From contig NZ_CP063812.1 in the NCBI RefSeq assembly GCF_015277855.1, forward strand, positions 2,976,001 to 3,040,000: 64,000 nt of DNA. The letters run 5' to 3'. A program made the translations under genes and the position numbers. This document shows, piece after piece, positions 1 through 64,000 of the stretch. Position 1 is the first letter of the stretch, and each line of letters starts with the position of its first letter. The stretch comes from Microbacterium cremeum. Its GTDB lineage: Bacteria; Actinomycetota; Actinomycetes; Actinomycetales; Microbacteriaceae. The notes under the pieces were generated by a model that was given only the letters and a program-made list of their open reading frames with translations, did not search any database and had not been told where the DNA came from.

Positions 1-1
1 G

Positions 2-1006
2 TGGTCGGGGTCCGCCCGGATCTCCAAGGGCGGCGAGATCAAGCTGTTCTTCACCGACGTCGCGTTCTACCGCGACGCCGCCGGCAACAACCTCAAGCCG
101 TACGACCCGCGCATCGCGCTGAGCGTCGGCAAGGTGCACGCCAACAAGAACGGCGTGAAGCTGACCGGATTCGACGAGGTCATCGACCTGCTCCAGGCCG
201 ACGGCACGTACTACCAGACCGGCGCGCAGAACGAGTTCTTCAACTTCCGCGACCCGTTCACGTTCGAGGACCCGGCCCACCCGGGTGAGACGTTCATGGT
301 CTTCGAAGGCAACTCGGCCATGCCCCGCGAGTCCGCGACGTGCGACGCGGACGACCTCGGCTACCGCGAGGGCGACCCCTTCGCCGAGACCGTCGATGAG
401 GTCAACGCGTCGGGCGCGACGTTCCAGATCGGCAACGTCGGTCTCGCGAAGGCGAAGAACAAGGAGCTCACCGAGTGGGAGTTCCTGCCGCCCATCCTGT
501 CGGCCAACTGCGTCACCGACCAGACCGAGCGTCCGCAGATCTACATGAAGGACGGCAAGTACTACCTCTTCACCATCAGCCACCGCGGCACGTTCGCGGC
601 GGGCATCGACGGACCGGAGGGGGTCTACGGCTTCGTCGGCGACGGCATCCGCAGCGACTACCAGCCGATGAACGCCGGCTCCGGTCTCGCACTGGGCAAC
701 CCGACGAACCTGAACTTCGCCGGCGGCCAGCCGTTCGCGCCCGACTACAACCAGCCGATCGGGCACTTCCAGGCGTACTCGCACTACGTCATGCCCGGAG
801 GGCTCGTGCAGTCCTTCATCGACACGATCGGCACCGAGGGAGACTTCCGTCGCGGCGGCACCCTCGCCCCGACGGTGAAGATCGACATCGACGGCGCCTC
901 GTCGGCGGTCGACTACTCCTACGGGAACGGCGGGCTCGGCGGCTACGCCGACATCCCGGCGAACATCAACGTCAACCCCGGCGGAAACGAGAAGCCACTG
1001 CGCTGA
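2..1006 (+). CDS. Levansucrase, GH68 (5' end cut by window edge)
   Basis: Extracellular fructosyltransferase that would build levan (or other fructan) from sucrose. Only the C-terminal part is present; the open frame runs in from base 2 with no start. Visible GH68 motifs in order are WSGSA at the very edge, FRDPFTF (the Asp of RDP is the transition-state stabiliser) and TERPQIY (the Glu is the acid/base). The nucleophile Asp would lie upstream of the window. The C-terminus ends after a Gly/Asn-rich stretch without an anchor. It is followed by a strong hairpin and then by a GH32 fructanase in the same direction, so one locus both makes and cuts fructan. Inulosucrase specificity cannot be excluded. 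Confidence 0.9.
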   Translation, partial: WSGSARISKGGEIKLFFTDVAFYRDAAGNNLKPYDPRIALSVGKVHANKNGVKLTGFDEVIDLLQADGTYYQTGAQNEFFNFRDPFTFEDPAHPGETFMVFEGNSAMPRESATCDADDLGYREGDPFAETVDEVNASGATFQIGNVGLAKAKNKELTEWEFLPPILSANCVTDQTERPQIYMKDGKYYLFTISHRGTFAAGIDGPEGVYGFVGDGIRSDYQPMNAGSGLALGNPTNLNFAGGQPFAPDYNQPIGHFQAYSHYVMPGGLVQSFIDTIGTEGDFRRGGTLAPTVKIDIDGASSAVDYSYGNGGLGGYADIPANINVNPGGNEKPLR

Positions 1007-1020
1007 CCACGCGGCACACG

Positions 1021-1058
1021 ACGGATGCCTCGGCACGGCCTCGTGCCGAGGCATCCGT
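1021..1058 (+). terminator. Hairpin after levansucrase
   Basis: A perfect 16-bp stem (1021-1036 with 1043-1058) around a 6-base loop, starting 15 bases after the levansucrase stop. There is no clear U-tract, as is common in high-GC actinobacteria. It would separate levansucrase transcription from the GH32 gene. The stem is built on the GGATGCC motif that recurs across the window. Confidence 0.75.
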
Positions 1059-1103
1059 CCCCGTCGTCATCGAGGCGCCGGACCGACACCGGAAGGAACC
1101 GCC

Positions 1104-2753
1104 ATGCCCGCTCCCGTCACCCCATCCCGGGTCCGACATCGGCGCGCCGCCGTGCTGGCCGCCGCCGTGCTCGCCCTGGTCGCCCTCGCTCTCGGTGCCG
1201 TGATCGCCGTCGGCGTGTCTTCGAACGACGCGGGCGAGCGCCCCACCGCGACCGCACCGGCGGCGGACGGTCCCCCGCGACCCGCCGACTGGTCGCCCCA
1301 CCGGCCGTCGGTGCACCTCACGCCGGAGAAGAACTGGATGAACGATCCCCAGAAGCCGTTCCTCCTCGACGGCGTGTGGCACTACTACTACCTCTACAAC
1401 GCCGACCACCCCGAGGGGAACGGCACCGCCTGGTACCACGCGACGTCGACGGACCTCGTCCACTGGAAGGACGAGGGCGTCGCGATCGACAAGTACGCGA
1501 ACGGACTCGGCGACATCTGGACGGGGACCGCGGTCGTCGACGAGGCGGGGACCGCGGGGTTCGGGGCCGGCGCCGTGATCGCCCTGGTGACGCAACAGGT
1601 CGACGGCGTCCAACGGCAGTCGCTCTTCTTCTCGCGCGACGGCGGCTACCGCTTCGAGTCGTACGACGCGAATCCGGTGATGGACAATCCCGGCGCCGCC
1701 GACTGGCGCGACCCCCGGGTCTTCTGGGACGACGCCGCCGGGCACTGGGTCATGGCGCTCGCGGAGCACGAGCGCATCGGCTTCTACACCTCTCCCGACC
1801 TGCGCGACTGGACGTACGCATCGGACTTCGCCACGACGGGCCTCGGAGTGCTGGAGTGCCCCGACCTGTTCCCGATGTCGGTGGACGGCGACCCTGCGCA
1901 CGTGCGATGGGTGCTCGTCGCGGGGGCGAACGGCGCAGCCGAGGGCAGGACGACCGGCACCGCCTACTGGGTGGGCGACTGGGACGGCGATCGCTTCACC
2001 GCGAACGGCGCCGGCCATCAGTGGCTCGACCACGGACCGGACTACTACGCCGCCGTCACGTGGGCCGACCCCCGGCTGGACCGGGACGAGCAGCTGGCCT
2101 CGCGCTACAGCATCGCCTGGATGAACAACTGGGCGTATGCGGGCCGCCTCCCGGGGCCGCAGTGGCACGGCGGATCCGACACGCTCGTCCGCACGGTCAC
2201 CCTGCGCGCCGAGGGCGGCCGGGAGGCGCTGCACTCCACCCCGGCGGCGGAGCTGCGCGAGCTCGAAGGCGCGCCGCAGCGGATCGACGACGCGCGACTC
2301 GACCCGGAGCGGACGGTGGACGTCGACGTGCCGGCGTCGGGCGCTTACCGCCTGCGGGTGACGGCCTCCAGCGACGGCGGCGAGCTGCGGGTGAAGGTGC
2401 TCACCGGCGACGGGAGCTTCGCCACGGTCGGCTACGACTTCGGCGCCGGGGCGATGTTCGCCGCCCGAGACGCCGACGCGGTCGCCCGGGAGATGCCTGC
2501 GGAGTATCGCGAGGTGCGCACCGCGCCGGTGGAACCGGACGACGGCCGGATCCAGCTCGACATCGTCGTGGACGCGTCATCGATCGAAGTCTTCACGCAG
2601 GGCGGCGAGGCCTCGCTGACGATGGCGACGTTCGGCACTTCCGGCCGGCGCGGGCTGCAGTTCGAGGCCGCGCGCTCGGTCGTCGCGCTGACCGACGCGA
2701 GCCTGACACCGCTGCGCGTGGCACCGATCGAACGCGAGTCCGAGCAGCGGTGA
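1104..2753 (+). CDS. GH32 fructanase (levanase / exo-fructosidase type)
   Basis: 549 aa. Hydrolyses beta-fructosyl bonds in levan, inulin or sucrose. A hydrophobic stretch at residues about 14-38 is an N-terminal membrane anchor or signal, so the enzyme acts outside the membrane. GH32 motifs in order: WMNDPQ (nucleophile Asp81), WRDP (Asp203, transition-state stabiliser) and ECPDLFP (Glu251, acid/base). The C-terminal beta-sandwich contains IEVFTQGG, typical of the family. The ATG has a GGAAGG ribosome binding site. It follows the levansucrase and converges on a LacI gene 9 bases away. The exact substrate cannot be read from sequence. Confidence 0.92.
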   Translation: MPAPVTPSRVRHRRAAVLAAAVLALVALALGAVIAVGVSSNDAGERPTATAPAADGPPRPADWSPHRPSVHLTPEKNWMNDPQKPFLLDGVWHYYYLYNADHPEGNGTAWYHATSTDLVHWKDEGVAIDKYANGLGDIWTGTAVVDEAGTAGFGAGAVIALVTQQVDGVQRQSLFFSRDGGYRFESYDANPVMDNPGAADWRDPRVFWDDAAGHWVMALAEHERIGFYTSPDLRDWTYASDFATTGLGVLECPDLFPMSVDGDPAHVRWVLVAGANGAAEGRTTGTAYWVGDWDGDRFTANGAGHQWLDHGPDYYAAVTWADPRLDRDEQLASRYSIAWMNNWAYAGRLPGPQWHGGSDTLVRTVTLRAEGGREALHSTPAAELRELEGAPQRIDDARLDPERTVDVDVPASGAYRLRVTASSDGGELRVKVLTGDGSFATVGYDFGAGAMFAARDADAVAREMPAEYREVRTAPVEPDDGRIQLDIVVDASSIEVFTQGGEASLTMATFGTSGRRGLQFEAARSVVALTDASLTPLRVAPIERESEQR

Positions 2754-2762
2754 GGCCCCCGG

Positions 2763-3809
2763 TCAGCGCGCGGGAGCCGCGACCGACCCGCGCTCGACGA
2801 GCCAGCCTCGTACCAGGTGCATGCCGTCGCTCATCGCGGGGGCCGTCCCGTCGATGCGATCGAGCAGGCGATCCATCCCCCAGCGCCCCATCTCGGAGTG
2901 CGGCAGCGCGATCGTCGTGAGGCCCGGATCCAACGCGTCCGCCACCGGGTGCAGGTCATCGATCCCCACGATGGAGAGGCGGCCGGGGACGGGCATGCCG
3001 CGTCGTGCCGCCGCCTGCATCACCCCCATCGCGATCTGATCGTTGAAGCAGATGACGGCCGTCGGCGGGAGGGGCTGATCGAGGAGCCACCCGCCGGCGT
3101 CACGCCCGCCCGCGGCATCCGATGGGCAGACGGCCAGCCTGCCCTCCCCGAGCGCGATGCCGGCATCGCCGAGCACCGCGCGCACCCCGATGAGACGCCC
3201 GCGAGCCGCGCGCGACTCGTCGGTCGTGCCGACGTAGGCGATGTCCCGGTGCCCCTCGCGCAGGAGGCGCTCGCACGCGAGCGTCGCGATCTGCGCTTCG
3301 TCCGGCACGACGGCGTCGACGTCCCACCCGGGTGCGGGAGCGGCGTCGACGAGCACGACGGGTGTGTGGTCGGGGACGTCGGGGCGGACGACCCGCTGGT
3401 GGTACATGCGCGCGATGAGCAGCCCGTCGACGCGCTGAGCGAGGAAGCGCGCGACGAGGTCGCGCTCGGCGTCGTCGTCGGCCCCGCTCTCGCCCACCAT
3501 CAGCAGCACGTCTCGGTCGAGTCCGGCGCGGCGGGCACCCTCGATGATGCGCCCCGCGAACGGGGTCGCGGCGAGGTTGTCGCCGATCATCCCGACGACG
3601 CCGGTCCGGCGCCGGCGCAGTCCGCTCGCCACGCGGTCGGGCACGTACCCCAGCTCGCGCGCGACGCGCAGGATGCGCTCGCGGGTTTGGGCGTTGACCG
3701 CGCGTGCGCCGCTGAGCGCGTGCGAGACCGTGGTCGGAGAGACTCCCGCCGCGGCGGCGACGTCGCTGACCCGCGCCCGCCCGCTCCCGGGGCTCGCAGC
3801 GGTGGACAT
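2763..3809 (-). CDS. LacI-family transcriptional regulator
   Basis: 348 aa, the usual LacI length. The N-terminal helix-turn-helix reads VSDVAAAAGVSPTTVSHAL (residues about 14-32), followed by the hinge region and a periplasmic-binding-protein-like effector domain beginning near GVVGMIGDNL. It converges on the GH32 gene and lies beside levansucrase, so it probably controls fructan or sucrose genes; this is inferred from position only. A TAGGCT -10 box sits 6 bases upstream of the ATG, which suggests a leaderless transcript. Confidence 0.9.
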   Translation of the reverse strand: MSTAASPGSGRARVSDVAAAAGVSPTTVSHALSGARAVNAQTRERILRVARELGYVPDRVASGLRRRRTGVVGMIGDNLAATPFAGRIIEGARRAGLDRDVLLMVGESGADDDAERDLVARFLAQRVDGLLIARMYHQRVVRPDVPDHTPVVLVDAAPAPGWDVDAVVPDEAQIATLACERLLREGHRDIAYVGTTDESRAARGRLIGVRAVLGDAGIALGEGRLAVCPSDAAGGRDAGGWLLDQPLPPTAVICFNDQIAMGVMQAAARRGMPVPGRLSIVGIDDLHPVADALDPGLTTIALPHSEMGRWGMDRLLDRIDGTAPAMSDGMHLVRGWLVERGSVAAPAR

Positions 3810-3815
3810 GCGCCC

Positions 3816-3821
3816 AGCCTA
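3816..3821 (-). promoter_or_regulatory. -10 box of leaderless LacI gene
   Basis: TAGGCT on the minus strand, 6 bases before the ATG of the LacI gene. Transcription starting about 7 bases below the hexamer would begin at the start codon. No convincing -35 box is visible. Confidence 0.45.
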
Positions 3822-3968
3822 TGACGCGGCGCTCGAGCCACGCGCCCGCCGTCCCGGCGCTCCGCAAGTCCCTCGGTTTCCCGCGAATCGCACGATGACC
3901 GCACCGGAGGGCTGCCGCTAGCGTGTGCCTCGGCGCGCCGCTCGTGGCACGCCAGGCAGGAGAAGCCG

Positions 3969-4745
3969 ATGCACCCGTTGGATCTCACGTTCGGCACGTG
4001 GTCGCTGTTCGGACAGGGCACCTTCGTCGATCTCATCGCGGCGACGACGAACGCCCTCAACGGTGCGCTGCTCGCGCGGCGGCCCGATCACTATCGCAAC
4101 TACACGTTCGTCGGCATCGTCCTCATGGCGATCATCGGCGGCATCGCCGGCGGCGTGACCCGCGACGTGATCCTGGGCAATCCGCCCTCCGCGTTCATGA
4201 ACCCCGCGTACATCACGTTCTGCGTCGCCGCCGGGATCGTCGGGTACTTCCTGGCCTACGCGAGCGGACAGCTGTTCCGCGAGGGCCTCTTCCAGTTCAT
4301 GACGTCGTTCTCGCTGCCCTGGTACGCCATCATCGGCGCGCAGAAGGCGATCGAGGCGGGCTACCCCATCCTCGGCGCCCTGGCGATCGCCGTGATCGCC
4401 CCCACTGCGGGCCGCTTCCTCATCGACCTCACCAGCGGCGTCACACCCAAGCAGTTCGTGCGCGGCGAGTGGTTCGTCGCCACCGCCGTCGGCACCGGCC
4501 TCGTCTGGATCGTGCTCGACGAAGTGGGGGTGCCGTATTGGCTCAGCGTCGGGGTCGCGTTCCTCTTCGGCTTCACGTTCCGGGTGCTCGCGCTCTACCG
4601 AGGCTGGGAGGAGCCGCTCGCCAAGGAGCCCAAGGGCCTCAAGGTGCACCCCGACAAGCGCCCGCTGCTCGGCCGCAAGCTCGCCGGCAAGTCGCAGGAA
4701 GAGCTGCGGATGCTGGGGCTCACGGTCGACGACGTGGCTCGCTGA
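3969..4745 (+). CDS. TRIC/UPF0126-family cation channel membrane protein
   Basis: 258 aa. Prokaryotic TRIC homologues form trimeric K+-permeable channels. The family signature GGIAGGVTRD followed by VILG is present near residues 57-70, with a second repeat around IIGAQKAIEAG, and about seven hydrophobic helices. The C-terminal 50 residues (KGLKVHPDKRPLLG onward) are a charged cytoplasmic tail beyond the roughly 200-residue family core. AGGAG lies shortly upstream of the ATG. It is divergent from LacI and looks independent of its neighbours. Confidence 0.85.
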   Translation: MHPLDLTFGTWSLFGQGTFVDLIAATTNALNGALLARRPDHYRNYTFVGIVLMAIIGGIAGGVTRDVILGNPPSAFMNPAYITFCVAAGIVGYFLAYASGQLFREGLFQFMTSFSLPWYAIIGAQKAIEAGYPILGALAIAVIAPTAGRFLIDLTSGVTPKQFVRGEWFVATAVGTGLVWIVLDEVGVPYWLSVGVAFLFGFTFRVLALYRGWEEPLAKEPKGLKVHPDKRPLLGRKLAGKSQEELRMLGLTVDDVAR

Positions 4746-4795
4746 CCCGCGGCCCGCCTCTTTACGCCGCGCCCGCGGGGCGCGAAGATCGCTGT

Positions 4796-7373
4796 ATGGA
4801 CGGCGTGCAGCGAGTCATTCGCACGCCCGACCAGCGGATCCGGGTGTTCGTCAGCTCGACCCTCAAAGAGCTCGAGGCCGAGCGGCGCGCAGTCCGCGAG
4901 ACTCTGGAACGCCTGCAGCTGGCACCGGTGATGTTCGAGCTCGGCGCGCGACCGCATCCGCCACGCGAGCTCTACCGCTCCTACCTCGCACAGAGCGACA
5001 TCTTCATCGGCCTGTACTGGGAGCGGTACGGGTGGGTCGCGCCCGGCGAAGAGATCTCGGGCCTCGAGGACGAGTACCGCCTGTCGGGCAGCATCCCGTC
5101 ACTCATCTACATCAAGGAGCCGGCGCCCGGCCGCGAGCCGCGGCTCGACGAGCTGCTCGCCGCGATCCGCGACGACGACCGCACATCGTACAAGTCGTTC
5201 CACACGCCCGACGAGCTCGCCGCCCTGGTGCTCGGCGACGTCGCGACGCTGCTCGCCGAGCGCTTCGACGCCACGAGCGCGCGCAGCGGCGCATGTTCCG
5301 GCGCGAGAGGCCCCCGGCATACCCGCTCCGTACACGGCGCTCATCGGCCGCGAGCGCGAACGGGCCGACGTCGGGGCGCTGCTCGCGCGGCCCGACGTTC
5401 GCATCCTCTCGCTCGTCGGGCCGGGCGGCGTGGGCAAGTCGCGTCTGGCGATCGAGATCGCGATGGATGCTGCGGCCGCCGGTCGTGAGGTCGCCTTCGC
5501 GGCTCTCGAGTCGATCACGCACGCCGACCGCGTCATCACCGTGATCGCGCGGGCGCTCGATGTGCGCGATCCCGGTGACCGTCCGCTCGAAGACAAGGTC
5601 GTCGACGCGGTGGCCGGCCGGGACGTGCTGCTCGTCGTCGACAACATGGAGCACGTGCTCGCCGCCGCGCCGCTGCTGGTGCGGCTCGTGAGCGAGGCCC
5701 CGCGGCTGCAGCTGCTCGTCACGAGCAGGACCGCCCTGCGTGTGCGCGCGGAGCGCCGCTATCAACTGGAGCCGCTCGAGGTGCCGGTACCCGACGCGGG
5801 TACCGATGAGGCGACCCGGGCATCGTCGGTCGTGCTGTTCATCGAGCGGGCGGTCGCCGTCGAGCCCGCGTTCCGGCTCACACCGGCGAACGTGGCGGCG
5901 GTCGCCGCGATCTGCCGGGCGCTCGATGGCATGCCTCTCGCGATCGAGCTCGCCGCGGCGCGCGTACGCACCCTCACACCCGACCAGATCCTGACGCGGC
6001 TCGACTCCGCCCTGACGCTGCTGGCGAACGGCGCCCGCGACCTGCCCGAACGGCAGCGGGCGCTCGGCCGAACGATCGAGTGGAGTGCGGATCTGCTGGA
6101 TCCACAGACCCGCCGCGCCCTCGCAGCGCTTTCGGTGTTCTCGGGTACGTTCTCGGTCGCTTCGGCCGAGCGCGTTCTGCTCGAGGCCGGCGTCGAGGAC
6201 CCGTATGCCGCGCTCGAGGCGCTCGTGGACGCGAGTCTGGTGAGCCGCGGACACCCGGGTGCCACCCCGGCGTTCCGGCTGCTGGCGCTCGTCCGCCGGT
6301 ATTCGGCGACGCTGCTCGAGCCGGACGAGCGCGACCGCCCGGTCGCCGCGTGGATCGGAACCTATCGCGCGCTCGCGCACGAGGCGGCGGACGGCCTGCG
6401 GGGCCCGATGCAGCTGGAATGGCTCGGTCGGCTCGAGCTCGAGTCCGAGAACCTCGCGAGCGTCATGCGCGCGCTCCTGGACCGCGGCGACCTCGATGCG
6501 GCGGCGGAGTACGCGTGGTCGCTCTATCTGTACCTCTGGATCGGCGGATATCTCGGCCTCGTGCAGGCCTGGATGACCGAGCTTCTCGAGCAGGCGGATC
6601 GCGCCGGGATCCGCGTCGGCTCGCATGCCCGTGCGATCGCCCTCTATTACGCCAACGCGGTCCGGTTCTGGCAGGATCCGGACTACGACCCGGTCCCCGG
6701 CCTGGTCTCGTCGTCCGATCTCTTCCACGCGACGGGCGACGGCTCCGGCGCGGCGCTTGCGGGCGTCTCGATCGGCCTCGCTCACCTGGCGCGAGTGGAC
6801 GGCCCCGATCTGCCGGCCGCGGTGCACGCACTCGAGAACAGCCTGGCCGACTTCCGCGCTCACGACGACGCGTGGGGCCAGGCGATGGCCCTCGTCATGC
6901 TCGGTCGAATCGACCTCGCGGCCGGCAGCATCGAACGAGCGCGCGCGCGGTTCGAAGACAGCTACGCCCTCGCCGCTGCGCAGGGCGAGCGGCTCGGAAT
7001 CGTCATCGCCCAGAACCACCGGGGTTGGTCGAAAGTGCTCGCCGGCGATCTGGCGGGCGGCATCCACGACTTCGCCGAGGGGCTCGACACGTCGCTCGCA
7101 CTCGGTCACGATGAGGGCATCGCCTACGGGCTCGAAGCCTTCGTCGGGGTGCGGGCTGCGCAGGGCGACGCCGCCACCGCGGGGCGCCTGCTCGGCGCGG
7201 CCCTGCGCCTGCGCCGCCTCAAGGGCATCCTCAATCCGGGCGCGTTCGAGTTCTACACGGTACCGCTGCAGGGCCTGCGCGACGCCGGTCGCGGCGACGA
7301 GATCGACCGCGCCGTCGCCGAAGGCTTGGAGCTTCCGGTCGAGGCGGTGCTGGACGATGTCCGGGCGGAATGA
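4796..7373 (+). pseudogene. STAND ATPase: DUF4062 + NB-ARC + TPR-like, frameshifted
   Basis: The N-terminal frame from the ATG at 4796 encodes a DUF4062 domain (RVFVSSTLKELEAER, then DIFIGLYWERYGW). From about 5283 coding continues one frame over: IPAPYTALIGRERE, then P-loop GPGGVGKS (5418-5441), Walker B LLVVDN, LLVTSRTALRV and GMPLAIELAAAR, the pattern of AfsR/LuxR-type STAND ATPases, followed by an alpha-helical TPR-like sensor to 7373. The only start in the second frame (GTG 5430) falls inside the P-loop, so separate initiation is not credible. Restoring two bases near 5290 gives one protein of about 858 aa. This may be a real mutation or a sequencing error. STAND proteins act in signalling or phage defence. 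It overlaps the next gene by 17 bases. Confidence 0.8.
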
Positions 7374-8244
7374 GACGGATGCTGCGGCATCCGTCGCATC
7401 GCAGCCTCCGATCGGTTCCGACCGCATCTTCCGCGTCACCCGATGGGTGGCGATCGCGATCGTGCCGTTCCTGCTCGCGGCGGTCTTCCTGCTGTTCGTC
7501 TTCCCCACGCGCACCGGCGAGCTGTTCGCGTGGCCGATCGATCCGCCGATGACGGCGTACCTGCTCGCGTCTGCGTACGTCGGCGGGATCTGGTTCTTCG
7601 TGGGCGTGGCGGCCGCACGGCGCTGGCATCGCGTGAAGCACGGGTTCCCGGCGGTCGCCGTGTTCGCGGGTGCGCTGCTGTGGGCGACGCTGGCGCACCT
7701 CGATCGCTTCTCTGCGAACCTCTCGTTCTGGGCCTGGCTGGTGCTCTACGCGACGACGCCCTTCATCGTGACATCCCTGGCGATCGCGCAGCGTCGCGAG
7801 GATCCGCGGGTGCCCGACTGCGTGGATGTGCTCCTGCCGCGCGCGCTGCGATGGCTGCTCGCTGTCGTGGGGGTCAGCGCGCTCCTGTTCGGCACGGCGG
7901 TTTTCGTCGCGCCGGCGATCGCGGTCGACAACTGGGCATGGCAGCTGACACCGCTCACAGCGCAGGTGACGGGTGCGGTGCTGAGCCTGACCGGGGTGGT
8001 GAACGTCGCACTGCTGTGGGACCGGCGATGGACGGCGTTCCGCCTCCTGTTTCAGGCTCAGTCGCTGAGCCTCGCCGCGATCGCCCTCTCGTTGATCATC
8101 CGGCGCGACGACCTGCTGTGGGCCCGCCCGATGACGGCGATCTTCGTCGGGCTGGTGGCGATCGCCTTCGTCCTCTACGCGGGTGTCGTGGTGTGGGCGG
8201 GCCTGCGCCTGCGCGCGCCGGGCCCGGCTGCGTCCGCGCGGTGA
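7357..8244 (+). CDS. Eight-helix membrane protein of unknown function
   Basis: 295 aa. I do not recognise a family. Eight hydrophobic segments are visible, the first near VAIAIVPFLLAAVFLLFVF and the last near FVGLVAIAFVLYAGVVVW. There are no obvious catalytic motifs. The ATG lies inside the 3' end of the STAND gene (17-base overlap), which implies translational coupling and shared function with it, for instance as a membrane partner. A terminator hairpin overlaps its stop codon. Confidence 0.75.
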   Translation: MSGRNETDAAASVASQPPIGSDRIFRVTRWVAIAIVPFLLAAVFLLFVFPTRTGELFAWPIDPPMTAYLLASAYVGGIWFFVGVAAARRWHRVKHGFPAVAVFAGALLWATLAHLDRFSANLSFWAWLVLYATTPFIVTSLAIAQRREDPRVPDCVDVLLPRALRWLLAVVGVSALLFGTAVFVAPAIAVDNWAWQLTPLTAQVTGAVLSLTGVVNVALLWDRRWTAFRLLFQAQSLSLAAIALSLIIRRDDLLWARPMTAIFVGLVAIAFVLYAGVVVWAGLRLRAPGPAASAR

Positions 8245-8265
8245 GCGCCCCGAGCGGGCGCTCAC
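8241..8265. terminator. Bidirectional hairpin between convergent genes
   Basis: A perfect 10-bp stem (8241-8250 with 8256-8265) and 5-base loop overlap the TGA of the membrane protein and lie just before the glmM stop on the other strand. It can serve both convergent genes. Confidence 0.6.
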
Positions 8266-8277
8266 GAGCGGCTTGGC

Positions 8278-9633
8278 TTACAGCGCCAGGCGCTCCCGCA
8301 CGACGTCGGCGAGAGCCTCGGCATGGCGGCGGGCGTCGTCCTCGCTGCCGGCCTCGACCATGACGCGCACCATCTCCTCGGTGCCCGACGGACGCAGGAG
8401 TACGCGGCCCGACATCCCGAGCTCCGCGGTGTGCCGCGCGACGGCGTCCTGCACGATCTCGTCGCCGACGCGCGAGCGGTCCACGCCGCGCACGTTGATG
8501 AGCACCTGCGGGTAGACCGTCATCACCGAGGCGAGCTCGGCGAGCGTCTTGCCGGTGCGCGTCATCTCGGCGGCGAGGTGCAGGCCGGTGAGCAGGCCGT
8601 CGCCGGTCGTGGCGTAGCGGCTCATGATGACGTGACCCGACTGCTCGCCGCCGAGCGAGAAGCCGCCCTCGGTCATGCGCTCGAGCACGTAGCGGTCGCC
8701 GACGGCGGTCGTCTCGACGCGGATGCCGTGCTGGTCCATCGCGCGGTGCAGTCCGAGGTTGCTCATGACGGTGGTGACGAGCGTGTCGTCGGCCAGCCGG
8801 CCGCGCTCCTTCATCGACAGGGCGAGGATCGCCATGATCTGGTCGCCGTCGACGACGTTGCCGTCGGCGTCGATCGCCAGGCACCGGTCGGCGTCGCCGT
8901 CGTGGGCGATGCCGACGTCCGCGCCGTGGGCGACGACGGCCTTCGCGAGCACGTCGAGGTGCGTCGATCCCACGCCGTCGTTGATGTTGAGCCCGTCCGG
9001 GTCGGCGCCGATCACGGTGACGCGCGCTCCCGCATCGCGGAACGTCTCGGGAGAGACCCCGGATGCCGCGCCGTGCGCGCAGTCGAGCACCACATGCAGG
9101 CCGTCGAGGCGGTGCGGCAGCGAGCCGAGCAGGTGCACGACGTAGCGGTCCTCCGCGTCGGCGAACCGGCGGATGCGTCCGACCTCGGCGCCCGTCGGCA
9201 GCAGCTTCGGGCCCGACATGGCGCTCTCGATGCGCTGCTCGACGATGTCGGGCAGCTTCACGCCGCCGCGGGCGAAGATCTTGATGCCGTTGTCAGGCGC
9301 GGGATTGTGGGATGCCGAGACCATGACGCCGAAGTCGGCATCCATGTCCGCGATGAGGAACGCGGCGGCGGGCGTCGGCAGCACGCCGGCGTCGTAGACG
9401 TCGACGCCCGACGACGCGAGGCCTGCCTCGACGGCCGCCGAGAGGAACTCGCCCGACACGCGCGGATCACGGGCGACGACGGCGGTGAGTCGTTTGCCGG
9501 CGGCGCGGCGCGCCTCGGCCGTACGACCCTGGCCCAGGACGACGGCGGTCGCCTGGGCCAGGGAGAGTGCGAGATCGGCGGTGAGGGGGCCGTTGGCCAG
9601 CCCCCTCACCCCGTCCGTGCCAAAGAGCGGCAT
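8278..9633 (-). CDS. glmM: Phosphoglucosamine mutase
   Basis: 451 aa, full family length. Interconverts glucosamine-6-phosphate and glucosamine-1-phosphate for UDP-GlcNAc and peptidoglycan synthesis. It begins [11 protein letters not shown], the family N-terminus. The phosphoserine loop is SASHNP (Ser108), the Mg2+ loop is DGDADR, and the sugar/phosphate-binding end is RPSGTE. It lies 16 bases downstream of rpsI, in the rplM-rpsI-glmM order typical of actinobacteria, so it is probably cotranscribed with the ribosomal genes. Confidence 0.97.
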
Positions 9634-9649
9634 ACGGAAGGTGAGCCGA

Positions 9650-10126
9650 TCAGCGCTTCGAGTACTGAGGCGCCTTGCGGGCCTTCTTGAGACCGGCCTT
9701 CTTGCGCTCGATCACGCGGGCGTCGCGCGAGAGGAAGCCGGCCTTCTTGAGGGTCGGGCGGTTGTTCTCGGCGTCGATCTCGTTGAGCGCGCGGGCGATG
9801 CCCAGGCGCAGCGCACCGGCCTGGCCCGAGGGGCCGCCACCCGAGATGCGCACGATGACGTCGTAGGCGCCGGTGAGGTTGAGCACCGTGAAGGGGTCGG
9901 TGATGAGCTGCTGGTGGAGCTTGTTCGGGAAGTAGTCCTCGAACGCACGACCGTTGACCGTGATGGTGCCGGAGCCGGGGACGACGCGCACGCGGGCGAT
10001 GGCCTGCTTGCGACGACCGACGGCGGCACCCGAGACCGAGAGCACGGGGCGCTCGGCGGCAACGGCGGCCGTCTCGTCGACCGGGGTCTCGGTCGAGTAG
10101 TTGGTGGGTTCTTCGATGTTCGCCAC
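9650..10126 (-). CDS. rpsI: 30S ribosomal protein S9
   Basis: 158 aa from the GTG at 10126, preceded by AAGGA. The core [15 protein letters not shown] and C-terminal [12 protein letters not shown] are diagnostic; the C-terminal tail reaches the P-site tRNA. An N-terminal acidic/Thr-rich extension of about 35 residues precedes the core, as in other actinobacteria. A longer frame extends upstream into the spacer and rplM but lacks a ribosome binding site. Second gene of rplM-rpsI-glmM. Confidence 0.97.
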
Positions 10127-10151
10127 GAGTGTGTCCTTGTCTGTGCGGCGC

Positions 10152-10598
10152 TTACTGGGCGACCTGGTCGAAAACGTACGTCTTGGGCTTCTGGGCCGCG
10201 TGCGGGTGCTCGGCACCGCGGTAGACCTTGAGCTTCGACAGCTGGTCGCGGCCCAGCGTGTTCTTCGGGAGCATGCCGCGGACGGCCTTCTCGACCGCGC
10301 GGACGGGGTTCTTCTCGAGGAGCTCCGAGTAGGTGACCGACTTCAGGCCGCCCGGGTAGCCCGAGTGGCGGTACGCCTTCTTCTGCTCGAGCTTCTGGCC
10401 GGTGAGGGCCACCTTCTCGGCGTTGATGATGATGACGAAGTCGCCCATGTCGATGTGGGGGGCGAAGGTGGCCTTGTGCTTGCCACGCAGGAGCGCGGCG
10501 GCGTGCGAGGCGAGACGGCCGAGGACGACGTCGGTCGCGTCGATGACCAGCCACTCGCGCTGGGCTTCGCCAGCCTTGGGGGTGTAAGTGCGCGTCAC
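10152..10598 (-). CDS. rplM: 50S ribosomal protein L13
   Basis: 148 aa. Early-assembly protein of the large subunit. Diagnostic segments are [32 protein letters not shown] and [15 protein letters not shown]. First gene of the rplM-rpsI-glmM operon; its promoter is at 10764-10792. The 5' leader is about 160 bases and contains a dispersed GAGCGAGCGAAGCGAG repeat. Confidence 0.97.
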
Positions 10599-10672
10599 AG
10601 TAGTGCTGCTTTCTTGATCGAACGGAGAGGTTCGTGAATCCCACTCCGGGGTGGTTCCGCGCGGCTTCGTTC

Positions 10673-10698
10673 GTTGAGCGAGCGAAGCGAGACGAAAC
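10673..10698 (-). repeat. Dispersed GAGCGAGCGAAGCGAGACGAAAC repeat in rplM leader
   Basis: A 26-base copy of a repeat also seen at 48044-48068, 48133-48158 and as an inverted pair at 57247-57312, always in spacers of ribosomal genes. Here it lies between the rplM promoter and start codon and so would be transcribed into the leader. Confidence 0.6.
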
Positions 10699-10763
10699 GG
10701 AACACGCCAGTGGAGGGCTCACGTTCGTGGTGGCAGGTCAGCAGAGCCGCACACCAAATGTCG

Positions 10764-10792
10764 AGTCTACGGCATCCGGATGCCTCATCCAA
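10764..10792 (-). promoter_or_regulatory. Sigma-70-type promoter of rplM-rpsI-glmM
   Basis: On the minus strand TTGGAT (10787-10792) and TAGACT (10764-10769) are separated by exactly 17 bases. The spacer contains a perfect 14-bp palindrome built from GGCATCC/GGATGCC (10771-10784). The position about 165 bases upstream of rplM fits a ribosomal operon promoter. Confidence 0.6.
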
Positions 10793-10813
10793 ATGCGCGA
10801 TCGTCGCGATCGA

Positions 10814-11362
10814 TCACCACCACAGCAGCGCGACTCCGACGGCGTTGTACACGACGTGCGCGGTGATCGCGGCCGCGAGACGCCCGGTGAGGAGGGTCAG
10901 GATGCCGCAGCCCGCCCCGACCAGGACGGTCCCGGCGAGCAGGCCCGCCGGCGCAGCGCCTCCCGCGGCGACGACGTGCAAACCGGTGAAGGCCGCGGTC
11001 GAGACGGTCACGGCGGTCACGCCGGCGGCGACCGGCCCCGCCGCGGCGAGCACATCGCCGACCGCGCGCTGCAGAAGTCCCCGGAAGAACAGTTCCTCGA
11101 CGAGGGGACTCACCAGCACCGCGCCGGCGAGCGCGATCACGACCGCGGCCGCCCCGGCGGCGCTGTCGGTGCCGAATCCCCCGATGCCGCCCCGGGTCGG
11201 GATCAGCACCTCCACGACCGCCCGTGCCGCCAGGCCCACGCCGATGCCGGCCACGAGCGGGACCCCCGTGACGCCGCCGAGACCGGTCGCAGCGGCGACG
11301 CGGGCACGCGAGACCCACGCCGCAATGAGGACCGCGCCGATGAGCGGCGCCGACAGCAGCAC
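10814..11362 (-). CDS. CPBP-family intramembrane metalloprotease
   Basis: 182 aa from the only usable start (GTG 11362). Motif 1 is EELFFRG, motif 2 is FTGLH and motif 3 is HVVYN, the Glu/Arg/His set of CPBP (Abi/CAAX-protease-like) proteins, which act in the membrane. The same frame is open upstream to the neighbouring gene and encodes two more hydrophobic segments (for example LTAAVAVVLLL) but has no ATG, GTG or TTG. Either the true N-terminus is lost to a small frameshift or the protein is shorter than usual. Substrate unknown. Confidence 0.75.
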   Translation of the reverse strand: MLLSAPLIGAVLIAAWVSRARVAAATGLGGVTGVPLVAGIGVGLAARAVVEVLIPTRGGIGGFGTDSAAGAAAVVIALAGAVLVSPLVEELFFRGLLQRAVGDVLAAAGPVAAGVTAVTVSTAAFTGLHVVAAGGAAPAGLLAGTVLVGAGCGILTLLTGRLAAAITAHVVYNAVGVALLWW

Positions 11363-11575
11363 GAGGTCCAGCAGCGCGAGGAGCGGGAGGGGCCAGCGGA
11401 CGGCCGCCGTGCGGAGCGGCGGCAGCAGCAGAACGACTGCGACGGCAGCAGTGAGGCCGGCGAGCGCCGCGGCGGATGCCGCCCACGGTCGAGGCCACGC
11501 CGGGGCGGGCGCGCCGTCCGCCTCCCGCGGGCGGGACGAGCGCTGCGGCCGGTCTGCACGGCCACCGCGCGGAGG

Positions 11576-11613
11576 CGACGAAGACCCCGGGCTCTCGCCC
11601 GGGGTCTTCGTCG
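11576..11613 (-). terminator. Strong hairpin after LPxTG gene
   Basis: A perfect 17-bp stem (11576-11592 with 11597-11613) and TCTC loop, 10 bases beyond the stop of the LPxTG gene in its direction of transcription. It separates that gene from the CPBP gene below. Confidence 0.8.
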
Positions 11614-11622
11614 AGTCGGCGG

Positions 11623-12150
11623 TCAGCGGGTGCCGGCCGCGCGTCGACGGGCGACGGCGGCCGCGACGGCGATGGCGCCGAGGCCTACCGCGCCGACGCC
11701 GAGCCAGACGAAGGCTCCGGGCACGGCGCCACCGGTGGCCGGCAGGTCACCCGAGCTGCCGCCCGCCCCCGAGCCCGCCGGGGCGACGTCGAGCGTCACC
11801 GAGCCGATGACGGTCTCGCCGTCCGAGATGCTGACGACATACGTGCCGGAGGTCTGCGCGGTGAAGGTGGCCGTGGCCGAGCCGTCGACGACCGGCTTCT
11901 CGACGGATGTCCCCGCGCTCGCCAGCACGATCGACGCGAGGGTGGCGCCGGTGCTCGGTGAGACGGAGAAGAAGACGGACTCGAGGTCACCGAGCTCACC
12001 GAACGTGATGGTGACCGGTTGCCCGACGACAGGCGTCGTGTCGCTCACGGTGACCGGAGCGTCGACGGGGTAATCAGCGGAGGCCGCAGCTGCGCCCCCG
12101 AGCACGAGGAGGCCTGCGACAGCGACCGCGGCAAATGCCTTTTTGAACAT
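11623..12150 (-). CDS. Small LPxTG-anchored surface protein
   Basis: 175 aa from the ATG at 12150, which has GGGAG 9 bases upstream; a longer frame begins at 12183 but lacks this signal. The signal peptide MFKKAFAAVAVAGLLVLGG ends near ASA-DYP. One Ig-like beta-rich domain follows (VTVSDTTPVVGQPVTITFG), then a Gly/Ser linker, the sortase motif LPATG, a hydrophobic helix and an Arg tail. It is therefore a wall-attached exported protein of unknown binding role. Two CPBP proteases flank it, and a striking palindrome array lies in its upstream region. Confidence 0.85.
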   Translation of the reverse strand: MFKKAFAAVAVAGLLVLGGAAAASADYPVDAPVTVSDTTPVVGQPVTITFGELGDLESVFFSVSPSTGATLASIVLASAGTSVEKPVVDGSATATFTAQTSGTYVVSISDGETVIGSVTLDVAPAGSGAGGSSGDLPATGGAVPGAFVWLGVGAVGLGAIAVAAAVARRRAAGTR

Positions 12151-12290
12151 GGCGTACAACTCCCGATAAATTGTTCGCGTCATCGGCTGATGGATATCGG
12201 CGGAGGAATGCCGACCCGTGTCACGTTACTCCTGCGGGAAGTGCGCCGCGAGGCCTTGGAGTTTCCAGAAAGTAACAAGCTGTCGCATTT

Positions 12291-12484
12291 GTCCCCCATT
12301 CGGGGGACGATTATCGGATACTGGTGATTCGCATCACGATTGTGTCCCCCATTCGGGGGACGCAATTCAGGTCCCGAGTATGCTCGCCGTGAATTGTGTC
12401 CCCCATTTGGGGGACACAATTGTTTCACCGCCGTCCCCCTTTTGGGGGACACAATTGTTTCACAGCGTCCCCCTTTCGGGGGAC
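12291..12484. repeat. Array of five GTCCCCC/GGGGGAC palindromes
   Basis: Five 18-base palindromes of the form GTCCCCC-N4-GGGGGAC lie at 12291-12308, 12344-12361, 12398-12415, 12433-12450 and 12467-12484. Start-to-start spacings are 53, 54, 35 and 34. The third extends to a 30-base palindrome with flanking AATTGT/ACAATT (12392-12421). The last two spacers share ACAATTGTTTCAC; the first two are unique. The 12151-12507 spacer is less G+C-rich than the genes around it and has no plausible gene. It sits between the 3' end of one minus-strand gene and the 5' end of the LPxTG gene, so operator array, attenuator or mobile repeat are all possible. Confidence 0.85.
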
Positions 12485-12507
12485 ACCATTCGAAAAAGCG
12501 CGAGACG

Positions 12508-13362
12508 TCAGCCGAGCACGGTGCCGAGCACGGCGAGCGCGACGAACGCGCCGTTGTACACCGCGTGCGCGAGGACGGCGGCCCAGATCCTCCCGGTGAG
12601 GAGCACCAGGAGCGCGCAGGCGATGCCCAGCGCCGAGAGGGCGACGATCGCGCCGGCGTCGGGACCCGCCCAGATGCCGTGCAGCAGCACGAACAACGCC
12701 GTCGACGCGAGAGCCGAAACGAGTCCGGCGGCGAACTTGCCGAACGGCCGGCGCAGCGCCGTGTAGAGCGAGACGAGCACGACGGCCCGGAAGAAGAACT
12801 CCTCGATCACCGGCGCGGCGACGACCGGCGCCACGGCCTCGACGATCAGGGTCGACGGGGTCAGCCCACCATCGAGACGCACGAACGACGGGAAGGCCGC
12901 AGGAGTGCCGCCGGCACTCGCGATCCAGCCCTGCAGCATGCGCAGGAACACGCCGAGCATGACGCCGTAGAGCAGGTCGAGGGCGCGGAAGCGCAGCAGC
13001 CCGACCGGCCGCGACCGGGTGAACGCCCACACGGTGGGCGCCAGCATCCCGATCCCGATGACGGCCGTGGCCGCGGGCGCCGCCCACGGCGAGTCCCACA
13101 CCGTGACCACGAGGGAGGCCAGGAGCACCGACGCCCCGAGCGACAGGAGGGCGACTGCGAGAAGCTGCTCTCGCCATCGCAGCACGGTCCGGCCACCCAG
13201 GCGCCAGTCGGTGCGCGCGAGACGGGATCCGCGCCGAGCGCCTTGCGGCGACGGTTCCGCATCCACAGACCCACGGGCCGGATCGCTCACGTCCGGCTGC
13301 TGCGGAGGTTGAAGACTCCACAGATCCACCGGGGTGCCGGCGTCGCTAGTCTGGTCGGACAC
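12508..13362 (-). CDS. CPBP-family intramembrane metalloprotease
   Basis: 284 aa. A soluble N-terminus of about 65 residues, then about eight hydrophobic helices. CPBP motifs are EEFFFRA, FVLLHGIW and HAVYNGAF. It is a second, distinct homologue of the 10814 gene; both are minus-strand and bracket the LPxTG protein. Family members in Gram-positive bacteria include bacteriocin-immunity and membrane-processing proteins, but no substrate can be assigned. It diverges from the LMW phosphatase gene 35 bases away. Confidence 0.85.
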   Translation of the reverse strand: MSDQTSDAGTPVDLWSLQPPQQPDVSDPARGSVDAEPSPQGARRGSRLARTDWRLGGRTVLRWREQLLAVALLSLGASVLLASLVVTVWDSPWAAPAATAVIGIGMLAPTVWAFTRSRPVGLLRFRALDLLYGVMLGVFLRMLQGWIASAGGTPAAFPSFVRLDGGLTPSTLIVEAVAPVVAAPVIEEFFFRAVVLVSLYTALRRPFGKFAAGLVSALASTALFVLLHGIWAGPDAGAIVALSALGIACALLVLLTGRIWAAVLAHAVYNGAFVALAVLGTVLG

Positions 13363-13397
13363 GCGCCTACGTTACCCGGCCACGGGAGGCATCCGCC

Positions 13398-13988
13398 TTG
13401 TTCGAGATCCTCACGGTCTGCACCGGCAACATCTGCCGCTCGCCGCTGGCGGAACAGCTCCTCCGCGCGCGGCTGGCAGACCTCGACCCCGTCGTCGCGA
13501 GTGCCGGCACCCGCGGGCTGCCGGCTGCGGAGATGACCCCCGAGGCGGCCCACATCGCCCACGCCCTCGGTGTTCCGGCAGCCGACACCGCCGCCCATCG
13601 CTCGCGATTCCTCACCGAACAGCACCTGATCCAGCCCGACCTCATCCTCGCCATGACGCGCACGCACCGGCGGACGATCGCCGAGCTCGCGCCCACGCGC
13701 CTGCGATCCACGTTCACCATCCGCGAGTTCGCTCGCCTGGCGATGGCGGCCCCCGCCGAAGAGCTGCGCGCCGCCACGGCTTCCGCGCCGTCGCCCTCCG
13801 GAAAGGTGCGAGCCGCGGCATCCGTCCTCGCGTCGTATCGGGGCCTCGTGCCCCCACCGGATGACCCGGCAGACGACGACGTGATCGACCCCTACCGGCA
13901 GCCGTGGGAGACCTACCTCCTGTCAGCGCAGCAGCTCGAGCCTGCGGCGACGGCGGTCGCGGCGACGGTGCGGGCGGCGCTGTCGTAG
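13398..13988 (+). CDS. Low-molecular-weight protein tyrosine phosphatase
   Basis: 196 aa. The P-loop CTGNICRS is at residues 8-15 (nucleophile Cys8, Arg14), and the general-acid loop VIDPYRQPWETY is near the C-terminus. The start is TTG at 13398 with GGGAGG 9 bases upstream. It directly precedes a Wzc-like tyrosine kinase, so it most likely dephosphorylates that kinase or its targets and tunes exopolysaccharide polymerisation. It is a little longer than the usual 150-residue enzyme because of an insert between P-loop and DP loop. Confidence 0.92.
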   Translation: MFEILTVCTGNICRSPLAEQLLRARLADLDPVVASAGTRGLPAAEMTPEAAHIAHALGVPAADTAAHRSRFLTEQHLIQPDLILAMTRTHRRTIAELAPTRLRSTFTIREFARLAMAAPAEELRAATASAPSPSGKVRAAASVLASYRGLVPPPDDPADDDVIDPYRQPWETYLLSAQQLEPAATAVAATVRAALS

Positions 13989-14058
13989 CGTCGCCCGGAG
14001 CACCCGCCAGCCACTGTGGAAGAATGCACGCACCAGACCGGCACTTGCGAAAGGCGAC

Positions 14059-15660
14059 ATGGAGCTCACCGACTACATCCGGATCCTGCGCAAGAACTGG
14101 GTGATCATCCTCGTCGCCACGCTCGTCGGAGTGGGCGCGGGCGCCGCCTGGAGCGTCACGAGGACGCCGAAGTACGAAGCCTCCAGCACGGTCTTCGTGT
14201 CGACCCAGACAGGCTCGACGATCGGGGAACTCCAGCAGGGGTCGAACTTCACCCAATCCCGCGTCCAGACCTACGCCGCCCTCGTGTCGACCCCGCTCGT
14301 CATGAACCCCGTCATCGCCGAGCTGGATCTCGGCACCACGGCGGGCTCGCTCGCGTCCAAGGTGTCGGCATCCGCCGCGGTCAACACGACGCTGATCACG
14401 ATCACCGTCACCGACACCGACCCGATCGAGGCCGCCGACATCGCGAATGCGCTGGCTGCGTCACTGACGGATGCCGTCGAGCAGATCGAGGCGGTGGAAG
14501 CTCCTGACGGGAGCCAGTCCAGCCCCGTGCGTCTCTCGCGTGTGCGCGATGCCCTGCCACCGCTCGAACCGTCCAGTCCCAACCTGCTGCTGGACGTGGC
14601 GATCGGCGGGCTCATCGGCTTCGCCGTCGGCATCTGCGTGGTGGTCCTCCGGGTGGTGCTCGACACTCGGATCCGTGCTCCGCGCGACCTCGAGGAGCTC
14701 ACCGATCGGCCAATCATCGGCATGATCGCGTTCGACCCCAAGGCCAAAGAGCGCCCCCTGATCGTCCACGCCGATCCACTCAGCCCGCGCGCCGAGTCCT
14801 TCCGGGCGATGCGCACGAACCTGCAGTTCCTCGACATGGGGCAGAAGGCGTCCTTCGTCGTCACGTCGAGCGTGCCCACCGAGGGCAAGTCGACGACCAC
14901 CATCAACCTCGCGATCGCACTCGCCGATGCGGGCAAGCGCGTCGCGCTGCTCGACACCGATCTGCGCAAGCCCAAGGTCGCGGAATACCTCGGGATCGAG
15001 GGCGGAGCGGGTCTCACCGACGTGCTCATCGGTCGCGCAGCACTTGCCGACGTCATGCTGCCGTGGGGCAACCGCCAGCTGTACGTCCTCCCCGCCGGCA
15101 AGGTTCCGCCGAATCCGAGCGAGCTGCTCGGCTCGGACCGGATGCACGCCCTGCTCGACGTCTTCGAGCGCGACTTCGACATCGTGCTGTGCGACGCTCC
15201 CCCGCTGCTGCCGGTGACGGATGCCGCGATCTTGGCGAAGGCGACCAGCGGTGCGATCGTGATCGTGGCGGCGGGCCGGACCAACCGGCAGCAGCTCGCC
15301 GGCGCGCTCGACGCGCTCGACACCGTCGGCGCGCACGTCGCGGGCCTGGCCATGACCATGGTGCCGACGCGTGGGCCGGATTCGTACGCATACGGCTACG
15401 GGTACGGCTATCGGTACGAGGAGTCCGCTCCCCAGCCGCGCCGTTGGGGGTTCGGATCGCGCTCGAGCGCCGCTGCGCCGGTTCCCGGCCCGCGCGCGGA
15501 GACGGGCGGAGAAGGCCTTGCCGCATCGTCAGGCTCGGCTCCCGCTGCAGGCGGCACCGCCGTGGGCGGCGACGCGAGCGGCGGGCTCTCGATCGACGAT
15601 TCCCTGCGGCAGGCGGGTGCCGCGCGACGTTCGCAGAATCGCAGCGACTCGCCGAGCTGA
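14059..15660 (+). CDS. Wzc-like polysaccharide co-polymerase / tyrosine kinase
   Basis: 533 aa. A Wzz-type chain-length domain lies between two membrane helices (about residues 14-32 and 176-200), fused to a BY-kinase domain: Walker A SSVPTEGKST (Lys277), Walker A' LLDTD (297-301), and Walker B near IVLCDAPP. The C-terminus has a tyrosine cluster YAYGYGYGYRY near residue 440, the autophosphorylation tail, followed by a 90-residue Gly/Ala/Ser-rich tail. AAAGG precedes the ATG. With the LMW phosphatase it forms the classic capsule/EPS control pair; fusion in one polypeptide is usual in actinobacteria. Confidence 0.93.
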   Translation: MELTDYIRILRKNWVIILVATLVGVGAGAAWSVTRTPKYEASSTVFVSTQTGSTIGELQQGSNFTQSRVQTYAALVSTPLVMNPVIAELDLGTTAGSLASKVSASAAVNTTLITITVTDTDPIEAADIANALAASLTDAVEQIEAVEAPDGSQSSPVRLSRVRDALPPLEPSSPNLLLDVAIGGLIGFAVGICVVVLRVVLDTRIRAPRDLEELTDRPIIGMIAFDPKAKERPLIVHADPLSPRAESFRAMRTNLQFLDMGQKASFVVTSSVPTEGKSTTTINLAIALADAGKRVALLDTDLRKPKVAEYLGIEGGAGLTDVLIGRAALADVMLPWGNRQLYVLPAGKVPPNPSELLGSDRMHALLDVFERDFDIVLCDAPPLLPVTDAAILAKATSGAIVIVAAGRTNRQQLAGALDALDTVGAHVAGLAMTMVPTRGPDSYAYGYGYGYRYEESAPQPRRWGFGSRSSAAAPVPGPRAETGGEGLAASSGSAPAAGGTAVGGDASGGLSIDDSLRQAGAARRSQNRSDSPS

Positions 15661-16031
15661 CGCCCGCGCGCCCTGTCGAGCGCGGAATCCTCGACCGCAT
15701 GAATTCACGACCGTAATTGCAACGACGGTCGACGCCCCGCGCCGAGAGGCCGCCCTTCAGCGCCTCGGGCACCGCCCCGGCTCGGCGATATCTACTCCGC
15801 CCGCTCCGCGCGCCCGACGGAAATACGTCCGGCGTGCGCGTGGGGCCGCGACTGGTTTGAGATGGTCGGCCGCGCCATAATTGCACCGCGGTCTCTGTGG
15901 TTGAATGAGCCCGCGCTCGAACTCGCAAGAGCTCGTTCCGCGACAATATGACGAATCCTGACACGCCCTCGCAACATTCGGTTGGTAGCTTGAATTTCCG
16001 ACCGAAGCGGAGCGGCCAGAAAAGGACCATT
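15661..16031. other. Spacer before initiating transferase; direct repeat of TAATTGCA
   Basis: 371 bases without a convincing gene if the transferase starts at 16032. It is less G+C-rich than its flanks and contains two direct copies of TAATTGCAMCG, at 15714-15724 and 15878-15888, which could be regulator sites or promoter parts. No terminator-grade hairpin was seen after the kinase gene. The promoter for the downstream EPS genes probably lies here. Confidence 0.35.
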
Positions 16032-17570
16032 GTGACGTCGAACTCCCAGCTCGACGCGACACCGACGTCGCAACCCGGCTCGCCCTCCGGCGAGACCGTC
16101 CCCGCGGCGAACCGTCCCGCGCACGCCGGGGCGCGCGCGTCCTGGCGGCGCCTCTACGCCCGCCGCCTGTGGGCGAGCGATCTGTTCATCCTGGTCTGGG
16201 CCGTCTACGGCACGCAGCTGCTCTGGTTCGGGTTCGGCAACGCCCAGGTGGCGATCCGCGAGGACTCCCGGCTGAGCGAGGTCTCGTACTGGGCCTTCTC
16301 GGCGGGGCTGGTGATCGCGTGGATGTGGGCGCTCACGCTCGTCGACTCGAGGGACCACCGGGTGATCGGATCGGGGAATGCCGAGTACGTCCGCATCGCC
16401 CGGGCGAGCCTCGGCCTCTTCGGCGCGATCGCGATCCTCGCATTCCTGCTCCGGGTCGACGTCGCTCGCGGCTACCTCCTCATCGCCTTGCCCCTCGGCA
16501 TCACGATGCTGCTCGCCGAGCGCTGGCTCTGGCGCCAGTGGCTCATCGCGTACCGCGCCGTCGGCGAATACTCCGCACGGGTGCTTCTGGTCGGCTCGGA
16601 GGAGTCCGTCGCACAGATCGCCCGCGAGCTGCGCCGCGCGCCCAGCGCCGGCTACGCGGTGGTCGCCGCCTGCATTCCTGCGGGAGTGGCCGGGCAGGTC
16701 GTCGCCGGCACGACGATCCCCGTCGTCGGGAACGTCGACGCGGTCGAATCCGCCCTGGCCGCGACCGGCGCGGACACCGTCGCCATCACCAGCACGGACG
16801 ACCTTCCCCCTGCCAGGGTCAAGCGGATCTCCTGGGCGATGGAGCCCGGCGTGCAGCACCTCGTCCTCGCCCCGAACATCGTCGACATCGCCGGGCCGCG
16901 CATCCATACGCGCCCGGTGTCCGGACTTCCGCTCATCCACGTCGAGACTCCGCGATTCACCGTCGGCCAGCGGGTGGGCAAGCGGGCTTTCGACATCTCG
17001 TCGAGCCTCGGACTTCTCGTGGTCCTCTCACCACTGCTGCTCGCGGTCGCCATCGCGGTTCGCACCACCAGCCCGGGCCCGATCCTGTTCGCGCACGAGC
17101 GGATCGGCCTGCGGGGCCGTCCGTTCCGCATGCTGAAGTTCCGCTCGATGCGGCAGGGCGCCGATGCCGAACTCGCAACCCTGCTGGCAGCTCAGGGAAC
17201 CAGCGACACTCCGCTCTTCAAAGTCGCCGACGACCCCCGGATCACCCGCGTCGGCCGATTCATCCGCAGGTACTCCCTCGACGAACTGCCCCAGCTGTTC
17301 AACGTGCTCGGCGGCTCGATGAGCATCGTGGGTCCTCGCCCGCAGATCAGTGCCGAGGTGAGCCTCTACACCGACGCCGCCCGGCGTCGTCTGCTGGCCA
17401 AGCCCGGCATGACCGGCCTGTGGCAGGTCAGCGGGCGGTCAGCGCTCGATTGGGACGATGCGGTGCGACTGGATCTCTACTACGTCGAGAACTGGTCGTT
17501 CCTCAGTGACATGGCGATCCTGCTCAAGACCGTCAAGGCGGTGATGGTGCCCGGCGACTCCGCCCGCTGA
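16032..17570 (+). CDS. Initiating sugar-1-phosphate transferase (WbaP/CpsE type)
   Basis: 512 aa from GTG 16032, which has AAAGGA five bases upstream; an in-frame ATG at 15948 would add 28 residues but has no good ribosome binding site. It transfers a hexose-1-phosphate to undecaprenyl phosphate to begin an EPS repeat unit. It has N-terminal membrane helices, a central nucleotide-binding-like region, then the catalytic domain KRAFDI, FAHERIGLRGRPFRMLKFRSM, SLDELPQLFNVL and SIVGPRP. First committed enzyme of the EPS locus. The sugar (Glc or Gal) is not readable from sequence. Confidence 0.93.
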   Translation: MTSNSQLDATPTSQPGSPSGETVPAANRPAHAGARASWRRLYARRLWASDLFILVWAVYGTQLLWFGFGNAQVAIREDSRLSEVSYWAFSAGLVIAWMWALTLVDSRDHRVIGSGNAEYVRIARASLGLFGAIAILAFLLRVDVARGYLLIALPLGITMLLAERWLWRQWLIAYRAVGEYSARVLLVGSEESVAQIARELRRAPSAGYAVVAACIPAGVAGQVVAGTTIPVVGNVDAVESALAATGADTVAITSTDDLPPARVKRISWAMEPGVQHLVLAPNIVDIAGPRIHTRPVSGLPLIHVETPRFTVGQRVGKRAFDISSSLGLLVVLSPLLLAVAIAVRTTSPGPILFAHERIGLRGRPFRMLKFRSMRQGADAELATLLAAQGTSDTPLFKVADDPRITRVGRFIRRYSLDELPQLFNVLGGSMSIVGPRPQISAEVSLYTDAARRRLLAKPGMTGLWQVSGRSALDWDDAVRLDLYYVENWSFLSDMAILLKTVKAVMVPGDSAR

Positions 17571-17670
17571 TGATCCCCCACCTCCGAGGCACGCGAGGGT
17601 CGCACCATCCGGTCCGCCCGACGGGTCTCACCCCTCGACCGCACAGCCATCGACATCCCGGGAGCGCGAC

Positions 17671-18588
17671 ATGGACATCATCACTCTCGAACGATTCGCT
17701 CGGCGAAGCGACATCGACGCGCTCGAGACGACGGCGCGCGAGCACGAGCTGACCAACGTGTTCAATGCGAGTCTGGCCGTCTTCGGCGGCTCGACCTTCA
17801 TCGCGTTCCGTGCCGAGAGCTTTCCCGGCGAGCGCCCGTTCCGGGCGTATGTGGCCGAGTACGTCGACGGACGTGAGGCCGCTCTGCTCGACATGACGAG
17901 TGAGGATGCCGGCCACGGCGTGAAGACCGCGGACCCGAAGCTCGTCGAACTCGGCGACGCGCTCTACGTCACCTACAACACCGGGAACGTCCATGTCGGC
18001 GAGAACGACATCTACCTTCAGCGGGTGGCGCCGGCACCGGGACCGGCTCAGCGCTGCGTGCTCGCGGCTCGGCGACCGGTCGAGAAGAACTGGGGATTCT
18101 TCACCTCCCCGGATGGCTCGGTGGGCGTGCTCTACTCGCTGGCGCCCGCGAAGGTGCTCGAACTTGCGGCCGGAACCCTCGGGGAGGACGAGGAGCTGGT
18201 GTTCACGCCGCGCATCGAGGAGGCGGAGCTTCCTCACCGGTTCCCGCGGCTGCACATCGGATCGCAGCCCGTGATCGTGGGAGGGACGACGGCGCTCGTC
18301 GCCGCCAACCAGCAGCGCCCGATCCCGGGTCTGCCGCGAAAGGTGTACTTCGGGCGGCTCGCGGAGTTCGATCTCCGGACAGGGCGTCTGGACAGACTCA
18401 GCCGCCGGGGCCTTCTCCACTCCTGGCGTGCCGCGCTGCCGCAGCGCAAGCGGCACAATCCGGGCCTCTTGTCGGCCACGTACTTCGCGGGCCTCGCGCG
18501 CACGCACTCCGGCTTCGTTCTGAGCTACGGGGTGAACGACCTCGCGTTCGGGATCGCGCACGTGCCGGAACACGTCGTCTGGAGGTGA
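17671..18588 (+). CDS. Unrecognised EPS-locus protein, possibly beta-propeller
   Basis: 305 aa. I do not recognise a named family. No signal peptide or membrane helix; mostly beta-strand-rich. It contains repeated segments such as NASLAVFGGSTFIAFRAES, KLVELGDALYVTYN and GFFTSPDGSVGVLYSL, reminiscent of the blades of five-bladed propeller glycosidases or phosphorylases (GH43/GH130-like), but no catalytic set can be assigned. GGGAG precedes the ATG. It lies between the initiating transferase and the flippase, so a role in making or decorating the repeat unit is likely. Confidence 0.6.
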   Translation: MDIITLERFARRSDIDALETTAREHELTNVFNASLAVFGGSTFIAFRAESFPGERPFRAYVAEYVDGREAALLDMTSEDAGHGVKTADPKLVELGDALYVTYNTGNVHVGENDIYLQRVAPAPGPAQRCVLAARRPVEKNWGFFTSPDGSVGVLYSLAPAKVLELAAGTLGEDEELVFTPRIEEAELPHRFPRLHIGSQPVIVGGTTALVAANQQRPIPGLPRKVYFGRLAEFDLRTGRLDRLSRRGLLHSWRAALPQRKRHNPGLLSATYFAGLARTHSGFVLSYGVNDLAFGIAHVPEHVVWR

Positions 18589-18593
18589 CAGGC

Positions 18594-20075
18594 GTGCCGA
18601 CGGACGACGGGCTCGGGCGGAAGTTCCTGGGTTCGGCAGGGTGGGTGCTCGTCGAGCAGTGGTCGACGAAGATCGTCTCGCTCCTCCTGTTCGCCGTCCT
18701 CGCCCGCCTGCTCACACCCGCCGACTTCGGCCTGGTCGCGCTGGCGACATCGGTCATCGCGATCCTGCAGGTCTTCGTGAACTCGGGCTTCTCGAAGGCG
18801 CTCATCCAGAAACGGGTGCTCGAGCCGAAGGACGCGACGACCGCGTTCTGGACCTCGCTCGGACTCGCTGCCGTCGTGTACGGACTGCTCGTCCTGTCGT
18901 CGCCGCTGCTCGCACAGCTCTTCGGCCAGCCGGAGCTGCAGTCGGTGCTGGTCGTGCTCGGCGCGACCATTCCACTCGCGGCCCTCTCACGCGTGCCCGC
19001 CGCCCTGCTGGCACGCGAGTTCGCATTCCGTACGCTCTCGGTGCGGACGATGCTGTCGACGCTGATCGGCGCCGGAATCGCGCTGCCGATGGCCCTGACC
19101 GGGTTCGGCGTGTGGTCGCTGGTCGCCCAGGCCCTCGCGGAAAGTGCGATGGCGGTGATCGTGCTGTGGTCTTCGACCACGTGGCGTCCGACGTTCGCCT
19201 TCTCCACGGCTTCGCTGAGGTCGCTGTGGAAGACGGGGACGAGTCTCCTCGGCATCGAGCTGCTCGATGCCCTGCAGTCCCAGGTGGACAAGCTCGTCGT
19301 CGGGGCGCTGTTCTCGGTGTCGGAGCTGGGCATCTACTCGCTGGCGCAACGGCTGGGGCTCATGATCCAGGAACTCGTCAGCTCCGTGATCACACGCGTC
19401 TCCCTGACGACGTTCTCGCGGACACAGGACGACCTTCAGCGAGTGAACCGCATCTTCCGGCAGCTGACGTTCGCGACGGCCGCCCTCAGCTTCCCCGTGT
19501 TCGGCCTGGTGGCCGTGCTGGCTCCCCAGATCGTGCCGTTCCTCTTCGGGCCCGGATGGGACGCGGCGATTCCCCTCATCTGGATCATGGCCGGCGGCTG
19601 GGCCTTCGCCGCGGTCGCGATGTTCGACCGTTCGGCTCTGGTCGGCACCAACCACGCCGACGCCGCACTGTGGCTCGCTCTCATCCAGAACGTGATCTCG
19701 ATCGCACTGGTGTTCGCGTTCGCTCCGTTCGGGGTGCTCGGAGTCGCCTTCTCGCGCTTCGCACGCGTGATCACATGGCCGATCCGCCTGTACGCCCTTC
19801 ACCGCTGCATCCGGCTTCGCGTGTGGAGCTATGTGTGGCAGGTGCTGAAGTGCGTCATCGCCGTCCTTCCGGCGGTCGTGGCGATCGCGATCCTGCAGTC
19901 GACGCCGTGGGCCTCCGTGGACGCGGCCTTCTGGGCCTTCGCGGTGCCCCTCGGCGCGCTCGGCATGGCGAGCAGTCTCGCGGCCTGCTATCTGATCGCC
20001 GACCCGGGGAATCGACGAGCCGTGCGCATCCAAGCCTTGCAACTGTTCAAGAGACGAGGAGAGAGCCGTGCCTGA
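18594..20075 (+). CDS. Wzx-type polysaccharide flippase (MOP superfamily)
   Basis: 493 aa from GTG 18594, with GGAGG 8 bases upstream; a GTG at 18585 lies inside that site. About 13-14 hydrophobic helices. The N-terminal GWVLVEQWSTKIVSLLLFAVLARLL and LTPADFGLVALA are typical of the RfbX/Wzx branch that flips undecaprenyl-linked repeat units. The end overlaps the next gene by 8 bases, so it is coupled to it. Confidence 0.9.
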   Translation: MPTDDGLGRKFLGSAGWVLVEQWSTKIVSLLLFAVLARLLTPADFGLVALATSVIAILQVFVNSGFSKALIQKRVLEPKDATTAFWTSLGLAAVVYGLLVLSSPLLAQLFGQPELQSVLVVLGATIPLAALSRVPAALLAREFAFRTLSVRTMLSTLIGAGIALPMALTGFGVWSLVAQALAESAMAVIVLWSSTTWRPTFAFSTASLRSLWKTGTSLLGIELLDALQSQVDKLVVGALFSVSELGIYSLAQRLGLMIQELVSSVITRVSLTTFSRTQDDLQRVNRIFRQLTFATAALSFPVFGLVAVLAPQIVPFLFGPGWDAAIPLIWIMAGGWAFAAVAMFDRSALVGTNHADAALWLALIQNVISIALVFAFAPFGVLGVAFSRFARVITWPIRLYALHRCIRLRVWSYVWQVLKCVIAVLPAVVAIAILQSTPWASVDAAFWAFAVPLGALGMASSLAACYLIADPGNRRAVRIQALQLFKRRGESRA

Positions 20076-20856
20076 GATCGTGCACTGGAACCCGAAACGC
20101 TGGGGACGCCTGGGGCGCGGACCCGTGTCCCGCTGGATCCCTGCGAGAAAGGGTTTCGACAACTTCGGCGACCTGCTCGGCCCGATGATCGTCCGCCGCA
20201 TCCACGAGCGGCGCGCGCTCGGCAGAGCACGGGGACGCACTCCGCGGCTGCTCGCCGTGGGATCGATCATGCGTCTGGCGGCGACCGGGGACGTGGTCTG
20301 GGGAGCCGGGATCAACGGAAAGACCGTCGACATCGCACAGTTCCCGGTCGTCGATGTCCGCGCGGTGCGCGGACCTCGCACTGCCGCCGTGCTGCGGTCG
20401 TTCGGAAACGAGGTTCCCGATGTCTTCGGCGACCCCGCGCTGCTGATTCCCCACCTGTGGACGGACGCGGAGCTCGGCATCCGCCGCCGTACGTCCGGCA
20501 CCGTGCTGATGCCCAACTACAACGACCTGAGGACGTGGCCGTCGGGCGCGATCGATCCCCGCGGTGATCCCATCGAACGCGTCAGGCTCCTGGCATCGGC
20601 CGAGCGCGTCGTCGCCAGCTCCTTGCATGCGATCGCCATCGCAGAGGCGTACGGGGTGCCGGCTGTGCTCGTCGCCTCCGCCAAAGAGAAGCCCTTCAAG
20701 TACATCGACTACTACGAGGGCACGGGCCGGGAAGCGCCCCGTGCCGCGGAGAGCTGGGAGGAGGGTCTCGACACTCCGGGAGCACCGCCCATCAGCGGGT
20801 GGAATCACTCCACCCTGCTGGACGCCTTCCCCGACGACCTGTGGCACAGCCGATGA
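20068..20856 (+). CDS. Polysaccharide pyruvyl transferase family protein
   Basis: 262 aa from GTG 20068. Family members move a pyruvate ketal from phosphoenolpyruvate onto EPS sugars, adding negative charge. Visible features: GFDNFGDLLGPMIVRR near the N-terminus, MPNYNDLR in the middle and ASSLHAIAIAEAYGVPAV near the C-terminus, where the conserved S-x-H of the family sits. It overlaps the flippase by 8 bases and the next gene by 4 (ATGA). Confidence 0.85.
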   Translation: MPEIVHWNPKRWGRLGRGPVSRWIPARKGFDNFGDLLGPMIVRRIHERRALGRARGRTPRLLAVGSIMRLAATGDVVWGAGINGKTVDIAQFPVVDVRAVRGPRTAAVLRSFGNEVPDVFGDPALLIPHLWTDAELGIRRRTSGTVLMPNYNDLRTWPSGAIDPRGDPIERVRLLASAERVVASSLHAIAIAEAYGVPAVLVASAKEKPFKYIDYYEGTGREAPRAAESWEEGLDTPGAPPISGWNHSTLLDAFPDDLWHSR

Positions 20857-22004
20857 ACCGCCGGGCGACACCGCCCGCGGGCGAGGGGACGCCGGTCTTC
20901 GCGTGGATCACCGGCGAACGCACGAACGTCGGAGACTCGCTCCTGCGGCGCCCCTACCTCGCGGCACTGCGTCGGGTGGGGCCGGTCGATCTGTGGATCA
21001 ACCGCAGCACCCCCGACTTCCTCCGTGGGCTCGATCCGGCCCCGGAAGACACGCTGACGCCGCGCTTCGCGCGCTGGTATCCGCGGCTGCTCCGGACCGC
21101 GCTGCGCAGACGGACGATCCTCGTGCTCAATGCCGGGGAGTTCCGTGTCCATCCCTCGCGCGTGGGACTGCTTCTCGCGCTCGTGGCCGCGGCGCTCGTC
21201 GTCCGGCTGCGCAGGGGCGCGACGGTGTGGATCGGCGTCTCGGTCCCACCTTCCGGCGGCAGGCTGATGCGCTCGCCCGTCCGCTGGGCCGGACGGCATC
21301 TCGACGACGTGCGGTGGCGCGACACCGAGTCGCCTCGATCCACGGTGTCGCGCCCGGTCGTGCCGGATTGGGCGTTCGCCGAAGGGACGCCGGTCGGGTC
21401 CTGGTCGTCGTCCGAGCGACGGTTGGCGGCGTTCGTCCTCCGGGGCGACCGATCCGACCCCACGCAGGCGTGGTTCGACTGGGCGCGCACGCTGTGCGCC
21501 GACCACGGGCTGCGGCCGGTCGTCGTGATCCAGGTCCGTCAGGATGCGGCCCGCGCCGCGGCGGTCGCCGCCGAACTCGGAGGGGACGTGATCGACTGGC
21601 CGGCGGCGTCGGCCCACGACGAGCAGGAGCGCGCCGTGCGCGAGGTGTATCGACGCAGCCTCTTCGTCATCGGCGATCGGCTGCACGGCCTCATCATCGG
21701 CGCGACGGAGGGAGCCATCCCGCTCGGCTGGGTGGAGTCGTCGCGCGGCAAGATCCGACGCCATTTCGAGGCCGTCGGACTGACGTCTGCCGGCCTCCTC
21801 GAAGGCGTCCCCGCCACCGACCTCCCCCGGATCCATCCCCCGGCGGAGCAGGAGATGGCACGGGACCTCCGGCGGTCCGTCAGCGGCGCCCGCTCGTCGC
21901 TGGCGCGCGTCGGCGAGGAACTCGAACGGCTCCGTGACGGACGCGGCGTGACGACGCGCGGCGCCGACGCCGTCAGCGCTGAGCGCGGACCCGCGCCTCT
22001 CTGA
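20853..22004 (+). CDS. Polysaccharide pyruvyl transferase family protein (second)
   Basis: 383 aa; the ATG at 20853 overlaps the previous stop (ATGA), which fixes the start although the frame is open further up. Family signatures: ITGERTNVGDSLLRRP near the N-terminus and IGDRLHGLIIGATEGAIPLGW near the C-terminus. It is clearly diverged from its neighbour, so two pyruvylation steps or two acceptors are possible. The 3' end overlaps the convergent glycosyltransferase by 32 bases. Confidence 0.85.
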   Translation: MNRRATPPAGEGTPVFAWITGERTNVGDSLLRRPYLAALRRVGPVDLWINRSTPDFLRGLDPAPEDTLTPRFARWYPRLLRTALRRRTILVLNAGEFRVHPSRVGLLLALVAAALVVRLRRGATVWIGVSVPPSGGRLMRSPVRWAGRHLDDVRWRDTESPRSTVSRPVVPDWAFAEGTPVGSWSSSERRLAAFVLRGDRSDPTQAWFDWARTLCADHGLRPVVVIQVRQDAARAAAVAAELGGDVIDWPAASAHDEQERAVREVYRRSLFVIGDRLHGLIIGATEGAIPLGWVESSRGKIRRHFEAVGLTSAGLLEGVPATDLPRIHPPAEQEMARDLRRSVSGARSSLARVGEELERLRDGRGVTTRGADAVSAERGPAPL

Positions 22005-22974
22005 AGGCGCGTGAGTACCGCTCCCCCACCAGTTGCCAGTCGCGGTCGGCGAGCGCGGGCCGCGAGGAGCGGTCGCCCGTGCGCGCGACCGAGATCGCGC
22101 GAGCGAGATCGTCGGCATCGATCTCGCCGGTGAAGGTCGTCACCCATCCCGGCCCCACTTCGTCCGCAAGCGCCCGCGTCGAGGGCGTGTCGGGCACCAG
22201 CACGGGGCGATCCAGCGAGAGCGCGACCAGCAGGATTCCCGAGTTGTGCAGGTCGCGGTACGGGAGGCACACGAGCTCAGCCCGGGTGATCTCGGTGACG
22301 AACTCGTCGTCGGGGACGAAGTCCAGGCGGGACGTGATCCTCGGATCGGTCTCGCCGGCGTGCACGATGGCCTCCCGCAATTCCGGGGTCGGCTTGCCGA
22401 CGATGCGCAGTGTCAGCTCGTCATCGTCGTGATCCGTGAACGCCGCGATCAGCTGCTCGACCCCTTTGTAGGGCCGGATCAGGCCGGCGTACAGGATCCG
22501 GCCTCGCGTCGACGCGTCCTTCGCGTGGTCCGCGAACCGGTCTCGATAGTGGCCGTGCGGGATGTACGCACTCGCTTCAGGAGCCTCATCGGTGGAGTTG
22601 ATCGCGACGAACAGATCCGTGGCGGCATCGAGTCGCCGCAGCGATCGCGCCACGACGGGGCGAGTGTCCTCGTGCGGGCGCGGATTGTGCAGCGTGCGGA
22701 TGATCGCCGTGCGCCTGCGTTTGAGGGCGCGGATCCACACGTCGAAGGCCGCGCACTTCGCCGATTCGATCAGGCGCCAGCGGTGGCGAAGCACCATCTC
22801 GGGCCAGTGGAAGTGCACGACGTCGTAGTCGCGGGAGAGCAGCTTGCGCGGTGAGATATACGAGAACTGCACGTCCTCGTCAGCGAAGGCGATGACCTGG
22901 TCGATGTAGCGCGTGGTGCCGTCGGGCGGGTTGACGGCTTCGAGTACTCGCAGGTTCGTCCGGTGGGAGCGCAT
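21973..22974 (-). CDS. Glycosyltransferase, GT4-like
   Basis: 333 aa from the ATG at 22974, which has AGGAG just upstream; a longer frame to 23154 lies inside the polymerase gene and is not coding. GT-B-type features: DYDVVHFHWPE in the N-domain, GRILYAGLIRPYKGVEQLIAAF at the start of the nucleotide-sugar-binding domain, and LPYRDLHNSGILLVALSLD in the place of the E-x7-E region, here without a clear first Glu. Donor and acceptor unknown. It overlaps the Wzy-like gene by 95 bases and so is probably translated with it. Confidence 0.87.
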   Translation of the reverse strand: MRSHRTNLRVLEAVNPPDGTTRYIDQVIAFADEDVQFSYISPRKLLSRDYDVVHFHWPEMVLRHRWRLIESAKCAAFDVWIRALKRRRTAIIRTLHNPRPHEDTRPVVARSLRRLDAATDLFVAINSTDEAPEASAYIPHGHYRDRFADHAKDASTRGRILYAGLIRPYKGVEQLIAAFTDHDDDELTLRIVGKPTPELREAIVHAGETDPRITSRLDFVPDDEFVTEITRAELVCLPYRDLHNSGILLVALSLDRPVLVPDTPSTRALADEVGPGWVTTFTGEIDADDLARAISVARTGDRSSRPALADRDWQLVGERYSRAFREARVRAQR

Positions 22975-24274
22975 CCTTCTCCTCGCGTGGTGGGTGGTCG
23001 ACGGTGGCCGCCGCTTCCGTCGCCGCTCGCTGGGCGGCCAGGAGATACCCGATCGCGAAGAACAGCAGGACGAGGTACTGCTCGCGCAGCAACCCCCATC
23101 CCGTCGACGCGATGACGACGACTCCCGGCACGGCGGCGACGAGTGCGACCGCATACAGACGAGCTGGATTCCGTCGCCCCAGCCGGCGCACGCTCGCGAC
23201 GACTGCCGCGACGAGCGGAATGCACAGCAGGATGGCTGACACCAGGCCCAGCTCGGCGAGCGCGAGGACGAACGCGGAATGCACAGGAAGCCCGCCCGCC
23301 GCCAGCGGATCGTGGCGCCCGACGATGTTCAGATAGTTGTTCGGCCCGACTCCGAGCCACAGCGACTCGGAGATCTGGCGCCACGCGGTGGCCATCAGCA
23401 GCGGGCGCGAGCCCCCGTCCGGGTCGTACTCGTTGCGGAGGATGAGCACATCGATGACGGGGAGGGCGACCACCAGTCCGGCGATCGGTATCAGGAATCG
23501 CTTGGCCAGGCTGATGCCGGGACCGAGCAGCAGCCAGAGCAGCACGAGGACCACGACCGCCGCCGTGTTCGCGCGGCTGAAGCTGAGCCCGGTGATCGCC
23601 ACGCCGACGGTGATGGAAGCGATCGCCCAGCGCCTCGCGACCCGGTCCGCCGAACGCGTGATGGGCAGCAGGATCATGATCAGGACGAACATGACCTTTC
23701 CGAGGTTGCCCGAATGCCCCGCGATGCCGCTGGCCCGCGTGATGTCGACCTCCCCGGCATCGACGCTGCTCACGGCACGCAGACCGAGCAGCTGGAGCGC
23801 GACGGCCGAAGCATGCCACGCGACGATGATCCCGATCGCGACGGCGATCAGTCGCTCTCGTGGCGCGCCGGCGCGTATCGACGAGACGGCGACCGCGCCG
23901 CCTACTCCCCAGGCCAGGACGGCCGTGGCCCACTGCAGGAATCCGCTCACCACGTGAGGGGACGTCAATCCTCTCGCCAGCATGAGCACCAGCAGCGAGA
24001 GGAGGAACAGCCAGAACCACGGCGAGATGTTGCGCAGGGTGAGCCGAGGGAGTGCGAGAAGTCCCCCGATCAGCGCCAGGTGGTAGCTGACGACGGTGAT
24101 CGCGGGGGTGGCCGTCGCCGTCAGCACACCGCCGTCACCCAGCGACAGCAGGTCCGTCGTGGTGAGCGCGCAGGCTGCGAGCACCGCGAGGACGGTGGCC
24201 ACCGCGCCGCCCTTGAAGTGCCAGACGACGAGGAACGCGAGCGCGGCGGCACCGACGACGGCGAGAGCGATCAT
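22880..24274 (-). CDS. Wzy-like O-antigen / EPS polymerase
   Basis: 464 aa, about 11-12 hydrophobic helices. The C-terminal half has the Wzy_C-type sequence WLGVGPNNYLN, then VHSAFVLALAELGLVSA, where the large external loop ends. It would polymerise flipped repeat units outside the membrane. The last 50 residues are charged and overlap the glycosyltransferase start. It is transcribed towards that gene and away from Ugd, forming a minus-strand trio with the GT2 gene. Confidence 0.85.
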   Translation of the reverse strand: MIALAVVGAAALAFLVVWHFKGGAVATVLAVLAACALTTTDLLSLGDGGVLTATATPAITVVSYHLALIGGLLALPRLTLRNISPWFWLFLLSLLVLMLARGLTSPHVVSGFLQWATAVLAWGVGGAVAVSSIRAGAPRERLIAVAIGIIVAWHASAVALQLLGLRAVSSVDAGEVDITRASGIAGHSGNLGKVMFVLIMILLPITRSADRVARRWAIASITVGVAITGLSFSRANTAAVVVLVLLWLLLGPGISLAKRFLIPIAGLVVALPVIDVLILRNEYDPDGGSRPLLMATAWRQISESLWLGVGPNNYLNIVGRHDPLAAGGLPVHSAFVLALAELGLVSAILLCIPLVAAVVASVRRLGRRNPARLYAVALVAAVPGVVVIASTGWGLLREQYLVLLFFAIGYLLAAQRAATEAAATVDHPPREEKDALPPDEPASTRSRQPARRHHALHRPGHRLR

Positions 24275-24296
24275 CGACGCCTCCGCTCGTGCTCCC

Positions 24297-25238
24297 TCAT
24301 GCGCCGCTCGCCGACGTGACGTCGCGGGTCATGAGACTCTCCAGCCGGCGTCGGGGCACGATCCCGGCGAGCCCCAGGACGCTCGGCCCGAGCGACGGGA
24401 CCCGTCGGCGCTGCGCGACGCGACCGAGGACTGCCGACACTCCCCGCCGCGAACGCGCAGTGAGGGCGTAGCGCAGGGTCTGACCCACCACGAAGTCGAC
24501 GTAGACGGCGTCGTCATCGAGGGTCTCGTCGGCCCACGCGAGCGAGCTCTGCCAGTCGCTCCCCGCGGAGATCGAATTCGACGTGCCGGTCTGGATCCGT
24601 GCGACCACGGAGGGGCAGTGAACGAAGGCGACGCCGTCCTCCTTGCCCAGACGGATCAGCCAGTCCCAGTCCTGATGGCGACGGAGGTCTTCCCGCCAGC
24701 GCACGGCGCGGGCGAGATCCTGGTGGCACAGCAGGGTCGACGTGTACATCGCGGACCGGCCGATGGAGGGCCGGCGCCGCCGGAAGAGGTACTCCCCCAC
24801 CGACTCCGACGGGGCGATGAGGGTGGTCGGCCCCGGCTCCGATCCCTCGACGGCACCCGGCGCCACATGGACGTGTCTTCCGCTGACGACGGTCCGGTGG
24901 GGCCGGGGAGCGGCCTCGACCACCTGGAGCTGATGGTCGAGCTTCGTCGGCGTCCACTCGTCATCGTCGTCCAGGAAGGCGACGTACCGGCCACCAGCGG
25001 CCTCCACTCCTCGGTTGCGGGCATGGCCGCCGCCTCGGCGACCTCCCGTCCACACCACGACGTCGGCATCGACGCCCGCCGTCGCAGAGTCGTCGGGGCT
25101 GTCGTTGACGACGACCACCTCGACCTCGACCTCGCCTCGCTGGTCCCGTGCGCTGCGGACCGCGCGGGACAGTTCCGGACGGCCGGTCGTCGGAATCACG
25201 ACGGAGACGGTCACGGGCGGCGTAGGTTGTGCGAACAT
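24297..25238 (-). CDS. Glycosyltransferase family 2
   Basis: 313 aa from the ATG at 25238 (GGAG 5 bases upstream); a longer frame to 25475 has no ribosome binding site. GT-A motifs: VSVVIPTTGRPELSRAV, VVVNDSP, the metal-binding AFLDDDDEW and RHQDWDWLIRLG. No membrane helix, so a cytoplasmic enzyme that extends the lipid-linked repeat. The first gene of the minus-strand trio GT2-Wzy-GT4. It diverges from Ugd across a 251-base spacer that should hold both promoters. Confidence 0.9.
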   Translation of the reverse strand: MFAQPTPPVTVSVVIPTTGRPELSRAVRSARDQRGEVEVEVVVVNDSPDDSATAGVDADVVVWTGGRRGGGHARNRGVEAAGGRYVAFLDDDDEWTPTKLDHQLQVVEAAPRPHRTVVSGRHVHVAPGAVEGSEPGPTTLIAPSESVGEYLFRRRRPSIGRSAMYTSTLLCHQDLARAVRWREDLRRHQDWDWLIRLGKEDGVAFVHCPSVVARIQTGTSNSISAGSDWQSSLAWADETLDDDAVYVDFVVGQTLRYALTARSRRGVSAVLGRVAQRRRVPSLGPSVLGLAGIVPRRRLESLMTRDVTSASGA

Positions 25239-25489
25239 CCGGTCTCCGTCGTGGTTCGTATCGAATCCTGCGCAGGGGCGCCAGGTGCGCGGCCCTGACT
25301 CCGACGGGCGGCCGACTCGTGCCACCCAGGCGCGCCGTCGGTCCTTCCAGCACAGTACCGCCTCGACCCGGACGGCGGTGCGGGGACGCAGAGGACGAAC
25401 CGATGCGATCGTCGCCGGCCGCAATATGCGCGACATCCGTCTCTGATAGGAAGTGTCGTGTCGCGTCTCGCCCACCGGATCGGAGAACC

Positions 25490-26800
25490 ATGCGTCTGTC
25501 TGTCATCGGCTGCGGGTATCTCGGAGCAGTGCATGCGGCGGCGATGGCCTCGATCGGTCACGACGTCGTGGGGATCGACGTCGATCAGGAGAAGGTCGAT
25601 GCACTCTCGAGGGGGGAGGCGCCGTTCTTCGAGCCCGACCTCCAGGAGCTGCTCACTGCGGGGGTGCGATCGGGCCGCCTGGAGTTCACGACCGACATGG
25701 CGGCGGCATCCGGCGCGAAGGTGCACTTCATCGGCGTGGGGACCCCTCAGCAGAAGGACGGCGACGCCGCCGACCTCACTTACGTGAACGCGGCGGTCGA
25801 TGGGCTGCTGCCGTTCCTCGCGCCGGGCGACGTCGTCGCGGGCAAGTCGACGGTGCCGGTCGGGACCGCGGCAGAGCTCGCACCTCGCGTCGAGGCGACC
25901 GGCGCCGTCCTCGTGTGGAATCCCGAGTTCCTGCGTGAGGGGTGGGCCGTCAAAGACACGATCGATCCGGACCGGCTCGTGGTGGGTGTCGGCTCCGGCG
26001 TCGACGGCGAGCGGGCCGCCGGCGTCCTGCGCGAGGTCTACCATCCCGCGATCGCGAAAGAGACGCCGTTCATCGTCACGGACCGCGCCACCGCCGAGCT
26101 CGTCAAGGTCGCGGCCAACGCGTTCCTCGCCACGAAGATCTCGTTCATCAACGCGATGGCCGAGATCGCCGAGGTCACGGGGGCAGACGTCACGCAGCTG
26201 GCCGACGCCATCGGCCACGATGTGCGCATCGGCCGCCGCTTCCTCGGTGCCGGGATCGGGTTCGGCGGGGGTTGTCTCCCCAAGGACATCCGCGCCTTCT
26301 CCGCCCGCGCCGAGGAGCTGGGCCGCGGAGAATCCGTCGCCTTCCTGCGCGAGGTCGACGCGATCAACCTCCGTCGCCGCGAGCGCGCGGTCGACCTCGT
26401 CATCGATGCCCTCGGCGGATCGGTGTTCCGGAAGAGCGTCACCGTGCTCGGCGCGGCGTTCAAGCCGCACAGCGACGACATCCGTGACTCGCCGGCGCTC
26501 GACGTGGCCGTTCGCCTCCACGGCCTCGGGGCACGGGTCACGGTCACCGACCCCGCCGCGCTCGAGAATGCGCGGCGCCGGCACCCCCAGCTGAACTACG
26601 TCGCCGACCGCGACGAGGCCCTCCACGACGCCGACGCGATCGTGCTCGTCACCGAGTGGGACGAGTACCGCCGCGACCTCACCCCCCAGCATGCGTCCAC
26701 CCTCACCTCGGGGCGCGTCGCCGTCGACGGACGCAACGGGTGGGATGCCGCGGCCTGGCGCGCCGCCGGCTGGAGCTACCACGGCATGGGACGACCGTAG
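25490..26800 (+). CDS. ugd: UDP-glucose 6-dehydrogenase
   Basis: 436 aa from the ATG at 25490 with GGAG just upstream. Oxidises UDP-glucose to UDP-glucuronate with NAD+. Motifs in order: GCGYLGAVHA (NAD-binding), NPEFLREG (Ugd signature), KVAANAFLATKISF and GFGGGCLPKD (catalytic Cys), then the UDP-binding domain with DIRDSPALDVA. It implies a glucuronate-containing EPS. UDP-ManNAc dehydrogenase is less likely because of the NPEFLREG motif. Confidence 0.94.
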   Translation: MRLSVIGCGYLGAVHAAAMASIGHDVVGIDVDQEKVDALSRGEAPFFEPDLQELLTAGVRSGRLEFTTDMAAASGAKVHFIGVGTPQQKDGDAADLTYVNAAVDGLLPFLAPGDVVAGKSTVPVGTAAELAPRVEATGAVLVWNPEFLREGWAVKDTIDPDRLVVGVGSGVDGERAAGVLREVYHPAIAKETPFIVTDRATAELVKVAANAFLATKISFINAMAEIAEVTGADVTQLADAIGHDVRIGRRFLGAGIGFGGGCLPKDIRAFSARAEELGRGESVAFLREVDAINLRRRERAVDLVIDALGGSVFRKSVTVLGAAFKPHSDDIRDSPALDVAVRLHGLGARVTVTDPAALENARRRHPQLNYVADRDEALHDADAIVLVTEWDEYRRDLTPQHASTLTSGRVAVDGRNGWDAAAWRAAGWSYHGMGRP

Positions 26801-26846
26801 CCCGCGTCGGGCGAACCCGCTCCAGCGGATGCCGCAGCACTCGCCG

Positions 26847-26852
26847 TATGGT
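26847..26852 (+). promoter_or_regulatory. -10 box of DUF4012 gene
   Basis: TATGGT ends 6 bases before the ATG at 26859, consistent with a leaderless transcript. No good -35 box is visible. Confidence 0.4.
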
Positions 26853-26858
26853 GGATCG

Positions 26859-28647
26859 ATGACCGAGTCGCCGCTGCCCCGCGCCGCGCGCGTCGGCGGT
26901 GTCGTGTTCGCGTGGGTGCTCGCCGGCGTCCTCCTCCTCGCCGTCCTGGGTGCCGCGTGGGTCGGCATCCGCGCCACCCTGGCGTACGGCCATCTGCGCG
27001 ACGCGCAGCAGACGGCCGTCGCCGTCCGCGACAGCCTCGCCGACCCCGCCGCGGCCGGCGACGCGATCGCCGCGCTCGCGGTCGACACCGGCGCGGCCCA
27101 CGCGCTCACCTCCGACCCTGTGGACCCTCGCCGAGGGGGTGCCGTGGGTCGGTCCCCAGCTCGCCGCGGTCGCGACGGTCGCCGAATCCCTCGACGGGGT
27201 CGCCGGCACCGCCCTGCGCCCGCTGTCGGAGGTCGCCGCCTCGTTCCGGGTCGACGCGCTCCGCCCGCAGGGAGGTCATCTCGATCTCGCGCCGCTGCAG
27301 CAGATCGGCGCCGCCGCACAGACCGCCGCGGACGGCGTCGGGGCGGCGGCGGCGCCCGTCTCCGCCGTCGATCGCCGTGCCCTCGTGGGCCCCGTCCGAG
27401 ACGCCGTCGACGAGGTCGACGACCTGCTCAGCGAGGCGGGCGCCGCGACCGGCGCGCTCGCTCGCGCCACCGAGCTCATCCCCTCGATGCTCGGTGCCGG
27501 GGGCCCGCGCGACTACCTCGTGCTCTTCCAGAACAACGCCGAGTGGCGTTCGCTGGGCGGGATCCCCGGCGCCATGGCGCTCATCCACACCGACGGCGGC
27601 TCGCTGAGCCTGGCCGCGCAGGAGTCCTCGAGCGACTACTCCCGCTACGACGAGTCGGTCCTGCCGCTGGACGACGAGGTCCTGGCGATCTACGGAGACC
27701 GGCCGGGCCGGTGGATCCAGAACGTCACGCAGGTCCCCGACTTCGCGGTGAGCGCGGCGCTCGCCCGCGAGATGTGGGCGCGGCAGCACGGCGGCCAGCA
27801 GGTCGACGGCGTCCTCACGATCGACCCCGTCGCCCTCTCCTACCTGCTCGAGGCGACCGGGCCGATCACGCTGCCGACCGGCGATGTGCTCAGCGCCGAC
27901 ACCGCGGTGCCGCTGCTGCTCAACGGCGTGTACACCCGCTACCCGAACCCGGCCGACCAGGACGACTTCTTCGCGATGGCCGCGGCATCCGTCTTCGCGA
28001 AGCTCACGAGCGGCGACGTCGACCCGGCCGCCCTCGTGGCAGGGCTCACGCGTGCCGGCGACGAGAATCGCCTGCTGCTGTGGAGCGCGCACGAGGAGGA
28101 GCAGTCGGTGCTGGCCGGCACGACGCTCGCCGGCGGCCTCCCGGTCTCGGACGACGACGTGGCCCGCTTCGGTGTCTACGTCAACGACGGCACGGGCTCG
28201 AAGATGGACTTCTACCAGAGTGCGAGCGCGGCGCTGTCGTGGGACGACTGCGCGCTCGACGCTGCGGGGATGGCGACCGGAGACGCCGTGCTGGACGTGA
28301 CGATCGAGAACTCGGCACCCGCCGACGCGGAGAGTCTGCCCCCGTACATCACCGGGGGCAGCGGGTTCGGCGTGCCGGCGGGCGTCACCCGGACCGTCGG
28401 ATACGTCTACCTCCCCGAGGGCTTCGACCTGATCGACGCGACCATGTCGGACGGCTCGGGATTCGGCGGCGGCACGCACGAGGGCCGGCGCGTGCTGAGC
28501 TTCACGGTCGACCTGGCACCGGGTGAGACCGCGACGGCGACGGTCACCGCGCGCGCCGTCGCTCCCGTCGCCGCCACCATCGACGCCGCCCTGACTCCCA
28601 CGCTCACGGCACCCGCCGCGATTGCCGCGGTGTGCGGGGCTGCCTAG
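26859..28647 (+). pseudogene. DUF4012 membrane-anchored protein, frameshifted
   Basis: The N-terminus (MTESPLPRAARV, one membrane helix, then HALTSDP) is in one frame and everything from LWTLAEGVPWVGPQ onward is in the next, with the break at about 27112-27122. Homologues read through an LTSDP-x-W-x-LAE-type junction, so two bases appear to be missing between CCT and GTGG. The rest is intact: YLVLFQNNAEWRSLGGIPGA and LTIDPVALSYLLEATGP, the DUF4012 core that resembles LytR-type domains, with a beta-rich C-terminus. The repaired protein would be about 597 aa. DUF4012 genes are often near EPS clusters. Real mutation or sequencing error. Confidence 0.8.
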
Positions 28648-28650
28648 ACT
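28622..28650 (+). promoter_or_regulatory. Leaderless promoter of LPxTG gene
   Basis: TTGCCG (28622-28627) and TAGACT (28645-28650) are separated by 17 bases, and the ATG follows 7 bases after the -10 box, placing the expected transcription start at the start codon. The promoter lies inside the 3' end of the DUF4012 gene. Confidence 0.65.
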
Positions 28651-28657
28651 GCTCGCG

Positions 28658-29215
28658 ATGCCCCTCCTCACTGCGCGACCCGTCTCTCGTGCCCTCCTGG
28701 GTGCCACGCTCGCGCTTGGAGCGCTGGTCGCCGCGCCCTCCGCGGCGGGCGCATCGACGATCTACCCGCCGACGGGGTCGTGCACCACGAGCGCGGCAAC
28801 CGTGCAGCCCGGTGGCAGCCTCACGTTCGAGTGCGCCCCCGAGACCTTCTCGCCCGACGAGAAGATCTCGGTCACCGTCACCGGCGAGGACGGAGCAGGT
28901 GCCCGGATCGGCATGGTGCGCCTGGCGATCACCACCGCGAGCGGCACCGCGACATCGGCGCCCGACGGCTCACTCGAGGCCGTCACCATCGGCGTGCCCT
29001 CGAACGCGTCGGGTACCTACAACATCGCAGCCGTCTCGCCGTCGTCCGCCGGCGGGACCGCCGCGGTGACCATCACCGGCGCGGACGGTCTGCCGGTGAC
29101 CGGCCTCGACCAGGGCCTGACGGTCGCCCTGTGGATCGGCGGCGGCGCGCTCGTGCTGGCCGGCGCGGCGCTCGCCGTCGTCGCGGCGGTGCGGCGCTCC
29201 CGCGACTCGCGCTGA
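28658..29215 (+). CDS. LPxTG-anchored surface protein
   Basis: 185 aa from the ATG at 28658. A signal peptide ends near AAGA-ST. One cysteine-containing beta-rich domain follows (CTTSAATVQPGGSLTFECAPE), then the sortase motif LPVTG, a hydrophobic helix and an Arg tail RRSRDSR. Similar in plan to the 11623 gene. No ribosome binding site; a leaderless promoter fits. Function unknown, located on the cell wall. Confidence 0.82.
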   Translation: MPLLTARPVSRALLGATLALGALVAAPSAAGASTIYPPTGSCTTSAATVQPGGSLTFECAPETFSPDEKISVTVTGEDGAGARIGMVRLAITTASGTATSAPDGSLEAVTIGVPSNASGTYNIAAVSPSSAGGTAAVTITGADGLPVTGLDQGLTVALWIGGGALVLAGAALAVVAAVRRSRDSR

Positions 29216-29260
29216 CGCGTCACCGCGCCGTGCGGTCGCGGCGACGTCGCCGTGCCCCGC

Positions 29261-29266
29261 TATCGT
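29261..29266 (+). promoter_or_regulatory. -10 box of 29274 membrane gene
   Basis: TATCGT followed by 7 bases and the ATG at 29274, again leaderless spacing. This favours the ATG over the GTG at 29265, which overlaps the box. Confidence 0.4.
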
Positions 29267-29273
29267 GAGCGGC

Positions 29274-30119
29274 ATGTCGTCGCCCGCGGTCTCGACCTCG
29301 CTCGAGCGCACCTACCGCTACCTCCGGATCGGCGTGGCCGGGTCGGTGGTCGTCATCTTCGTCTCGGCCGGGGTGGCGGCGGCATCCGTCGGCTGGCTGA
29401 CGTCGGTGAGCGACTACTTCTACACGTCCGCGCGCGATCCGTTCGTCGGCGCCCTCATCGCGGTGTCGCTCGCACTTCTCGCGCTGTCGGGTCGCGGCGC
29501 CGAGCGGGCCCTGCTCGACGCGGCCGCGCTGTTCGCGCCGCTCATCGCACTCGTGCCGACGACGGTCGCCGCCGGCTCCATCCCCGGCGTCGACGTGACA
29601 TGCACCGGTCGCTGCTTCCCTCCCGCGTACGAGGCGGATGCCGCGAACGGCGTCCTCACGTACCTCGTCGTCGGCGCGCTCGCGGTCGCCGTCGCCCTGC
29701 TGCTCGCCGCGCTGCGCCAGGTCTCGCTGGCGGCGGTGCGCTTCTCGCTCGCCCTGACGGTCGCGGTCCTGCTGGTCGTCGGCCTGACGTGGAGCCTCGC
29801 GCGCGACGCCTTCCTGCAGCAGGCGCACTTCGTCGCGACGACCGTCTTCTTCGCCCTGTTCGCCGCCGTCGCCGTCCGCAACGCGTTCCCTCGGCGCGGC
29901 GCGCCCCCGCCGACGGTGTTCCGCGTGCTCTACACCGCGATCGCGATCGGCCTGGCCGTGCTTCTCGTCGCCTACGTCGTGCTGCTGCCGCAGGCCGACG
30001 GCTCCGGCATCCCGATCGTGCTCATCGTCGAAGCGGTGGCGCTCAGCCTCTTCTTCGCCTTCTGGGTGGTGCAGGGCGTCGAGAAGTGGGCCGACCCCGA
30101 CCCGGCGATCGTCGCCTGA
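29274..30119 (+). CDS. Multi-pass membrane protein of unknown function
   Basis: 281 aa, not recognised. About seven hydrophobic helices, with an exported loop between the second and third containing DVTCTGRCFPPAYEAD, whose two cysteines could form a disulfide. No catalytic motif. It is at the end of the EPS region and converges on the endonuclease-fold gene 6 bases away. Confidence 0.7.
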   Translation: MSSPAVSTSLERTYRYLRIGVAGSVVVIFVSAGVAAASVGWLTSVSDYFYTSARDPFVGALIAVSLALLALSGRGAERALLDAAALFAPLIALVPTTVAAGSIPGVDVTCTGRCFPPAYEADAANGVLTYLVVGALAVAVALLLAALRQVSLAAVRFSLALTVAVLLVVGLTWSLARDAFLQQAHFVATTVFFALFAAVAVRNAFPRRGAPPPTVFRVLYTAIAIGLAVLLVAYVVLLPQADGSGIPIVLIVEAVALSLFFAFWVVQGVEKWADPDPAIVA

Positions 30120-30125
30120 CGACGG

Positions 30126-30839
30126 TCAGGCGACGTCGATCTCGGCGACCTCGACCTCGCGGCGCACACCCGCCGCGGGGTGCGCCGTGACGAGGATCGG
30201 AAGGTGGTCGCTGCGCCCCTGCGGGAGCGTGCGCACCCGGTCGATCTCGAACCCGACCGAGGTCGCGAAGTCGTAGTGGCCGCGGAAGAAGCGATAGCGC
30301 GTGTAGGTGCGCGAGTCGCTGAGGTTGAGCTCGTACCCCTGCTCGCGCACGTGCTGTCCGAGGTGCTCCTTGAACACGGGGTAGTTGTAGTCGCCGACCA
30401 TGAGGGCGGGGAGCCCCTCACCCAGCTGCTGCAGCTCGGCGAGCGCGGTGCGGATCTGGTGGCGCCGCAGCGAGTTCAGCGCGGTGAGCGGTGCGGCATG
30501 GAACGAGGCGACGATGACGTCGATGTTCTCGTCGATGTCGTGCAGCCGGACACCCAGCAGTCGTTCCTCGGCGGGTTTGAGCACGCGATCGTGGAGCGAC
30601 TTCTTCAGGGCGAGCGCCCGCACGTCCACCGCCCGGTACGTGTTCTCGCGGTAGTACACCGCGAGGCCGAGACGGTTGCGCTGGGTCGAGTCCGCCAGCC
30701 GCAGCCCCGAGATCTCGGCGGGGATGTCCGTCGTGTCGGCTTCCTGCAGACAGAGCACATCCGCACCGTGACGTTCGACCAGGTGGATGAGCTCCCCCGC
30801 GGCGCGATGCTTGCGCAGGTTGTACGAGATGACCTTCAT
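30126..30839 (-). CDS. Endonuclease/exonuclease/phosphatase-family protein
   Basis: 237 aa. The EEP fold is shown by MKVISYNLRKH at the N-terminus, CLQEAD (metal Glu), VASFHAAPL, VGDYNYP and the C-terminal SDHLPI. No signal peptide. It could be a DNase, a phosphodiesterase or a lipid phosphatase; sequence alone does not decide. A TAGGCT box lies 9 bases before the ATG. Confidence 0.85.
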   Translation of the reverse strand: MKVISYNLRKHRAAGELIHLVERHGADVLCLQEADTTDIPAEISGLRLADSTQRNRLGLAVYYRENTYRAVDVRALALKKSLHDRVLKPAEERLLGVRLHDIDENIDVIVASFHAAPLTALNSLRRHQIRTALAELQQLGEGLPALMVGDYNYPVFKEHLGQHVREQGYELNLSDSRTYTRYRFFRGHYDFATSVGFEIDRVRTLPQGRSDHLPILVTAHPAAGVRREVEVAEIDVA

Positions 30840-30954
30840 GTCGAGGACAGCCTAGGCCCGCCGGGTTTCGCGCGGGTGGACGCCAGGTGGATCCTCCGAT
30901 CTCTCACAGCATCCTCATCACGACGTGCCGGCCCGGGTCGCACGCACGCCCCGC

Positions 30955-30960
30955 TAGAGT
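30955..30960 (+). promoter_or_regulatory. -10 box of GH6 gene
   Basis: TAGAGT with 6 bases to the GTG at 30967; leaderless spacing. No -35 box recognised. Confidence 0.4.
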
Positions 30961-30966
30961 CCGTTC

Positions 30967-31956
30967 GTGGCCACCTCCCGTCGCAGGATCGCCGTGTGGG
31001 CGGCGATCGGGGCGATCGTCGCCGCCGCGATCGCCGTGGTCGTCGTCGTCGTCCTCGTCGCCGGCGCGCAGGCGCCCCATCCGCCGGGACCGGGCACGGT
31101 GATCGTGGCATCGGATCTGTCGCGGGCGACGGATGCCGCAGCCCGAGGCATCACCGGAACCCCCGCGCAGTCGGCGGCGGAGTATCTGAGCGACCAGCCG
31201 ACAGCGTATTGGCTGACCCCCGAGGCCACGCCGCCGGGCGAGGTGGAGGAGCGCGTGGCGCATCTGGCGCGCGAGGCGCGCGAGCAGTCCGCGCGGGTGG
31301 CGGTCGTGGTGTACGGACTTCCCGGCCGCGACTGCGGCGGCCACTCGGCGGGAGGCCTCGGCGAGGAGGCGTATGCCGAGTGGGTGACCGAGATCGGCGC
31401 CGCGCTGCGCCAGGCGGCCGACGTGTCGCCGATCGTCGTGCTCGAACCCGACAGCCTCGCGCTCGCCCCGGAGTGCGGCAACGTCGACGAGCGCGTGCGC
31501 CAGCTGCGCGCCGCCGTCGACGCGCTGAGCGGGGAGCGCACCTGGATCTACCTGGACGCCGGGCACTCGCGGTGGCTGCCCGTCGACGAGGTCGCCGAGC
31601 TGATCTCGGCCGTGGCGGGAGGCGGCGACGTGCGGGGCTTCGCCACCAACGTCTCGAACTACAACGAGACCTCGGACGAGGTCGCGTACGCTCATGAGCT
31701 CGCCGCGCGGCTGGACGGGCTCCACGCCCTGATCGACACGTCACGCAACGGCGCCGGCTCGGACGGCGAGTGGTGCAACCCGCCCGAGGCGCTCGTGGGC
31801 GAGCCGGGCGGCACGATCGGCGACGACGTCGTCGACACGAACCTCTGGATCAAGCCGCCGGGCGAGAGCGACGGCACCTGCAACGGCGGCCCGGCGGCGG
31901 GGACGTGGTGGCCGCAGGCGGCCGTCGAGCTGACGCGGGACGTGCGGCCGGATTGA
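30967..31956 (+). CDS. GH6 endoglucanase/cellobiohydrolase, membrane-anchored
   Basis: 329 aa. An N-terminal helix (residues about 11-33) anchors the enzyme outside the membrane. GH6 motifs: VVVYGLPGRDC (catalytic acid Asp122), VLEPDSLA, YLDAGHSRWL, TNVSNYN, DTSRNG followed by GEWCNPP, and NLWIKPPGESDG (Asp302, putative base). No carbohydrate-binding module. It lies beside a cellulose-synthase-like GT2 and a two-component system, as GH6 genes do beside cellulose-like synthases in streptomycetes, so trimming of a self-made beta-1,4-glucan is as likely as plant cellulose use. Confidence 0.9.
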   Translation: MATSRRRIAVWAAIGAIVAAAIAVVVVVVLVAGAQAPHPPGPGTVIVASDLSRATDAAARGITGTPAQSAAEYLSDQPTAYWLTPEATPPGEVEERVAHLAREAREQSARVAVVVYGLPGRDCGGHSAGGLGEEAYAEWVTEIGAALRQAADVSPIVVLEPDSLALAPECGNVDERVRQLRAAVDALSGERTWIYLDAGHSRWLPVDEVAELISAVAGGGDVRGFATNVSNYNETSDEVAYAHELAARLDGLHALIDTSRNGAGSDGEWCNPPEALVGEPGGTIGDDVVDTNLWIKPPGESDGTCNGGPAAGTWWPQAAVELTRDVRPD

Positions 31957-32080
31957 TGCCCGACCAGGGATTCGGTCTGTTGTGTAGCATCGGGAGTACT
32001 TTGCGCATGCGTCGGGGGCCGCAGCTGGGGTCGGTATTCGGCGCAGGTCCGGTCACACCGTCCTGAAAGAGAACGCACGC

Positions 32081-33004
32081 TTGAGCACCCCTTCCGACGA
32101 GCTGAAGACAGCCGTCATCATCGAGGACGACGCCGAGATCCGGCACGTGCTGGCCGAAGTGCTCGAATCGTCCGGTTTCTCGACCGTCTCGGTCGGCAAC
32201 GGCATCGACGGCGTGCGGGCGGTGCTGACCTACAAGCCGCTGCTGACCACGATCGACGTGAACATGCCGGGGATCGACGGCATCGAGGCGGCCAAGCGCA
32301 TCCGCGCGCAGTCCGACACGTTCATCATCATGCTCACCGGCCTGAGCGACGAGGCCGACGTCATCGCGGGGCTCGGGGCGGGCGCCGACGACTATCTCCT
32401 GAAGCCGTTCCGCCCGCGCGAGCTGCGAGCGCGCGTCGAAGCGCTCCTGCGCCGAGCGCGCGCGGGCGGCGAGGCGCCGGCGACCGCGCCACCCGCCCCG
32501 TCGCAGGGCAGTGTGGGTCCGTCCTTCCCCGCCGTCCGTCCCGCGACCTCGAGCATCCCGACCGCGCCGGCCCCCGACCTCGCCGACTCCGCGGGCCCGA
32601 CCCCGCCGCCGGCCGTCGTGCTGCCGGCGGACGAGGCATCCCTCCCCGCCCCGGCCACGGACGGCGTCGACGGCGAGTGGCTCGAGCATCGCGACCTGCG
32701 TCTTCACCCCGAGAACCGGATCGTCCTGATCGGCGGCGACGAGCTCGATCTCACGCGCACCGAGTTCGATCTGCTCGCCACCCTGCTGGAGTCGAAGCGG
32801 CGCGTGCGCAGCAAGGCGGATCTGACGCTCGTGCTCCGCGGCGAGTCCTACGTCACCAGCTACTTCGTCGGGGATGCCGACAAGCGGGCGGTCGAGGCGC
32901 ACATGACGAATCTGCGCCGCAAGCTGGGCGACAGCGCAGCCAATCCGCGCTACATCGAGACGGTGCGCGGCGTCGGCTACAGGCTGACCTCCGAAGTCGT
33001 CTGA
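32081..33004 (+). CDS. OmpR-family response regulator
   Basis: 307 aa from TTG 32081. The receiver domain has acidic residues IIEDD at 14-17, phospho-acceptor Asp59 (TIDVNMPG) and KPFRPREL. The C-terminal winged helix has LTRTEFDLLATLLE and the typical ending RYIETVRGVGYRL. The two are joined by an unusually long Ala/Pro-rich linker of about 80 residues, which makes it larger than the usual 230 aa. The likely partner is the histidine kinase at 34851. A bidirectional terminator follows. Confidence 0.9.
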   Translation: MSTPSDELKTAVIIEDDAEIRHVLAEVLESSGFSTVSVGNGIDGVRAVLTYKPLLTTIDVNMPGIDGIEAAKRIRAQSDTFIIMLTGLSDEADVIAGLGAGADDYLLKPFRPRELRARVEALLRRARAGGEAPATAPPAPSQGSVGPSFPAVRPATSSIPTAPAPDLADSAGPTPPPAVVLPADEASLPAPATDGVDGEWLEHRDLRLHPENRIVLIGGDELDLTRTEFDLLATLLESKRRVRSKADLTLVLRGESYVTSYFVGDADKRAVEAHMTNLRRKLGDSAANPRYIETVRGVGYRLTSEVV

Positions 33005-33010
33005 CGCGCG

Positions 33011-33072
33011 GAAAGCCGCGGCGGAGGCATCCGCTCGCCCCAGACGAGCGGCGGCCTCCGCCGCGGGCTTTC
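33011..33072. terminator. Bidirectional hairpin between regulator and GT2
   Basis: GAAAGC-CGCGGCGGAGGC (33011-33028) pairs with its complement at 33054-33072 with one bulged base; an inner CCGCTCG/CGAGCGG stem extends it. It lies 6 bases after the response regulator stop and faces the 3' end of the GT2 gene on the other strand. Confidence 0.75.
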
Positions 33073-33182
33073 GGTGAGGGCGCCCGCTCCTCCCCCGAGC
33101 GGGCCCCCTGCACCTCCTCCCCCACGCCGTGCTTTCCCGCAGCGGCGCTTCCTCCCCAGTTCTGACGCGATTCGGGTTCGCG

Positions 33183-34664
33183 TCAGACCTTGTATCCGTG
33201 CTGACGACGGATGAGCTTGAAGAACATGGACAGCGTCTGGAGCACGGTGACGGCTCCGACGATCGGCCAGCCGATCCACAGGATGGTCGACTGCACCATC
33301 GGGCCGAGCATCGACCAGATCACCGCCATCGCGATGATGGTGGCCACGACGACGACGAGCGGCGTCCAGTGGCCGAGTCCGGCACCGCGCTCGGCCTTGG
33401 CCTGCATCGCCCAGTTGTCGACCTTCTTGCGCGACAGGAAGCGCGTCCACGACCGGGCGAAGTAGCTGAGGCGCAGCCACATGTACATCTCGGCGGGCAC
33501 GAGAGTCACGGCGAACAGCACGTCGCGCACGTCGCGGTTCTTCATCGTGAGCGCCATGCGCGTGTTCAGCAGGATCGCGACGACCGGCGGCAGCAGCCAC
33601 CACGGCGAGAAGACGAACGCCCCGATCGAAAGCGAGCCGGCCAGCAGCACCATGAACGCCACCCGCACGAACAGGTTGGTGAGCATGCCGAAGTTCTCGA
33701 GCCAGCGCACCCGCAGGTTCGGGTGGAGCGGCTGGCCCTTGGTGTCGCCGCGCTGTCCGGGCCACATCAGCTCGATCGCGCCGTACGTCCACTTCACCTG
33801 CTGGGCGTCCAGCGCGCGAAGGGTGGTCATGCCGCCGACGTCGGCGCGGGCGAACGGGCTGATCTTCGTTAGGTAGCCGGCGCTCTTGATCTGCAGCGAC
33901 AGCAGCGAGTCCTCGACCTCGGAGTCCTTGACCCACGGCGTCGACTGGTGGTTCTCCTTCATGACCTCGCGCAGCGCGTGCGTCGAGAAGATCGAGAACT
34001 GGCCGCCCAGCACCGCCATGTTGCGTCCGCGCAGCAGGTTGTGCAGGTTGAACGCGGCGAACTGGGCGCGCTGGCCGGTGATGAGGAACTTCGCGATGCT
34101 GCCTTTGATCGGCTTGTCGTCGATCGAGTAGATCGCCGAGATGCCGCCGATGCGGGTGTCGGAGGTCGCCTCGCCCTCGAGGTACTCGACGGCCTTGGCA
34201 TCGGCGACCGTGTCGCCGTCGACGCCGAGGAGGTAGTCGTAGCCCTCGACGAGCGTGTAGCCGTAGTTGAGGGCCCCGACCTTCTTGTCGGGGTTCTTTC
34301 CGATGTCGTGGACGAACACCTCGGTGAACTGCTCGCCGAGCTCGGTGACGATCTCGTGCGGGCCGGCGTAACCGGACGCGATGCTGACGGTGCGGTCGGA
34401 CGTGTTGTTGACGACCACGTGGATCGCGTCGGGAACGCGTGTCTGGCCGAGCAGCGACTCGATCACCTGGGCGATCGACTCCTCCTCGTTGTACGCCGGG
34501 ATGACGCAGCCGATGGTCGAGCGGTGCACCGAGGTGTCGTCGAGCACGGCCTCGAAGTCGTCGGCGTAGCCCTGCGCCGGGACCGCTGCGATGTCGTCGA
34601 GCGGGGCGGTCGCCTCGCTGCGCTGCATCGTCCGCGGGCGGCGGGTGAGGACCAGATCTGTCAC
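33183..34664 (-). CDS. Processive GT2, cellulose/hyaluronan-synthase-like
   Basis: 493 aa. A soluble N-terminal GT-A domain (IGCVIPAYNEEESIAQVI, VVVNNTSD, LLGVDGDT, SEVEDSLLSLQIKSAG) is followed by an allosteric QxxRW-like element QQVKW and then four or five membrane helices, ending with HGYKV. This is the plan of processive beta-glycan synthases (BcsA/NodC/HasA). No PilZ domain. Neighbours are GH6, a response regulator, a histidine kinase and a GGDEF-like protein, suggesting a regulated membrane polysaccharide synthase; the product is inferred only. Confidence 0.85.
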   Translation of the reverse strand: MTDLVLTRRPRTMQRSEATAPLDDIAAVPAQGYADDFEAVLDDTSVHRSTIGCVIPAYNEEESIAQVIESLLGQTRVPDAIHVVVNNTSDRTVSIASGYAGPHEIVTELGEQFTEVFVHDIGKNPDKKVGALNYGYTLVEGYDYLLGVDGDTVADAKAVEYLEGEATSDTRIGGISAIYSIDDKPIKGSIAKFLITGQRAQFAAFNLHNLLRGRNMAVLGGQFSIFSTHALREVMKENHQSTPWVKDSEVEDSLLSLQIKSAGYLTKISPFARADVGGMTTLRALDAQQVKWTYGAIELMWPGQRGDTKGQPLHPNLRVRWLENFGMLTNLFVRVAFMVLLAGSLSIGAFVFSPWWLLPPVVAILLNTRMALTMKNRDVRDVLFAVTLVPAEMYMWLRLSYFARSWTRFLSRKKVDNWAMQAKAERGAGLGHWTPLVVVVATIIAMAVIWSMLGPMVQSTILWIGWPIVGAVTVLQTLSMFFKLIRRQHGYKV

Positions 34665-34838
34665 GTTCTTCGCTTTCGTTCAGGTGCCGGGTTCTCCGGA
34701 GCAGGTCCAGCTTGTCGCGCCGACCGCAACGCGCCTTCGAGAGACTGCGAGGGCTGGAGCAAGGTTTGCGCAAGGCATCCGCAAGAGAGCGTCTGCCCAT
34801 CCCGGCCCGGCGGCTGAAACGCCCGGTGGTGAGGTCAA

Positions 34839-34844
34839 TAGAAT
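34839..34844 (+). promoter_or_regulatory. -10 box of leaderless histidine kinase
   Basis: TAGAAT, a near-consensus -10 hexamer, with 6 bases to the ATG at 34851. No ribosome binding site precedes the start, so the transcript is probably leaderless. Confidence 0.55.
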
Positions 34845-34850
34845 CGCCCC

Positions 34851-36524
34851 ATGGCTACCGGGGCGGTTCGACCCACGTTCGCCGTCGGGTCCCCCGACGC
34901 GCGCACTCGGTCGATCTGGCTCACGCAGCTGGTGCTCGCCGCCAGTGTGCTCATCACCACGGTGCTCGTGATGGTGGTGGAGCCCGACATCTTCGGCCGC
35001 TGGAACTTCCTCATCGGCACGCTGGCGGTCGTCGTGGTGACCCTCGCCACCCTCGCCCTGCCGTGGCCCGGCCTGCCCGCGGCGGCGGTGCTGGCGATCC
35101 CCTTCGCCGACGCGATCGCGATCGGCCTGATGTCCACCGACACCCAGCTGCGCATCGGGTTCCTATGGGGCATCCCCGTGATGTGGGTGGCCATGCACTT
35201 CCGGGCCACCGCCCTCGCCGCGCTGCTCGTGATGATCGGGCTCATCCTGCTCATCGACTCGGCCCTCACGTCGGGCACCATCGCCGCCCTCCGCGTGTTC
35301 GTCGTGCTGCTGTCGCTGACCTTCATCGGCATCACGGCGCACCTCGCGCTGCGCCGGACGCGCTCGCTGCGACGACTCCTGCGGCGTCAGGCGAACCGAC
35401 TCACGGCCACCTTCACGCGCCGCTCCGATCAGGAACGGCGGACCATGGAGATCCTCAACGGCATCGACACGGGCATCGCGCGCCTCTCGGAGGAGGGCGC
35501 GCTCCTCGCCGTGAACCATGCGTACTCCCGCCTCTACGGGCTGGACCCGCTCGACCCGACGCTGCCCGCGCGGTCGGTCGAGTACACCGGACTGCGCGGC
35601 ATGCCGGTGCCTTCGAGCGAACGGCCCTTCACGCGCGCCGCGCGCGGCGAGACGTTCACGGATGCCTCGGTGTGGCTGTTCACGGCAGAAGGCGAGTGGC
35701 GGGCGCTGTCGGTCACCGCGAAGCGCCTCCCGGCGCGAGGCGACGAGGAGTCCAGCATCCTCCTCCTCGTGCACGACGTGACGGCCCTGACCTACGCCCA
35801 GCGCGAGCGGGAGCGGTTCACGGCGATGGCGTCGCACGAGCTGAAGCACCCGCTCACGGTCATGATCGGCAACGCCGAGCTGGCGCTCGAGCTCGACGAG
35901 CTGACGCCCCGCACCCGCGAGCGCTTCGAGACGATCATCCGCGCGAGCGAGCGCATGCTCACCATGACCGAGGGTCTGGTGTCGACCTCGCGCCGAGGCT
36001 TCTCCGGACGAGACGAGGTCGACGACATCGACCTGCGTCAGATCGCCCACGATTCGGTCGCCTCGTTCCGTTCCACGGCGGCGGCCGGCGGCGTCACGAT
36101 CGAGCTGAGCGCCGACCGGACGATGCCCATCACCGCCGACGGCTTCCGGCTGCGTCAGGTCGTCGACAACATCGTGAGCAACGCGATCAAGTACACGCCG
36201 CAGGACGGCAGGGTGAGCGTCGTCGGCACGCTCGAGCGCGACACGGTGGTCCTCACCGTCGCCGACACCGGCATCGGGATCGACGGCGACGACCTGCCCC
36301 TCATCCTCACGCCGTACTACCGCACCGCTGCGGCGAAGGAGAAGAGCGGCGGCACCGGCCTCGGCCTCGGCATCAGCAACGACATCGTGAAGGCGCACGG
36401 CGGCACGCTGTCGATCGACAGCGAGGCCGGCGTCGGCACCACCGTCACCGTGAGGTTCCCCGTGGCCGACGGCCACGCGGAGGGTGCACGCACGCGCTCC
36501 GGGATCGAGGACGCCCATGACTGA
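34851..36524 (+). CDS. Membrane sensor histidine kinase with PAS-like domain
   Basis: 557 aa. About six N-terminal helices, a PAS-like region around residues 200-310 (ILNGIDTGIARLSEEGALLAVN), a HisKA box ASHELKHPL (His329), and a HATPase with NIVSNAIKYTP, VADTGIGI and GTGLGLGIS. It should phosphorylate the OmpR-type regulator at 32081, although the GT2 gene lies between them on the other strand. The stop overlaps the next gene's ATG, so the following GGDEF-like protein is coupled to it. Confidence 0.92.
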   Translation: MATGAVRPTFAVGSPDARTRSIWLTQLVLAASVLITTVLVMVVEPDIFGRWNFLIGTLAVVVVTLATLALPWPGLPAAAVLAIPFADAIAIGLMSTDTQLRIGFLWGIPVMWVAMHFRATALAALLVMIGLILLIDSALTSGTIAALRVFVVLLSLTFIGITAHLALRRTRSLRRLLRRQANRLTATFTRRSDQERRTMEILNGIDTGIARLSEEGALLAVNHAYSRLYGLDPLDPTLPARSVEYTGLRGMPVPSSERPFTRAARGETFTDASVWLFTAEGEWRALSVTAKRLPARGDEESSILLLVHDVTALTYAQRERERFTAMASHELKHPLTVMIGNAELALELDELTPRTRERFETIIRASERMLTMTEGLVSTSRRGFSGRDEVDDIDLRQIAHDSVASFRSTAAAGGVTIELSADRTMPITADGFRLRQVVDNIVSNAIKYTPQDGRVSVVGTLERDTVVLTVADTGIGIDGDDLPLILTPYYRTAAAKEKSGGTGLGLGISNDIVKAHGGTLSIDSEAGVGTTVTVRFPVADGHAEGARTRSGIEDAHD

Positions 36525-37692
36525 CCTCCTGGCCGGCTCGGTCGTCGAGCTGGGGATCGCACAGGCCGTCATCGCGACGATCGCGACGATGCTCGCCATC
36601 GGCATCGCGTTCCTGGTCAGGCCGGGGCTGCCGACCCTGTACTGGAGCTTCGCGTTCACGTTGGCGATGCTCGCGACGTTCGGCGTGGTCGCGGGCGGGG
36701 TGAACGAGATGGAGACGGTCCGGCGCGCGTCGCTCGGCGCACTGATGGGCGCTCCCGCGTTCCTGTGGTCGGGCTTCCGCGCCGCGTGGGGGCTGCGTCC
36801 GCACGTCTGGGCGGGTGCGCTCCTGGCCGCCGCGTCGGCGCTCGCGCTGGCGACCGCGCCCGACATGGCGTGGTTCACCGTGACCTACCGCTGGGTCTTC
36901 TTCGCGGCATCCGTCTTCGCCGGCCTGTTCGTGGTGGACTGGGCGCGGTCGGCCTCACGACGGAACGACCGGCTCGTGCTGCCGCTGGCGATCGTGTCGA
37001 TCGCGTTCTTCGTCACCGGCACGGCCACCCTCGTCTCGGGTCTGTTCTTCCCCCCGTCCGGCGGTGACGACTTCGTGCTCGTGCGACTGGTCTCGTCGGC
37101 CGGGATGCTGGTGTACGTGGCGTGCGCGCTGCTCGCGGTGGTCGGCACCGCGGCGCACGACAGCGGCCTGGGCCGCAGGGCGACCGTCTCCACCGCCTGG
37201 CAGCAGTTCGAGCGCACGGCCGCCGACCGCCTGCTGCGGGCAGCGGGCACCAGCGAGCCGTGGTCGATCGTCTACCTGCAACTCGACGACGCCCTCGACA
37301 TCCGCCAGACGGCCGGCGCCCCGGCCTTCGCGAACCTCTCGGAGAGGCTCGAGCAGGAGGCGCGAGCGGTCTTCCCGGCCGGGTCCGAGGTCGGCTCGCC
37401 GGGGGCCGGTTCGGTGGTGGTGCTGGTGCCGCGACAGGACGCGGCCGTCCGCGATCTGCTGCGCACCCTCCTCGAACGCGTGACGCGCCTCGACGTGGAC
37501 GGCGCCCTGCCGATCCGGCCGACGGCCAGCGCCGGCTGGGCGCCGGCCTCGGTGCTCGGCTACGACCTGGACGCACTGGTCTACACGGGCCGTGAGGCGG
37601 CGCGCTTCGCGAGTGAGAAGGGCGGCGACCGGTGGGAGCGCGTGGGCGCCACCACCGTCGAACGCCTGATCAGCCGGTCAGAGCTACAGTGA
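36517..37692 (+). CDS. Membrane protein with degenerate GGDEF-like domain
   Basis: 391 aa from the ATG at 36517, which overlaps the kinase stop by 8 bases. About seven helices, then a cytoplasmic domain beginning near WSIVYLQLDDALDI. The fold-matching points are SPGAGSVVVLVP where GGDEF and its strand would be, and ALVYTGREAARFASEKGGDRW, like the end of diguanylate cyclases. The GG(D/E)EF signature itself is absent, so an enzyme is unlikely; a c-di-GMP- or protein-binding sensor is possible. The 3' end overlaps the convergent lipoprotein by 23 bases. Confidence 0.6.
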   Translation: MTDLLAGSVVELGIAQAVIATIATMLAIGIAFLVRPGLPTLYWSFAFTLAMLATFGVVAGGVNEMETVRRASLGALMGAPAFLWSGFRAAWGLRPHVWAGALLAAASALALATAPDMAWFTVTYRWVFFAASVFAGLFVVDWARSASRRNDRLVLPLAIVSIAFFVTGTATLVSGLFFPPSGGDDFVLVRLVSSAGMLVYVACALLAVVGTAAHDSGLGRRATVSTAWQQFERTAADRLLRAAGTSEPWSIVYLQLDDALDIRQTAGAPAFANLSERLEQEARAVFPAGSEVGSPGAGSVVVLVPRQDAAVRDLLRTLLERVTRLDVDGALPIRPTASAGWAPASVLGYDLDALVYTGREAARFASEKGGDRWERVGATTVERLISRSELQ

Positions 37693-38266
37693 GCGTGTCG
37701 CTCGCCGTCTGCTTCGCGTACTCGCTCGAGGTCGGCGTGGTCTGCACGAGGTAGTCGTAGGTGAACTGCAGCGTGACCGACGTCGCCTCGGCGGGCACCG
37801 GCCCGACGTGGAACGTCTGCGAGTAGCTGTAGGGGTTCAGTACGAGGTAGCCCGGGCTCACGGTGGCCGCGTCCACCTGCGGCTCGAGCGCGGCGAGGGT
37901 CCCCGTCGGCGACGACGGCACCGCCGTCATCGTCGCGCGCTGCAGATACACCTTCTGCCCGTCGTCGGGCACGACGGTCGTGGTCATCGAGATGCTGACG
38001 GGCTTGATCGCCTCGGCCGTCCACCGGTCCATCGCGAGCGTCGACCAGTAGTCGACGGTGGCGCTCACGGCCCCGGCCGTCAACTCGCGCTGGGTCGCGC
38101 CGCTGGACAGGTCGTTGGGGACCGGTGTGGGTACCGAGGCGGTCGGCGCCGCCGACTCCGAGGCACCGGCGTCCATCTCCCACGGGGCGGGGCCGCACCC
38201 GGCGAGCGCGGCGACCGCGACCGCCCCGAGCACGGCGATGCCCGCGAACCGTTCGAATCTGCGCAT
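37670..38266 (-). CDS. Putative lipoprotein
   Basis: 198 aa from the ATG at 38266, with a G-rich GGGGGT site upstream. The signal peptide ends in the lipobox LAGC (Cys about residue 24), followed by an acidic/Pro linker and a beta-rich domain with no family I can name. Exported and membrane-tethered. A TAGACT box at 38305-38310 is the likely -10. Confidence 0.7.
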   Translation of the reverse strand: MRRFERFAGIAVLGAVAVAALAGCGPAPWEMDAGASESAAPTASVPTPVPNDLSSGATQRELTAGAVSATVDYWSTLAMDRWTAEAIKPVSISMTTTVVPDDGQKVYLQRATMTAVPSSPTGTLAALEPQVDAATVSPGYLVLNPYSYSQTFHVGPVPAEATSVTLQFTYDYLVQTTPTSSEYAKQTASDTLTVALTG

Positions 38267-38321
38267 GAGTACCCCCGAATCGACCCCTGCCGGCACGTCC
38301 GGTCAGTCTAGCCAGGCCCGG

Positions 38322-39173
38322 TCAGACGCGGTCGCGCCGTGCGCGGGTCTGCTCGGCGCGCAGCGCCAGCAGGTCGTCCGCGGGGTAGCCGACCTCGGTC
38401 AGCGTGAGCCCGCGTGCCGCCAGCACCTTCACCTCGGGGACGCGCTCGCGCGCGTCCCGGATGTCGACGACGTCGTCGGCGTCCAGCCGGCCCTCGCCGA
38501 CGGCGACGCACGCCCCCACGAGTGCCCGCACCATGCTGTGGCAGAACGCGTCGGCCTTGACGTTGGCCACGAGCACGCCGGCGCCGTCACGGCGCCAGTC
38601 GAACTCGAGCAGCGTGCGGATCGTGGTCGCCTCCTCCCGCGGCTTGCAGTAGGCGGCGAAGTCGTGCAGTCCGACGAGGGCGCGGGCCGCGGCATCCATC
38701 GCCCCCTCGTCGAGCGTCGCGCGGACCGTGGTGGTGCGATGGCGCTCGAGAGGGTCGTACCCGGCCGTCTGGTCGGCGATGCGGTACTCGTAGCGCCGCC
38801 ACACCGCCGAGAACCGCGCGTCGAACCCCTCGGGGGCCTCGCGCGTTCGCGTGACCGCGACATCGGAGTAGGCGCCGACGACGCCGGTCAGGCGTGCGGC
38901 GAGAGCGGCCACGCGGTCGGCGACGGCATCCCCGCCCCGCCCGCGACGCGAAAGCAGGCGCTCGCGCTGCCCATCGTCGAGGTCGACGTGCGCCACCTGC
39001 CCGCTGGCGTGCACACCCGCATCGGTGCGCCCGGCGACGACCAGTCGCGGCTCACGGCCGAGCACGCGGGCGAGCGCCGATTCGAGGGTCTCCTGCACCG
39101 TGCGCAGCCCCGGCTGGCAGGCCCACCCCCGGAAGTGCGTGCCGTCATACGCGATGTCGAGCCGGATCCGCAC
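38322..39173 (-). CDS. truA: tRNA pseudouridine synthase A
   Basis: 283 aa. Makes pseudouridine at tRNA positions 38-40. It begins MRIRLDIAYDGTHFRGWACQ and has the catalytic Asp motif GRTDAGVHASGQVAH, then VWRRYEYRI and FCHSMVRALVG. In many actinobacteria truA follows rplQ; here the two are separated by about 6 kb of cyclase, channel and acyltransferase genes. The GTG start is preceded by a -10 box at leaderless spacing. Confidence 0.96.
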   Translation of the reverse strand: MRIRLDIAYDGTHFRGWACQPGLRTVQETLESALARVLGREPRLVVAGRTDAGVHASGQVAHVDLDDGQRERLLSRRGRGGDAVADRVAALAARLTGVVGAYSDVAVTRTREAPEGFDARFSAVWRRYEYRIADQTAGYDPLERHRTTTVRATLDEGAMDAAARALVGLHDFAAYCKPREEATTIRTLLEFDWRRDGAGVLVANVKADAFCHSMVRALVGACVAVGEGRLDADDVVDIRDARERVPEVKVLAARGLTLTEVGYPADDLLALRAEQTRARRDRV

Positions 39174-39179
39174 GCCCCC

Positions 39180-39185
39180 ACCCTA
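39180..39185 (-). promoter_or_regulatory. -10 box of truA
   Basis: TAGGGT on the minus strand, 6 bases before the GTG of truA; leaderless spacing, no clear -35. Confidence 0.35.
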
Positions 39186-39199
39186 TTCGAGTGCGCACG

Positions 39200-40633
39200 T
39201 CAGCCGAGCACGCGGCGGCCGTGCGGAAGCTGCTCGCCCACGGCCTGCAGCGCCTCGCGGGCGCGGCGCACGCGGTTCTCGCTCTCGCGCACGATCTCGC
39301 GCGCCACGACCGGGTGCGCGCGCACGATGTCGTCGAGCACCTCGACGGGCAGCGCGATGACGTCGACCTCGCTCATCGCGAGCGCGCGGGAGATCGTCGC
39401 CGTGCGCGAGAGCGCCGTGAGGCCGACGGCATCGTCCCTGCCGAGCGTGGCGACCTGCACGAACCCCGCGTCGTCGGTCGGGATGCCCAGCTCCACGGTG
39501 CCCGACAGGATGAATCGCGTCGCCGCCGGGACCGCGCCCGGGCGCAGCAGCGACTCCCCCGCGCAGTACCGCTCGAGCCACGCGTGGGCGGCGAGCGCGT
39601 CGGCCTCGCCCGCCTTGAGGCTCAGCGTCGCGGCGATCTGCCGCAGCGCGTCCTGCAGACGCGTGGTCGTGCGCCAGTCGTCGCTCAGGTCGCCGTCGAG
39701 GTGCAGGTCGGCGCGCCGGGCCGCGTACCACAGCCGCGTCGCGAACACGTCGAGCGCGGCGTCCCGATCGCCCGGTGTCTCCAGCGGGATCGCGATCGAA
39801 TAGCGCCCTCCGGTGAGCGTCGTCGCGGTGGGCTCATGTCCCGGCGCGAGCAGCGGGATGTCGCGCGCGACCGCCACCAGGAGCTCCCGCACGCGGCCGG
39901 GCGGGTCGTCGCTGCCGAACGCGACCTCGGTCGTGGCGGCATACGGCTCGGGGTTGCGCGAGAGGTTCACGAACGAGCCGCCCGCGAGCTCGGCCGTCGG
40001 CATCACGACCGTGCCGTTGCCGGTCTCGAGGTGCACCGCCCGCCAGTTCACCTGCACGATCTGCCCGCGTGTGCCGCCCGTCTCGATCCAGTCGCCCAGC
40101 TCGAACGGCGACTCGAACACGAGGAACAGGCCCGACACGATCGACCCCACCGCGTTCTGCAGGGCGAGGCCCACCACGATCGAGGTGATCCCGAGCGCGG
40201 CGAACACGCCGGCGACGTCGGCGTCCCACACCCACCAGAACACCGCGGCGATGCCGAGCACGATGAAGACGAACCGGATGAGGTCGCTGAAGATCGTCGG
40301 GAACCTGTCGCGCCACGACCCCTTCTCGGCACGGTGGAAGACGAGATGGTCGATGGCGTTGATCGTCACCACGATCACCAGCAGCCCGAAGATCGTCCAC
40401 ACGACCTTCGGCCACGTGCCGGTGCCCTCCCACGCGCCGGGCTGGCTCAGCAGCACGAGCACGCCGGCGACCGGGACGAGGTAGTTGCGCACCATCAGCA
40501 CGATCGGGGCGGCGCGGCTTCCGCGGCGGGCGAGGGCGTTGTGGAACTCGGTCAGTCCGATGAGCGCGAGCGGCAGCCCCACCGAGACGATGACGGCGGG
40601 CCAGAACCAGGGCTGCGAGACGATGTCGGCCAC
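39200..40633 (-). CDS. MscS-type channel with cyclic-nucleotide-binding domain
   Basis: 477 aa. N-terminal membrane helices lead to the MscS pore-lining helix and beta domain (GITSIVVGLALQNAVGSIVSGLF, then FELGDWIETGGTRGQIVQVNWRAV). The C-terminal domain (about residues 340-450) is cNMP-binding-like: FILSGTVELGI, then VGLTALSRTATIS with the phosphate-binding Arg410 kept, though the Glu usual just before it is Leu. This is the plan of bacterial cyclic-nucleotide-gated MscS channels. It starts 7 bases below the cyclase-like sensor, so the two are almost certainly cotranslated and functionally linked. Confidence 0.9.
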   Translation of the reverse strand: MADIVSQPWFWPAVIVSVGLPLALIGLTEFHNALARRGSRAAPIVLMVRNYLVPVAGVLVLLSQPGAWEGTGTWPKVVWTIFGLLVIVVTINAIDHLVFHRAEKGSWRDRFPTIFSDLIRFVFIVLGIAAVFWWVWDADVAGVFAALGITSIVVGLALQNAVGSIVSGLFLVFESPFELGDWIETGGTRGQIVQVNWRAVHLETGNGTVVMPTAELAGGSFVNLSRNPEPYAATTEVAFGSDDPPGRVRELLVAVARDIPLLAPGHEPTATTLTGGRYSIAIPLETPGDRDAALDVFATRLWYAARRADLHLDGDLSDDWRTTTRLQDALRQIAATLSLKAGEADALAAHAWLERYCAGESLLRPGAVPAATRFILSGTVELGIPTDDAGFVQVATLGRDDAVGLTALSRTATISRALAMSEVDVIALPVEVLDDIVRAHPVVAREIVRESENRVRRAREALQAVGEQLPHGRRVLG

Positions 40634-40640
40634 GGATGCC

Positions 40641-42821
40641 TCACCCCTCGCTCACGACGATGCTGGGGGCATCGACCTTCCACACGCGCTGCCCGCCGCT
40701 CTGCGTCTCGATCTCTCCGGCAGGCTGCACCGGGATCGAGTCGGGCAGCCGGTCGGCGACGCGCTGCGTGATGTAGATGCCGGGTTCGTCGGTGCCGCCC
40801 TGCACGCGGTACGCCAGGTTCACGGCATCCCCCCACATGTCGTACACGACGCGGGCACGCCCGATCAGGCCGCTCGTGACCCGGCCCGAGTCGAGGCCGG
40901 CGCGCAGCGTCAGCGACACGCCCTGCTGCGCGGAGTACCGTTCCAGGATCGAGTCGAGCTCGAGGGCGAACTCCACCGCCCGGCGGGCGTTGTCGACGCG
41001 GGGCGTCGCGAGCCCGCAGCTGGCGAGGTAGCTCTGCCGCGTCGTCCGCACCCGCTCGACGCCGTGCCGTTCGGCAGCCTCGTCGAAGGCGCGGATGAGA
41101 TCGTTGAGGCGCGCGACCGCCTCCTCGCTCGACAGCGCCAGCGCGAGCTCTTCGAACCCGACGATGTCGGCGTACACGACGGTGACGTCGTCGCTGTCCT
41201 GCGTGATCGCCTCGTCGCCGTGCCGGTAGCGGCTGGCCATGTCCTGCGGCATGAACGAGAGGATGAGCTCCTCGTTCGCCTTCTCCTGCTGCGCGATGAG
41301 GTGCGACTTGACCTGCAGGCTGCGGCTCATGTCGTTGAACGCGTTCGCGACGTCGGCGAGCTCGTCGCTCGAGCCGGCGTCGACCTGCACGCCTTCGTCG
41401 CCGGCCGCGATGCGCTGCGCCGCGGTCTTGAGGCGCCGCAGCGGCCGCACGAACACCTGCGCGAGCACGAGCGAGAGGAGGCAGACGAAGATGATCATGC
41501 CGGCCGTCGAGAGGATGAGGTTGCGCGTGAAGTCCTCGACCGGCACCATCGCCTCTTCGGCGGTCTCCTGCGCCACGATGACCCAGCCGAGCCCGTCGAT
41601 GTCGAGGGGAGCGTACGCGGTGAGGGCCTCGCGGCCCAGGTAGTCGCGCTCGAGGATCGTGCCGCTCTCGCCGGCGAGCGCGCGGGTCACGGCGCCTCCC
41701 GTGATCTCCTGGTGCAGCAGGGTGTTGCCGTTGTGCACGCTGAGCGCCGCGGCCGCCGGCGCGAGGCCCGCTGCCGTCGCGGCGCTCGCGTACGACGCCG
41801 GATCGTCCTGCAGCATCCGCGAGACCGAGCGCATGTAGCCGTCCTCGCCGACGAGGTACGTCTCGCCCGTCTCTCCGAGGCCGTTGACCTGCCACTCTCC
41901 GGCGACGGTCATGACGCCGTTGATGCGATCGATCGGCAGCTCGACCGCGAGCGCGCCGAGCACCTCGCCGCCGTCGGAGATCGGGGTCACCGCCCACCCC
42001 GCCGGGGTGCCGAGGCTCGGACCGTACGCGGCGAAGTCGGCGATCACGACGTCGCCGATGATGTTGCGGTCCATCGCCTCGCGGTACGCCTGGGCGAGGT
42101 TCGAAAGGCGGTAGGGGCCGTCGAAGAGGTTCGTTCCGAGGTCGACGCCCTTGAAGGCGGTGTAGACGACGTTGCCCTGGGTGTCGATCATCAGGACGTC
42201 TTCGAAGTCCTGCAGCTTCGTCATCGCGCGGTAGTACGGGTGGTAGCGGCGGTGAGCCTCGGTCCACGCGCTGCCGTCGCCGGCGCCGTCGCTGAGGATC
42301 GCCTCCTCCCACGTCTCGAACGGCGTCACGTAGTGCACCTGGAGGTAGCGCTCGGCGGCGCCGCGCGGCGCGAACGCCGCACCGTCGACGTCTTCGCCCG
42401 TGGCGTCCGCGAGCTGTGCGGCGAAGACGTCGCGATAGTACTCGTCGAGCGCGACGGATGCCTCGGCGTCGAGCTCCTCGTCCTGCAGCTGCGTGAACCC
42501 GTCGGCGAAGGCGCGCGCGGCGGCCTTGCTGGTGTCGTTGAGCGCGCTCAGCCGGACCGCGTTCTCGATCGAAGCGAAGAGCTGCCCCACCTCGCGGCTC
42601 CGATTCTCGCGGATCTCGACGAGCTTCTCGTAGGCGATCGCACGCAGCGCCTCGGTGCCGTTGACGTATCCGATGATGCCGACGACGATGCTCGAGAGCA
42701 CGCTCACCGACAGGAGCATGATGAGCAGGATCGAGTAGATCGAGAGTCCCGCCCGCGTGCGGGCGTGCGGGGTCCCGACCCAATGCGCGGGCGCAGCGCC
42801 CCGCGTCGACCGTGCCGACAC
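40641..42821 (-). CDS. Cache-HAMP sensor with class III cyclase-like domain
   Basis: 726 aa from GTG 42821 (AAGGGGG just upstream); an in-frame ATG at 42860 is an alternative. Order: membrane helix near residues 30-50, a large extracytoplasmic Cache-like region, a second helix near 433-457, HAMP, then a cyclase domain from about 540. The first metal Asp is present (ADIVGF, Asp552), as are the Trp-Gly-Asp and Asn/Arg elements (MWGDAVNLAYR). However, where active enzymes have Gly-Asp the sequence is RTTRQSYLA, with Gln596 in place of the second metal Asp. Catalysis is therefore doubtful. In an operon with the channel. Confidence 0.88.
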   Translation of the reverse strand: MSARSTRGAAPAHWVGTPHARTRAGLSIYSILLIMLLSVSVLSSIVVGIIGYVNGTEALRAIAYEKLVEIRENRSREVGQLFASIENAVRLSALNDTSKAAARAFADGFTQLQDEELDAEASVALDEYYRDVFAAQLADATGEDVDGAAFAPRGAAERYLQVHYVTPFETWEEAILSDGAGDGSAWTEAHRRYHPYYRAMTKLQDFEDVLMIDTQGNVVYTAFKGVDLGTNLFDGPYRLSNLAQAYREAMDRNIIGDVVIADFAAYGPSLGTPAGWAVTPISDGGEVLGALAVELPIDRINGVMTVAGEWQVNGLGETGETYLVGEDGYMRSVSRMLQDDPASYASAATAAGLAPAAAALSVHNGNTLLHQEITGGAVTRALAGESGTILERDYLGREALTAYAPLDIDGLGWVIVAQETAEEAMVPVEDFTRNLILSTAGMIIFVCLLSLVLAQVFVRPLRRLKTAAQRIAAGDEGVQVDAGSSDELADVANAFNDMSRSLQVKSHLIAQQEKANEELILSFMPQDMASRYRHGDEAITQDSDDVTVVYADIVGFEELALALSSEEAVARLNDLIRAFDEAAERHGVERVRTTRQSYLASCGLATPRVDNARRAVEFALELDSILERYSAQQGVSLTLRAGLDSGRVTSGLIGRARVVYDMWGDAVNLAYRVQGGTDEPGIYITQRVADRLPDSIPVQPAGEIETQSGGQRVWKVDAPSIVVSEG

Positions 42822-42963
42822 GTCGTCCCCCTTCGTGCGCCGTCGCGGCGCAGGAAGCATCCCCGTCCACCCCGGCTCCGCCGAGGCTGGCCCTACAGTA
42901 GCGCCGGGACCCTCTCCCCGATAGAGGTGCGCGCGTCCCCGGTGATACCCAGACACCGCCGCG

Positions 42964-42969
42964 TACAAT
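42964..42969 (+). promoter_or_regulatory. -10 box of acyltransferase gene
   Basis: TACAAT, 26 bases before the ATG at 42996, in the divergent spacer with the cyclase gene. The -35 element is unclear. Confidence 0.45.
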
Positions 42970-42995
42970 TGCGAGCTCCCCCCACCTGTGAACTC

Positions 42996-45050
42996 ATGAC
43001 GTCGACTGCGCCCTCGAACCGCCCCGCGGCCCGCCTCCACGGGCTGGACGGCCTGCGCGCGATCGCGGTGGCGCTCGTGGTCGTCTACCACCTGTTCCCT
43101 CCGGCGCTGCTGCCCGGCGGATTCATCGGCGTCGACGTCTTCTTCGTCATCAGCGGGTTCCTCATCACGAGCCTCCTGCTGCGCGAGCACGACGACCGGG
43201 GCCGGATCCGGCTCGGCCGGTTCTGGATCCGGCGAGCACGCCGGCTCCTGCCCGCCCTCGTCGCGGTCGTGGCGGTGTGCTCGACGCTCGCGTGGCTCGT
43301 GGGCGGCGACGTGCTGGTGCGGCTCGGCGCGCAGATCGCCGGCGTCGCGACCTTCAGCTACAACTGGCTGTCGATCGCGGGTGGCGGCGGGTACTTCGCC
43401 GCGGCCACGCCGGAGCTGTTCCGCAACTTCTGGTCGCTCGCGGTCGAAGAGCAGTTCTACGTGCTGTGGCCGCTCGTGCTGCCGGTGTTCCTCTTCCTCC
43501 CGCGCCGGTGGCTGCGGGTCGCCGCGGCCGCGGTGCTCGCCGCGGTCTCGGCGCTGTGGATGGGCACACTGATCTCGCGCGGCGACGATCTCACGCGCGC
43601 CTACTTCGGCACCGACACGCACGCCTTCGGGCTGCTGCTCGGCGTCGCGCTGGCGTTCCTGCTCGCGCCGCTGCTCTCGCGCCCCGCGGCCGCCGACGTG
43701 CCGGCGATGGTGCATGTCCCGGGCGGAATAGACCTCGCACCGGGCTGGCACATCGTGCTGCCGCCGTCGGCGCCCCGGCCCGAGGCCACGCGGCCGCGCT
43801 GGGTCGACACCCCGATGGCGCGCCACGTGACCGGCGCCGCGGGGGTGCTCGCGGTCGTCTGGATCGTCGCACTCGCCTCGCTCCGGCCCGCCGACGACGT
43901 CGCGACGTTCCCCGGTGCCCTGCTCGGGGCGAGCCTGCTCACCGCGGTGGCGATCGTGGCGGGGGTCTGGCCGGGATCATGGTTCGGGCGCGGGATCGAC
44001 GTCGCGCCGCTGCGCTGGGTGGGCGACCGTTCGTACGCGATCTACCTCTGGCATTGGCCGCTCCTCGTGCTCGCCGTCGCCGCCGCCCAGGGCACCGCGC
44101 CGATCGCGGGTGTGCCGGTGTGGATCGGCCTGTGCGTCCTGGCGGCGACGGTCGCGGCATCCGCGTTGTCGTATCGCTTCCTCGAGATGCCGGTGCGCCG
44201 TCTCGGCTTCCGCGCCGCGGCCCGCGCCTTCTTCCGGCGGATGAAGGGGAGCCCGCCGGCACGCCTGCGCGCGGTCGGCGCAGCCGTGGCCGGCGTGCTG
44301 GTGCTGGCGGGCACCGGCGCGGCCCTCGCCGCCGCCCCCGAGGAGTCCAGCGGAGCCTCGGTCGTCGCCGACGGGCGCGCCGCGCTCGACGAGGCCGAGC
44401 GCAGTGCCGGCGCGTCGCCGTCCCCGACGCCCGTGCCGGCCGAGCCGGTTCCCTCTCCGCCTCCGGCGCTGACGACGGATGCCGCGCCTCCCCCGCCGAT
44501 CCACGTGCCGGGCGACCAGATCACGGCGGTAGGCGACTCGGTCATGCTCGCTTCGGCACCCGGGCTGCTCGAGCGGCTCCCCGGGATCGAGGTCGACGCC
44601 GAGGTGTCGCGGTCGATCTGGGCGGGACCCGGCATGCTCGAGTCCCTCGCCCAGGCCGGGCGGCTGCGACCGCATGTCGTCGTCGCCCTCGGCACGAACG
44701 GTCCTGTCAACCGCGAGTCGCTCGACCGGATGGCTGCCGTCGTCGGGCCCGACCGCGACCTGGTGCTGGTCAACGCCTACGCGCCGCGCGACTGGATCCC
44801 CGGCGTGAACGCCGACCTGCAGGCCTTCGCCGACGCCCATCCGAACGTGGGCGTCGCGGACTGGTCGGGCGCCATCGCCCCGCACGTCGACCTGCTCGCC
44901 GGCGACCAGGTGCACCCCGGATCCGCGGGCGGCCGGATCTTCGCCGACACCGTCGCCGCGGCCGTCGACGATCTCGCCGAGGACCGCCGGGACCGCCGGG
45001 CCCAGCTCCTCCGCGACATCCACGCCTACTTCCACGTCGACCTCGACTGA
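42996..45050 (+). CDS. OafA/YrhL-type acyltransferase with SGNH domain
   Basis: 684 aa. The N-terminal acyltransferase-3 domain has the motif HGLDGLRAIAVALVVVYHL, then FFVISGFLI and FWSLAVEEQFYVLWPL, with about ten helices. A Pro/Ala linker leads to a C-terminal SGNH-like domain: VGDSVMLAS (Ser block), ALGTNG, and a final DQVHPGSAG carrying the Asp/His pair. The membrane domain passes an acyl group outward and the SGNH domain transfers it, usually O-acetylating cell wall or EPS. The open frame extends far upstream antisense to the cyclase and channel, but that part is not coding. Confidence 0.92.
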   Translation: MTSTAPSNRPAARLHGLDGLRAIAVALVVVYHLFPPALLPGGFIGVDVFFVISGFLITSLLLREHDDRGRIRLGRFWIRRARRLLPALVAVVAVCSTLAWLVGGDVLVRLGAQIAGVATFSYNWLSIAGGGGYFAAATPELFRNFWSLAVEEQFYVLWPLVLPVFLFLPRRWLRVAAAAVLAAVSALWMGTLISRGDDLTRAYFGTDTHAFGLLLGVALAFLLAPLLSRPAAADVPAMVHVPGGIDLAPGWHIVLPPSAPRPEATRPRWVDTPMARHVTGAAGVLAVVWIVALASLRPADDVATFPGALLGASLLTAVAIVAGVWPGSWFGRGIDVAPLRWVGDRSYAIYLWHWPLLVLAVAAAQGTAPIAGVPVWIGLCVLAATVAASALSYRFLEMPVRRLGFRAAARAFFRRMKGSPPARLRAVGAAVAGVLVLAGTGAALAAAPEESSGASVVADGRAALDEAERSAGASPSPTPVPAEPVPSPPPALTTDAAPPPPIHVPGDQITAVGDSVMLASAPGLLERLPGIEVDAEVSRSIWAGPGMLESLAQAGRLRPHVVVALGTNGPVNRESLDRMAAVVGPDRDLVLVNAYAPRDWIPGVNADLQAFADAHPNVGVADWSGAIAPHVDLLAGDQVHPGSAGGRIFADTVAAAVDDLAEDRRDRRAQLLRDIHAYFHVDLD

Positions 45051-45105
45051 CCCCCTCCCCCGGACCTGGTCCCGGTCCCCGTGTCTGCCACCACCCCGGT
45101 TGCGA

Positions 45106-45180
45106 AAACACCAGTCGGTCACGGCGACACGCCGATGACGGATGCCTCACCCCGGCGTGTCGCGTGACCGACTGGTGTTT
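45106..45180. repeat. Long inverted repeat (28-bp stem) between convergent genes
   Basis: The arm 45106-45134 pairs with 45153-45180, interrupted by one bulged base, with an 18-base loop that itself contains GGATGCC. Each outer arm carries ACCAGTCGGTCAC or its complement. It lies 55 bases after the acyltransferase stop, far longer than a normal terminator stem, and could be a terminator, a small structured RNA or a mobile palindromic element. Confidence 0.75.
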
Positions 45181-45181
45181 C

Positions 45182-45274
45182 CGCACGCACACGGGGTACC
45201 CGCACGCGCACGGGGTACCCGCACGCACAGGGGGTACCCGAAGCACACGGGGTGCCGCACGCGCACGGGGTACC
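45182..45274. repeat. Five tandem 17-19-bp units containing GGGTACC
   Basis: Units of the form CGCACGCRCACGGGGTACC start at 45182, 45201, 45220, 45239 and 45256. The fourth is shortened and altered to GGGTGC. They directly follow the long inverted repeat and end before the rplQ terminator. With the other elements they fill the 45051-45357 spacer, in which I see no gene. Confidence 0.8.
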
Positions 45275-45282
45275 CGAACGCA

Positions 45283-45318
45283 GCGAGACCCGCGGCCCCG
45301 AAGGGCCGCGGGTCTCGC
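45283..45318 (-). terminator. Terminator of alpha operon (after rplQ)
   Basis: A perfect 16-bp G+C-rich stem (45283-45298 with 45303-45318) and CGAA loop, 40 bases beyond the rplQ stop in its direction. It closes the infA-to-rplQ operon. Confidence 0.85.
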
Positions 45319-45357
45319 GGTGCACAGGTGCCGGGTGGTGGGGCCCGGTGGATCCGA

Positions 45358-45924
45358 TTACTCGGGCTTGTCCTCGGCGGGGGCCTCGACGGCCTCCTCG
45401 GCGGCAGCCTCAGCGGCGGCGCCCTCCTCCTGCGACTCCGCGCCGGCCTCGGCGGCGGTGTCGTCGGCGGCGGTCTCGTCGGCCGGAGTCTCCTCGGCCT
45501 CAACCGGTGCGGCGGGCGCGGCATCCGTCTTGGCGGCAGCCTTCTTGGCCGACGGCTTCTTGTTCACCGGCTCGAGGACGAGCTCGATGACGGCCATCGG
45601 GGCGTTGTCGCCCTTGCGGTTGCCGACCTTCGTGATGCGGGTGTAGCCGCCCTCACGGTCGGCGACCAGCGGCGCGATCTCGGTGAAGAGCTCGTGCACG
45701 ACCGTCTTGTCGCCGATGACCGACAGCACGCGACGGCGCGCGTGCAGGTCGCCGCGCTTGGCGAACGTGATCAGGCGCTCGGCGAGCGGACGCAGGCGCT
45801 TGGCCTTAGTCTCGGTCGTCTTGATCGACTTGTGCGTGAACAGCGCGGCGGCGAGGTTGGCAAGCAGCAGGCGCTCGTGGGCGGGGCCGCCTCCGAGGCG
45901 GGGACCCTTCGTGGGCTTGGGCAT
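45358..45924 (-). CDS. rplQ: 50S ribosomal protein L17 with acidic C-terminal tail
   Basis: 188 aa against the usual 115-130. The core is [21 protein letters not shown] through about residue 120 ([21 protein letters not shown]). The last 68 residues are a low-complexity Ala/Glu/Asp tail after a short PSAKKAAAK linker. The tail is in frame with normal codon use. Last gene of the alpha operon, 68 bases after rpoA. Confidence 0.96.
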
Positions 45925-45964
45925 TTCTCAGTTACTCCAGTGGGAAGAAGTCGGTCGGGGGGAC

Positions 45965-45986
45965 GGATGCCGCGGCCGCGGCATCC
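45965..45986. repeat. Perfect 22-bp palindrome between rpoA and rplQ
   Basis: A perfect palindrome made of GGATGCCGCGG and its complement. It lies 6 bases after the rpoA stop, within the operon. It can form a hairpin in RNA and may tune rplQ expression or protect the rpoA transcript end. One of many GGATGCC motifs in the window. Confidence 0.55.
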
Positions 45987-45992
45987 ACCGGC

Positions 45993-46982
45993 TCAGACGG
46001 TTTCGTCGTCGTAGCCGCCGTAGAAGTGCGCGCCGTCGAACCCGGGGACCGAGTCCTTCAGCGACAGGCCGAGCGAGACGAGCTTGTCGCGCACCTCGTC
46101 GACCGACTTCTGACCGAAGTTGCGGATGTTCATGAGCTGCGTCTCCGAGAGGGCGACGAGCTCCGACACGGTGTTGATGCCCTCGCGCTTGAGGCAGTTG
46201 TACGAGCGGACCGACAGGTCGAGGTCCTCGATGGGCATCGACAGCTCGTTCGAGAGGACGGTCTCGACCGGCGCGGGGCCGATCTCGATGCCCTCGGCCT
46301 CGACGTTGAGCTCACGGGCCAGGCCGAACAGCTCGGTCAGCGTGCGACCGGCCGATGCGACGGCGTCGCGGGGGGCGATCGACGACTTGGTCTCGACGTC
46401 CAGCACGAGCTTGTCGAAGTCGGTGCGCTCACCCGCACGCGTGGCCTCCACGCGGTACGAGACCTTGAGCACCGGCGAGTAGATCGAGTCGATCGGGATC
46501 TGGCCGGCCTCGGCGTACTCGTTGCGGTTCTGCGTCGCCGACACGTAGCCGCGGCCACGCTCGATCGTGAGCTCGAGCTCGAACTTCGCGGTGTCGTTGA
46601 GCGTCGCGATGACCAGCTCGGGGTTGTGCACCTCGACACCGGCGGGCGCCGAGATGTCGGCGGCCGTGACCTCGCCCGCGCCGGTCTTGCGCAGGTAGGC
46701 GGTGATCGGCTCGTCGCGCTCGCTCGAGACGACGAGCTGCTTGATGTTGAGGATGATCTCGGTGACATCCTCCTTCACACCCGGGATGGTGCTGAACTCG
46801 TGGAGGACGCCGTCGATGCGGATCGACGTGACGGCCGCGCCGGGGATCGACGACAGGAGGCTGCGACGCAGCGCGTTGCCGATCGTGTAGCCGAAGCCGG
46901 GCTCCAGCGGCTCGATGACGAAACGGCTGCGGAACTCCCCGACCTTCTCCTCGGTCAGAGTGGGACGCTGTGCGATGAGCAC
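45993..46982 (-). CDS. rpoA: RNA polymerase alpha subunit
   Basis: 329 aa. The N-terminal assembly domain contains [30 protein letters not shown]; the C-terminal domain contains [25 protein letters not shown], which binds UP elements and regulators. In the alpha operon between rpsK and rplQ. Two hairpins at 47054-47116 separate it from rpsK. Confidence 0.98.
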
Positions 46983-47053
46983 TATGTGTTCCTTTCGATC
47001 ACGTGCCCGCTATATGACACGTGCGGTGAGTGAGGTGTTGAGTTTTACTCGAG

Positions 47054-47116
47054 GGATGCCTCGGCGGAGGCATCCGGAAACGAACGGTCGCCGGGGCACC
47101 GACGAGGGTGCCCCGG
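47054..47116 (-). terminator. Two hairpins between rpsK and rpoA
   Basis: Just below the rpsK stop is a 10-bp stem CCGGGGCACC/GGTGCCCCGG (47091-47116, 6-base loop). Nearer rpoA is a 9-bp stem of GGATGCCTC/GAGGCATCC (47054-47075, 4-base loop). They may act as a partial terminator or an RNA processing site that adjusts rpoA relative to ribosomal proteins. Confidence 0.5.
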
Positions 47117-47126
47117 CTCCGAGAGA

Positions 47127-47525
47127 TCAGACGCGGCGGCGCTTGGGGGGACGGCAGCCGTTGTGGGCCTGGGGCGTCACGTCCTGGATCGAGCCCACCT
47201 CGAGGCCGGCGGCCTGCAGCGAGCGGATCGCGGTCTCGCGGCCCGAGCCCGGGCCCTTGACGAAGACGTCGACCTTCTTGACGCCGTGCTCCTGCGCCTG
47301 GCGGGCAGCGGACTCCGCGGCCATGCCGGCGGCGTACGGCGTCGACTTGCGCGAGCCCTTGAAGCCCACGCCACCCGACGACGCCCAGCTGATGACGGCG
47401 CCCGACGGGTCGGTGATCGAGACGATCGTGTTGTTGAACGTCGACTTGATGTGGGCCTGGCCCAGCGCGATGTTCTTCTTCTCCTTGCGGCGCGGCTTGC
47501 GCGCGGCGGTCTTGGCCTGTGCCAT
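47127..47525 (-). CDS. rpsK: 30S ribosomal protein S11
   Basis: 132 aa. Diagnostic segments: [42 protein letters not shown] and the C-terminal [18 protein letters not shown]. Platform protein of the small subunit. It lies 31 bases below rpsM in the alpha operon. Confidence 0.98.
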
Positions 47526-47556
47526 GTGCGTGTTCTCCTAAACCTGGGGCCGCGCC

Positions 47557-47931
47557 TTAGCGCGCCTTCTTCTTGCCGGCGACGGTGCGCTTCGGGCCCT
47601 TGCGGGTACGGGCGTTCGTCTTCGTGCGCTGACCGCGCACCGGAAGGCCGCGGCGGTGACGCAGACCCTCGTAGGAGCCGATCTCGACCTTGCGGCGGAT
47701 GTCGGCGGCGACCTCGCGGCGCAGATCACCCTCGACCTTGTAGTTGCCTTCGATGTAGTCGCGGAGCGCGATGAGCTGGTCATCGCTGAGGTCCTTGACG
47801 CGGACGTTCTCGTCGATCTCCGTCGCCTTGAGGATCTCGTTCGAACGGGTACGGCCAACGCCGTAGATGTAGGTAAGGGCGATCACCACGCGCTTGTCGC
47901 GCGGGATGTCTACGCCGGCCAGACGTGCCAT
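47557..47931 (-). CDS. rpsM: 30S ribosomal protein S13
   Basis: 124 aa. [24 protein letters not shown] at the N-terminus and [24 protein letters not shown] near the C-terminus are diagnostic. Head protein contacting tRNA and the large subunit. The 280-base spacer above it contains dispersed repeats and a hairpin. Confidence 0.98.
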
Positions 47932-48043
47932 GCGGCTCTCCTAGGAGTGAGTGGAGGTGTGGAGCAGCATCGGTGCCCGGGCCTCCGCCCCGAGGTGTCC
48001 CCTCCGGAGAGGTTCTGATGCTGCCTGTAGTCAGGTCCGGTCG

Positions 48044-48068
48044 GTGAGCGGGCGAAGCGAGACGAGAC
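48044..48068 (+). repeat. Variant GAGCGGGCGAAGCGAG repeat
   Basis: A variant copy of the dispersed repeat also seen at 10673-10698, inside the rpsM-rpmJ spacer. Confidence 0.5.
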
Positions 48069-48132
48069 GCGCTTGCCCGGCGGACCGGTATTCAGTTATG
48101 AGTTCTTGCGTCGTGAGGTTTCGACCTGCGAG

Positions 48133-48158
48133 GTTTCGACTCGCTTCGCTCGCTCAAC
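48133..48158 (-). repeat. GAGCGAGCGAAGCGAG-type repeat in rpsM-rpmJ spacer
   Basis: Reads GTTTCGACTCGCTTCGCTCGCTCAAC on the plus strand in two parts (48133-48145 and 48146-48158). It is an opposite-orientation copy of the repeat at 48044, so the two could pair in RNA across the spacer. Confidence 0.5.
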
Positions 48159-48160
48159 CT

Positions 48161-48214
48161 TGATTCGGGATCGCATCAATGCTCGCTTCGCTCGCATTGA
48201 TCCGACCCGAATCA
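48161..48214 (-). terminator. Hairpin overlapping rpmJ stop codon
   Basis: Outer stem TGATTCGGG/CCCGAATCA (48161-48169 with 48206-48214) and inner stem ATCAATGC/GCATTGAT (48175-48182 with 48194-48201). It starts at the rpmJ stop and precedes a 280-base gap to rpsM, so it may be a partial terminator or attenuator within the operon. Confidence 0.5.
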
Positions 48215-48328
48215 ACCCTGGCGCTGCTTGTGGCGCGGGTTCGACTTGCAGATGACCATCACGCGGCCGTGGCGGCGGATGACCTTGCAGTGGTCGCAGA
48301 TGGGCTTGACGGAGGGGTTGACCTTCAT
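48212..48328 (-). CDS. rpmJ: 50S ribosomal protein L36
   Basis: 38 aa, too short for most ORF callers. [20 protein letters not shown] followed by [18 protein letters not shown] gives the zinc-ribbon residues Cys11, Cys14, Cys27 and His33 of the zinc-binding L36 type. It lies between infA and rpsM, its usual place. Confidence 0.97.
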
Positions 48329-48385
48329 GATGTGTTCCTGTTCGCTGTCTTCGCCGGGCGTGCTTCGGTGGCTGAGCTTGCTTTC

Positions 48386-48409
48386 GGTCGCTGAGCCTGT
48401 CGAAGCGCG
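48386..48409. repeat. GGTCGCTGAGCCTGTCGAAG repeat
   Basis: A copy of a short repeat common in intergenic DNA of high-GC bacteria; a decayed copy lies just before it (48360-48381). It is in the infA-rpmJ spacer. Confidence 0.5.
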
Positions 48410-48430
48410 GGGCGTTACTTCTCGACCGGA

Positions 48431-48652
48431 CTAGCGGTAGCGGTAGACGATGCGGCCGCGGGTGAGGTCGTAGGGCGAAAGCTCCACGACGACGCGGTCC
48501 TCGGGGATGATGCGGATGTAGTTCTGCCGCATCTTGCCCGAGATCGTGGCGAGCACCTTGTGTCCGTTGGTGAGCTCAACGCGGAACATCGCATTGGGCA
48601 GTGCCTCGGACACGACGCCCTCGATCTCGATGACACCGTCTTTCTTCGCCAT
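48431..48652 (-). CDS. infA: Translation initiation factor IF-1
   Basis: 73 aa, full length. [20 protein letters not shown], then [21 protein letters not shown] and ending [12 protein letters not shown]. An S1-like OB-fold protein that binds the A site during initiation. First gene of the alpha operon here, about 95 bases below the promoter at 48746-48774. Confidence 0.98.
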
Positions 48653-48745
48653 ACGCTCGCTTACAGTTGTGCTGACCGGTCGGTCTGCGGTGGATGGGGT
48701 TCGGTGCTACGACACGCCAATAAAGGCGCAACGCACCAAAGATCA

Positions 48746-48774
48746 AGCATACGTGATATCGGATGCCTCGGCAA
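48746..48774 (-). promoter_or_regulatory. Promoter of infA and the alpha operon
   Basis: On the minus strand TTGCCG (48769-48774) and TATGCT (48746-48751) are separated by 17 bases. The spacer carries GGCATCC, as does the rplM promoter spacer. The expected transcription start gives a leader of roughly 85-90 bases. Confidence 0.6.
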
Positions 48775-48839
48775 ATGCCCGCCGACACCCCCGCGCTCTC
48801 GTCGCGCACCGCGGCTCCCGGCATCCGTCACCCCCGCTC

Positions 48840-48990
48840 CCTCGCACCCTCGCACCTTCGCACCCTCGCGCCTTCGCACCCTCGCACCTTCGCACCCTCG
48901 CGCCTTCGCACCCTCGCGCCCTCGCGCCCTCGCGCCCTCGCCTCGCCTCGCCTCGCCTCGCCTCGCCTCGCCTCGCCTCGCCTCGCCTCG
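48840..48990. repeat. Microsatellite: twelve 8-mers then eleven CCTCG 5-mers
   Basis: Twelve 8-base units (CCTCGCAC, CTTCGCAC or CCTCGCGC) fill 48840-48935; eleven exact CCTCG units fill 48936-48990 and abut the first stem-loop. No credible gene; frames through it give only low-complexity peptides. Such arrays change length by slippage. Confidence 0.85.
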
Positions 48991-49065
48991 AGGTTGAGAA
49001 ACCACGCGCAGGTTGAGACTCTCGCTGCAACGCGGTTCCTCAACCTATATGTGGTTTCTCAACCT
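48991..49065. repeat. Stem-loop element, copy 1
   Basis: AGGTTGAGAAACCAC-N4-AGGTTGAG (48991-49017) pairs with CTCAACCT-N6-GGTTTCTCAACCT (49039-49065); only the central bases fail to pair. The 21-base loop ends in GCGGTTC. Two more copies lie at 50202-50274 and 50357-50430. This copy sits 59 bases upstream of the nuclease-like gene. Confidence 0.8.
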
Positions 49066-49124
49066 CAACGTCCGGGCCGGGCGCGGGTCTCGCCGCTCCT
49101 CCCCAGGCGCGGCGGCTGCGCGAG

Positions 49125-50225
49125 GTGTCCACAGATCCGGCGTCGGCCTGCGGCGAGCGGATGCCGACGGCCGAGCATGAGGCGATGCACGCCGCCTCAG
49201 CCACCACCCCTGCGGTCACCGCGCCGGCCGCGGTCAAGCCGTCGCCCGTCGAACTGCATGTCGCGCGCGACACCGCCTTCGGCGCGCCGAGCCTCAGGAA
49301 TCGCCACATGTACGTACGAGTACGCGCGGGCGTGTACGCGCCGCGGGCGGCGTGGGAGGCGCTCGCGCCGTGGGAGAGGTATCTCGCGCGGGTGCACGCG
49401 TACGCGCTCGTCGCGCCCGGCGCGATCTTCGCGTACGAGTCGGCGGCGGCGCTGCGCGGACTGCCGATCTTCGGCGAGCCTCGCGACATCCACGTCTTCG
49501 CGCCCGGCCGTACGTCGTCGCGTCGCTTCGGCGACGTGTGCGTGCACACCGGCGTCGACGGGCGGGTCGTCGAGCGGCTACAGGGATTCGCCCTCACGTC
49601 GGCCGCCGACACCGCGATCGACCTGATGCGCGTGCTGCCGCCTGCGTTCGGGCTGGCCGTGGGAGATGCGGTCATCTCGCCGGCGCAGGGCGGGAGCGTC
49701 GCCCGGGAGTCGCTCGTGACGCTCGCGGAATGCCAGGAGCACCGCCGCGGACGCGGGCGCCTCATCCTGCTCCTCCCGATGCTCGACCCGCTCGCCGAGT
49801 CCACCGGGGAGTCCGTCAGTCGCGCCGTCATCGTCTGGTCCGGCTTCGAGCCGCCCGAACTGCAGGTCGTCTTCCGCTCGGACGGCTTCAGCGACCGCGT
49901 GGACTTCGCCTGGCGCAGCGTGCGCGGAATCGGAGAGTCCGACGGCTACGGGAAGTACCTCGGCGAGACCCCCGGAGAGACGGTGCGCAGCGTCATGGAC
50001 GAGAAGAAGCGCGAGAACCGACTGCGGCGCGTGTGCCGCGCCTTCGACCGCTGGGACATGAACGAGGCCATGGAGGTCACGCCGCTGGTGCGCCGCCTCG
50101 ACGCCATGGGCATTCCGCGCGTCGCGCGCCCCCGCCCCGGCCTTCTCGTGATGACGAACCGCCGCTCCTCCCCCGCCTCCGCGCCCGCGCCTGCGCCCGC
50201 GGTTGAGAAACCACGCAAAGGTTGA
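49125..50225 (+). CDS. AbiEi/Vsr-like protein: winged helix plus nuclease-like domain
   Basis: 366 aa from GTG 49125; ATGs at 49161 and 49182 are alternatives and none has a clear ribosome binding site. The N-terminal half (VYAPRAAWEALAPWERYLARV, then AIFAYESAAALRGLP) resembles the AbiEi-type antitoxin-like domain of actinobacterial proteins. The C-terminal half has SFEPPELQ-like spacing: WSGFEPPELQVVF, RVDFAWRSVRGIGESDGYGKY and MDEKKRENRLRR, matching the DxxW/E-x-DG-K-Y pattern of Vsr/DUF559-like PD-(D/E)xK nucleases. The stop codon lies inside stem-loop copy 2. No toxin gene adjoins. Activity is inferred. Confidence 0.7.
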   Translation: MSTDPASACGERMPTAEHEAMHAASATTPAVTAPAAVKPSPVELHVARDTAFGAPSLRNRHMYVRVRAGVYAPRAAWEALAPWERYLARVHAYALVAPGAIFAYESAAALRGLPIFGEPRDIHVFAPGRTSSRRFGDVCVHTGVDGRVVERLQGFALTSAADTAIDLMRVLPPAFGLAVGDAVISPAQGGSVARESLVTLAECQEHRRGRGRLILLLPMLDPLAESTGESVSRAVIVWSGFEPPELQVVFRSDGFSDRVDFAWRSVRGIGESDGYGKYLGETPGETVRSVMDEKKRENRLRRVCRAFDRWDMNEAMEVTPLVRRLDAMGIPRVARPRPGLLVMTNRRSSPASAPAPAPAVEKPRKG

Positions 50226-50274
50226 GGCACCCCGCGCCGCGCGGTTCCTCAACCTACGTGTGGTTTCTCAACCT
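50202..50274. repeat. Stem-loop element, copy 2
   Basis: Left arm 50202-50226, right arm 50248-50274, loop ending GCGGTTC, as in copy 1. The left arm encodes the last residues (VEKPRKG) and the stop of the nuclease-like gene. Confidence 0.8.
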
Positions 50275-50350
50275 CCATGTGGTTTCTCACCCAACCTGTG
50301 GTTTCTCACCACACGTGTGGCTTCTCACCCCACGTGAGGTTTCTGAGGGC
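50257..50350. repeat. Five degenerate 18-19-bp GTGGTTTCTCA units
   Basis: Units beginning near 50257, 50276, 50294, 50312 and 50331 share (A/C)GTGTGGTTTCTCA with drift toward the last. They look like tandem duplications of the right arm of stem-loop copy 2, whose right arm forms the first unit. Confidence 0.7.
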
Positions 50351-50356
50351 CGGTTG

Positions 50357-50430
50357 AGGTTGAGAAACCATGCATAGGTTGAAACACCCCGCGCCGCGCG
50401 GTTCCTCAACCTACGTGTGGTTTCTCAACC
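50357..50430. repeat. Stem-loop element, copy 3
   Basis: Left arm 50357-50382 and right arm 50404-50430, loop again ending GCGCGGTTC. Followed by one more GGGTTTCTCAAC half-unit (50437-50448). Confidence 0.8.
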
Positions 50431-50523
50431 TCCGTAGGGTTTCTCAACGCACGACGGCGCCGGGAGGACGACAGCGGCGACAGCGCCGGAGAGCCGATGC
50501 GCGACGGCGCCCGAGAGCAAGGG

Positions 50524-50655
50524 CGACAGCGACAGCAGCGACAGCGACAGCGACAGCAGCGACAGCGACAGCAGCGACAGCGACAGCAGCGACAGCAGCG
50601 GCAGCAGCGACAGCGACAGCAGCGACAGCGACAGCGACGGCGACGACGACGACGG
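50524..50655. repeat. (GACAGC)n microsatellite
   Basis: About 130 bases of GACAGC and AGC units with late drift to GACGGC/GAC, ending 20 bases from the stop of the DsbA-like gene. With the stem-loops it fills 50226-50674; no gene seen. Confidence 0.85.
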
Positions 50656-50674
50656 CGGATGCCGGGGGCCGCGG

Positions 50675-51373
50675 CTACTCGAAGAGCGTCGCGAGCTGGC
50701 CGGGCTCGGGCAGTTGGCTGTTCGAGATGACCTCGCCGTTGACGGCGACGGTCGGAGTGCCGATACCCTGCGAGCCCGGCTGCACCGGAGTCTCGGCCGT
50801 GATCGCGGTGACGTAGCCGGCGTAGGTGCCGTCGTTGACGCACGAGTCGATCCCGGTCACCCCGACTCCCGCGGCGATCTCGAGGATCTCGCTGTTCGTG
50901 AGCCCCCGCGTGCGCTCCTGCGGCTGGTCGGCGAACATCGCCTGGAGGAAGGGCAGGGATGCCTCGGCATCCGCCTCCGCCACGCAGTACGCGGCGTTCG
51001 CCGCGCGCGTCGAGAACTGCGTGCCCTGCGACTGGCTGTCGAGGATCGAGATGGGGTGGATGCCGAGGGTGATGGTGCCGTCATCCACCATCGACTCGAT
51101 CTCGGCGCCGTACAACTGCTCGAACTGGTTGCAGATCGGGCACATGAAGTCGATGTACGTGTCGAGGCGGTCCTCGCCGTCGCCGACGAGGATCGCACCC
51201 GTCTCGGCGTCGATGTTCGAGGCCGAGGGCGTCACGACGTCGGTCGGGAGCGGCTTGGGAGCGGAGGAGTTGTTGAGCGCGACGACCAGCACCGCGACGA
51301 GCACGAGCGCCACCACGACGCCGACCGTCACCCAGATCGCGAACCAGTTGACCTTGCGCGCACCCTGTGCCAT
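50675..51373 (-). CDS. DsbA/thioredoxin-fold membrane-anchored oxidoreductase
   Basis: 232 aa from the ATG at 51373 (GAGGAGG, 6-base spacing); a longer frame runs antisense into map and is rejected. One N-terminal helix (residues about 9-32), then a thioredoxin fold with the active site DFMCPICNQFE. The cis-Pro region is IGTPTVAVNG. It forms or isomerises disulfides in exported proteins. It lies 11 bases below map and probably ends the secY-adk-map transcript. Confidence 0.9.
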   Translation of the reverse strand: MAQGARKVNWFAIWVTVGVVVALVLVAVLVVALNNSSAPKPLPTDVVTPSASNIDAETGAILVGDGEDRLDTYIDFMCPICNQFEQLYGAEIESMVDDGTITLGIHPISILDSQSQGTQFSTRAANAAYCVAEADAEASLPFLQAMFADQPQERTRGLTNSEILEIAAGVGVTGIDSCVNDGTYAGYVTAITAETPVQPGSQGIGTPTVAVNGEVISNSQLPEPGQLATLFE

Positions 51374-51384
51374 CTCGCGCCTCC

Positions 51385-52248
51385 TCAGGCGATCTCGCGC
51401 GGCGTCACCCCGAACGGGGCCAGGCCCGCAGCTCCGCCGTCGGGTGCCGTGAGCACCCAGATTCCGTCTTCGTGCACCGCGACGCTGTGCTCCCAGTGCG
51501 ACCCTGCGCTGCCGTCGACCGTCGACACGGTCCAGCCGTCGTCCTCGACGAACGTGGCCTGGTCGCCGATGACGACCATCGGCTCGATCGCCAGCACGAG
51601 ACCCGGGCGCACTTCGGGCCCGGGATCTGCCACGCGGTAGTTGAACACCGACGGCGACTCGTGCATCTTGCGGCCGATGCCGTGGCCGACGTACTCGCGC
51701 AGGATGCCGTAGGCACTGCTCGATCCCGTCGAGGGATCCGGCGAGTTCGCCTCGATGTGGTCCTGGATGGCGGCGCCGATCTCGCCGAGGTGCGTCGCGG
51801 TCGTGAGCGCGGCGATCCCCGCCCACAGCGATCCCTCGGTCACGTCCGAGAGCCGCCGGCGCTGTGCGACGACGTCGGGGCGGGTCTCGTCGGGCACCAC
51901 GAATGTGAACGCCGAGTCCCCGTTCCAGCCCTTGTACTCCGCGCCCGCGTCGATCGACACGATGTCACCCGGGGCGAGAGCACGGTCGCCGGGGATGCCG
52001 TGCACGACCTGCTCGTTGACCGACGCGCAGATCGTGTGGCGATACCCGCGCACCATCTGGAAGTTCGACTTCGCGCCGCGGCCGGTGATGACGGCGGATG
52101 CCGCGGCGTCGAGCTCGGCGGTGGTCGCCCCGGGTGCGATCAGCTCACGGACGGCTTCGAGCGCCGCGGCCGTGATCAGGCCGGGCTCGATCATCGCCCG
52201 CAACTGCGCGGGCGACTTGTAGATGGAACGGCGAAGCGCCACGGTCAC
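51385..52248 (-). CDS. map: Methionine aminopeptidase, type I
   Basis: 287 aa. Removes N-terminal Met. Metal ligands are visible in IVSIDAGAEYKGWNGDSAFTF, EYVGHGIGRKMHESP and LAIEPM, with a final SHWEHSVAV. The GTG start overlaps the adk stop (GTGA), so translation is coupled. Follows the secY-adk-map order of the spc operon. Confidence 0.96.
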   Translation of the reverse strand: MTVALRRSIYKSPAQLRAMIEPGLITAAALEAVRELIAPGATTAELDAAASAVITGRGAKSNFQMVRGYRHTICASVNEQVVHGIPGDRALAPGDIVSIDAGAEYKGWNGDSAFTFVVPDETRPDVVAQRRRLSDVTEGSLWAGIAALTTATHLGEIGAAIQDHIEANSPDPSTGSSSAYGILREYVGHGIGRKMHESPSVFNYRVADPGPEVRPGLVLAIEPMVVIGDQATFVEDDGWTVSTVDGSAGSHWEHSVAVHEDGIWVLTAPDGGAAGLAPFGVTPREIA

Positions 52249-52865
52249 GCGGCGGCACCGCGGCCGAGACCGCGAGCCTCGAGCGCCGCGACGATGCGAC
52301 CGGTGATCTCGTCGAGCGATCCCACGCCGTCGATGCGCTCGACGACGCCCCGGGTCCGGTAGACGTCGAGGATCGGGGCCGTCTCGCGTTCGTAGATCGC
52401 CAGGCGGTTCGCGATGCCGTCCTCGGTGTCGTCGCTGCGCCCCTGCTCGGCGGCGCGCAGCGAGAGCCGCGCGATGCTCTCGTCGCGCGGGACGTCGAGC
52501 TCGATGACCGAGTCGATGGCCTCGCCGCGCCCCTCGAGGAACTCGTCGAGGTGCATCACCTGGGCGACATTGCGCGGATACCCGTCGAGCAGGAAGCCTC
52601 CCGCCGCGTCCGGCTGCGACAGTCGCTCACGAACGACAGCGCTCGTCAGCTCGTCCGAGACGAGGTCGCCCGACTCGATGATCGCCTTGACCTGCTCGCC
52701 GAGGGGCGTGCCGGCCGCGACGGCGGCGCGGAACACGTCGCCGGTGGAGATGGCGGGGATGCCGAAGGTCTCGGCGATGCGGACGCCCTGGGTGCCCTTG
52801 CCCGAGCCCTGGGGACCGACGATGAGGAGGCGCGCCCCGTCGTGCGAGGTCTGTCGAAGCGTCAT
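52245..52865 (-). CDS. adk: Adenylate kinase
   Basis: 206 aa from the ATG at 52865, which overlaps the secY stop (ATGA). P-loop GPQGSGKGTQ, NMP-binding ISTGDVFR, and GFLLDGYPRNVAQ. The LID is the short, zinc-free kind (LRAAEQGRSDDTEDGIANRL). Interconverts ADP with AMP and ATP. A longer upstream frame lies within secY. Confidence 0.96.
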   Translation of the reverse strand: MTLRQTSHDGARLLIVGPQGSGKGTQGVRIAETFGIPAISTGDVFRAAVAAGTPLGEQVKAIIESGDLVSDELTSAVVRERLSQPDAAGGFLLDGYPRNVAQVMHLDEFLEGRGEAIDSVIELDVPRDESIARLSLRAAEQGRSDDTEDGIANRLAIYERETAPILDVYRTRGVVERIDGVGSLDEITGRIVAALEARGLGRGAAA

Positions 52866-54187
52866 CGGAGCAGCCCTTCGTAGTGGCGCTGCTGCAGCTG
52901 CGCGTCGATCTGCTTGACCGTCTCGAGGCCCACGCCGACGATGATCAGGATCGAGGCGCCGCCGAACGGGAAGTTCTGGTTCGCGCCGACCGTCGCCAGC
53001 GCGATGAGCGGCAGCAGTGCGATGAGCCCCAGGTACAGCGAGCCCGGCAGCGTGATGCGCGTGAGCACGTAGTCGAGGTACTCGGCGGTCGGACGACCCG
53101 CGCGGATGCCGGGGATGAAGCCGCCGTACTTCTTCATGTTGTCGGCGACCTCGACCGGGTTGAACGTGATCGCGACGTAGAAGTAGGTGAACCCGACGAT
53201 GAGGAGGAAGTACACCGCCATGTAGATCGGGTGATCGCCGTTCGTGAAGTACGCCTGGATCCACGCGACCCACGCGGGGATCTCGTTGTCGGCGTTCGGC
53301 TGCATGTTGAACTGCGCGATGAGCGCCGGGATGTACAGCAGCGACGACGCGAAGATGACGGGCACGACGCCGGCCATGTTGACCTTGATCGGGATGTAGG
53401 TGTTCGTCCCGCCGTACGTGCGGCGGCCGACCATGCGCTTGGCGTACTGCACCGGGATGCGCCGCTGCGACTGCTCGACGAAGACGACGAGCGCCACCAC
53501 GACGACGCCGACGGCCAGCACCAGGAGGAAGACCTCGAAGCCGCGCGCCTGGGCGATCGCCCACAGCGCGGACGGGAACGTCGCCGCGATCGAGGTGAAG
53601 ATCAGCAGCGACATGCCGTTGCCGATGCCGCGCTCGGTGACCAGCTCGGCGAACCACATGATGAGGCCCGTGCCGGCGGTCATGGTGATGATCATGAGGA
53701 GCTGCGCCCACCACACGTCGTTGGTGAGCAGCTGCTCGCACTCGGGGATGCCCGTCGTGCCGAACAGCTGACCGCTGCGCGCGACGGTGACCAGCGTCGT
53801 GGACTGGAGGAGCGCCAGCGCGATCGTGAGGTAGCGCGTGTACTGCGTCAGCTTCGCCTGGCCCGACTGACCCTCCTTGTAGAGGGTCTCGAAGTGCGGG
53901 ATGACCACGCGCAGCAGCTGCACGATGATCGTCGCGGTGATGTAGGGCATGACGCCCAGCGCGAAGATCGACAGCTGCAGCAGCGCACCGCCGGAGAACA
54001 GGTTGACCAGCGACAGCAGGCCTTCAGTGCCTGCGGACTCACGCAGACACGACTGCACGTTCGGGAAGTCGACGAACGGCGCCGGAATGTGCGCGCCGAG
54101 GCGGTACAGGGCGATGATCGCCAGAGTGAATGCGATCTTCCGCCGAAGGTCGGGTGTGCGGAAGACCCGCGCGATGGCGCTGAACAA
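52862..54187 (-). CDS. secY: Protein translocase subunit SecY
   Basis: 441 aa from TTG 54187, which has GGAGG 7 bases upstream; the longer frame to 54265 has no such signal. Ten helices; begins MFSAIARVFRTPDLRRKIAFTL, with IPAPFVDFP in the plug/first-loop region and GFIPGIRAGRPTAEYLDYVL near the C-terminus. Forms the Sec channel. Preceded by a terminator-like hairpin after rplO, so it may also have its own promoter. Confidence 0.97.
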   Translation of the reverse strand: MFSAIARVFRTPDLRRKIAFTLAIIALYRLGAHIPAPFVDFPNVQSCLRESAGTEGLLSLVNLFSGGALLQLSIFALGVMPYITATIIVQLLRVVIPHFETLYKEGQSGQAKLTQYTRYLTIALALLQSTTLVTVARSGQLFGTTGIPECEQLLTNDVWWAQLLMIITMTAGTGLIMWFAELVTERGIGNGMSLLIFTSIAATFPSALWAIAQARGFEVFLLVLAVGVVVVALVVFVEQSQRRIPVQYAKRMVGRRTYGGTNTYIPIKVNMAGVVPVIFASSLLYIPALIAQFNMQPNADNEIPAWVAWIQAYFTNGDHPIYMAVYFLLIVGFTYFYVAITFNPVEVADNMKKYGGFIPGIRAGRPTAEYLDYVLTRITLPGSLYLGLIALLPLIALATVGANQNFPFGGASILIIVGVGLETVKQIDAQLQQRHYEGLLR

Positions 54188-54248
54188 GAGGTTTCCTCCA
54201 GTGGGGATGCCGGCAGGCACGGCGACATGCCGACGTCCAGGGTAACCC

Positions 54249-54280
54249 AGTGGGGGCCGGAGCAAGCTCCGACCCCCACT
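54249..54280 (-). terminator. Hairpin between rplO and secY
   Basis: AGTGGGGGCCGGAGC (54249-54263) pairs with 54266-54280 with one mismatch, 9 bases below the rplO stop. It would limit read-through from ribosomal genes into secY. Confidence 0.6.
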
Positions 54281-54288
54281 GTGAGTAT

Positions 54289-54993
54289 TTACTTGACGCT
54301 GCCGCCCGCGGCGACGATCTTCTGCTCGGCGGATCCCGAGACCTTGTCGACCGACACGTTGAGCTTCACCGAGATGTCGCCGGTGCCGAGCACCTTGACC
54401 TTCTCGTTCTTGCGCACCGCGCCCTTGGCGACCAGGTCGCCGACGGTGACATCGCCACCGGCGGGGTACAGCTCCGCGAGCTTGTCCAGGTTCACGACCT
54501 GGTACTCGACGCGGAACGGGTTCTTGAAGCCGCGGAGCTTCGGGGTGCGCATGTGCAGCGGCATCTGCCCACCCTCGAAGCCGACCTTGACCTGGTAGCG
54601 GGCCTTCGTGCCCTTGGTGCCACGGCCGGCGGTCTTGCCCTTGGAGCCCTCACCGCGACCCACACGGGTCTTGGGGGTGTTCGAGCCCGGGACCGGACGC
54701 AGGTGGTGCACCTTGAGCACGCCGGGGCGCGCTGCCGGGGCATCCTTCTTGGCGGGCGCAGCCTTCTTGGCGGGAGCCTTCTTGGCGGGAGCAGCCTTCT
54801 CGGACTTCTCCACCTTCTCGGCCTTGTCGGCAGCCGCCTTGGCGGGCGCAGCCTTCTTGGCCGGAGCCTTCTTCTCGGCGGCGGCCTTGGGCGCAGCCGT
54901 CTTCACTTCGGCGGGCTCAGTACGTCGCTTGGCGGGGGCCTTCTTGGGGGCCTCAGCCTCGACGGCCTCGTTCTTCTCGGCCTTCTCAGCCAT
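54289..54993 (-). CDS. rplO: 50S ribosomal protein L15 with Lys/Ala-rich N-terminal extension
   Basis: 234 aa against the usual 145-150. The true L15 begins near residue 92 ([21 protein letters not shown]) and includes [16 protein letters not shown]. The first 90 residues are AK/PAKKA repeats, like histone-H1-type tails. GAGGAG precedes the ATG at 54993 and no start signal precedes the core, so the extension is translated. The ATG overlaps the rpmD stop (TGATG). Confidence 0.96.
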
Positions 54994-55178
54994 CAGTCGA
55001 TCTCCTCAACCTTGACGAGGTGCGCGACGGTCCGGACGTAGCCGCGCGTCTGCGCGTCGTCGGGACGGACGACCGAGTCGCCGATCCGCTTCAGACCGAG
55101 CGAACGCAGCGTGTCGCGCTGGTTCTGCTTCTCGCTCACCTTGGACTTGACCTGCGTGACCTTCAGACGCGCAGCCAT
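54993..55178 (-). CDS. rpmD: 50S ribosomal protein L30
   Basis: 61 aa from the ATG at 55178, overlapping the rpsE stop. [20 protein letters not shown] and [17 protein letters not shown] are diagnostic. In its usual place between rpsE and rplO; both junctions are TGATG overlaps. Confidence 0.97.
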
Positions 55179-55864
55179 CACACACCTGCCTTCGCAGCGG
55201 CCGCGGCCTCAGCCTCGGCACGGACGAGACGAGCGGGGGCGACCTGGTCGAACTCGAGACCACGACGCGCGGCGACCGCACGGGGCTCCTCGAGCTGCTT
55301 CAGGGCCTCCACCGTCGCGTGGACGATGTTGATCGTGTTCGACGACCCGAGCGACTTCGACAGCACGTCGTGGATGCCGGCGCACTCGAGCACCGCACGC
55401 ACCGGGCCACCGGCGATGACACCGGTACCGGCTGCGGCGGGACGAAGCAGCACCACACCGGCGGCCGCCTCACCCTGCACCGGGTGCGGGATCGTCGAGC
55501 CGACACGGGGGACGCGGAAGAAGTTGCGCTTGGCCTCCTCGACACCCTTCGAGATCGCCAGCGGCACCTCACGGGCCTTGCCGTAGCCGACGCCGACCAC
55601 ACCGTTGCCGTCGCCGACGACGACGAGCGCGGTGAAGCTGAAGCGGCGACCGCCCTTGACGACCTTCGACACGCGGTTGATGGTGACGACGCGCTCGAGG
55701 AACTGGCTCTCGTTGCGGTCGCGACCACCGCGGTCGCGGTTGGGGTTGCGCTCGCGACCGCCGCGGCGCGGCTCGCGCTCGCGCTCGGCGGGCGCCGTAG
55801 CGGCCTCGGCCGGAGCCTCGGCAGCTGCCTGCTCGGTCACGATGTTCTCCTTGTTGTCACTCAC
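55178..55864 (-). CDS. rpsE: 30S ribosomal protein S5
   Basis: 228 aa from GTG 55864, which overlaps the rplR stop (GTGA); a GTG at 55840 with a better AAGGAG site would give 220 aa. The core starts near residue 52 ([21 protein letters not shown]) and includes [16 protein letters not shown]. The first 50 residues are an Ala/Glu then Arg/Gly/Asn-rich extension. Decoding-fidelity protein. Confidence 0.95.
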
Positions 55865-56220
55865 AGGTTCAGACCTCCCTCGCGCGCGCCATCGGCGATC
55901 GCCGCGACACGGCCCGCGTAGCGGTTGCCGCCACGGTCGAACACGACGTCCGAGACGCCGGCAGCCTTGGCGCGCTCCGCGAGGAGCTCGCCGACCTTGC
56001 GCGCCTTGGCGGTCTTGTCGGCGTCGGTCGCACGCAGATCGGTCTCGAGCGTCGAGGCCGAGGCCAGCGTGTGGCCCTTGCTGTCGTCGACGAGCTGCAC
56101 GAACACGTGGCGCGCCGAACGCGTCACGACCAGGCGGGGACGCTCGGTCGTGCCGACGACCTTCTTGCGAAGGCGGGCGTGACGACGCGCGCGCGCGTCG
56201 GACTTCGACTTCACAGCCAT
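55861..56220 (-). CDS. rplR: 50S ribosomal protein L18
   Basis: 119 aa. [30 protein letters not shown] and the C-terminal [19 protein letters not shown] are diagnostic; binds 5S rRNA. It lies 2 bases below rplF. Confidence 0.97.
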
Positions 56221-56222
56221 GG

Positions 56223-56759
56223 TTACTTACCAGCCTTTCCGGCCTTGCGCCGGACGACCTCGCCGGCGTAGCGCACACCCTTGCCCTTGTACGGCTCGGG
56301 CTTGCGGATCTTGCGGATGTTGGCAGCCGCCTCGCCGACGGCCTGCTTGTCGATGCCCGAGACCGTGAGCTTGTTGTTGCCCTCGACGGTCAGGGTGATG
56401 CCGGCAGGCGGCTCGATCAGGACGGGGTGCGAGAAGCCGAGAGCGAACTCGACCGCGGTGCCCTTCTGCGCCACGCGGTAACCCGTGCCGACGACCTCGA
56501 GGCCCTTGGTGTAGCCCTGGGTGACACCGACGATGTTGTTGTTGATGAGCGTGCGGGTGAGGCCGTGGAGCGAGCGCGACGAGCGCTCGTCGTCGGGACG
56601 GGTCACGACGACCTGGCCCTCCTCGACCTTGACCTCGATGGGACGGGCCACGGTGAGCGCGAGCTCGCCCTTGGGGCCCTTGACGGCGACATCCTGGCCG
56701 TCGACCGTGACGGTCACACCGGCGGGGATGTCGATCGGAAGACGACCGATACGCGACAT
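56223..56759 (-). CDS. rplF: 50S ribosomal protein L6
   Basis: 178 aa. [41 protein letters not shown] and the C-terminal [15 protein letters not shown] are diagnostic. Located between rpsH and rplR as usual. Confidence 0.98.
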
Positions 56760-56765
56760 GTCAGA

Positions 56766-57164
56766 TCACCACACGTAGGCGAGGACTTCCCCACCCACGC
56801 CCTTCTGCTCTGCCTGGCGGTCCGTGAGAAGACCGGAGGAGGTGGACAGGATCGCGACGCCGAGACCGCCGAGGACACGGGGGATCTCGTTCGACTTCGC
56901 GTAGACGCGGAGACCGGGCTTCGAGACGCGCTTGATGCCGGCGATCGACCGCTCGCGGTTCGGGCCGTACTTGAGCGTCAGCGTGAGGGTCTGGCCGACG
57001 CGTGCGTCGCTGACCTCCCAGCCTGCGATGTAGCCCTCCTGCTTGAGGATCTCGGCGATGTGCGTCTTGAGCTTCGAGCTCGGCAGCGACACGGAGTCGT
57101 GGTGCGCCGAGTTCGCGTTGCGCAGACGGGTCAGCATGTCTGCGACCGGGTCTGTCATTGTCAT
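56766..57164 (-). CDS. rpsH: 30S ribosomal protein S8
   Basis: 132 aa (an ATG two codons in, at 57158, is an equal alternative). [23 protein letters not shown] (positions 3 onward) and [22 protein letters not shown] are diagnostic. It is separated from rplE by 153 bases that hold a repeat hairpin and no S14 gene. Confidence 0.97.
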
Positions 57165-57246
57165 TTGTAGATTCCTTTGCTCACGAGGTTTCGGCTGCCG
57201 TTACACGACAGACGACCTTCGATGACTGCGATATTCGGTTGTGGGC

Positions 57247-57312
57247 TCGTTTCGTCTCGCTCCTCGCTCAACGACCGGGTCCCGGCCGTTGAGCGAGCGA
57301 AGCGAGACGACA
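57247..57312. repeat. Inverted pair of GAGCGAGCGAAGCGAG-type repeats
   Basis: The arm near 57247-57272 pairs with 57287-57312 around an ACCGGGTCCCGG-centred loop, one arm having lost a few bases. It lies where many actinobacteria carry the S14 gene. As RNA it would be a strong hairpin inside the spc operon. Confidence 0.7.
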
Positions 57313-57317
57313 CGCGG

Positions 57318-57908
57318 TCAGGCCTGCTGGTCCTCGTTGCGGAACGGGAAGCCGAGGTGGCGCAGGAGCGCGCGGCCCTCGTCGTCCGTGGTCGCCGACG
57401 TCACGATGGTGATGTCGAAACCGCGCACGCGGTCGATCTTGTCCTGGTTGATCTCGTGGAACACGGACTGCTCCTGGAGACCGAACGTGTAGTTGCCGTG
57501 GCCGTCGAACTGCTTGCCCGACAGACCGCGGAAGTCGCGGATGCGGGGCAGCGCGAGGTTCACGAGGCGGTCGACGAACTCCCACGCACGATCGCCGCGA
57601 AGGGTCACGTGCGCGCCGATGGGCTGGCCCTCGCGCAGCTTGAACTGCGCGATCGACTTGCGAGCCTTGGTGACGACCGGCTTCTGTCCGGTGATCTTGG
57701 TGAGGTCGTCGACCGCGCCATCGATCACCTTGCTGTCGCGAGCGGCCTCGCCGACACCGGTGTTCACCACGACCTTGACCAGGCCGGGGATCTGCATGAC
57801 GTTCTTGTAACCGAACTCCTCCAGCAGCTTCTGCTGGATCTCGGCCTTGTACTTCTGCTTGAGGCGGGGCTGGATCTTGCCAGCCTCCACGGCAGTGGCG
57901 GTGCTCAT
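57318..57908 (-). CDS. rplE: 50S ribosomal protein L5
   Basis: 196 aa. [22 protein letters not shown], then [21 protein letters not shown] and the final [12 protein letters not shown] are diagnostic; binds 5S rRNA. It starts 2 bases below rplX. Confidence 0.98.
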
Positions 57909-57910
57909 GT

Positions 57911-58270
57911 TCAGAGGTCCTTGCCTGACTTCTTCGCGTAACGCACGCGGACCGTGCGCTTGACGCCGTCCTTCGTCTGCTCCTCGACGCGGTGGCCGAC
58001 ACGCGTCGGCTTCTTGGTCGAGGGGTCGACGAGCTGGACGTTGGAGATGTGGATCGGGGCTTCCATCGTCTCGATGCCGCCCGTCTTGGTGCCGCGCTGG
58101 GACTGGCCGACACGGGTGTGCTTGGTGACGTAGTTCACGCCCTCGACGATGACGCGGTTCTGCTCGGTGAGGACCTCGAGGACCTTGCCCTGCTTGCCGC
58201 GGTCGCCGCCACGCTCGGGCTTGGCGCCCGTGATGACCTGAACCAGGTCGCCCTTCTTGATGTTCGCCAT
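57911..58270 (-). CDS. rplX: 50S ribosomal protein L24
   Basis: 119 aa. The KOW motif [22 protein letters not shown] is followed by [17 protein letters not shown]. Slightly longer than the 103-110 aa norm at the basic C-terminus. It starts 2 bases below rplN. Confidence 0.97.
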
Positions 58271-58272
58271 GA

Positions 58273-58641
58273 TCAGATGACCTCCGGGGCGAGCGAGACG
58301 ATCTTCATGAACTTCTTGTCGCGAAGCTCACGACCGACCGGTCCGAAGATGCGGGTGCCGCGGGGCTCCCCGTCGTTCTTCAGGATGACGGCGGCGTTCT
58401 CGTCGAACTTGATGTACGAGCCGTCGGGACGACGGGTCGACTTGACGGTGCGGACGACGACGGCCTTGACCACGTCGCCCTTCTTCACGTTGCCGCCCGG
58501 GATCGCGTCCTTGACGGTCGCCACGATGATGTCACCCAGACCGGCGTAGCGACGGTTCGAGCCGCCGAGAACGCGGATGGTGAGCAGCTCCTTGGCGCCC
58601 GTGTTGTCGGCGACCTTGAGGCGGGACTCGTTCTGAATCAC
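58273..58641 (-). CDS. rplN: 50S ribosomal protein L14
   Basis: 122 aa. [20 protein letters not shown] and [21 protein letters not shown] are diagnostic. The GTG start overlaps the rpsQ stop (GTGA), implying coupling. Confidence 0.98.
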
Positions 58642-58952
58642 TTGGCCTTCTCCAGGATCTCGACCAGACGCCAGCGCTTGGTGGCGCTCAGCGGGCGGGT
58701 CTCGTTGATGAGGACGAGGTCGCCGATGCCGGCCGTGTTGCCCTCGTCGTGCGCCTTGACCTTGGAGGTCCGGCGGATGACCTTGCCGTACAGCGGGTGC
58801 TTCACGCGGTCCTCGACCTCGACGACGATGGTCTTGTCCATCTTGTCGCTGACGACGTAGCCACGGCGAGCCTTGCGGTAGCCGCGGGCGTTGACGTCGC
58901 GGACGTCGTGCTCGCCGTGCTCGACCTCAGCGGCCTGCTTCTTGTCAGCCAT
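58638..58952 (-). CDS. rpsQ: 30S ribosomal protein S17
   Basis: 104 aa from the ATG at 58952, overlapping the rpmC stop (TGATG). An acidic/His N-terminal extension of about 20 residues precedes the core [22 protein letters not shown] and the C-terminal [19 protein letters not shown]. The open frame further upstream is antisense noise. Confidence 0.97.
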
Positions 58953-59266
58953 CACTCGGCCTCTTCCTTGGTCGCCTCGTCGGCGGAGTCCGCCTTCTTG
59001 GCCTTCGTCTTCTTCGCCTTGGTCGCCGTCTCCAGCGGAGCGGGCGTGGCACGGATGCCGAGCTCGCGCTCGCGGATCACGGTGTAGAGCCGCGCGATGT
59101 CGCGCTTGACCGCACGGATGCGGCCGTGGCTCTCGAGCTGGCCGGTGGCCGACTGGAAGCGCAGGTTGAACAGCTCTTCCTTGGCCTTGCGCAGCTCCTC
59201 GACCAGGCGCTGGTCTTCGAACGTGTCGAGCTCGCTCGGGGCGAGCGTCTTGGTGCCGATCGCCAT
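58952..59266 (-). CDS. rpmC: 50S ribosomal protein L29 with charged C-terminal extension
   Basis: 104 aa against the usual 60-70. The core runs [22 protein letters not shown] to [16 protein letters not shown]. The final 30 residues are Lys/Ala then Asp/Glu-rich. It shares one base with rplP (TAATG). Confidence 0.96.
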
Positions 59267-59685
59267 TACGCGTCGCCCTCCTCGCGCTTGATGATGCGTG
59301 CCTTGAGAGGCAGCTTGTGGATGGCACGGGTCAGGGCCTCACGAGCGAGCTGCTCGTTGACGCCGGCGACCTCGAAGAGGACGCGACCCGGCTTGACGTT
59401 TGCGACCCACCACTCCGGCGAGCCCTTACCCGAACCCATGCGGGTCTCGGCGGGCTTCTTGGTCAGCGGTCGGTCGGGGTAGATGTTGATCCACACCTTG
59501 CCGCCACGCTTGATGTGACGCGTCATGGCGATACGAGCGGACTCGATCTGACGGTTGGTCACGTAAGCGGGCGTGAGGGCCTGGATGCCGAACTCGCCGA
59601 AGGAGACCTTCGTGCCGCCGGTGGCCTGGCCGTCGCGCTTGGGGTGGTGCTGCTTGCGGTACTTGACCTTGCGGGGGATGAGCAT
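59266..59685 (-). CDS. rplP: 50S ribosomal protein L16
   Basis: 139 aa. [39 protein letters not shown] and [18 protein letters not shown] are diagnostic; helps form the A-site tRNA-binding region. TAATG overlaps at both ends. Confidence 0.98.
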
Positions 59686-60440
59686 TACGCCGACGCTCCT
59701 TCTGCCACGGGGGCCTCGTTGCGACGGTCGCCGCGCGGGCCACGGCGGTCGCCGCGCTCACGCGCCGGCTTCTGGTTCGCCTGCTCGCGCGCGAGCTCCT
59801 TGTTGGTCAGGTCGCCCTTGTAGATCCACACCTTCACGCCGATGCGACCGAAGGTGGTCTTCGCCTCGTAGAAGCCGTAGTCGATGTTCGCGCGCAGCGT
59901 GTGCAGCGGCACACGACCCTCGCGGTAGAACTCCGAGCGGCTCATCTCGGCGCCGCCGAGGCGGCCGGAGACCTGGATGCGGACGCCCTTGGCGCCGGCG
60001 CGCTGCGCGCCCTGCAGGCCCTTGCGCATCGCGCGGCGGAACGCCACGCGAGCGGTGAGCTGCTCGGCGATGCCCTGCGCGACGAGCTGGGCGTCGGCCT
60101 CGGGGTTCTTCACCTCGAGGATGTTCAGCTGGATCTGCTTGCCGGTGAGCTTCTCGAGGTCGGCGCGGATGCGCTCGGCCTCGGCCCCGCGGCGACCGAT
60201 CACGATGCCCGGGCGGGCGGTGTGGATGTCGACGCGGACGCGGTCACGCGTGCGCTCGATCTCGATGTTGCTGACGCCGGCGCGGTCCAGCGACGTCGTC
60301 AGCAGGCGACGGATCTTGATGTCCTCGGCCACGTAGTCGGCGTAGCGCTGTCCGGGCTTCGTCGAGTCCGAGAACCAACGCGACACGTGGTCCGTGGTGA
60401 TGCCGAGGCGGAAGCCGTACGGGTTGACCTTCTGTCCCAT
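59685..60440 (-). CDS. rpsC: 30S ribosomal protein S3
   Basis: 251 aa. [21 protein letters not shown], the KH-domain [11 protein letters not shown], and [21 protein letters not shown] are diagnostic. The last 35 residues are an Arg/Asp/Gly-rich tail ([15 protein letters not shown]), common in actinobacterial S3. Confidence 0.98.
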
Positions 60441-60838
60441 TACTTGCTCGCCTTCTTGCTCTTGGCAGCCGGCGCCGTCTCCGCGACCTCGGGGGTCGAG
60501 AGCACGACGGTGATGTGGCTCGTGCGCTTCTTGATCTGGAAGGCACGACCCTGGGCGCGGGGCCGGAAACGCTTGAGCGTCGTGCCCTCGTCGACGTACG
60601 CGTTCTTCACGTACAGGTCCTGCTCATCCAGGTACTCGCCGTCCTTGTCGGCCTTCACGCGAGCGTTCGCGATCGCCGAGGCGACGAGCTTGTAGATCGG
60701 CTCGCTCGCGCCCTGCGGCGCGAACTTGAGGATGGCCAGGGCCTCCTCGGCCTGCTTGCCCTTGATGAGGGCGACGACACGACGAGCCTTCTGAGGGGTC
60801 ACGCGGATGTGTCGCACGCGTGCGATGGACTCCACCAT
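60440..60838 (-). CDS. rplV: 50S ribosomal protein L22
   Basis: 132 aa. [21 protein letters not shown] at the N-terminus and [21 protein letters not shown] near the C-terminus are diagnostic; the hairpin between them lines the exit tunnel. A 26-base gap separates it from rpsS. Confidence 0.98.
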
Positions 60839-60864
60839 TTCTCTCTCCTCTATGCGTCGCCGCG

Positions 60865-61146
60865 TCAGCGGCGACGGCCCTTCTTGTCGTCCTTCACGTG
60901 GCCGCGGAAGGTGCGGGTGGGCGCGAACTCGCCCAGCTTGTGGCCGACCATGGTCTCGGTCACGAACACGGGGATGTGCTTGCGACCGTCGTGGACGGCG
61001 ATCGTGTGGCCCAGCATGGCCGGGACGATCATCGAACGACGTGACCAGGTCTTGATGACGTTCTTCGTGTTGGCTTCGTTCTGCGAGACGACCTTGCGAA
61101 GCAGGTGCTCGTCGACGAAGGGGCCCTTCTTAAGGCTGCGAGGCAT
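60865..61146 (-). CDS. rpsS: 30S ribosomal protein S19
   Basis: 93 aa. [40 protein letters not shown] and [16 protein letters not shown] are diagnostic. It lies 12 bases below rplB. Confidence 0.98.
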
Positions 61147-61158
61147 CTTCCTCTACTC

Positions 61159-61998
61159 CTACTTGCGCTTCTTGCCGGCGTTGCGACGGCGAACGATGTA
61201 CTTGTCGCTTTCCTTGTTCGCGTGGCGGGTGCGGCCTTCGGCCTGGCCCCACGGCGAAACAGGGTGACGACCACCGGAGGTCTTGCCCTCACCACCACCG
61301 TGCGGGTGGTCGACAGGGTTCATGGCGACACCACGGACGGTCGGGCGGACGCCCTTCCAGCGCTTGCGGCCGGCCTTGCCCCAGTTGATGTTCGACTGCT
61401 CGGCGTTGCCGACCTCGCCGACGGTCGCGCGGCAGCGCGCGTCGACGTTGCGGATCTCGCCCGAGGGCAGACGCAGCTGAGCGTAGGGACCGTCCTTGGC
61501 GACGAGACGCACCGAGGCACCGGCCGAACGGGCCATCTTCGCGCCGCCGCCGGGGCGGAGCTCGATGGCGTGGATGACGGTACCGGTCGGGATGTTGCGC
61601 AGCGGCAGGTTGTTGCCCGGCTTGATGTCGGCGCTCGGCCCCGACTCGACGATGTCGCCCTGCTGCAGCTTGTTCGGCGCGAGGATGTAGCGCTTCTCGC
61701 CGTCCTTGTAGTGCAGCAGCGCGATGCGCGCGGTGCGGTTGGGGTCGTACTCGATGTGCGCGACCTTCGCGTCGATGCCGTCCTTGTCGTTGCGACGGAA
61801 GTCGATGAGACGGTACTGACGCTTGTGGCCACCGCCGATGTGACGGGTGGTGATGCGGCCCTGGTTGTTGCGGCCACCGGTCTTGCTGAGCGGGCGGAGG
61901 AGCGACTTCTCAGGCGTCGATCGGGTGATCTCGGCGAAGTCTGCCACCGACGAGCCGCGGCGACCCGGGGTCGTGGGCTTGTACTTGCGAATAGCCAT
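61159..61998 (-). CDS. rplB: 50S ribosomal protein L2
   Basis: 279 aa, full length. [40 protein letters not shown] and the catalytic-centre-associated [15 protein letters not shown] are diagnostic. A 26-base gap separates it from rplW. Confidence 0.98.
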
Positions 61999-62024
61999 AG
62001 TTCTCTAGTCCTCTGTCCCGACCG

Positions 62025-62330
62025 TCAGCCGACTGCCGTGAAGATGTCGATGGTGCCCGACTTCAGGGTCACGATGGCGCGCTTGGTGTCCTTGCGCTTG
62101 CCGGTGCCGAAGCGGGTGCGGCGTGCCTTGCCGACACGGTTGATCGTGTTGACCGCGGCCACCTTGACACCGAAGATCTTCTCGATCGCGAGCTTGATCT
62201 CGGTCTTCGAGGCGCGCGGGTCGACGAGGAAGGTGTACTTGCCCTCGTCGATGAGCCCGTAGCTCTTCTCGGACACGACCGGCTTCAGGATGATGTCGCG
62301 CGGGTCCTTGTTCACGGCGATGCTGCTCAT
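62025..62330 (-). CDS. rplW: 50S ribosomal protein L23
   Basis: 101 aa. [21 protein letters not shown] and [20 protein letters not shown] are diagnostic. It sits at the tunnel exit and is a docking site for SRP and trigger factor. The ATG overlaps the rplD stop. Confidence 0.97.
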
Positions 62331-62989
62331 GCCGAGACCTCCTCGGTGGTGGTGCTCTTCGAGGCGACGAACGCGCCGAAGGCAGCCTTGGTGAAGACGA
62401 TGTCGTCCGAGACGAGCACGTCGTAGGCGTTCAGCTGGTCGAACGGCAGCACGTGGGCGTAGGCGATGTTGCGGACGCTCAGCACGCTGAGGTCGTCGTC
62501 GCGGTCCACCACGACGAGCACGTTCTTGGTGGCGCCGAGCGAGGCGAAGACCGACGCGGCGGCCTTGGTCGAGGGCGCGCCCTCGATGTCGAACGACTCG
62601 ACGACGTGAAGACGCTCGCCGCGAGCACGGTCGCTGAGCGCACCCAGCAGGGCGGCGGCGATCATCTTCTTGGGCGTGCGCTGCGAGTAGTCGCGCGGCT
62701 TGGGGCCGTGCACGATGCCACCGCCGGTCATGTGCGGCGCGCGGATCGAGCCCTGGCGGGCGTTACCCGTGCCCTTCTGCTTGAAGGGCTTGCGGCCGGC
62801 GCCCGAGACCTCACCGCGACGCTTGGTCGAGTGGGTGCCCTGGCGTGCCGCCGCGAGTTGCGCGATGACGACCTGGTGGATGAGCGGGATGTTCGTCTTG
62901 ACGTCGAAGATCGAGGCCGGCAGTTCGACGGAACCAGCCGCCGTGCCGTCTGCCTTCACGACGTCGAGCGCGAGAGTCGAGTCAGCCAT
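62327..62989 (-). CDS. rplD: 50S ribosomal protein L4
   Basis: 220 aa from the ATG at 62989; a GTG four codons earlier (63001) is possible. [21 protein letters not shown] and [21 protein letters not shown] form the tunnel-lining loop. Here GTG/ATG overlaps or abuts the rplC stop, so translation is coupled. Confidence 0.97.
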
Positions 62990-62993
62990 GAGT

Positions 62994-63653
62994 TCAGGCA
63001 CCCTTCACTGCGTTGCGGACGTAGACGATGCGGCCGCGCGCGCCGGGGACGGCGCCCTTGACGAGCAGCAGACCCTTCTCGGCGTCGACGGCGTGCACCG
63101 TGAGGTTGAGGACGGTCACGCGCTCGCCACCCATACGGCCGGCCATGCGCATGCCCTTGAACACGCGGCTCGGGGTCGACGAGGCGCCGATCGAACCGGG
63201 CTTGCGGTGGTTGCGGTGCGCACCGTGCGAAGCGGAGACGCCCTTGAAGTTGTGGCGCTTCATGACACCCGCGGTGCCCTTGCCCTTGCTGGTGCCGACG
63301 ACGTCGACCAGCTGGCCGGCCTCGAACGTGCCCTCAGCCGTGAGCTCCTGACCGAGTGAGTAGTCAGCAGCGTCCGCGGTGCGGATCTCGGTGAGGTGGC
63401 GGCGCGGCGTGACGCCGGCGGCCTCGAAGTGGGCCGTGAGGGGCTTGTTCACCTTGCGGGGGTCGATCTGGCCGTAGGCGATCTGGACGGCGTTGTAGCC
63501 GTCCTTCTCCGGCGTGCGCACCTGGGTGACGACGTTCGGAGCGATCTCGATGACGGTGACGGGAACGAGCTTGCCGTTCTCATCCCAGACCTGGGTCATG
63601 CCGAGCTTGGTGCCGAGCAGGCCCTTGGAAACCTTTTCGTTGATGTGTGCCAT
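62994..63653 (-). CDS. rplC: 50S ribosomal protein L3
   Basis: 219 aa. [21 protein letters not shown] and [41 protein letters not shown] are diagnostic. It begins 8 bases below rpsJ. Confidence 0.98.
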
Positions 63654-63661
63654 GTCGAACC

Positions 63662-63970
63662 TCAGAGCTTGATCTCGATGTTGACGTCAGCGGGGAGGTC
63701 CAGGCGCATGAGCGAGTCGACGGCCTTCGGCGTCGGGTCGACGATGTCGATGAGGCGCTTGTGGGTGCGCATCTCGAAGTGCTCGCGGCTGTCCTTGTAC
63801 TTGTGGGGAGAACGGATCACGGCGATCACGTTCTTCTCGGTCGGAAGGGGCACGGGGCCCACGACGGTCGCGCCCGCACGGGTCACGGTGTCGACGATCT
63901 TGCGTGCCGACGAGTCGATGACCTCGTGGTCGTACGACTTCAGGCGAATGCGGATCTTCTGTCCCGCCAT
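63662..63970 (-). CDS. rpsJ: 30S ribosomal protein S10
   Basis: 102 aa. [21 protein letters not shown] and [20 protein letters not shown] are diagnostic; also the NusA/NusG antitermination partner NusE. First gene of the S10 operon visible here; AAAGAGAG lies upstream and the promoter is probably beyond the window. Confidence 0.98.
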
Positions 63971-64000
63971 TGTCTGCTCACTCTCTTTCCGCGTCGTACC

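Follow-up and report, generated by a model that had tools for sequence, protein, structure and literature searches.

What is a single nuclease-like gene, bracketed by palindromes, doing beside a ribosomal locus, and does it belong together with the repeats around it? The window, a stretch of 64,000 nt (G000:C1:2976001-3040000) on the single 3.98-Mb contig of the Microbacterium cremeum genome (G000), contains a unit of about 1.9 kb between IF-1 (infA) and a DsbA-like thioredoxin gene, the latter followed by an M24 peptidase gene (map). All features that the initial annotation had described in this unit were found again at the same positions (Table 1). The stop codon of the 366-codon gene (50223-50225) lies within downstream palindrome 1, and alternative starts for the gene are ATG 49161 or ATG 49185. 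The 8-mer, CCTCG and GACAGC arrays at the edges had been counted among the parts of the unit. They are absent from the locus of the nearest relative, L164 of Microbacterium salsuginis (77% protein identity), and were therefore dropped as components and are regarded as local low-complexity DNA outside the unit. An RNA family search gave nothing above any gathering score, and weak microRNA-precursor matches were read as hairpin artefacts. Elsewhere in the window we observed a 35-nt tandem repeat (2.7 copies, with a CCCCCTTTTGGGGG hairpin) at 12398-12490, a 19-nt tandem repeat (CCGCACGCACACGGGGTAC, 5.5 copies) at 45181-45282 and, outside the unit, a lone half-box GGTTTCTCAACC (≤1 mismatch) at 32174.

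Table 1. Features of the unit and its edges, in window coordinates.
Feature	Position	Strand	Remarks
8/16-mer array	48829-48941		
CCTCG x11 array	48936-48990		
Upstream palindrome	48990..49066	.	Inverted arms, GGTTGAGAAACC-type boxes at 19-nt spacing
Single long gene, 366 codons	49125..50225	+	GTG start as listed
AbiEi-like half	49245..49787	+	Codons 41-221
Vsr/I-Bth0305I-like nuclease domain	49794..50120	+	Codons 224-332
Downstream palindrome 1	50201..50275	.	Codes for the last codons of the gene and its TGA stop
Tandem run of box copies	50243..50344	-	19-nt period, 5.4 copies
Downstream palindrome 2	50356..50432	.	First box 157 nt past the first box of palindrome 1
GACAGC-type array	about 50523-50657		

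The predicted protein is a fusion of an AbiEi-like DNA-binding half and a Vsr/I-Bth0305I-like nuclease half. Structure prediction, which had been proposed as a check, gave fold matches of both kinds across residues 41-332, bearing out the AbiEi-like N-terminus and the Vsr-like C-terminus that the initial annotation had suspected; residues 2-33 have pLDDT values below 50. Residues E229, D260, E271, D273 and K277 (also Q247 and Y278) are invariant across 48 rows of relatives, and the PADLOC AbiEi model matches 38 of 40 family members. Vsr and TnsA, nucleases of DNA repair and transposition, are examples of enzymes that share the fold of the nuclease half. Searches of the window protein against Pfam and NCBIfam yielded 0 families each at E ≤ 1, Foldseek by itself gave no match at E ≤ 0.001, and weak matches to RifR/thioesterase and ribosomal S20 sequences in the PDB were discarded. 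No HUH (IS200/IS605-type) tyrosine transposase domain was found in the window protein, in agreement with the earlier suggestion that a nuclease-like protein stands in place of a tyrosine transposase. No AbiEii nucleotidyltransferase partner adjoins the gene, the unit consisting of one gene with IF-1 and the DsbA-like gene as neighbours.

A homologue (E ≤ 0.001) is present in 86 of the 99 genomes of the genus, G000 included. From among the matches listed, 110 loci (30 + 80) were read; palindromes were sought within 500 nt of the gene, scores of at least 14 were counted as strong, and control pieces were taken from the same loci, 950-1450 nt away. Of the 110 loci, 94 have a strong palindrome upstream, compared with 6 of 105 distal control pieces, and 89 have one downstream, compared with 7 of 103. 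Strong palindromes flank both sides in 80 of the loci, and 30 of the 110 are without one on one or both sides. The two palindromes of a locus are alike, with a mean similarity of 41, compared with 11 for palindromes from different loci (top of 10,000 permutations, 14.6), and the own downstream palindrome is the best partner out of 80 for 60 loci; non-matching best palindromes (scores 8-10) occur in 6 of the 80 two-sided loci. Unrelated repeats around homologues had been named as an observation that would speak against the initial annotation; instead, homologues elsewhere are flanked by matched palindromes of their own. In the downstream flank of three loci at the nusG site (L085, L090 and L095) a short GCGAACGCCCCGC...GCGGGGCGTTCGC palindrome recurs, possibly a local terminator.

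The palindrome core varies by lineage (GAGAAACC, ATAAACG, GAGAGTGCA, GAGACTGCA, GTTTGGGGCGC, CACCATCGAACC and others), and it does so together with the protein. On the protein tree the palindrome type changes 9 times, against a shuffled mean of 29.1. Among the 68 of 80 loci with an intact protein and palindromes matching at ≥22, protein identity and palindrome similarity are correlated (Spearman 0.377; 0 of 2,000 permutations as high), and within single sites the correlation is 0.53-0.62.

Copies of the stem-loops, for which a genome-wide search had been suggested, do occur elsewhere in G000. With the reversed pattern serving as control in all palindrome searches, GGTTGAGAAACCAC (≤1 mismatch) was found at 25 places per strand (50 in total, 25 exact; control 0), forming 10 clusters besides the window's own. 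The paired pattern GAGAAACCAN{25,55}TGGTTTCTC gave 18 matches, some of them nested, which represent 14 distinct elements (control 0): three sit in the unit and the rest at 11 other places on the chromosome, one of these being an eleventh further place beyond the 10 GGTTGAGAAACCAC clusters. The window-type palindrome is an inverted doublet of 65 nt that could fold into a hairpin. A second family in the same genome, GAGAGTGCA...TGCACTCTC, is likewise 65 nt long; it numbers 18 distinct copies, including one immediately upstream of the paralogue at the gcvP site (L107, G000:C1:1444247-1448224), which is 40% identical to the window protein. Each family thus stands beside its own paralogue, so that two pairs exist side by side in G000. 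The palindrome of a third paralogue was found once in this genome, at its own flank only, against 2 for the reversed control.

Across the genus, counts are of pattern matches, with nested ones counted apart, and the strict patterns undercount. The GAGAAACC type occurs in 23 of 99 genomes (≤32 per genome), the ATAAACG type in 17 (≤55, the top strict count in a range of 1-55) and the GAGAGTGCA type in 8 (≤20); the reversed controls gave 0 in all 99 genomes for each type. The ATAAACG genomes overlap neither other set, and the GAGAAACC and GAGAGTGCA sets overlap in G000 only. By a strict rule and among the loci read, a homologue flanked by the same core is present in 17 of the 23 GAGAAACC genomes and in 11 of the 17 ATAAACG genomes, several of the remaining ATAAACG genomes carrying near-variant cores. 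In the remaining 6 GAGAAACC genomes the loci read include no homologue flanked by palindromes of this type; their orphan matches number 29 in G033, 12 in G037, 5 in G092, 2 in G018, 1 in G013 and 2 in G030, the sole homologue match of G030 being a fragment outside the loci read. The orphan repeats of G033 and G037 may have been left after gene loss or may be served by another protein. The 65-nt form of the GAGAGTGCA type has 8-20 copies in G000, G094 and G051, each with a homologue so flanked; in G068 a different form, 55 nt long, is present 6 times with no so-flanked homologue seen, and four genomes have 1-2 copies. At the infA-dsbA junction of G086 and G051 (L240 and L242) a different palindrome family, TTCATCCGTCGCA...TGCGACGGATGAA, was observed with no homologue seen beside it, in tandem in L242.

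The initial annotation had considered the unit an insertion into the ribosomal locus. This place proved to be no one-off; the genus has at least three resident sites that recur, this one among them. The 110 loci divide into 34 at gcvP/CAAX protease, 21 at infA/dsbA/map, 15 at nusG and 40 elsewhere (Pfam check). IF-1 was found in 95 of 99 genomes, and the comparison of 30 IF-1 junctions revealed both presence and absence. DsbA lies ≤300 nt from IF-1, so that the junction is empty, in 19 of the 30; the unit lies between IF-1 and DsbA in G000, G074 and G082, a distant homologue does so in G010, and in six of the 30 a homologue or a fragment of one lies beyond DsbA.

The resident gene sites are old and reused, and the small palindromes turn over. 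The same pattern gave 17 matches (13 distinct elements) in G076 and 4 in its close relative G036, the two being 91% identical at the gene locus. When five G076 elements were sought in G036, three sites aligned through without the element, a fourth was also empty, its spacer being shorter, and at the fifth the spacer had diverged and no element could be recognised; these sites come from one close-relative pair, in which insertion and loss are not distinguished. No target-site duplication was seen at the five sites and, by eye, no shared target sequence is obvious among them. For an element of G000 itself, locus L003 was rejected as a clean empty site, the matches in G049 and G062 lying farther apart than in the query and being therefore uninformative. 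As judged by eye from the flanks, a stop codon immediately precedes five copies (L073, L336, L339, L343 and L345), and three G076 copies (L335, L338 and L341) separate one gene's stop from the probable start of the following gene.

Arm-swap permutations were run on copies from G076 (9), G071 (8), G000 (8), G053 (12) and G055 (15 of 21) and, in a second run, from the second family of G000 (17 of 18) and from G094 (15 of 20). Pairing beyond the shared consensus was detected only in G053 (73 of 20,000 permutations) and G055 (46 of 20,000); arm covariation between copies was absent from both G000 families, G071, G076 and G094, and in 5 of 7 sets the attempt to prove a folded substrate by compensatory changes thus failed. 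The arms differ at fixed positions. This was tested on 7 of the 8 G000 copies from the first run and on the 15 G094 copies from the second. In G094 the arms disagree at position 27 in 14 of 15 elements (as extreme in 26 of 20,000 permutations), with A on one arm and C on the other in 13 of these 14; in G000 they disagree at position 11 in 7 of 7, which alone is not significant (2,822 of 20,000). The elements are therefore polar, imperfect palindromes. E. coli REPs are likewise described as imperfect palindromes with a bulge (PMC8266576).

Taken together, the gene and its palindromes are probably a nuclease-palindrome pair that functions in the manner of REP/RAYT (REPIN) systems although its enzyme is unrelated to theirs. 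To judge from the sequences, the protein would very probably have dedicated recognition of its own palindromes, and the binding of the stem-loops, offered as an alternative by the initial annotation, is accepted here in that sense; that the protein also drives the spread of the palindromes, by copying or turnover, we regard as moderately likely. In the mechanism that we envisage, the AbiEi-like half would bind the boxes of its own palindrome and the Vsr-like half, as its fold and invariant residues suggest, would nick or cut at or beside it. Repair or replication at the break might then copy the element, and such copying would keep the palindromes on the two sides of the gene alike, make them change jointly with the protein and seed elements at other intergenic places. 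This reading is supported by the two-sided association, the co-divergence with the protein, the dispersal of the cognate type, the presence/absence between two relatives and the polarity. Counting against it are the orphan repeats, the low copy number, the lack of arm covariation in most sets, the third paralogue's palindrome that is not dispersed, the missing target-site duplication, the null result of Foldseek, the 30 of 110 loci without a strong palindrome on both sides and the 6 of 80 mismatched pairs. The earlier suggestion of self-spreading repeats is thus upheld in part: the difference between G076 and G036 argues for spread, and the protein's role in it is what we infer.

A less likely explanation, though one with arguments of its own, is that the protein is only an autoregulator, an AbiEi-like repressor for which the flanking palindromes are operators and the scattered copies a small regulon or decayed operators. 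AbiEi proteins bind inverted repeats in their own promoter and autoregulate (PMC7319586), and here the gene is closely preceded by a palindrome, the box arrays with their 19-nt step resemble binding sites on duplex DNA, and arm covariation is absent in the gene's own genome. The G076 copies that precede a likely start codon could act as operators as well, and therefore give more weight to this explanation and less to the nuclease-palindrome pair. However, downstream palindromes are equally present, where an operator of the gene itself would be useless, five of the copies directly follow a stop codon, element sites are empty in a close relative, and the residues of the nuclease domain are invariant. 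Quite improbable, in our view, is that the palindromes are structural or terminator repeats spread by other means, which the protein polices (e.g., by cutting extruded hairpins) under selection that keeps gene and repeat together; the copies after stop codons, the fold shared with Vsr and TnsA and the orphan repeats of G033 and G037 would fit this, but it leaves the two-sided flanking and the joint change with the protein unexplained. A solitary AbiE-type defence or toxin-antitoxin gene that lies in repeat-rich DNA by chance has hardly any likelihood, since the PADLOC matches in its favour are opposed by the lack of an adjoining AbiEii-type partner between IF-1 and the DsbA-like gene, by the 49 of 110 loci at gcvP/CAAX protease or nusG sites and by a palindrome association far exceeding the control.

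Beyond the genus, the family profile (E ≤ 1e-10) has matches in 158 of 198 genomes from the order and in 63 of 72 genera, matches that may include relatives without the palindrome habit. Among 22 loci read in other genera, 8 have an up/downstream repeat score ≥20 above their own shuffled maximum, and several show no flanking repeat match, shuffled scores reaching 35. The 61 named records are mostly Microbacterium, the rest being broader-label MAGs and one Frigoribacterium. A phage or viral origin was rejected, no homologue being confirmed in viral contigs and none found in phages; plasmids gave 2 matches, at 31-33% identity.

The nuclease-palindrome pair might be a new, minimal class of mobile DNA. 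One nuclease of the AbiEi-Vsr type, in the absence of any HUH, DDE, serine or tyrosine transposase, would copy a polar palindrome of 65 nt to other parts of actinobacterial chromosomes, several pairs of different specificity would coexist in a genome, and the class would reach across much of the order, as an independently invented REP/RAYT way of life; the chances for and against this wider claim seem to us evenly balanced. Among open-access PMC papers (no preprints), we found none in which dispersed palindromes are connected with AbiEi, Vsr-like or DUF559 proteins. A second, unrelated enzyme with this architecture would mean that evolution can arrive at the arrangement repeatedly, and would provide an independent test system. 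The many naturally diverged protein/palindrome pairs are a ready set for the DNA-recognition rules of the AbiEi fold, and they would account for one kind of intergenic repeat in Microbacterium and its relatives.

REP/RAYT systems are, to our knowledge, the case in which a chromosomal enzyme lives with dispersed palindromes, and the way in which that enzyme spreads them is still open. The present unit shares with them a gene bracketed by palindromes, one right at the stop codon, and with REPINs the inverted doublets, here of 65 nt, that could fold into a hairpin. They also have in common imperfect palindromes that are dispersed in the genome and co-diverge with the gene (PMC2817692, PMC8266576 and PMC3116915). 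The abundance of the palindromes there is tied to the cognate gene, a tie that may hold here too, though with exceptions; a resident gene at fixed sites with changing repeats is a further likeness (PMC2817692). Differences lie in the number of copies, 1-55 per genome by strict patterns here versus the more than 100 usual for REPs, and in the range, the present genes being actinobacterial whereas RAYTs were thought gammaproteobacterial in 2010 (both PMC2817692), a range that PMC3116915 extends to Nostoc. The AbiEi fold is shared with the antitoxins of type IV toxin-antitoxin systems (S. agalactiae AbiEi, M. tuberculosis Rv2827c), but the window protein has an extra C-terminal nuclease-like domain, its gene lacks an AbiEii partner, and its repeats are two-sided and dispersed. 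The likeness to Vsr, which uses Asp51 and His69 (PMC11879112), and to the homing endonuclease I-Bth0305I is one of predicted fold; unlike a homing endonuclease gene, the window gene is not in an intron or intein, and the five element sites have, by eye, no obvious common target. RAYTs are HUH/IS200-type tyrosine transposases, whereas the window protein is an AbiEi-like and Vsr-like fusion. The comparison with REP/RAYT made by the initial annotation was nevertheless right as to the bracketed gene, the co-divergence and the dispersed cognate palindromes, and because the architecture is alike but no HUH domain was found, we regard the unit as a non-homologous analogue of REP/RAYT.
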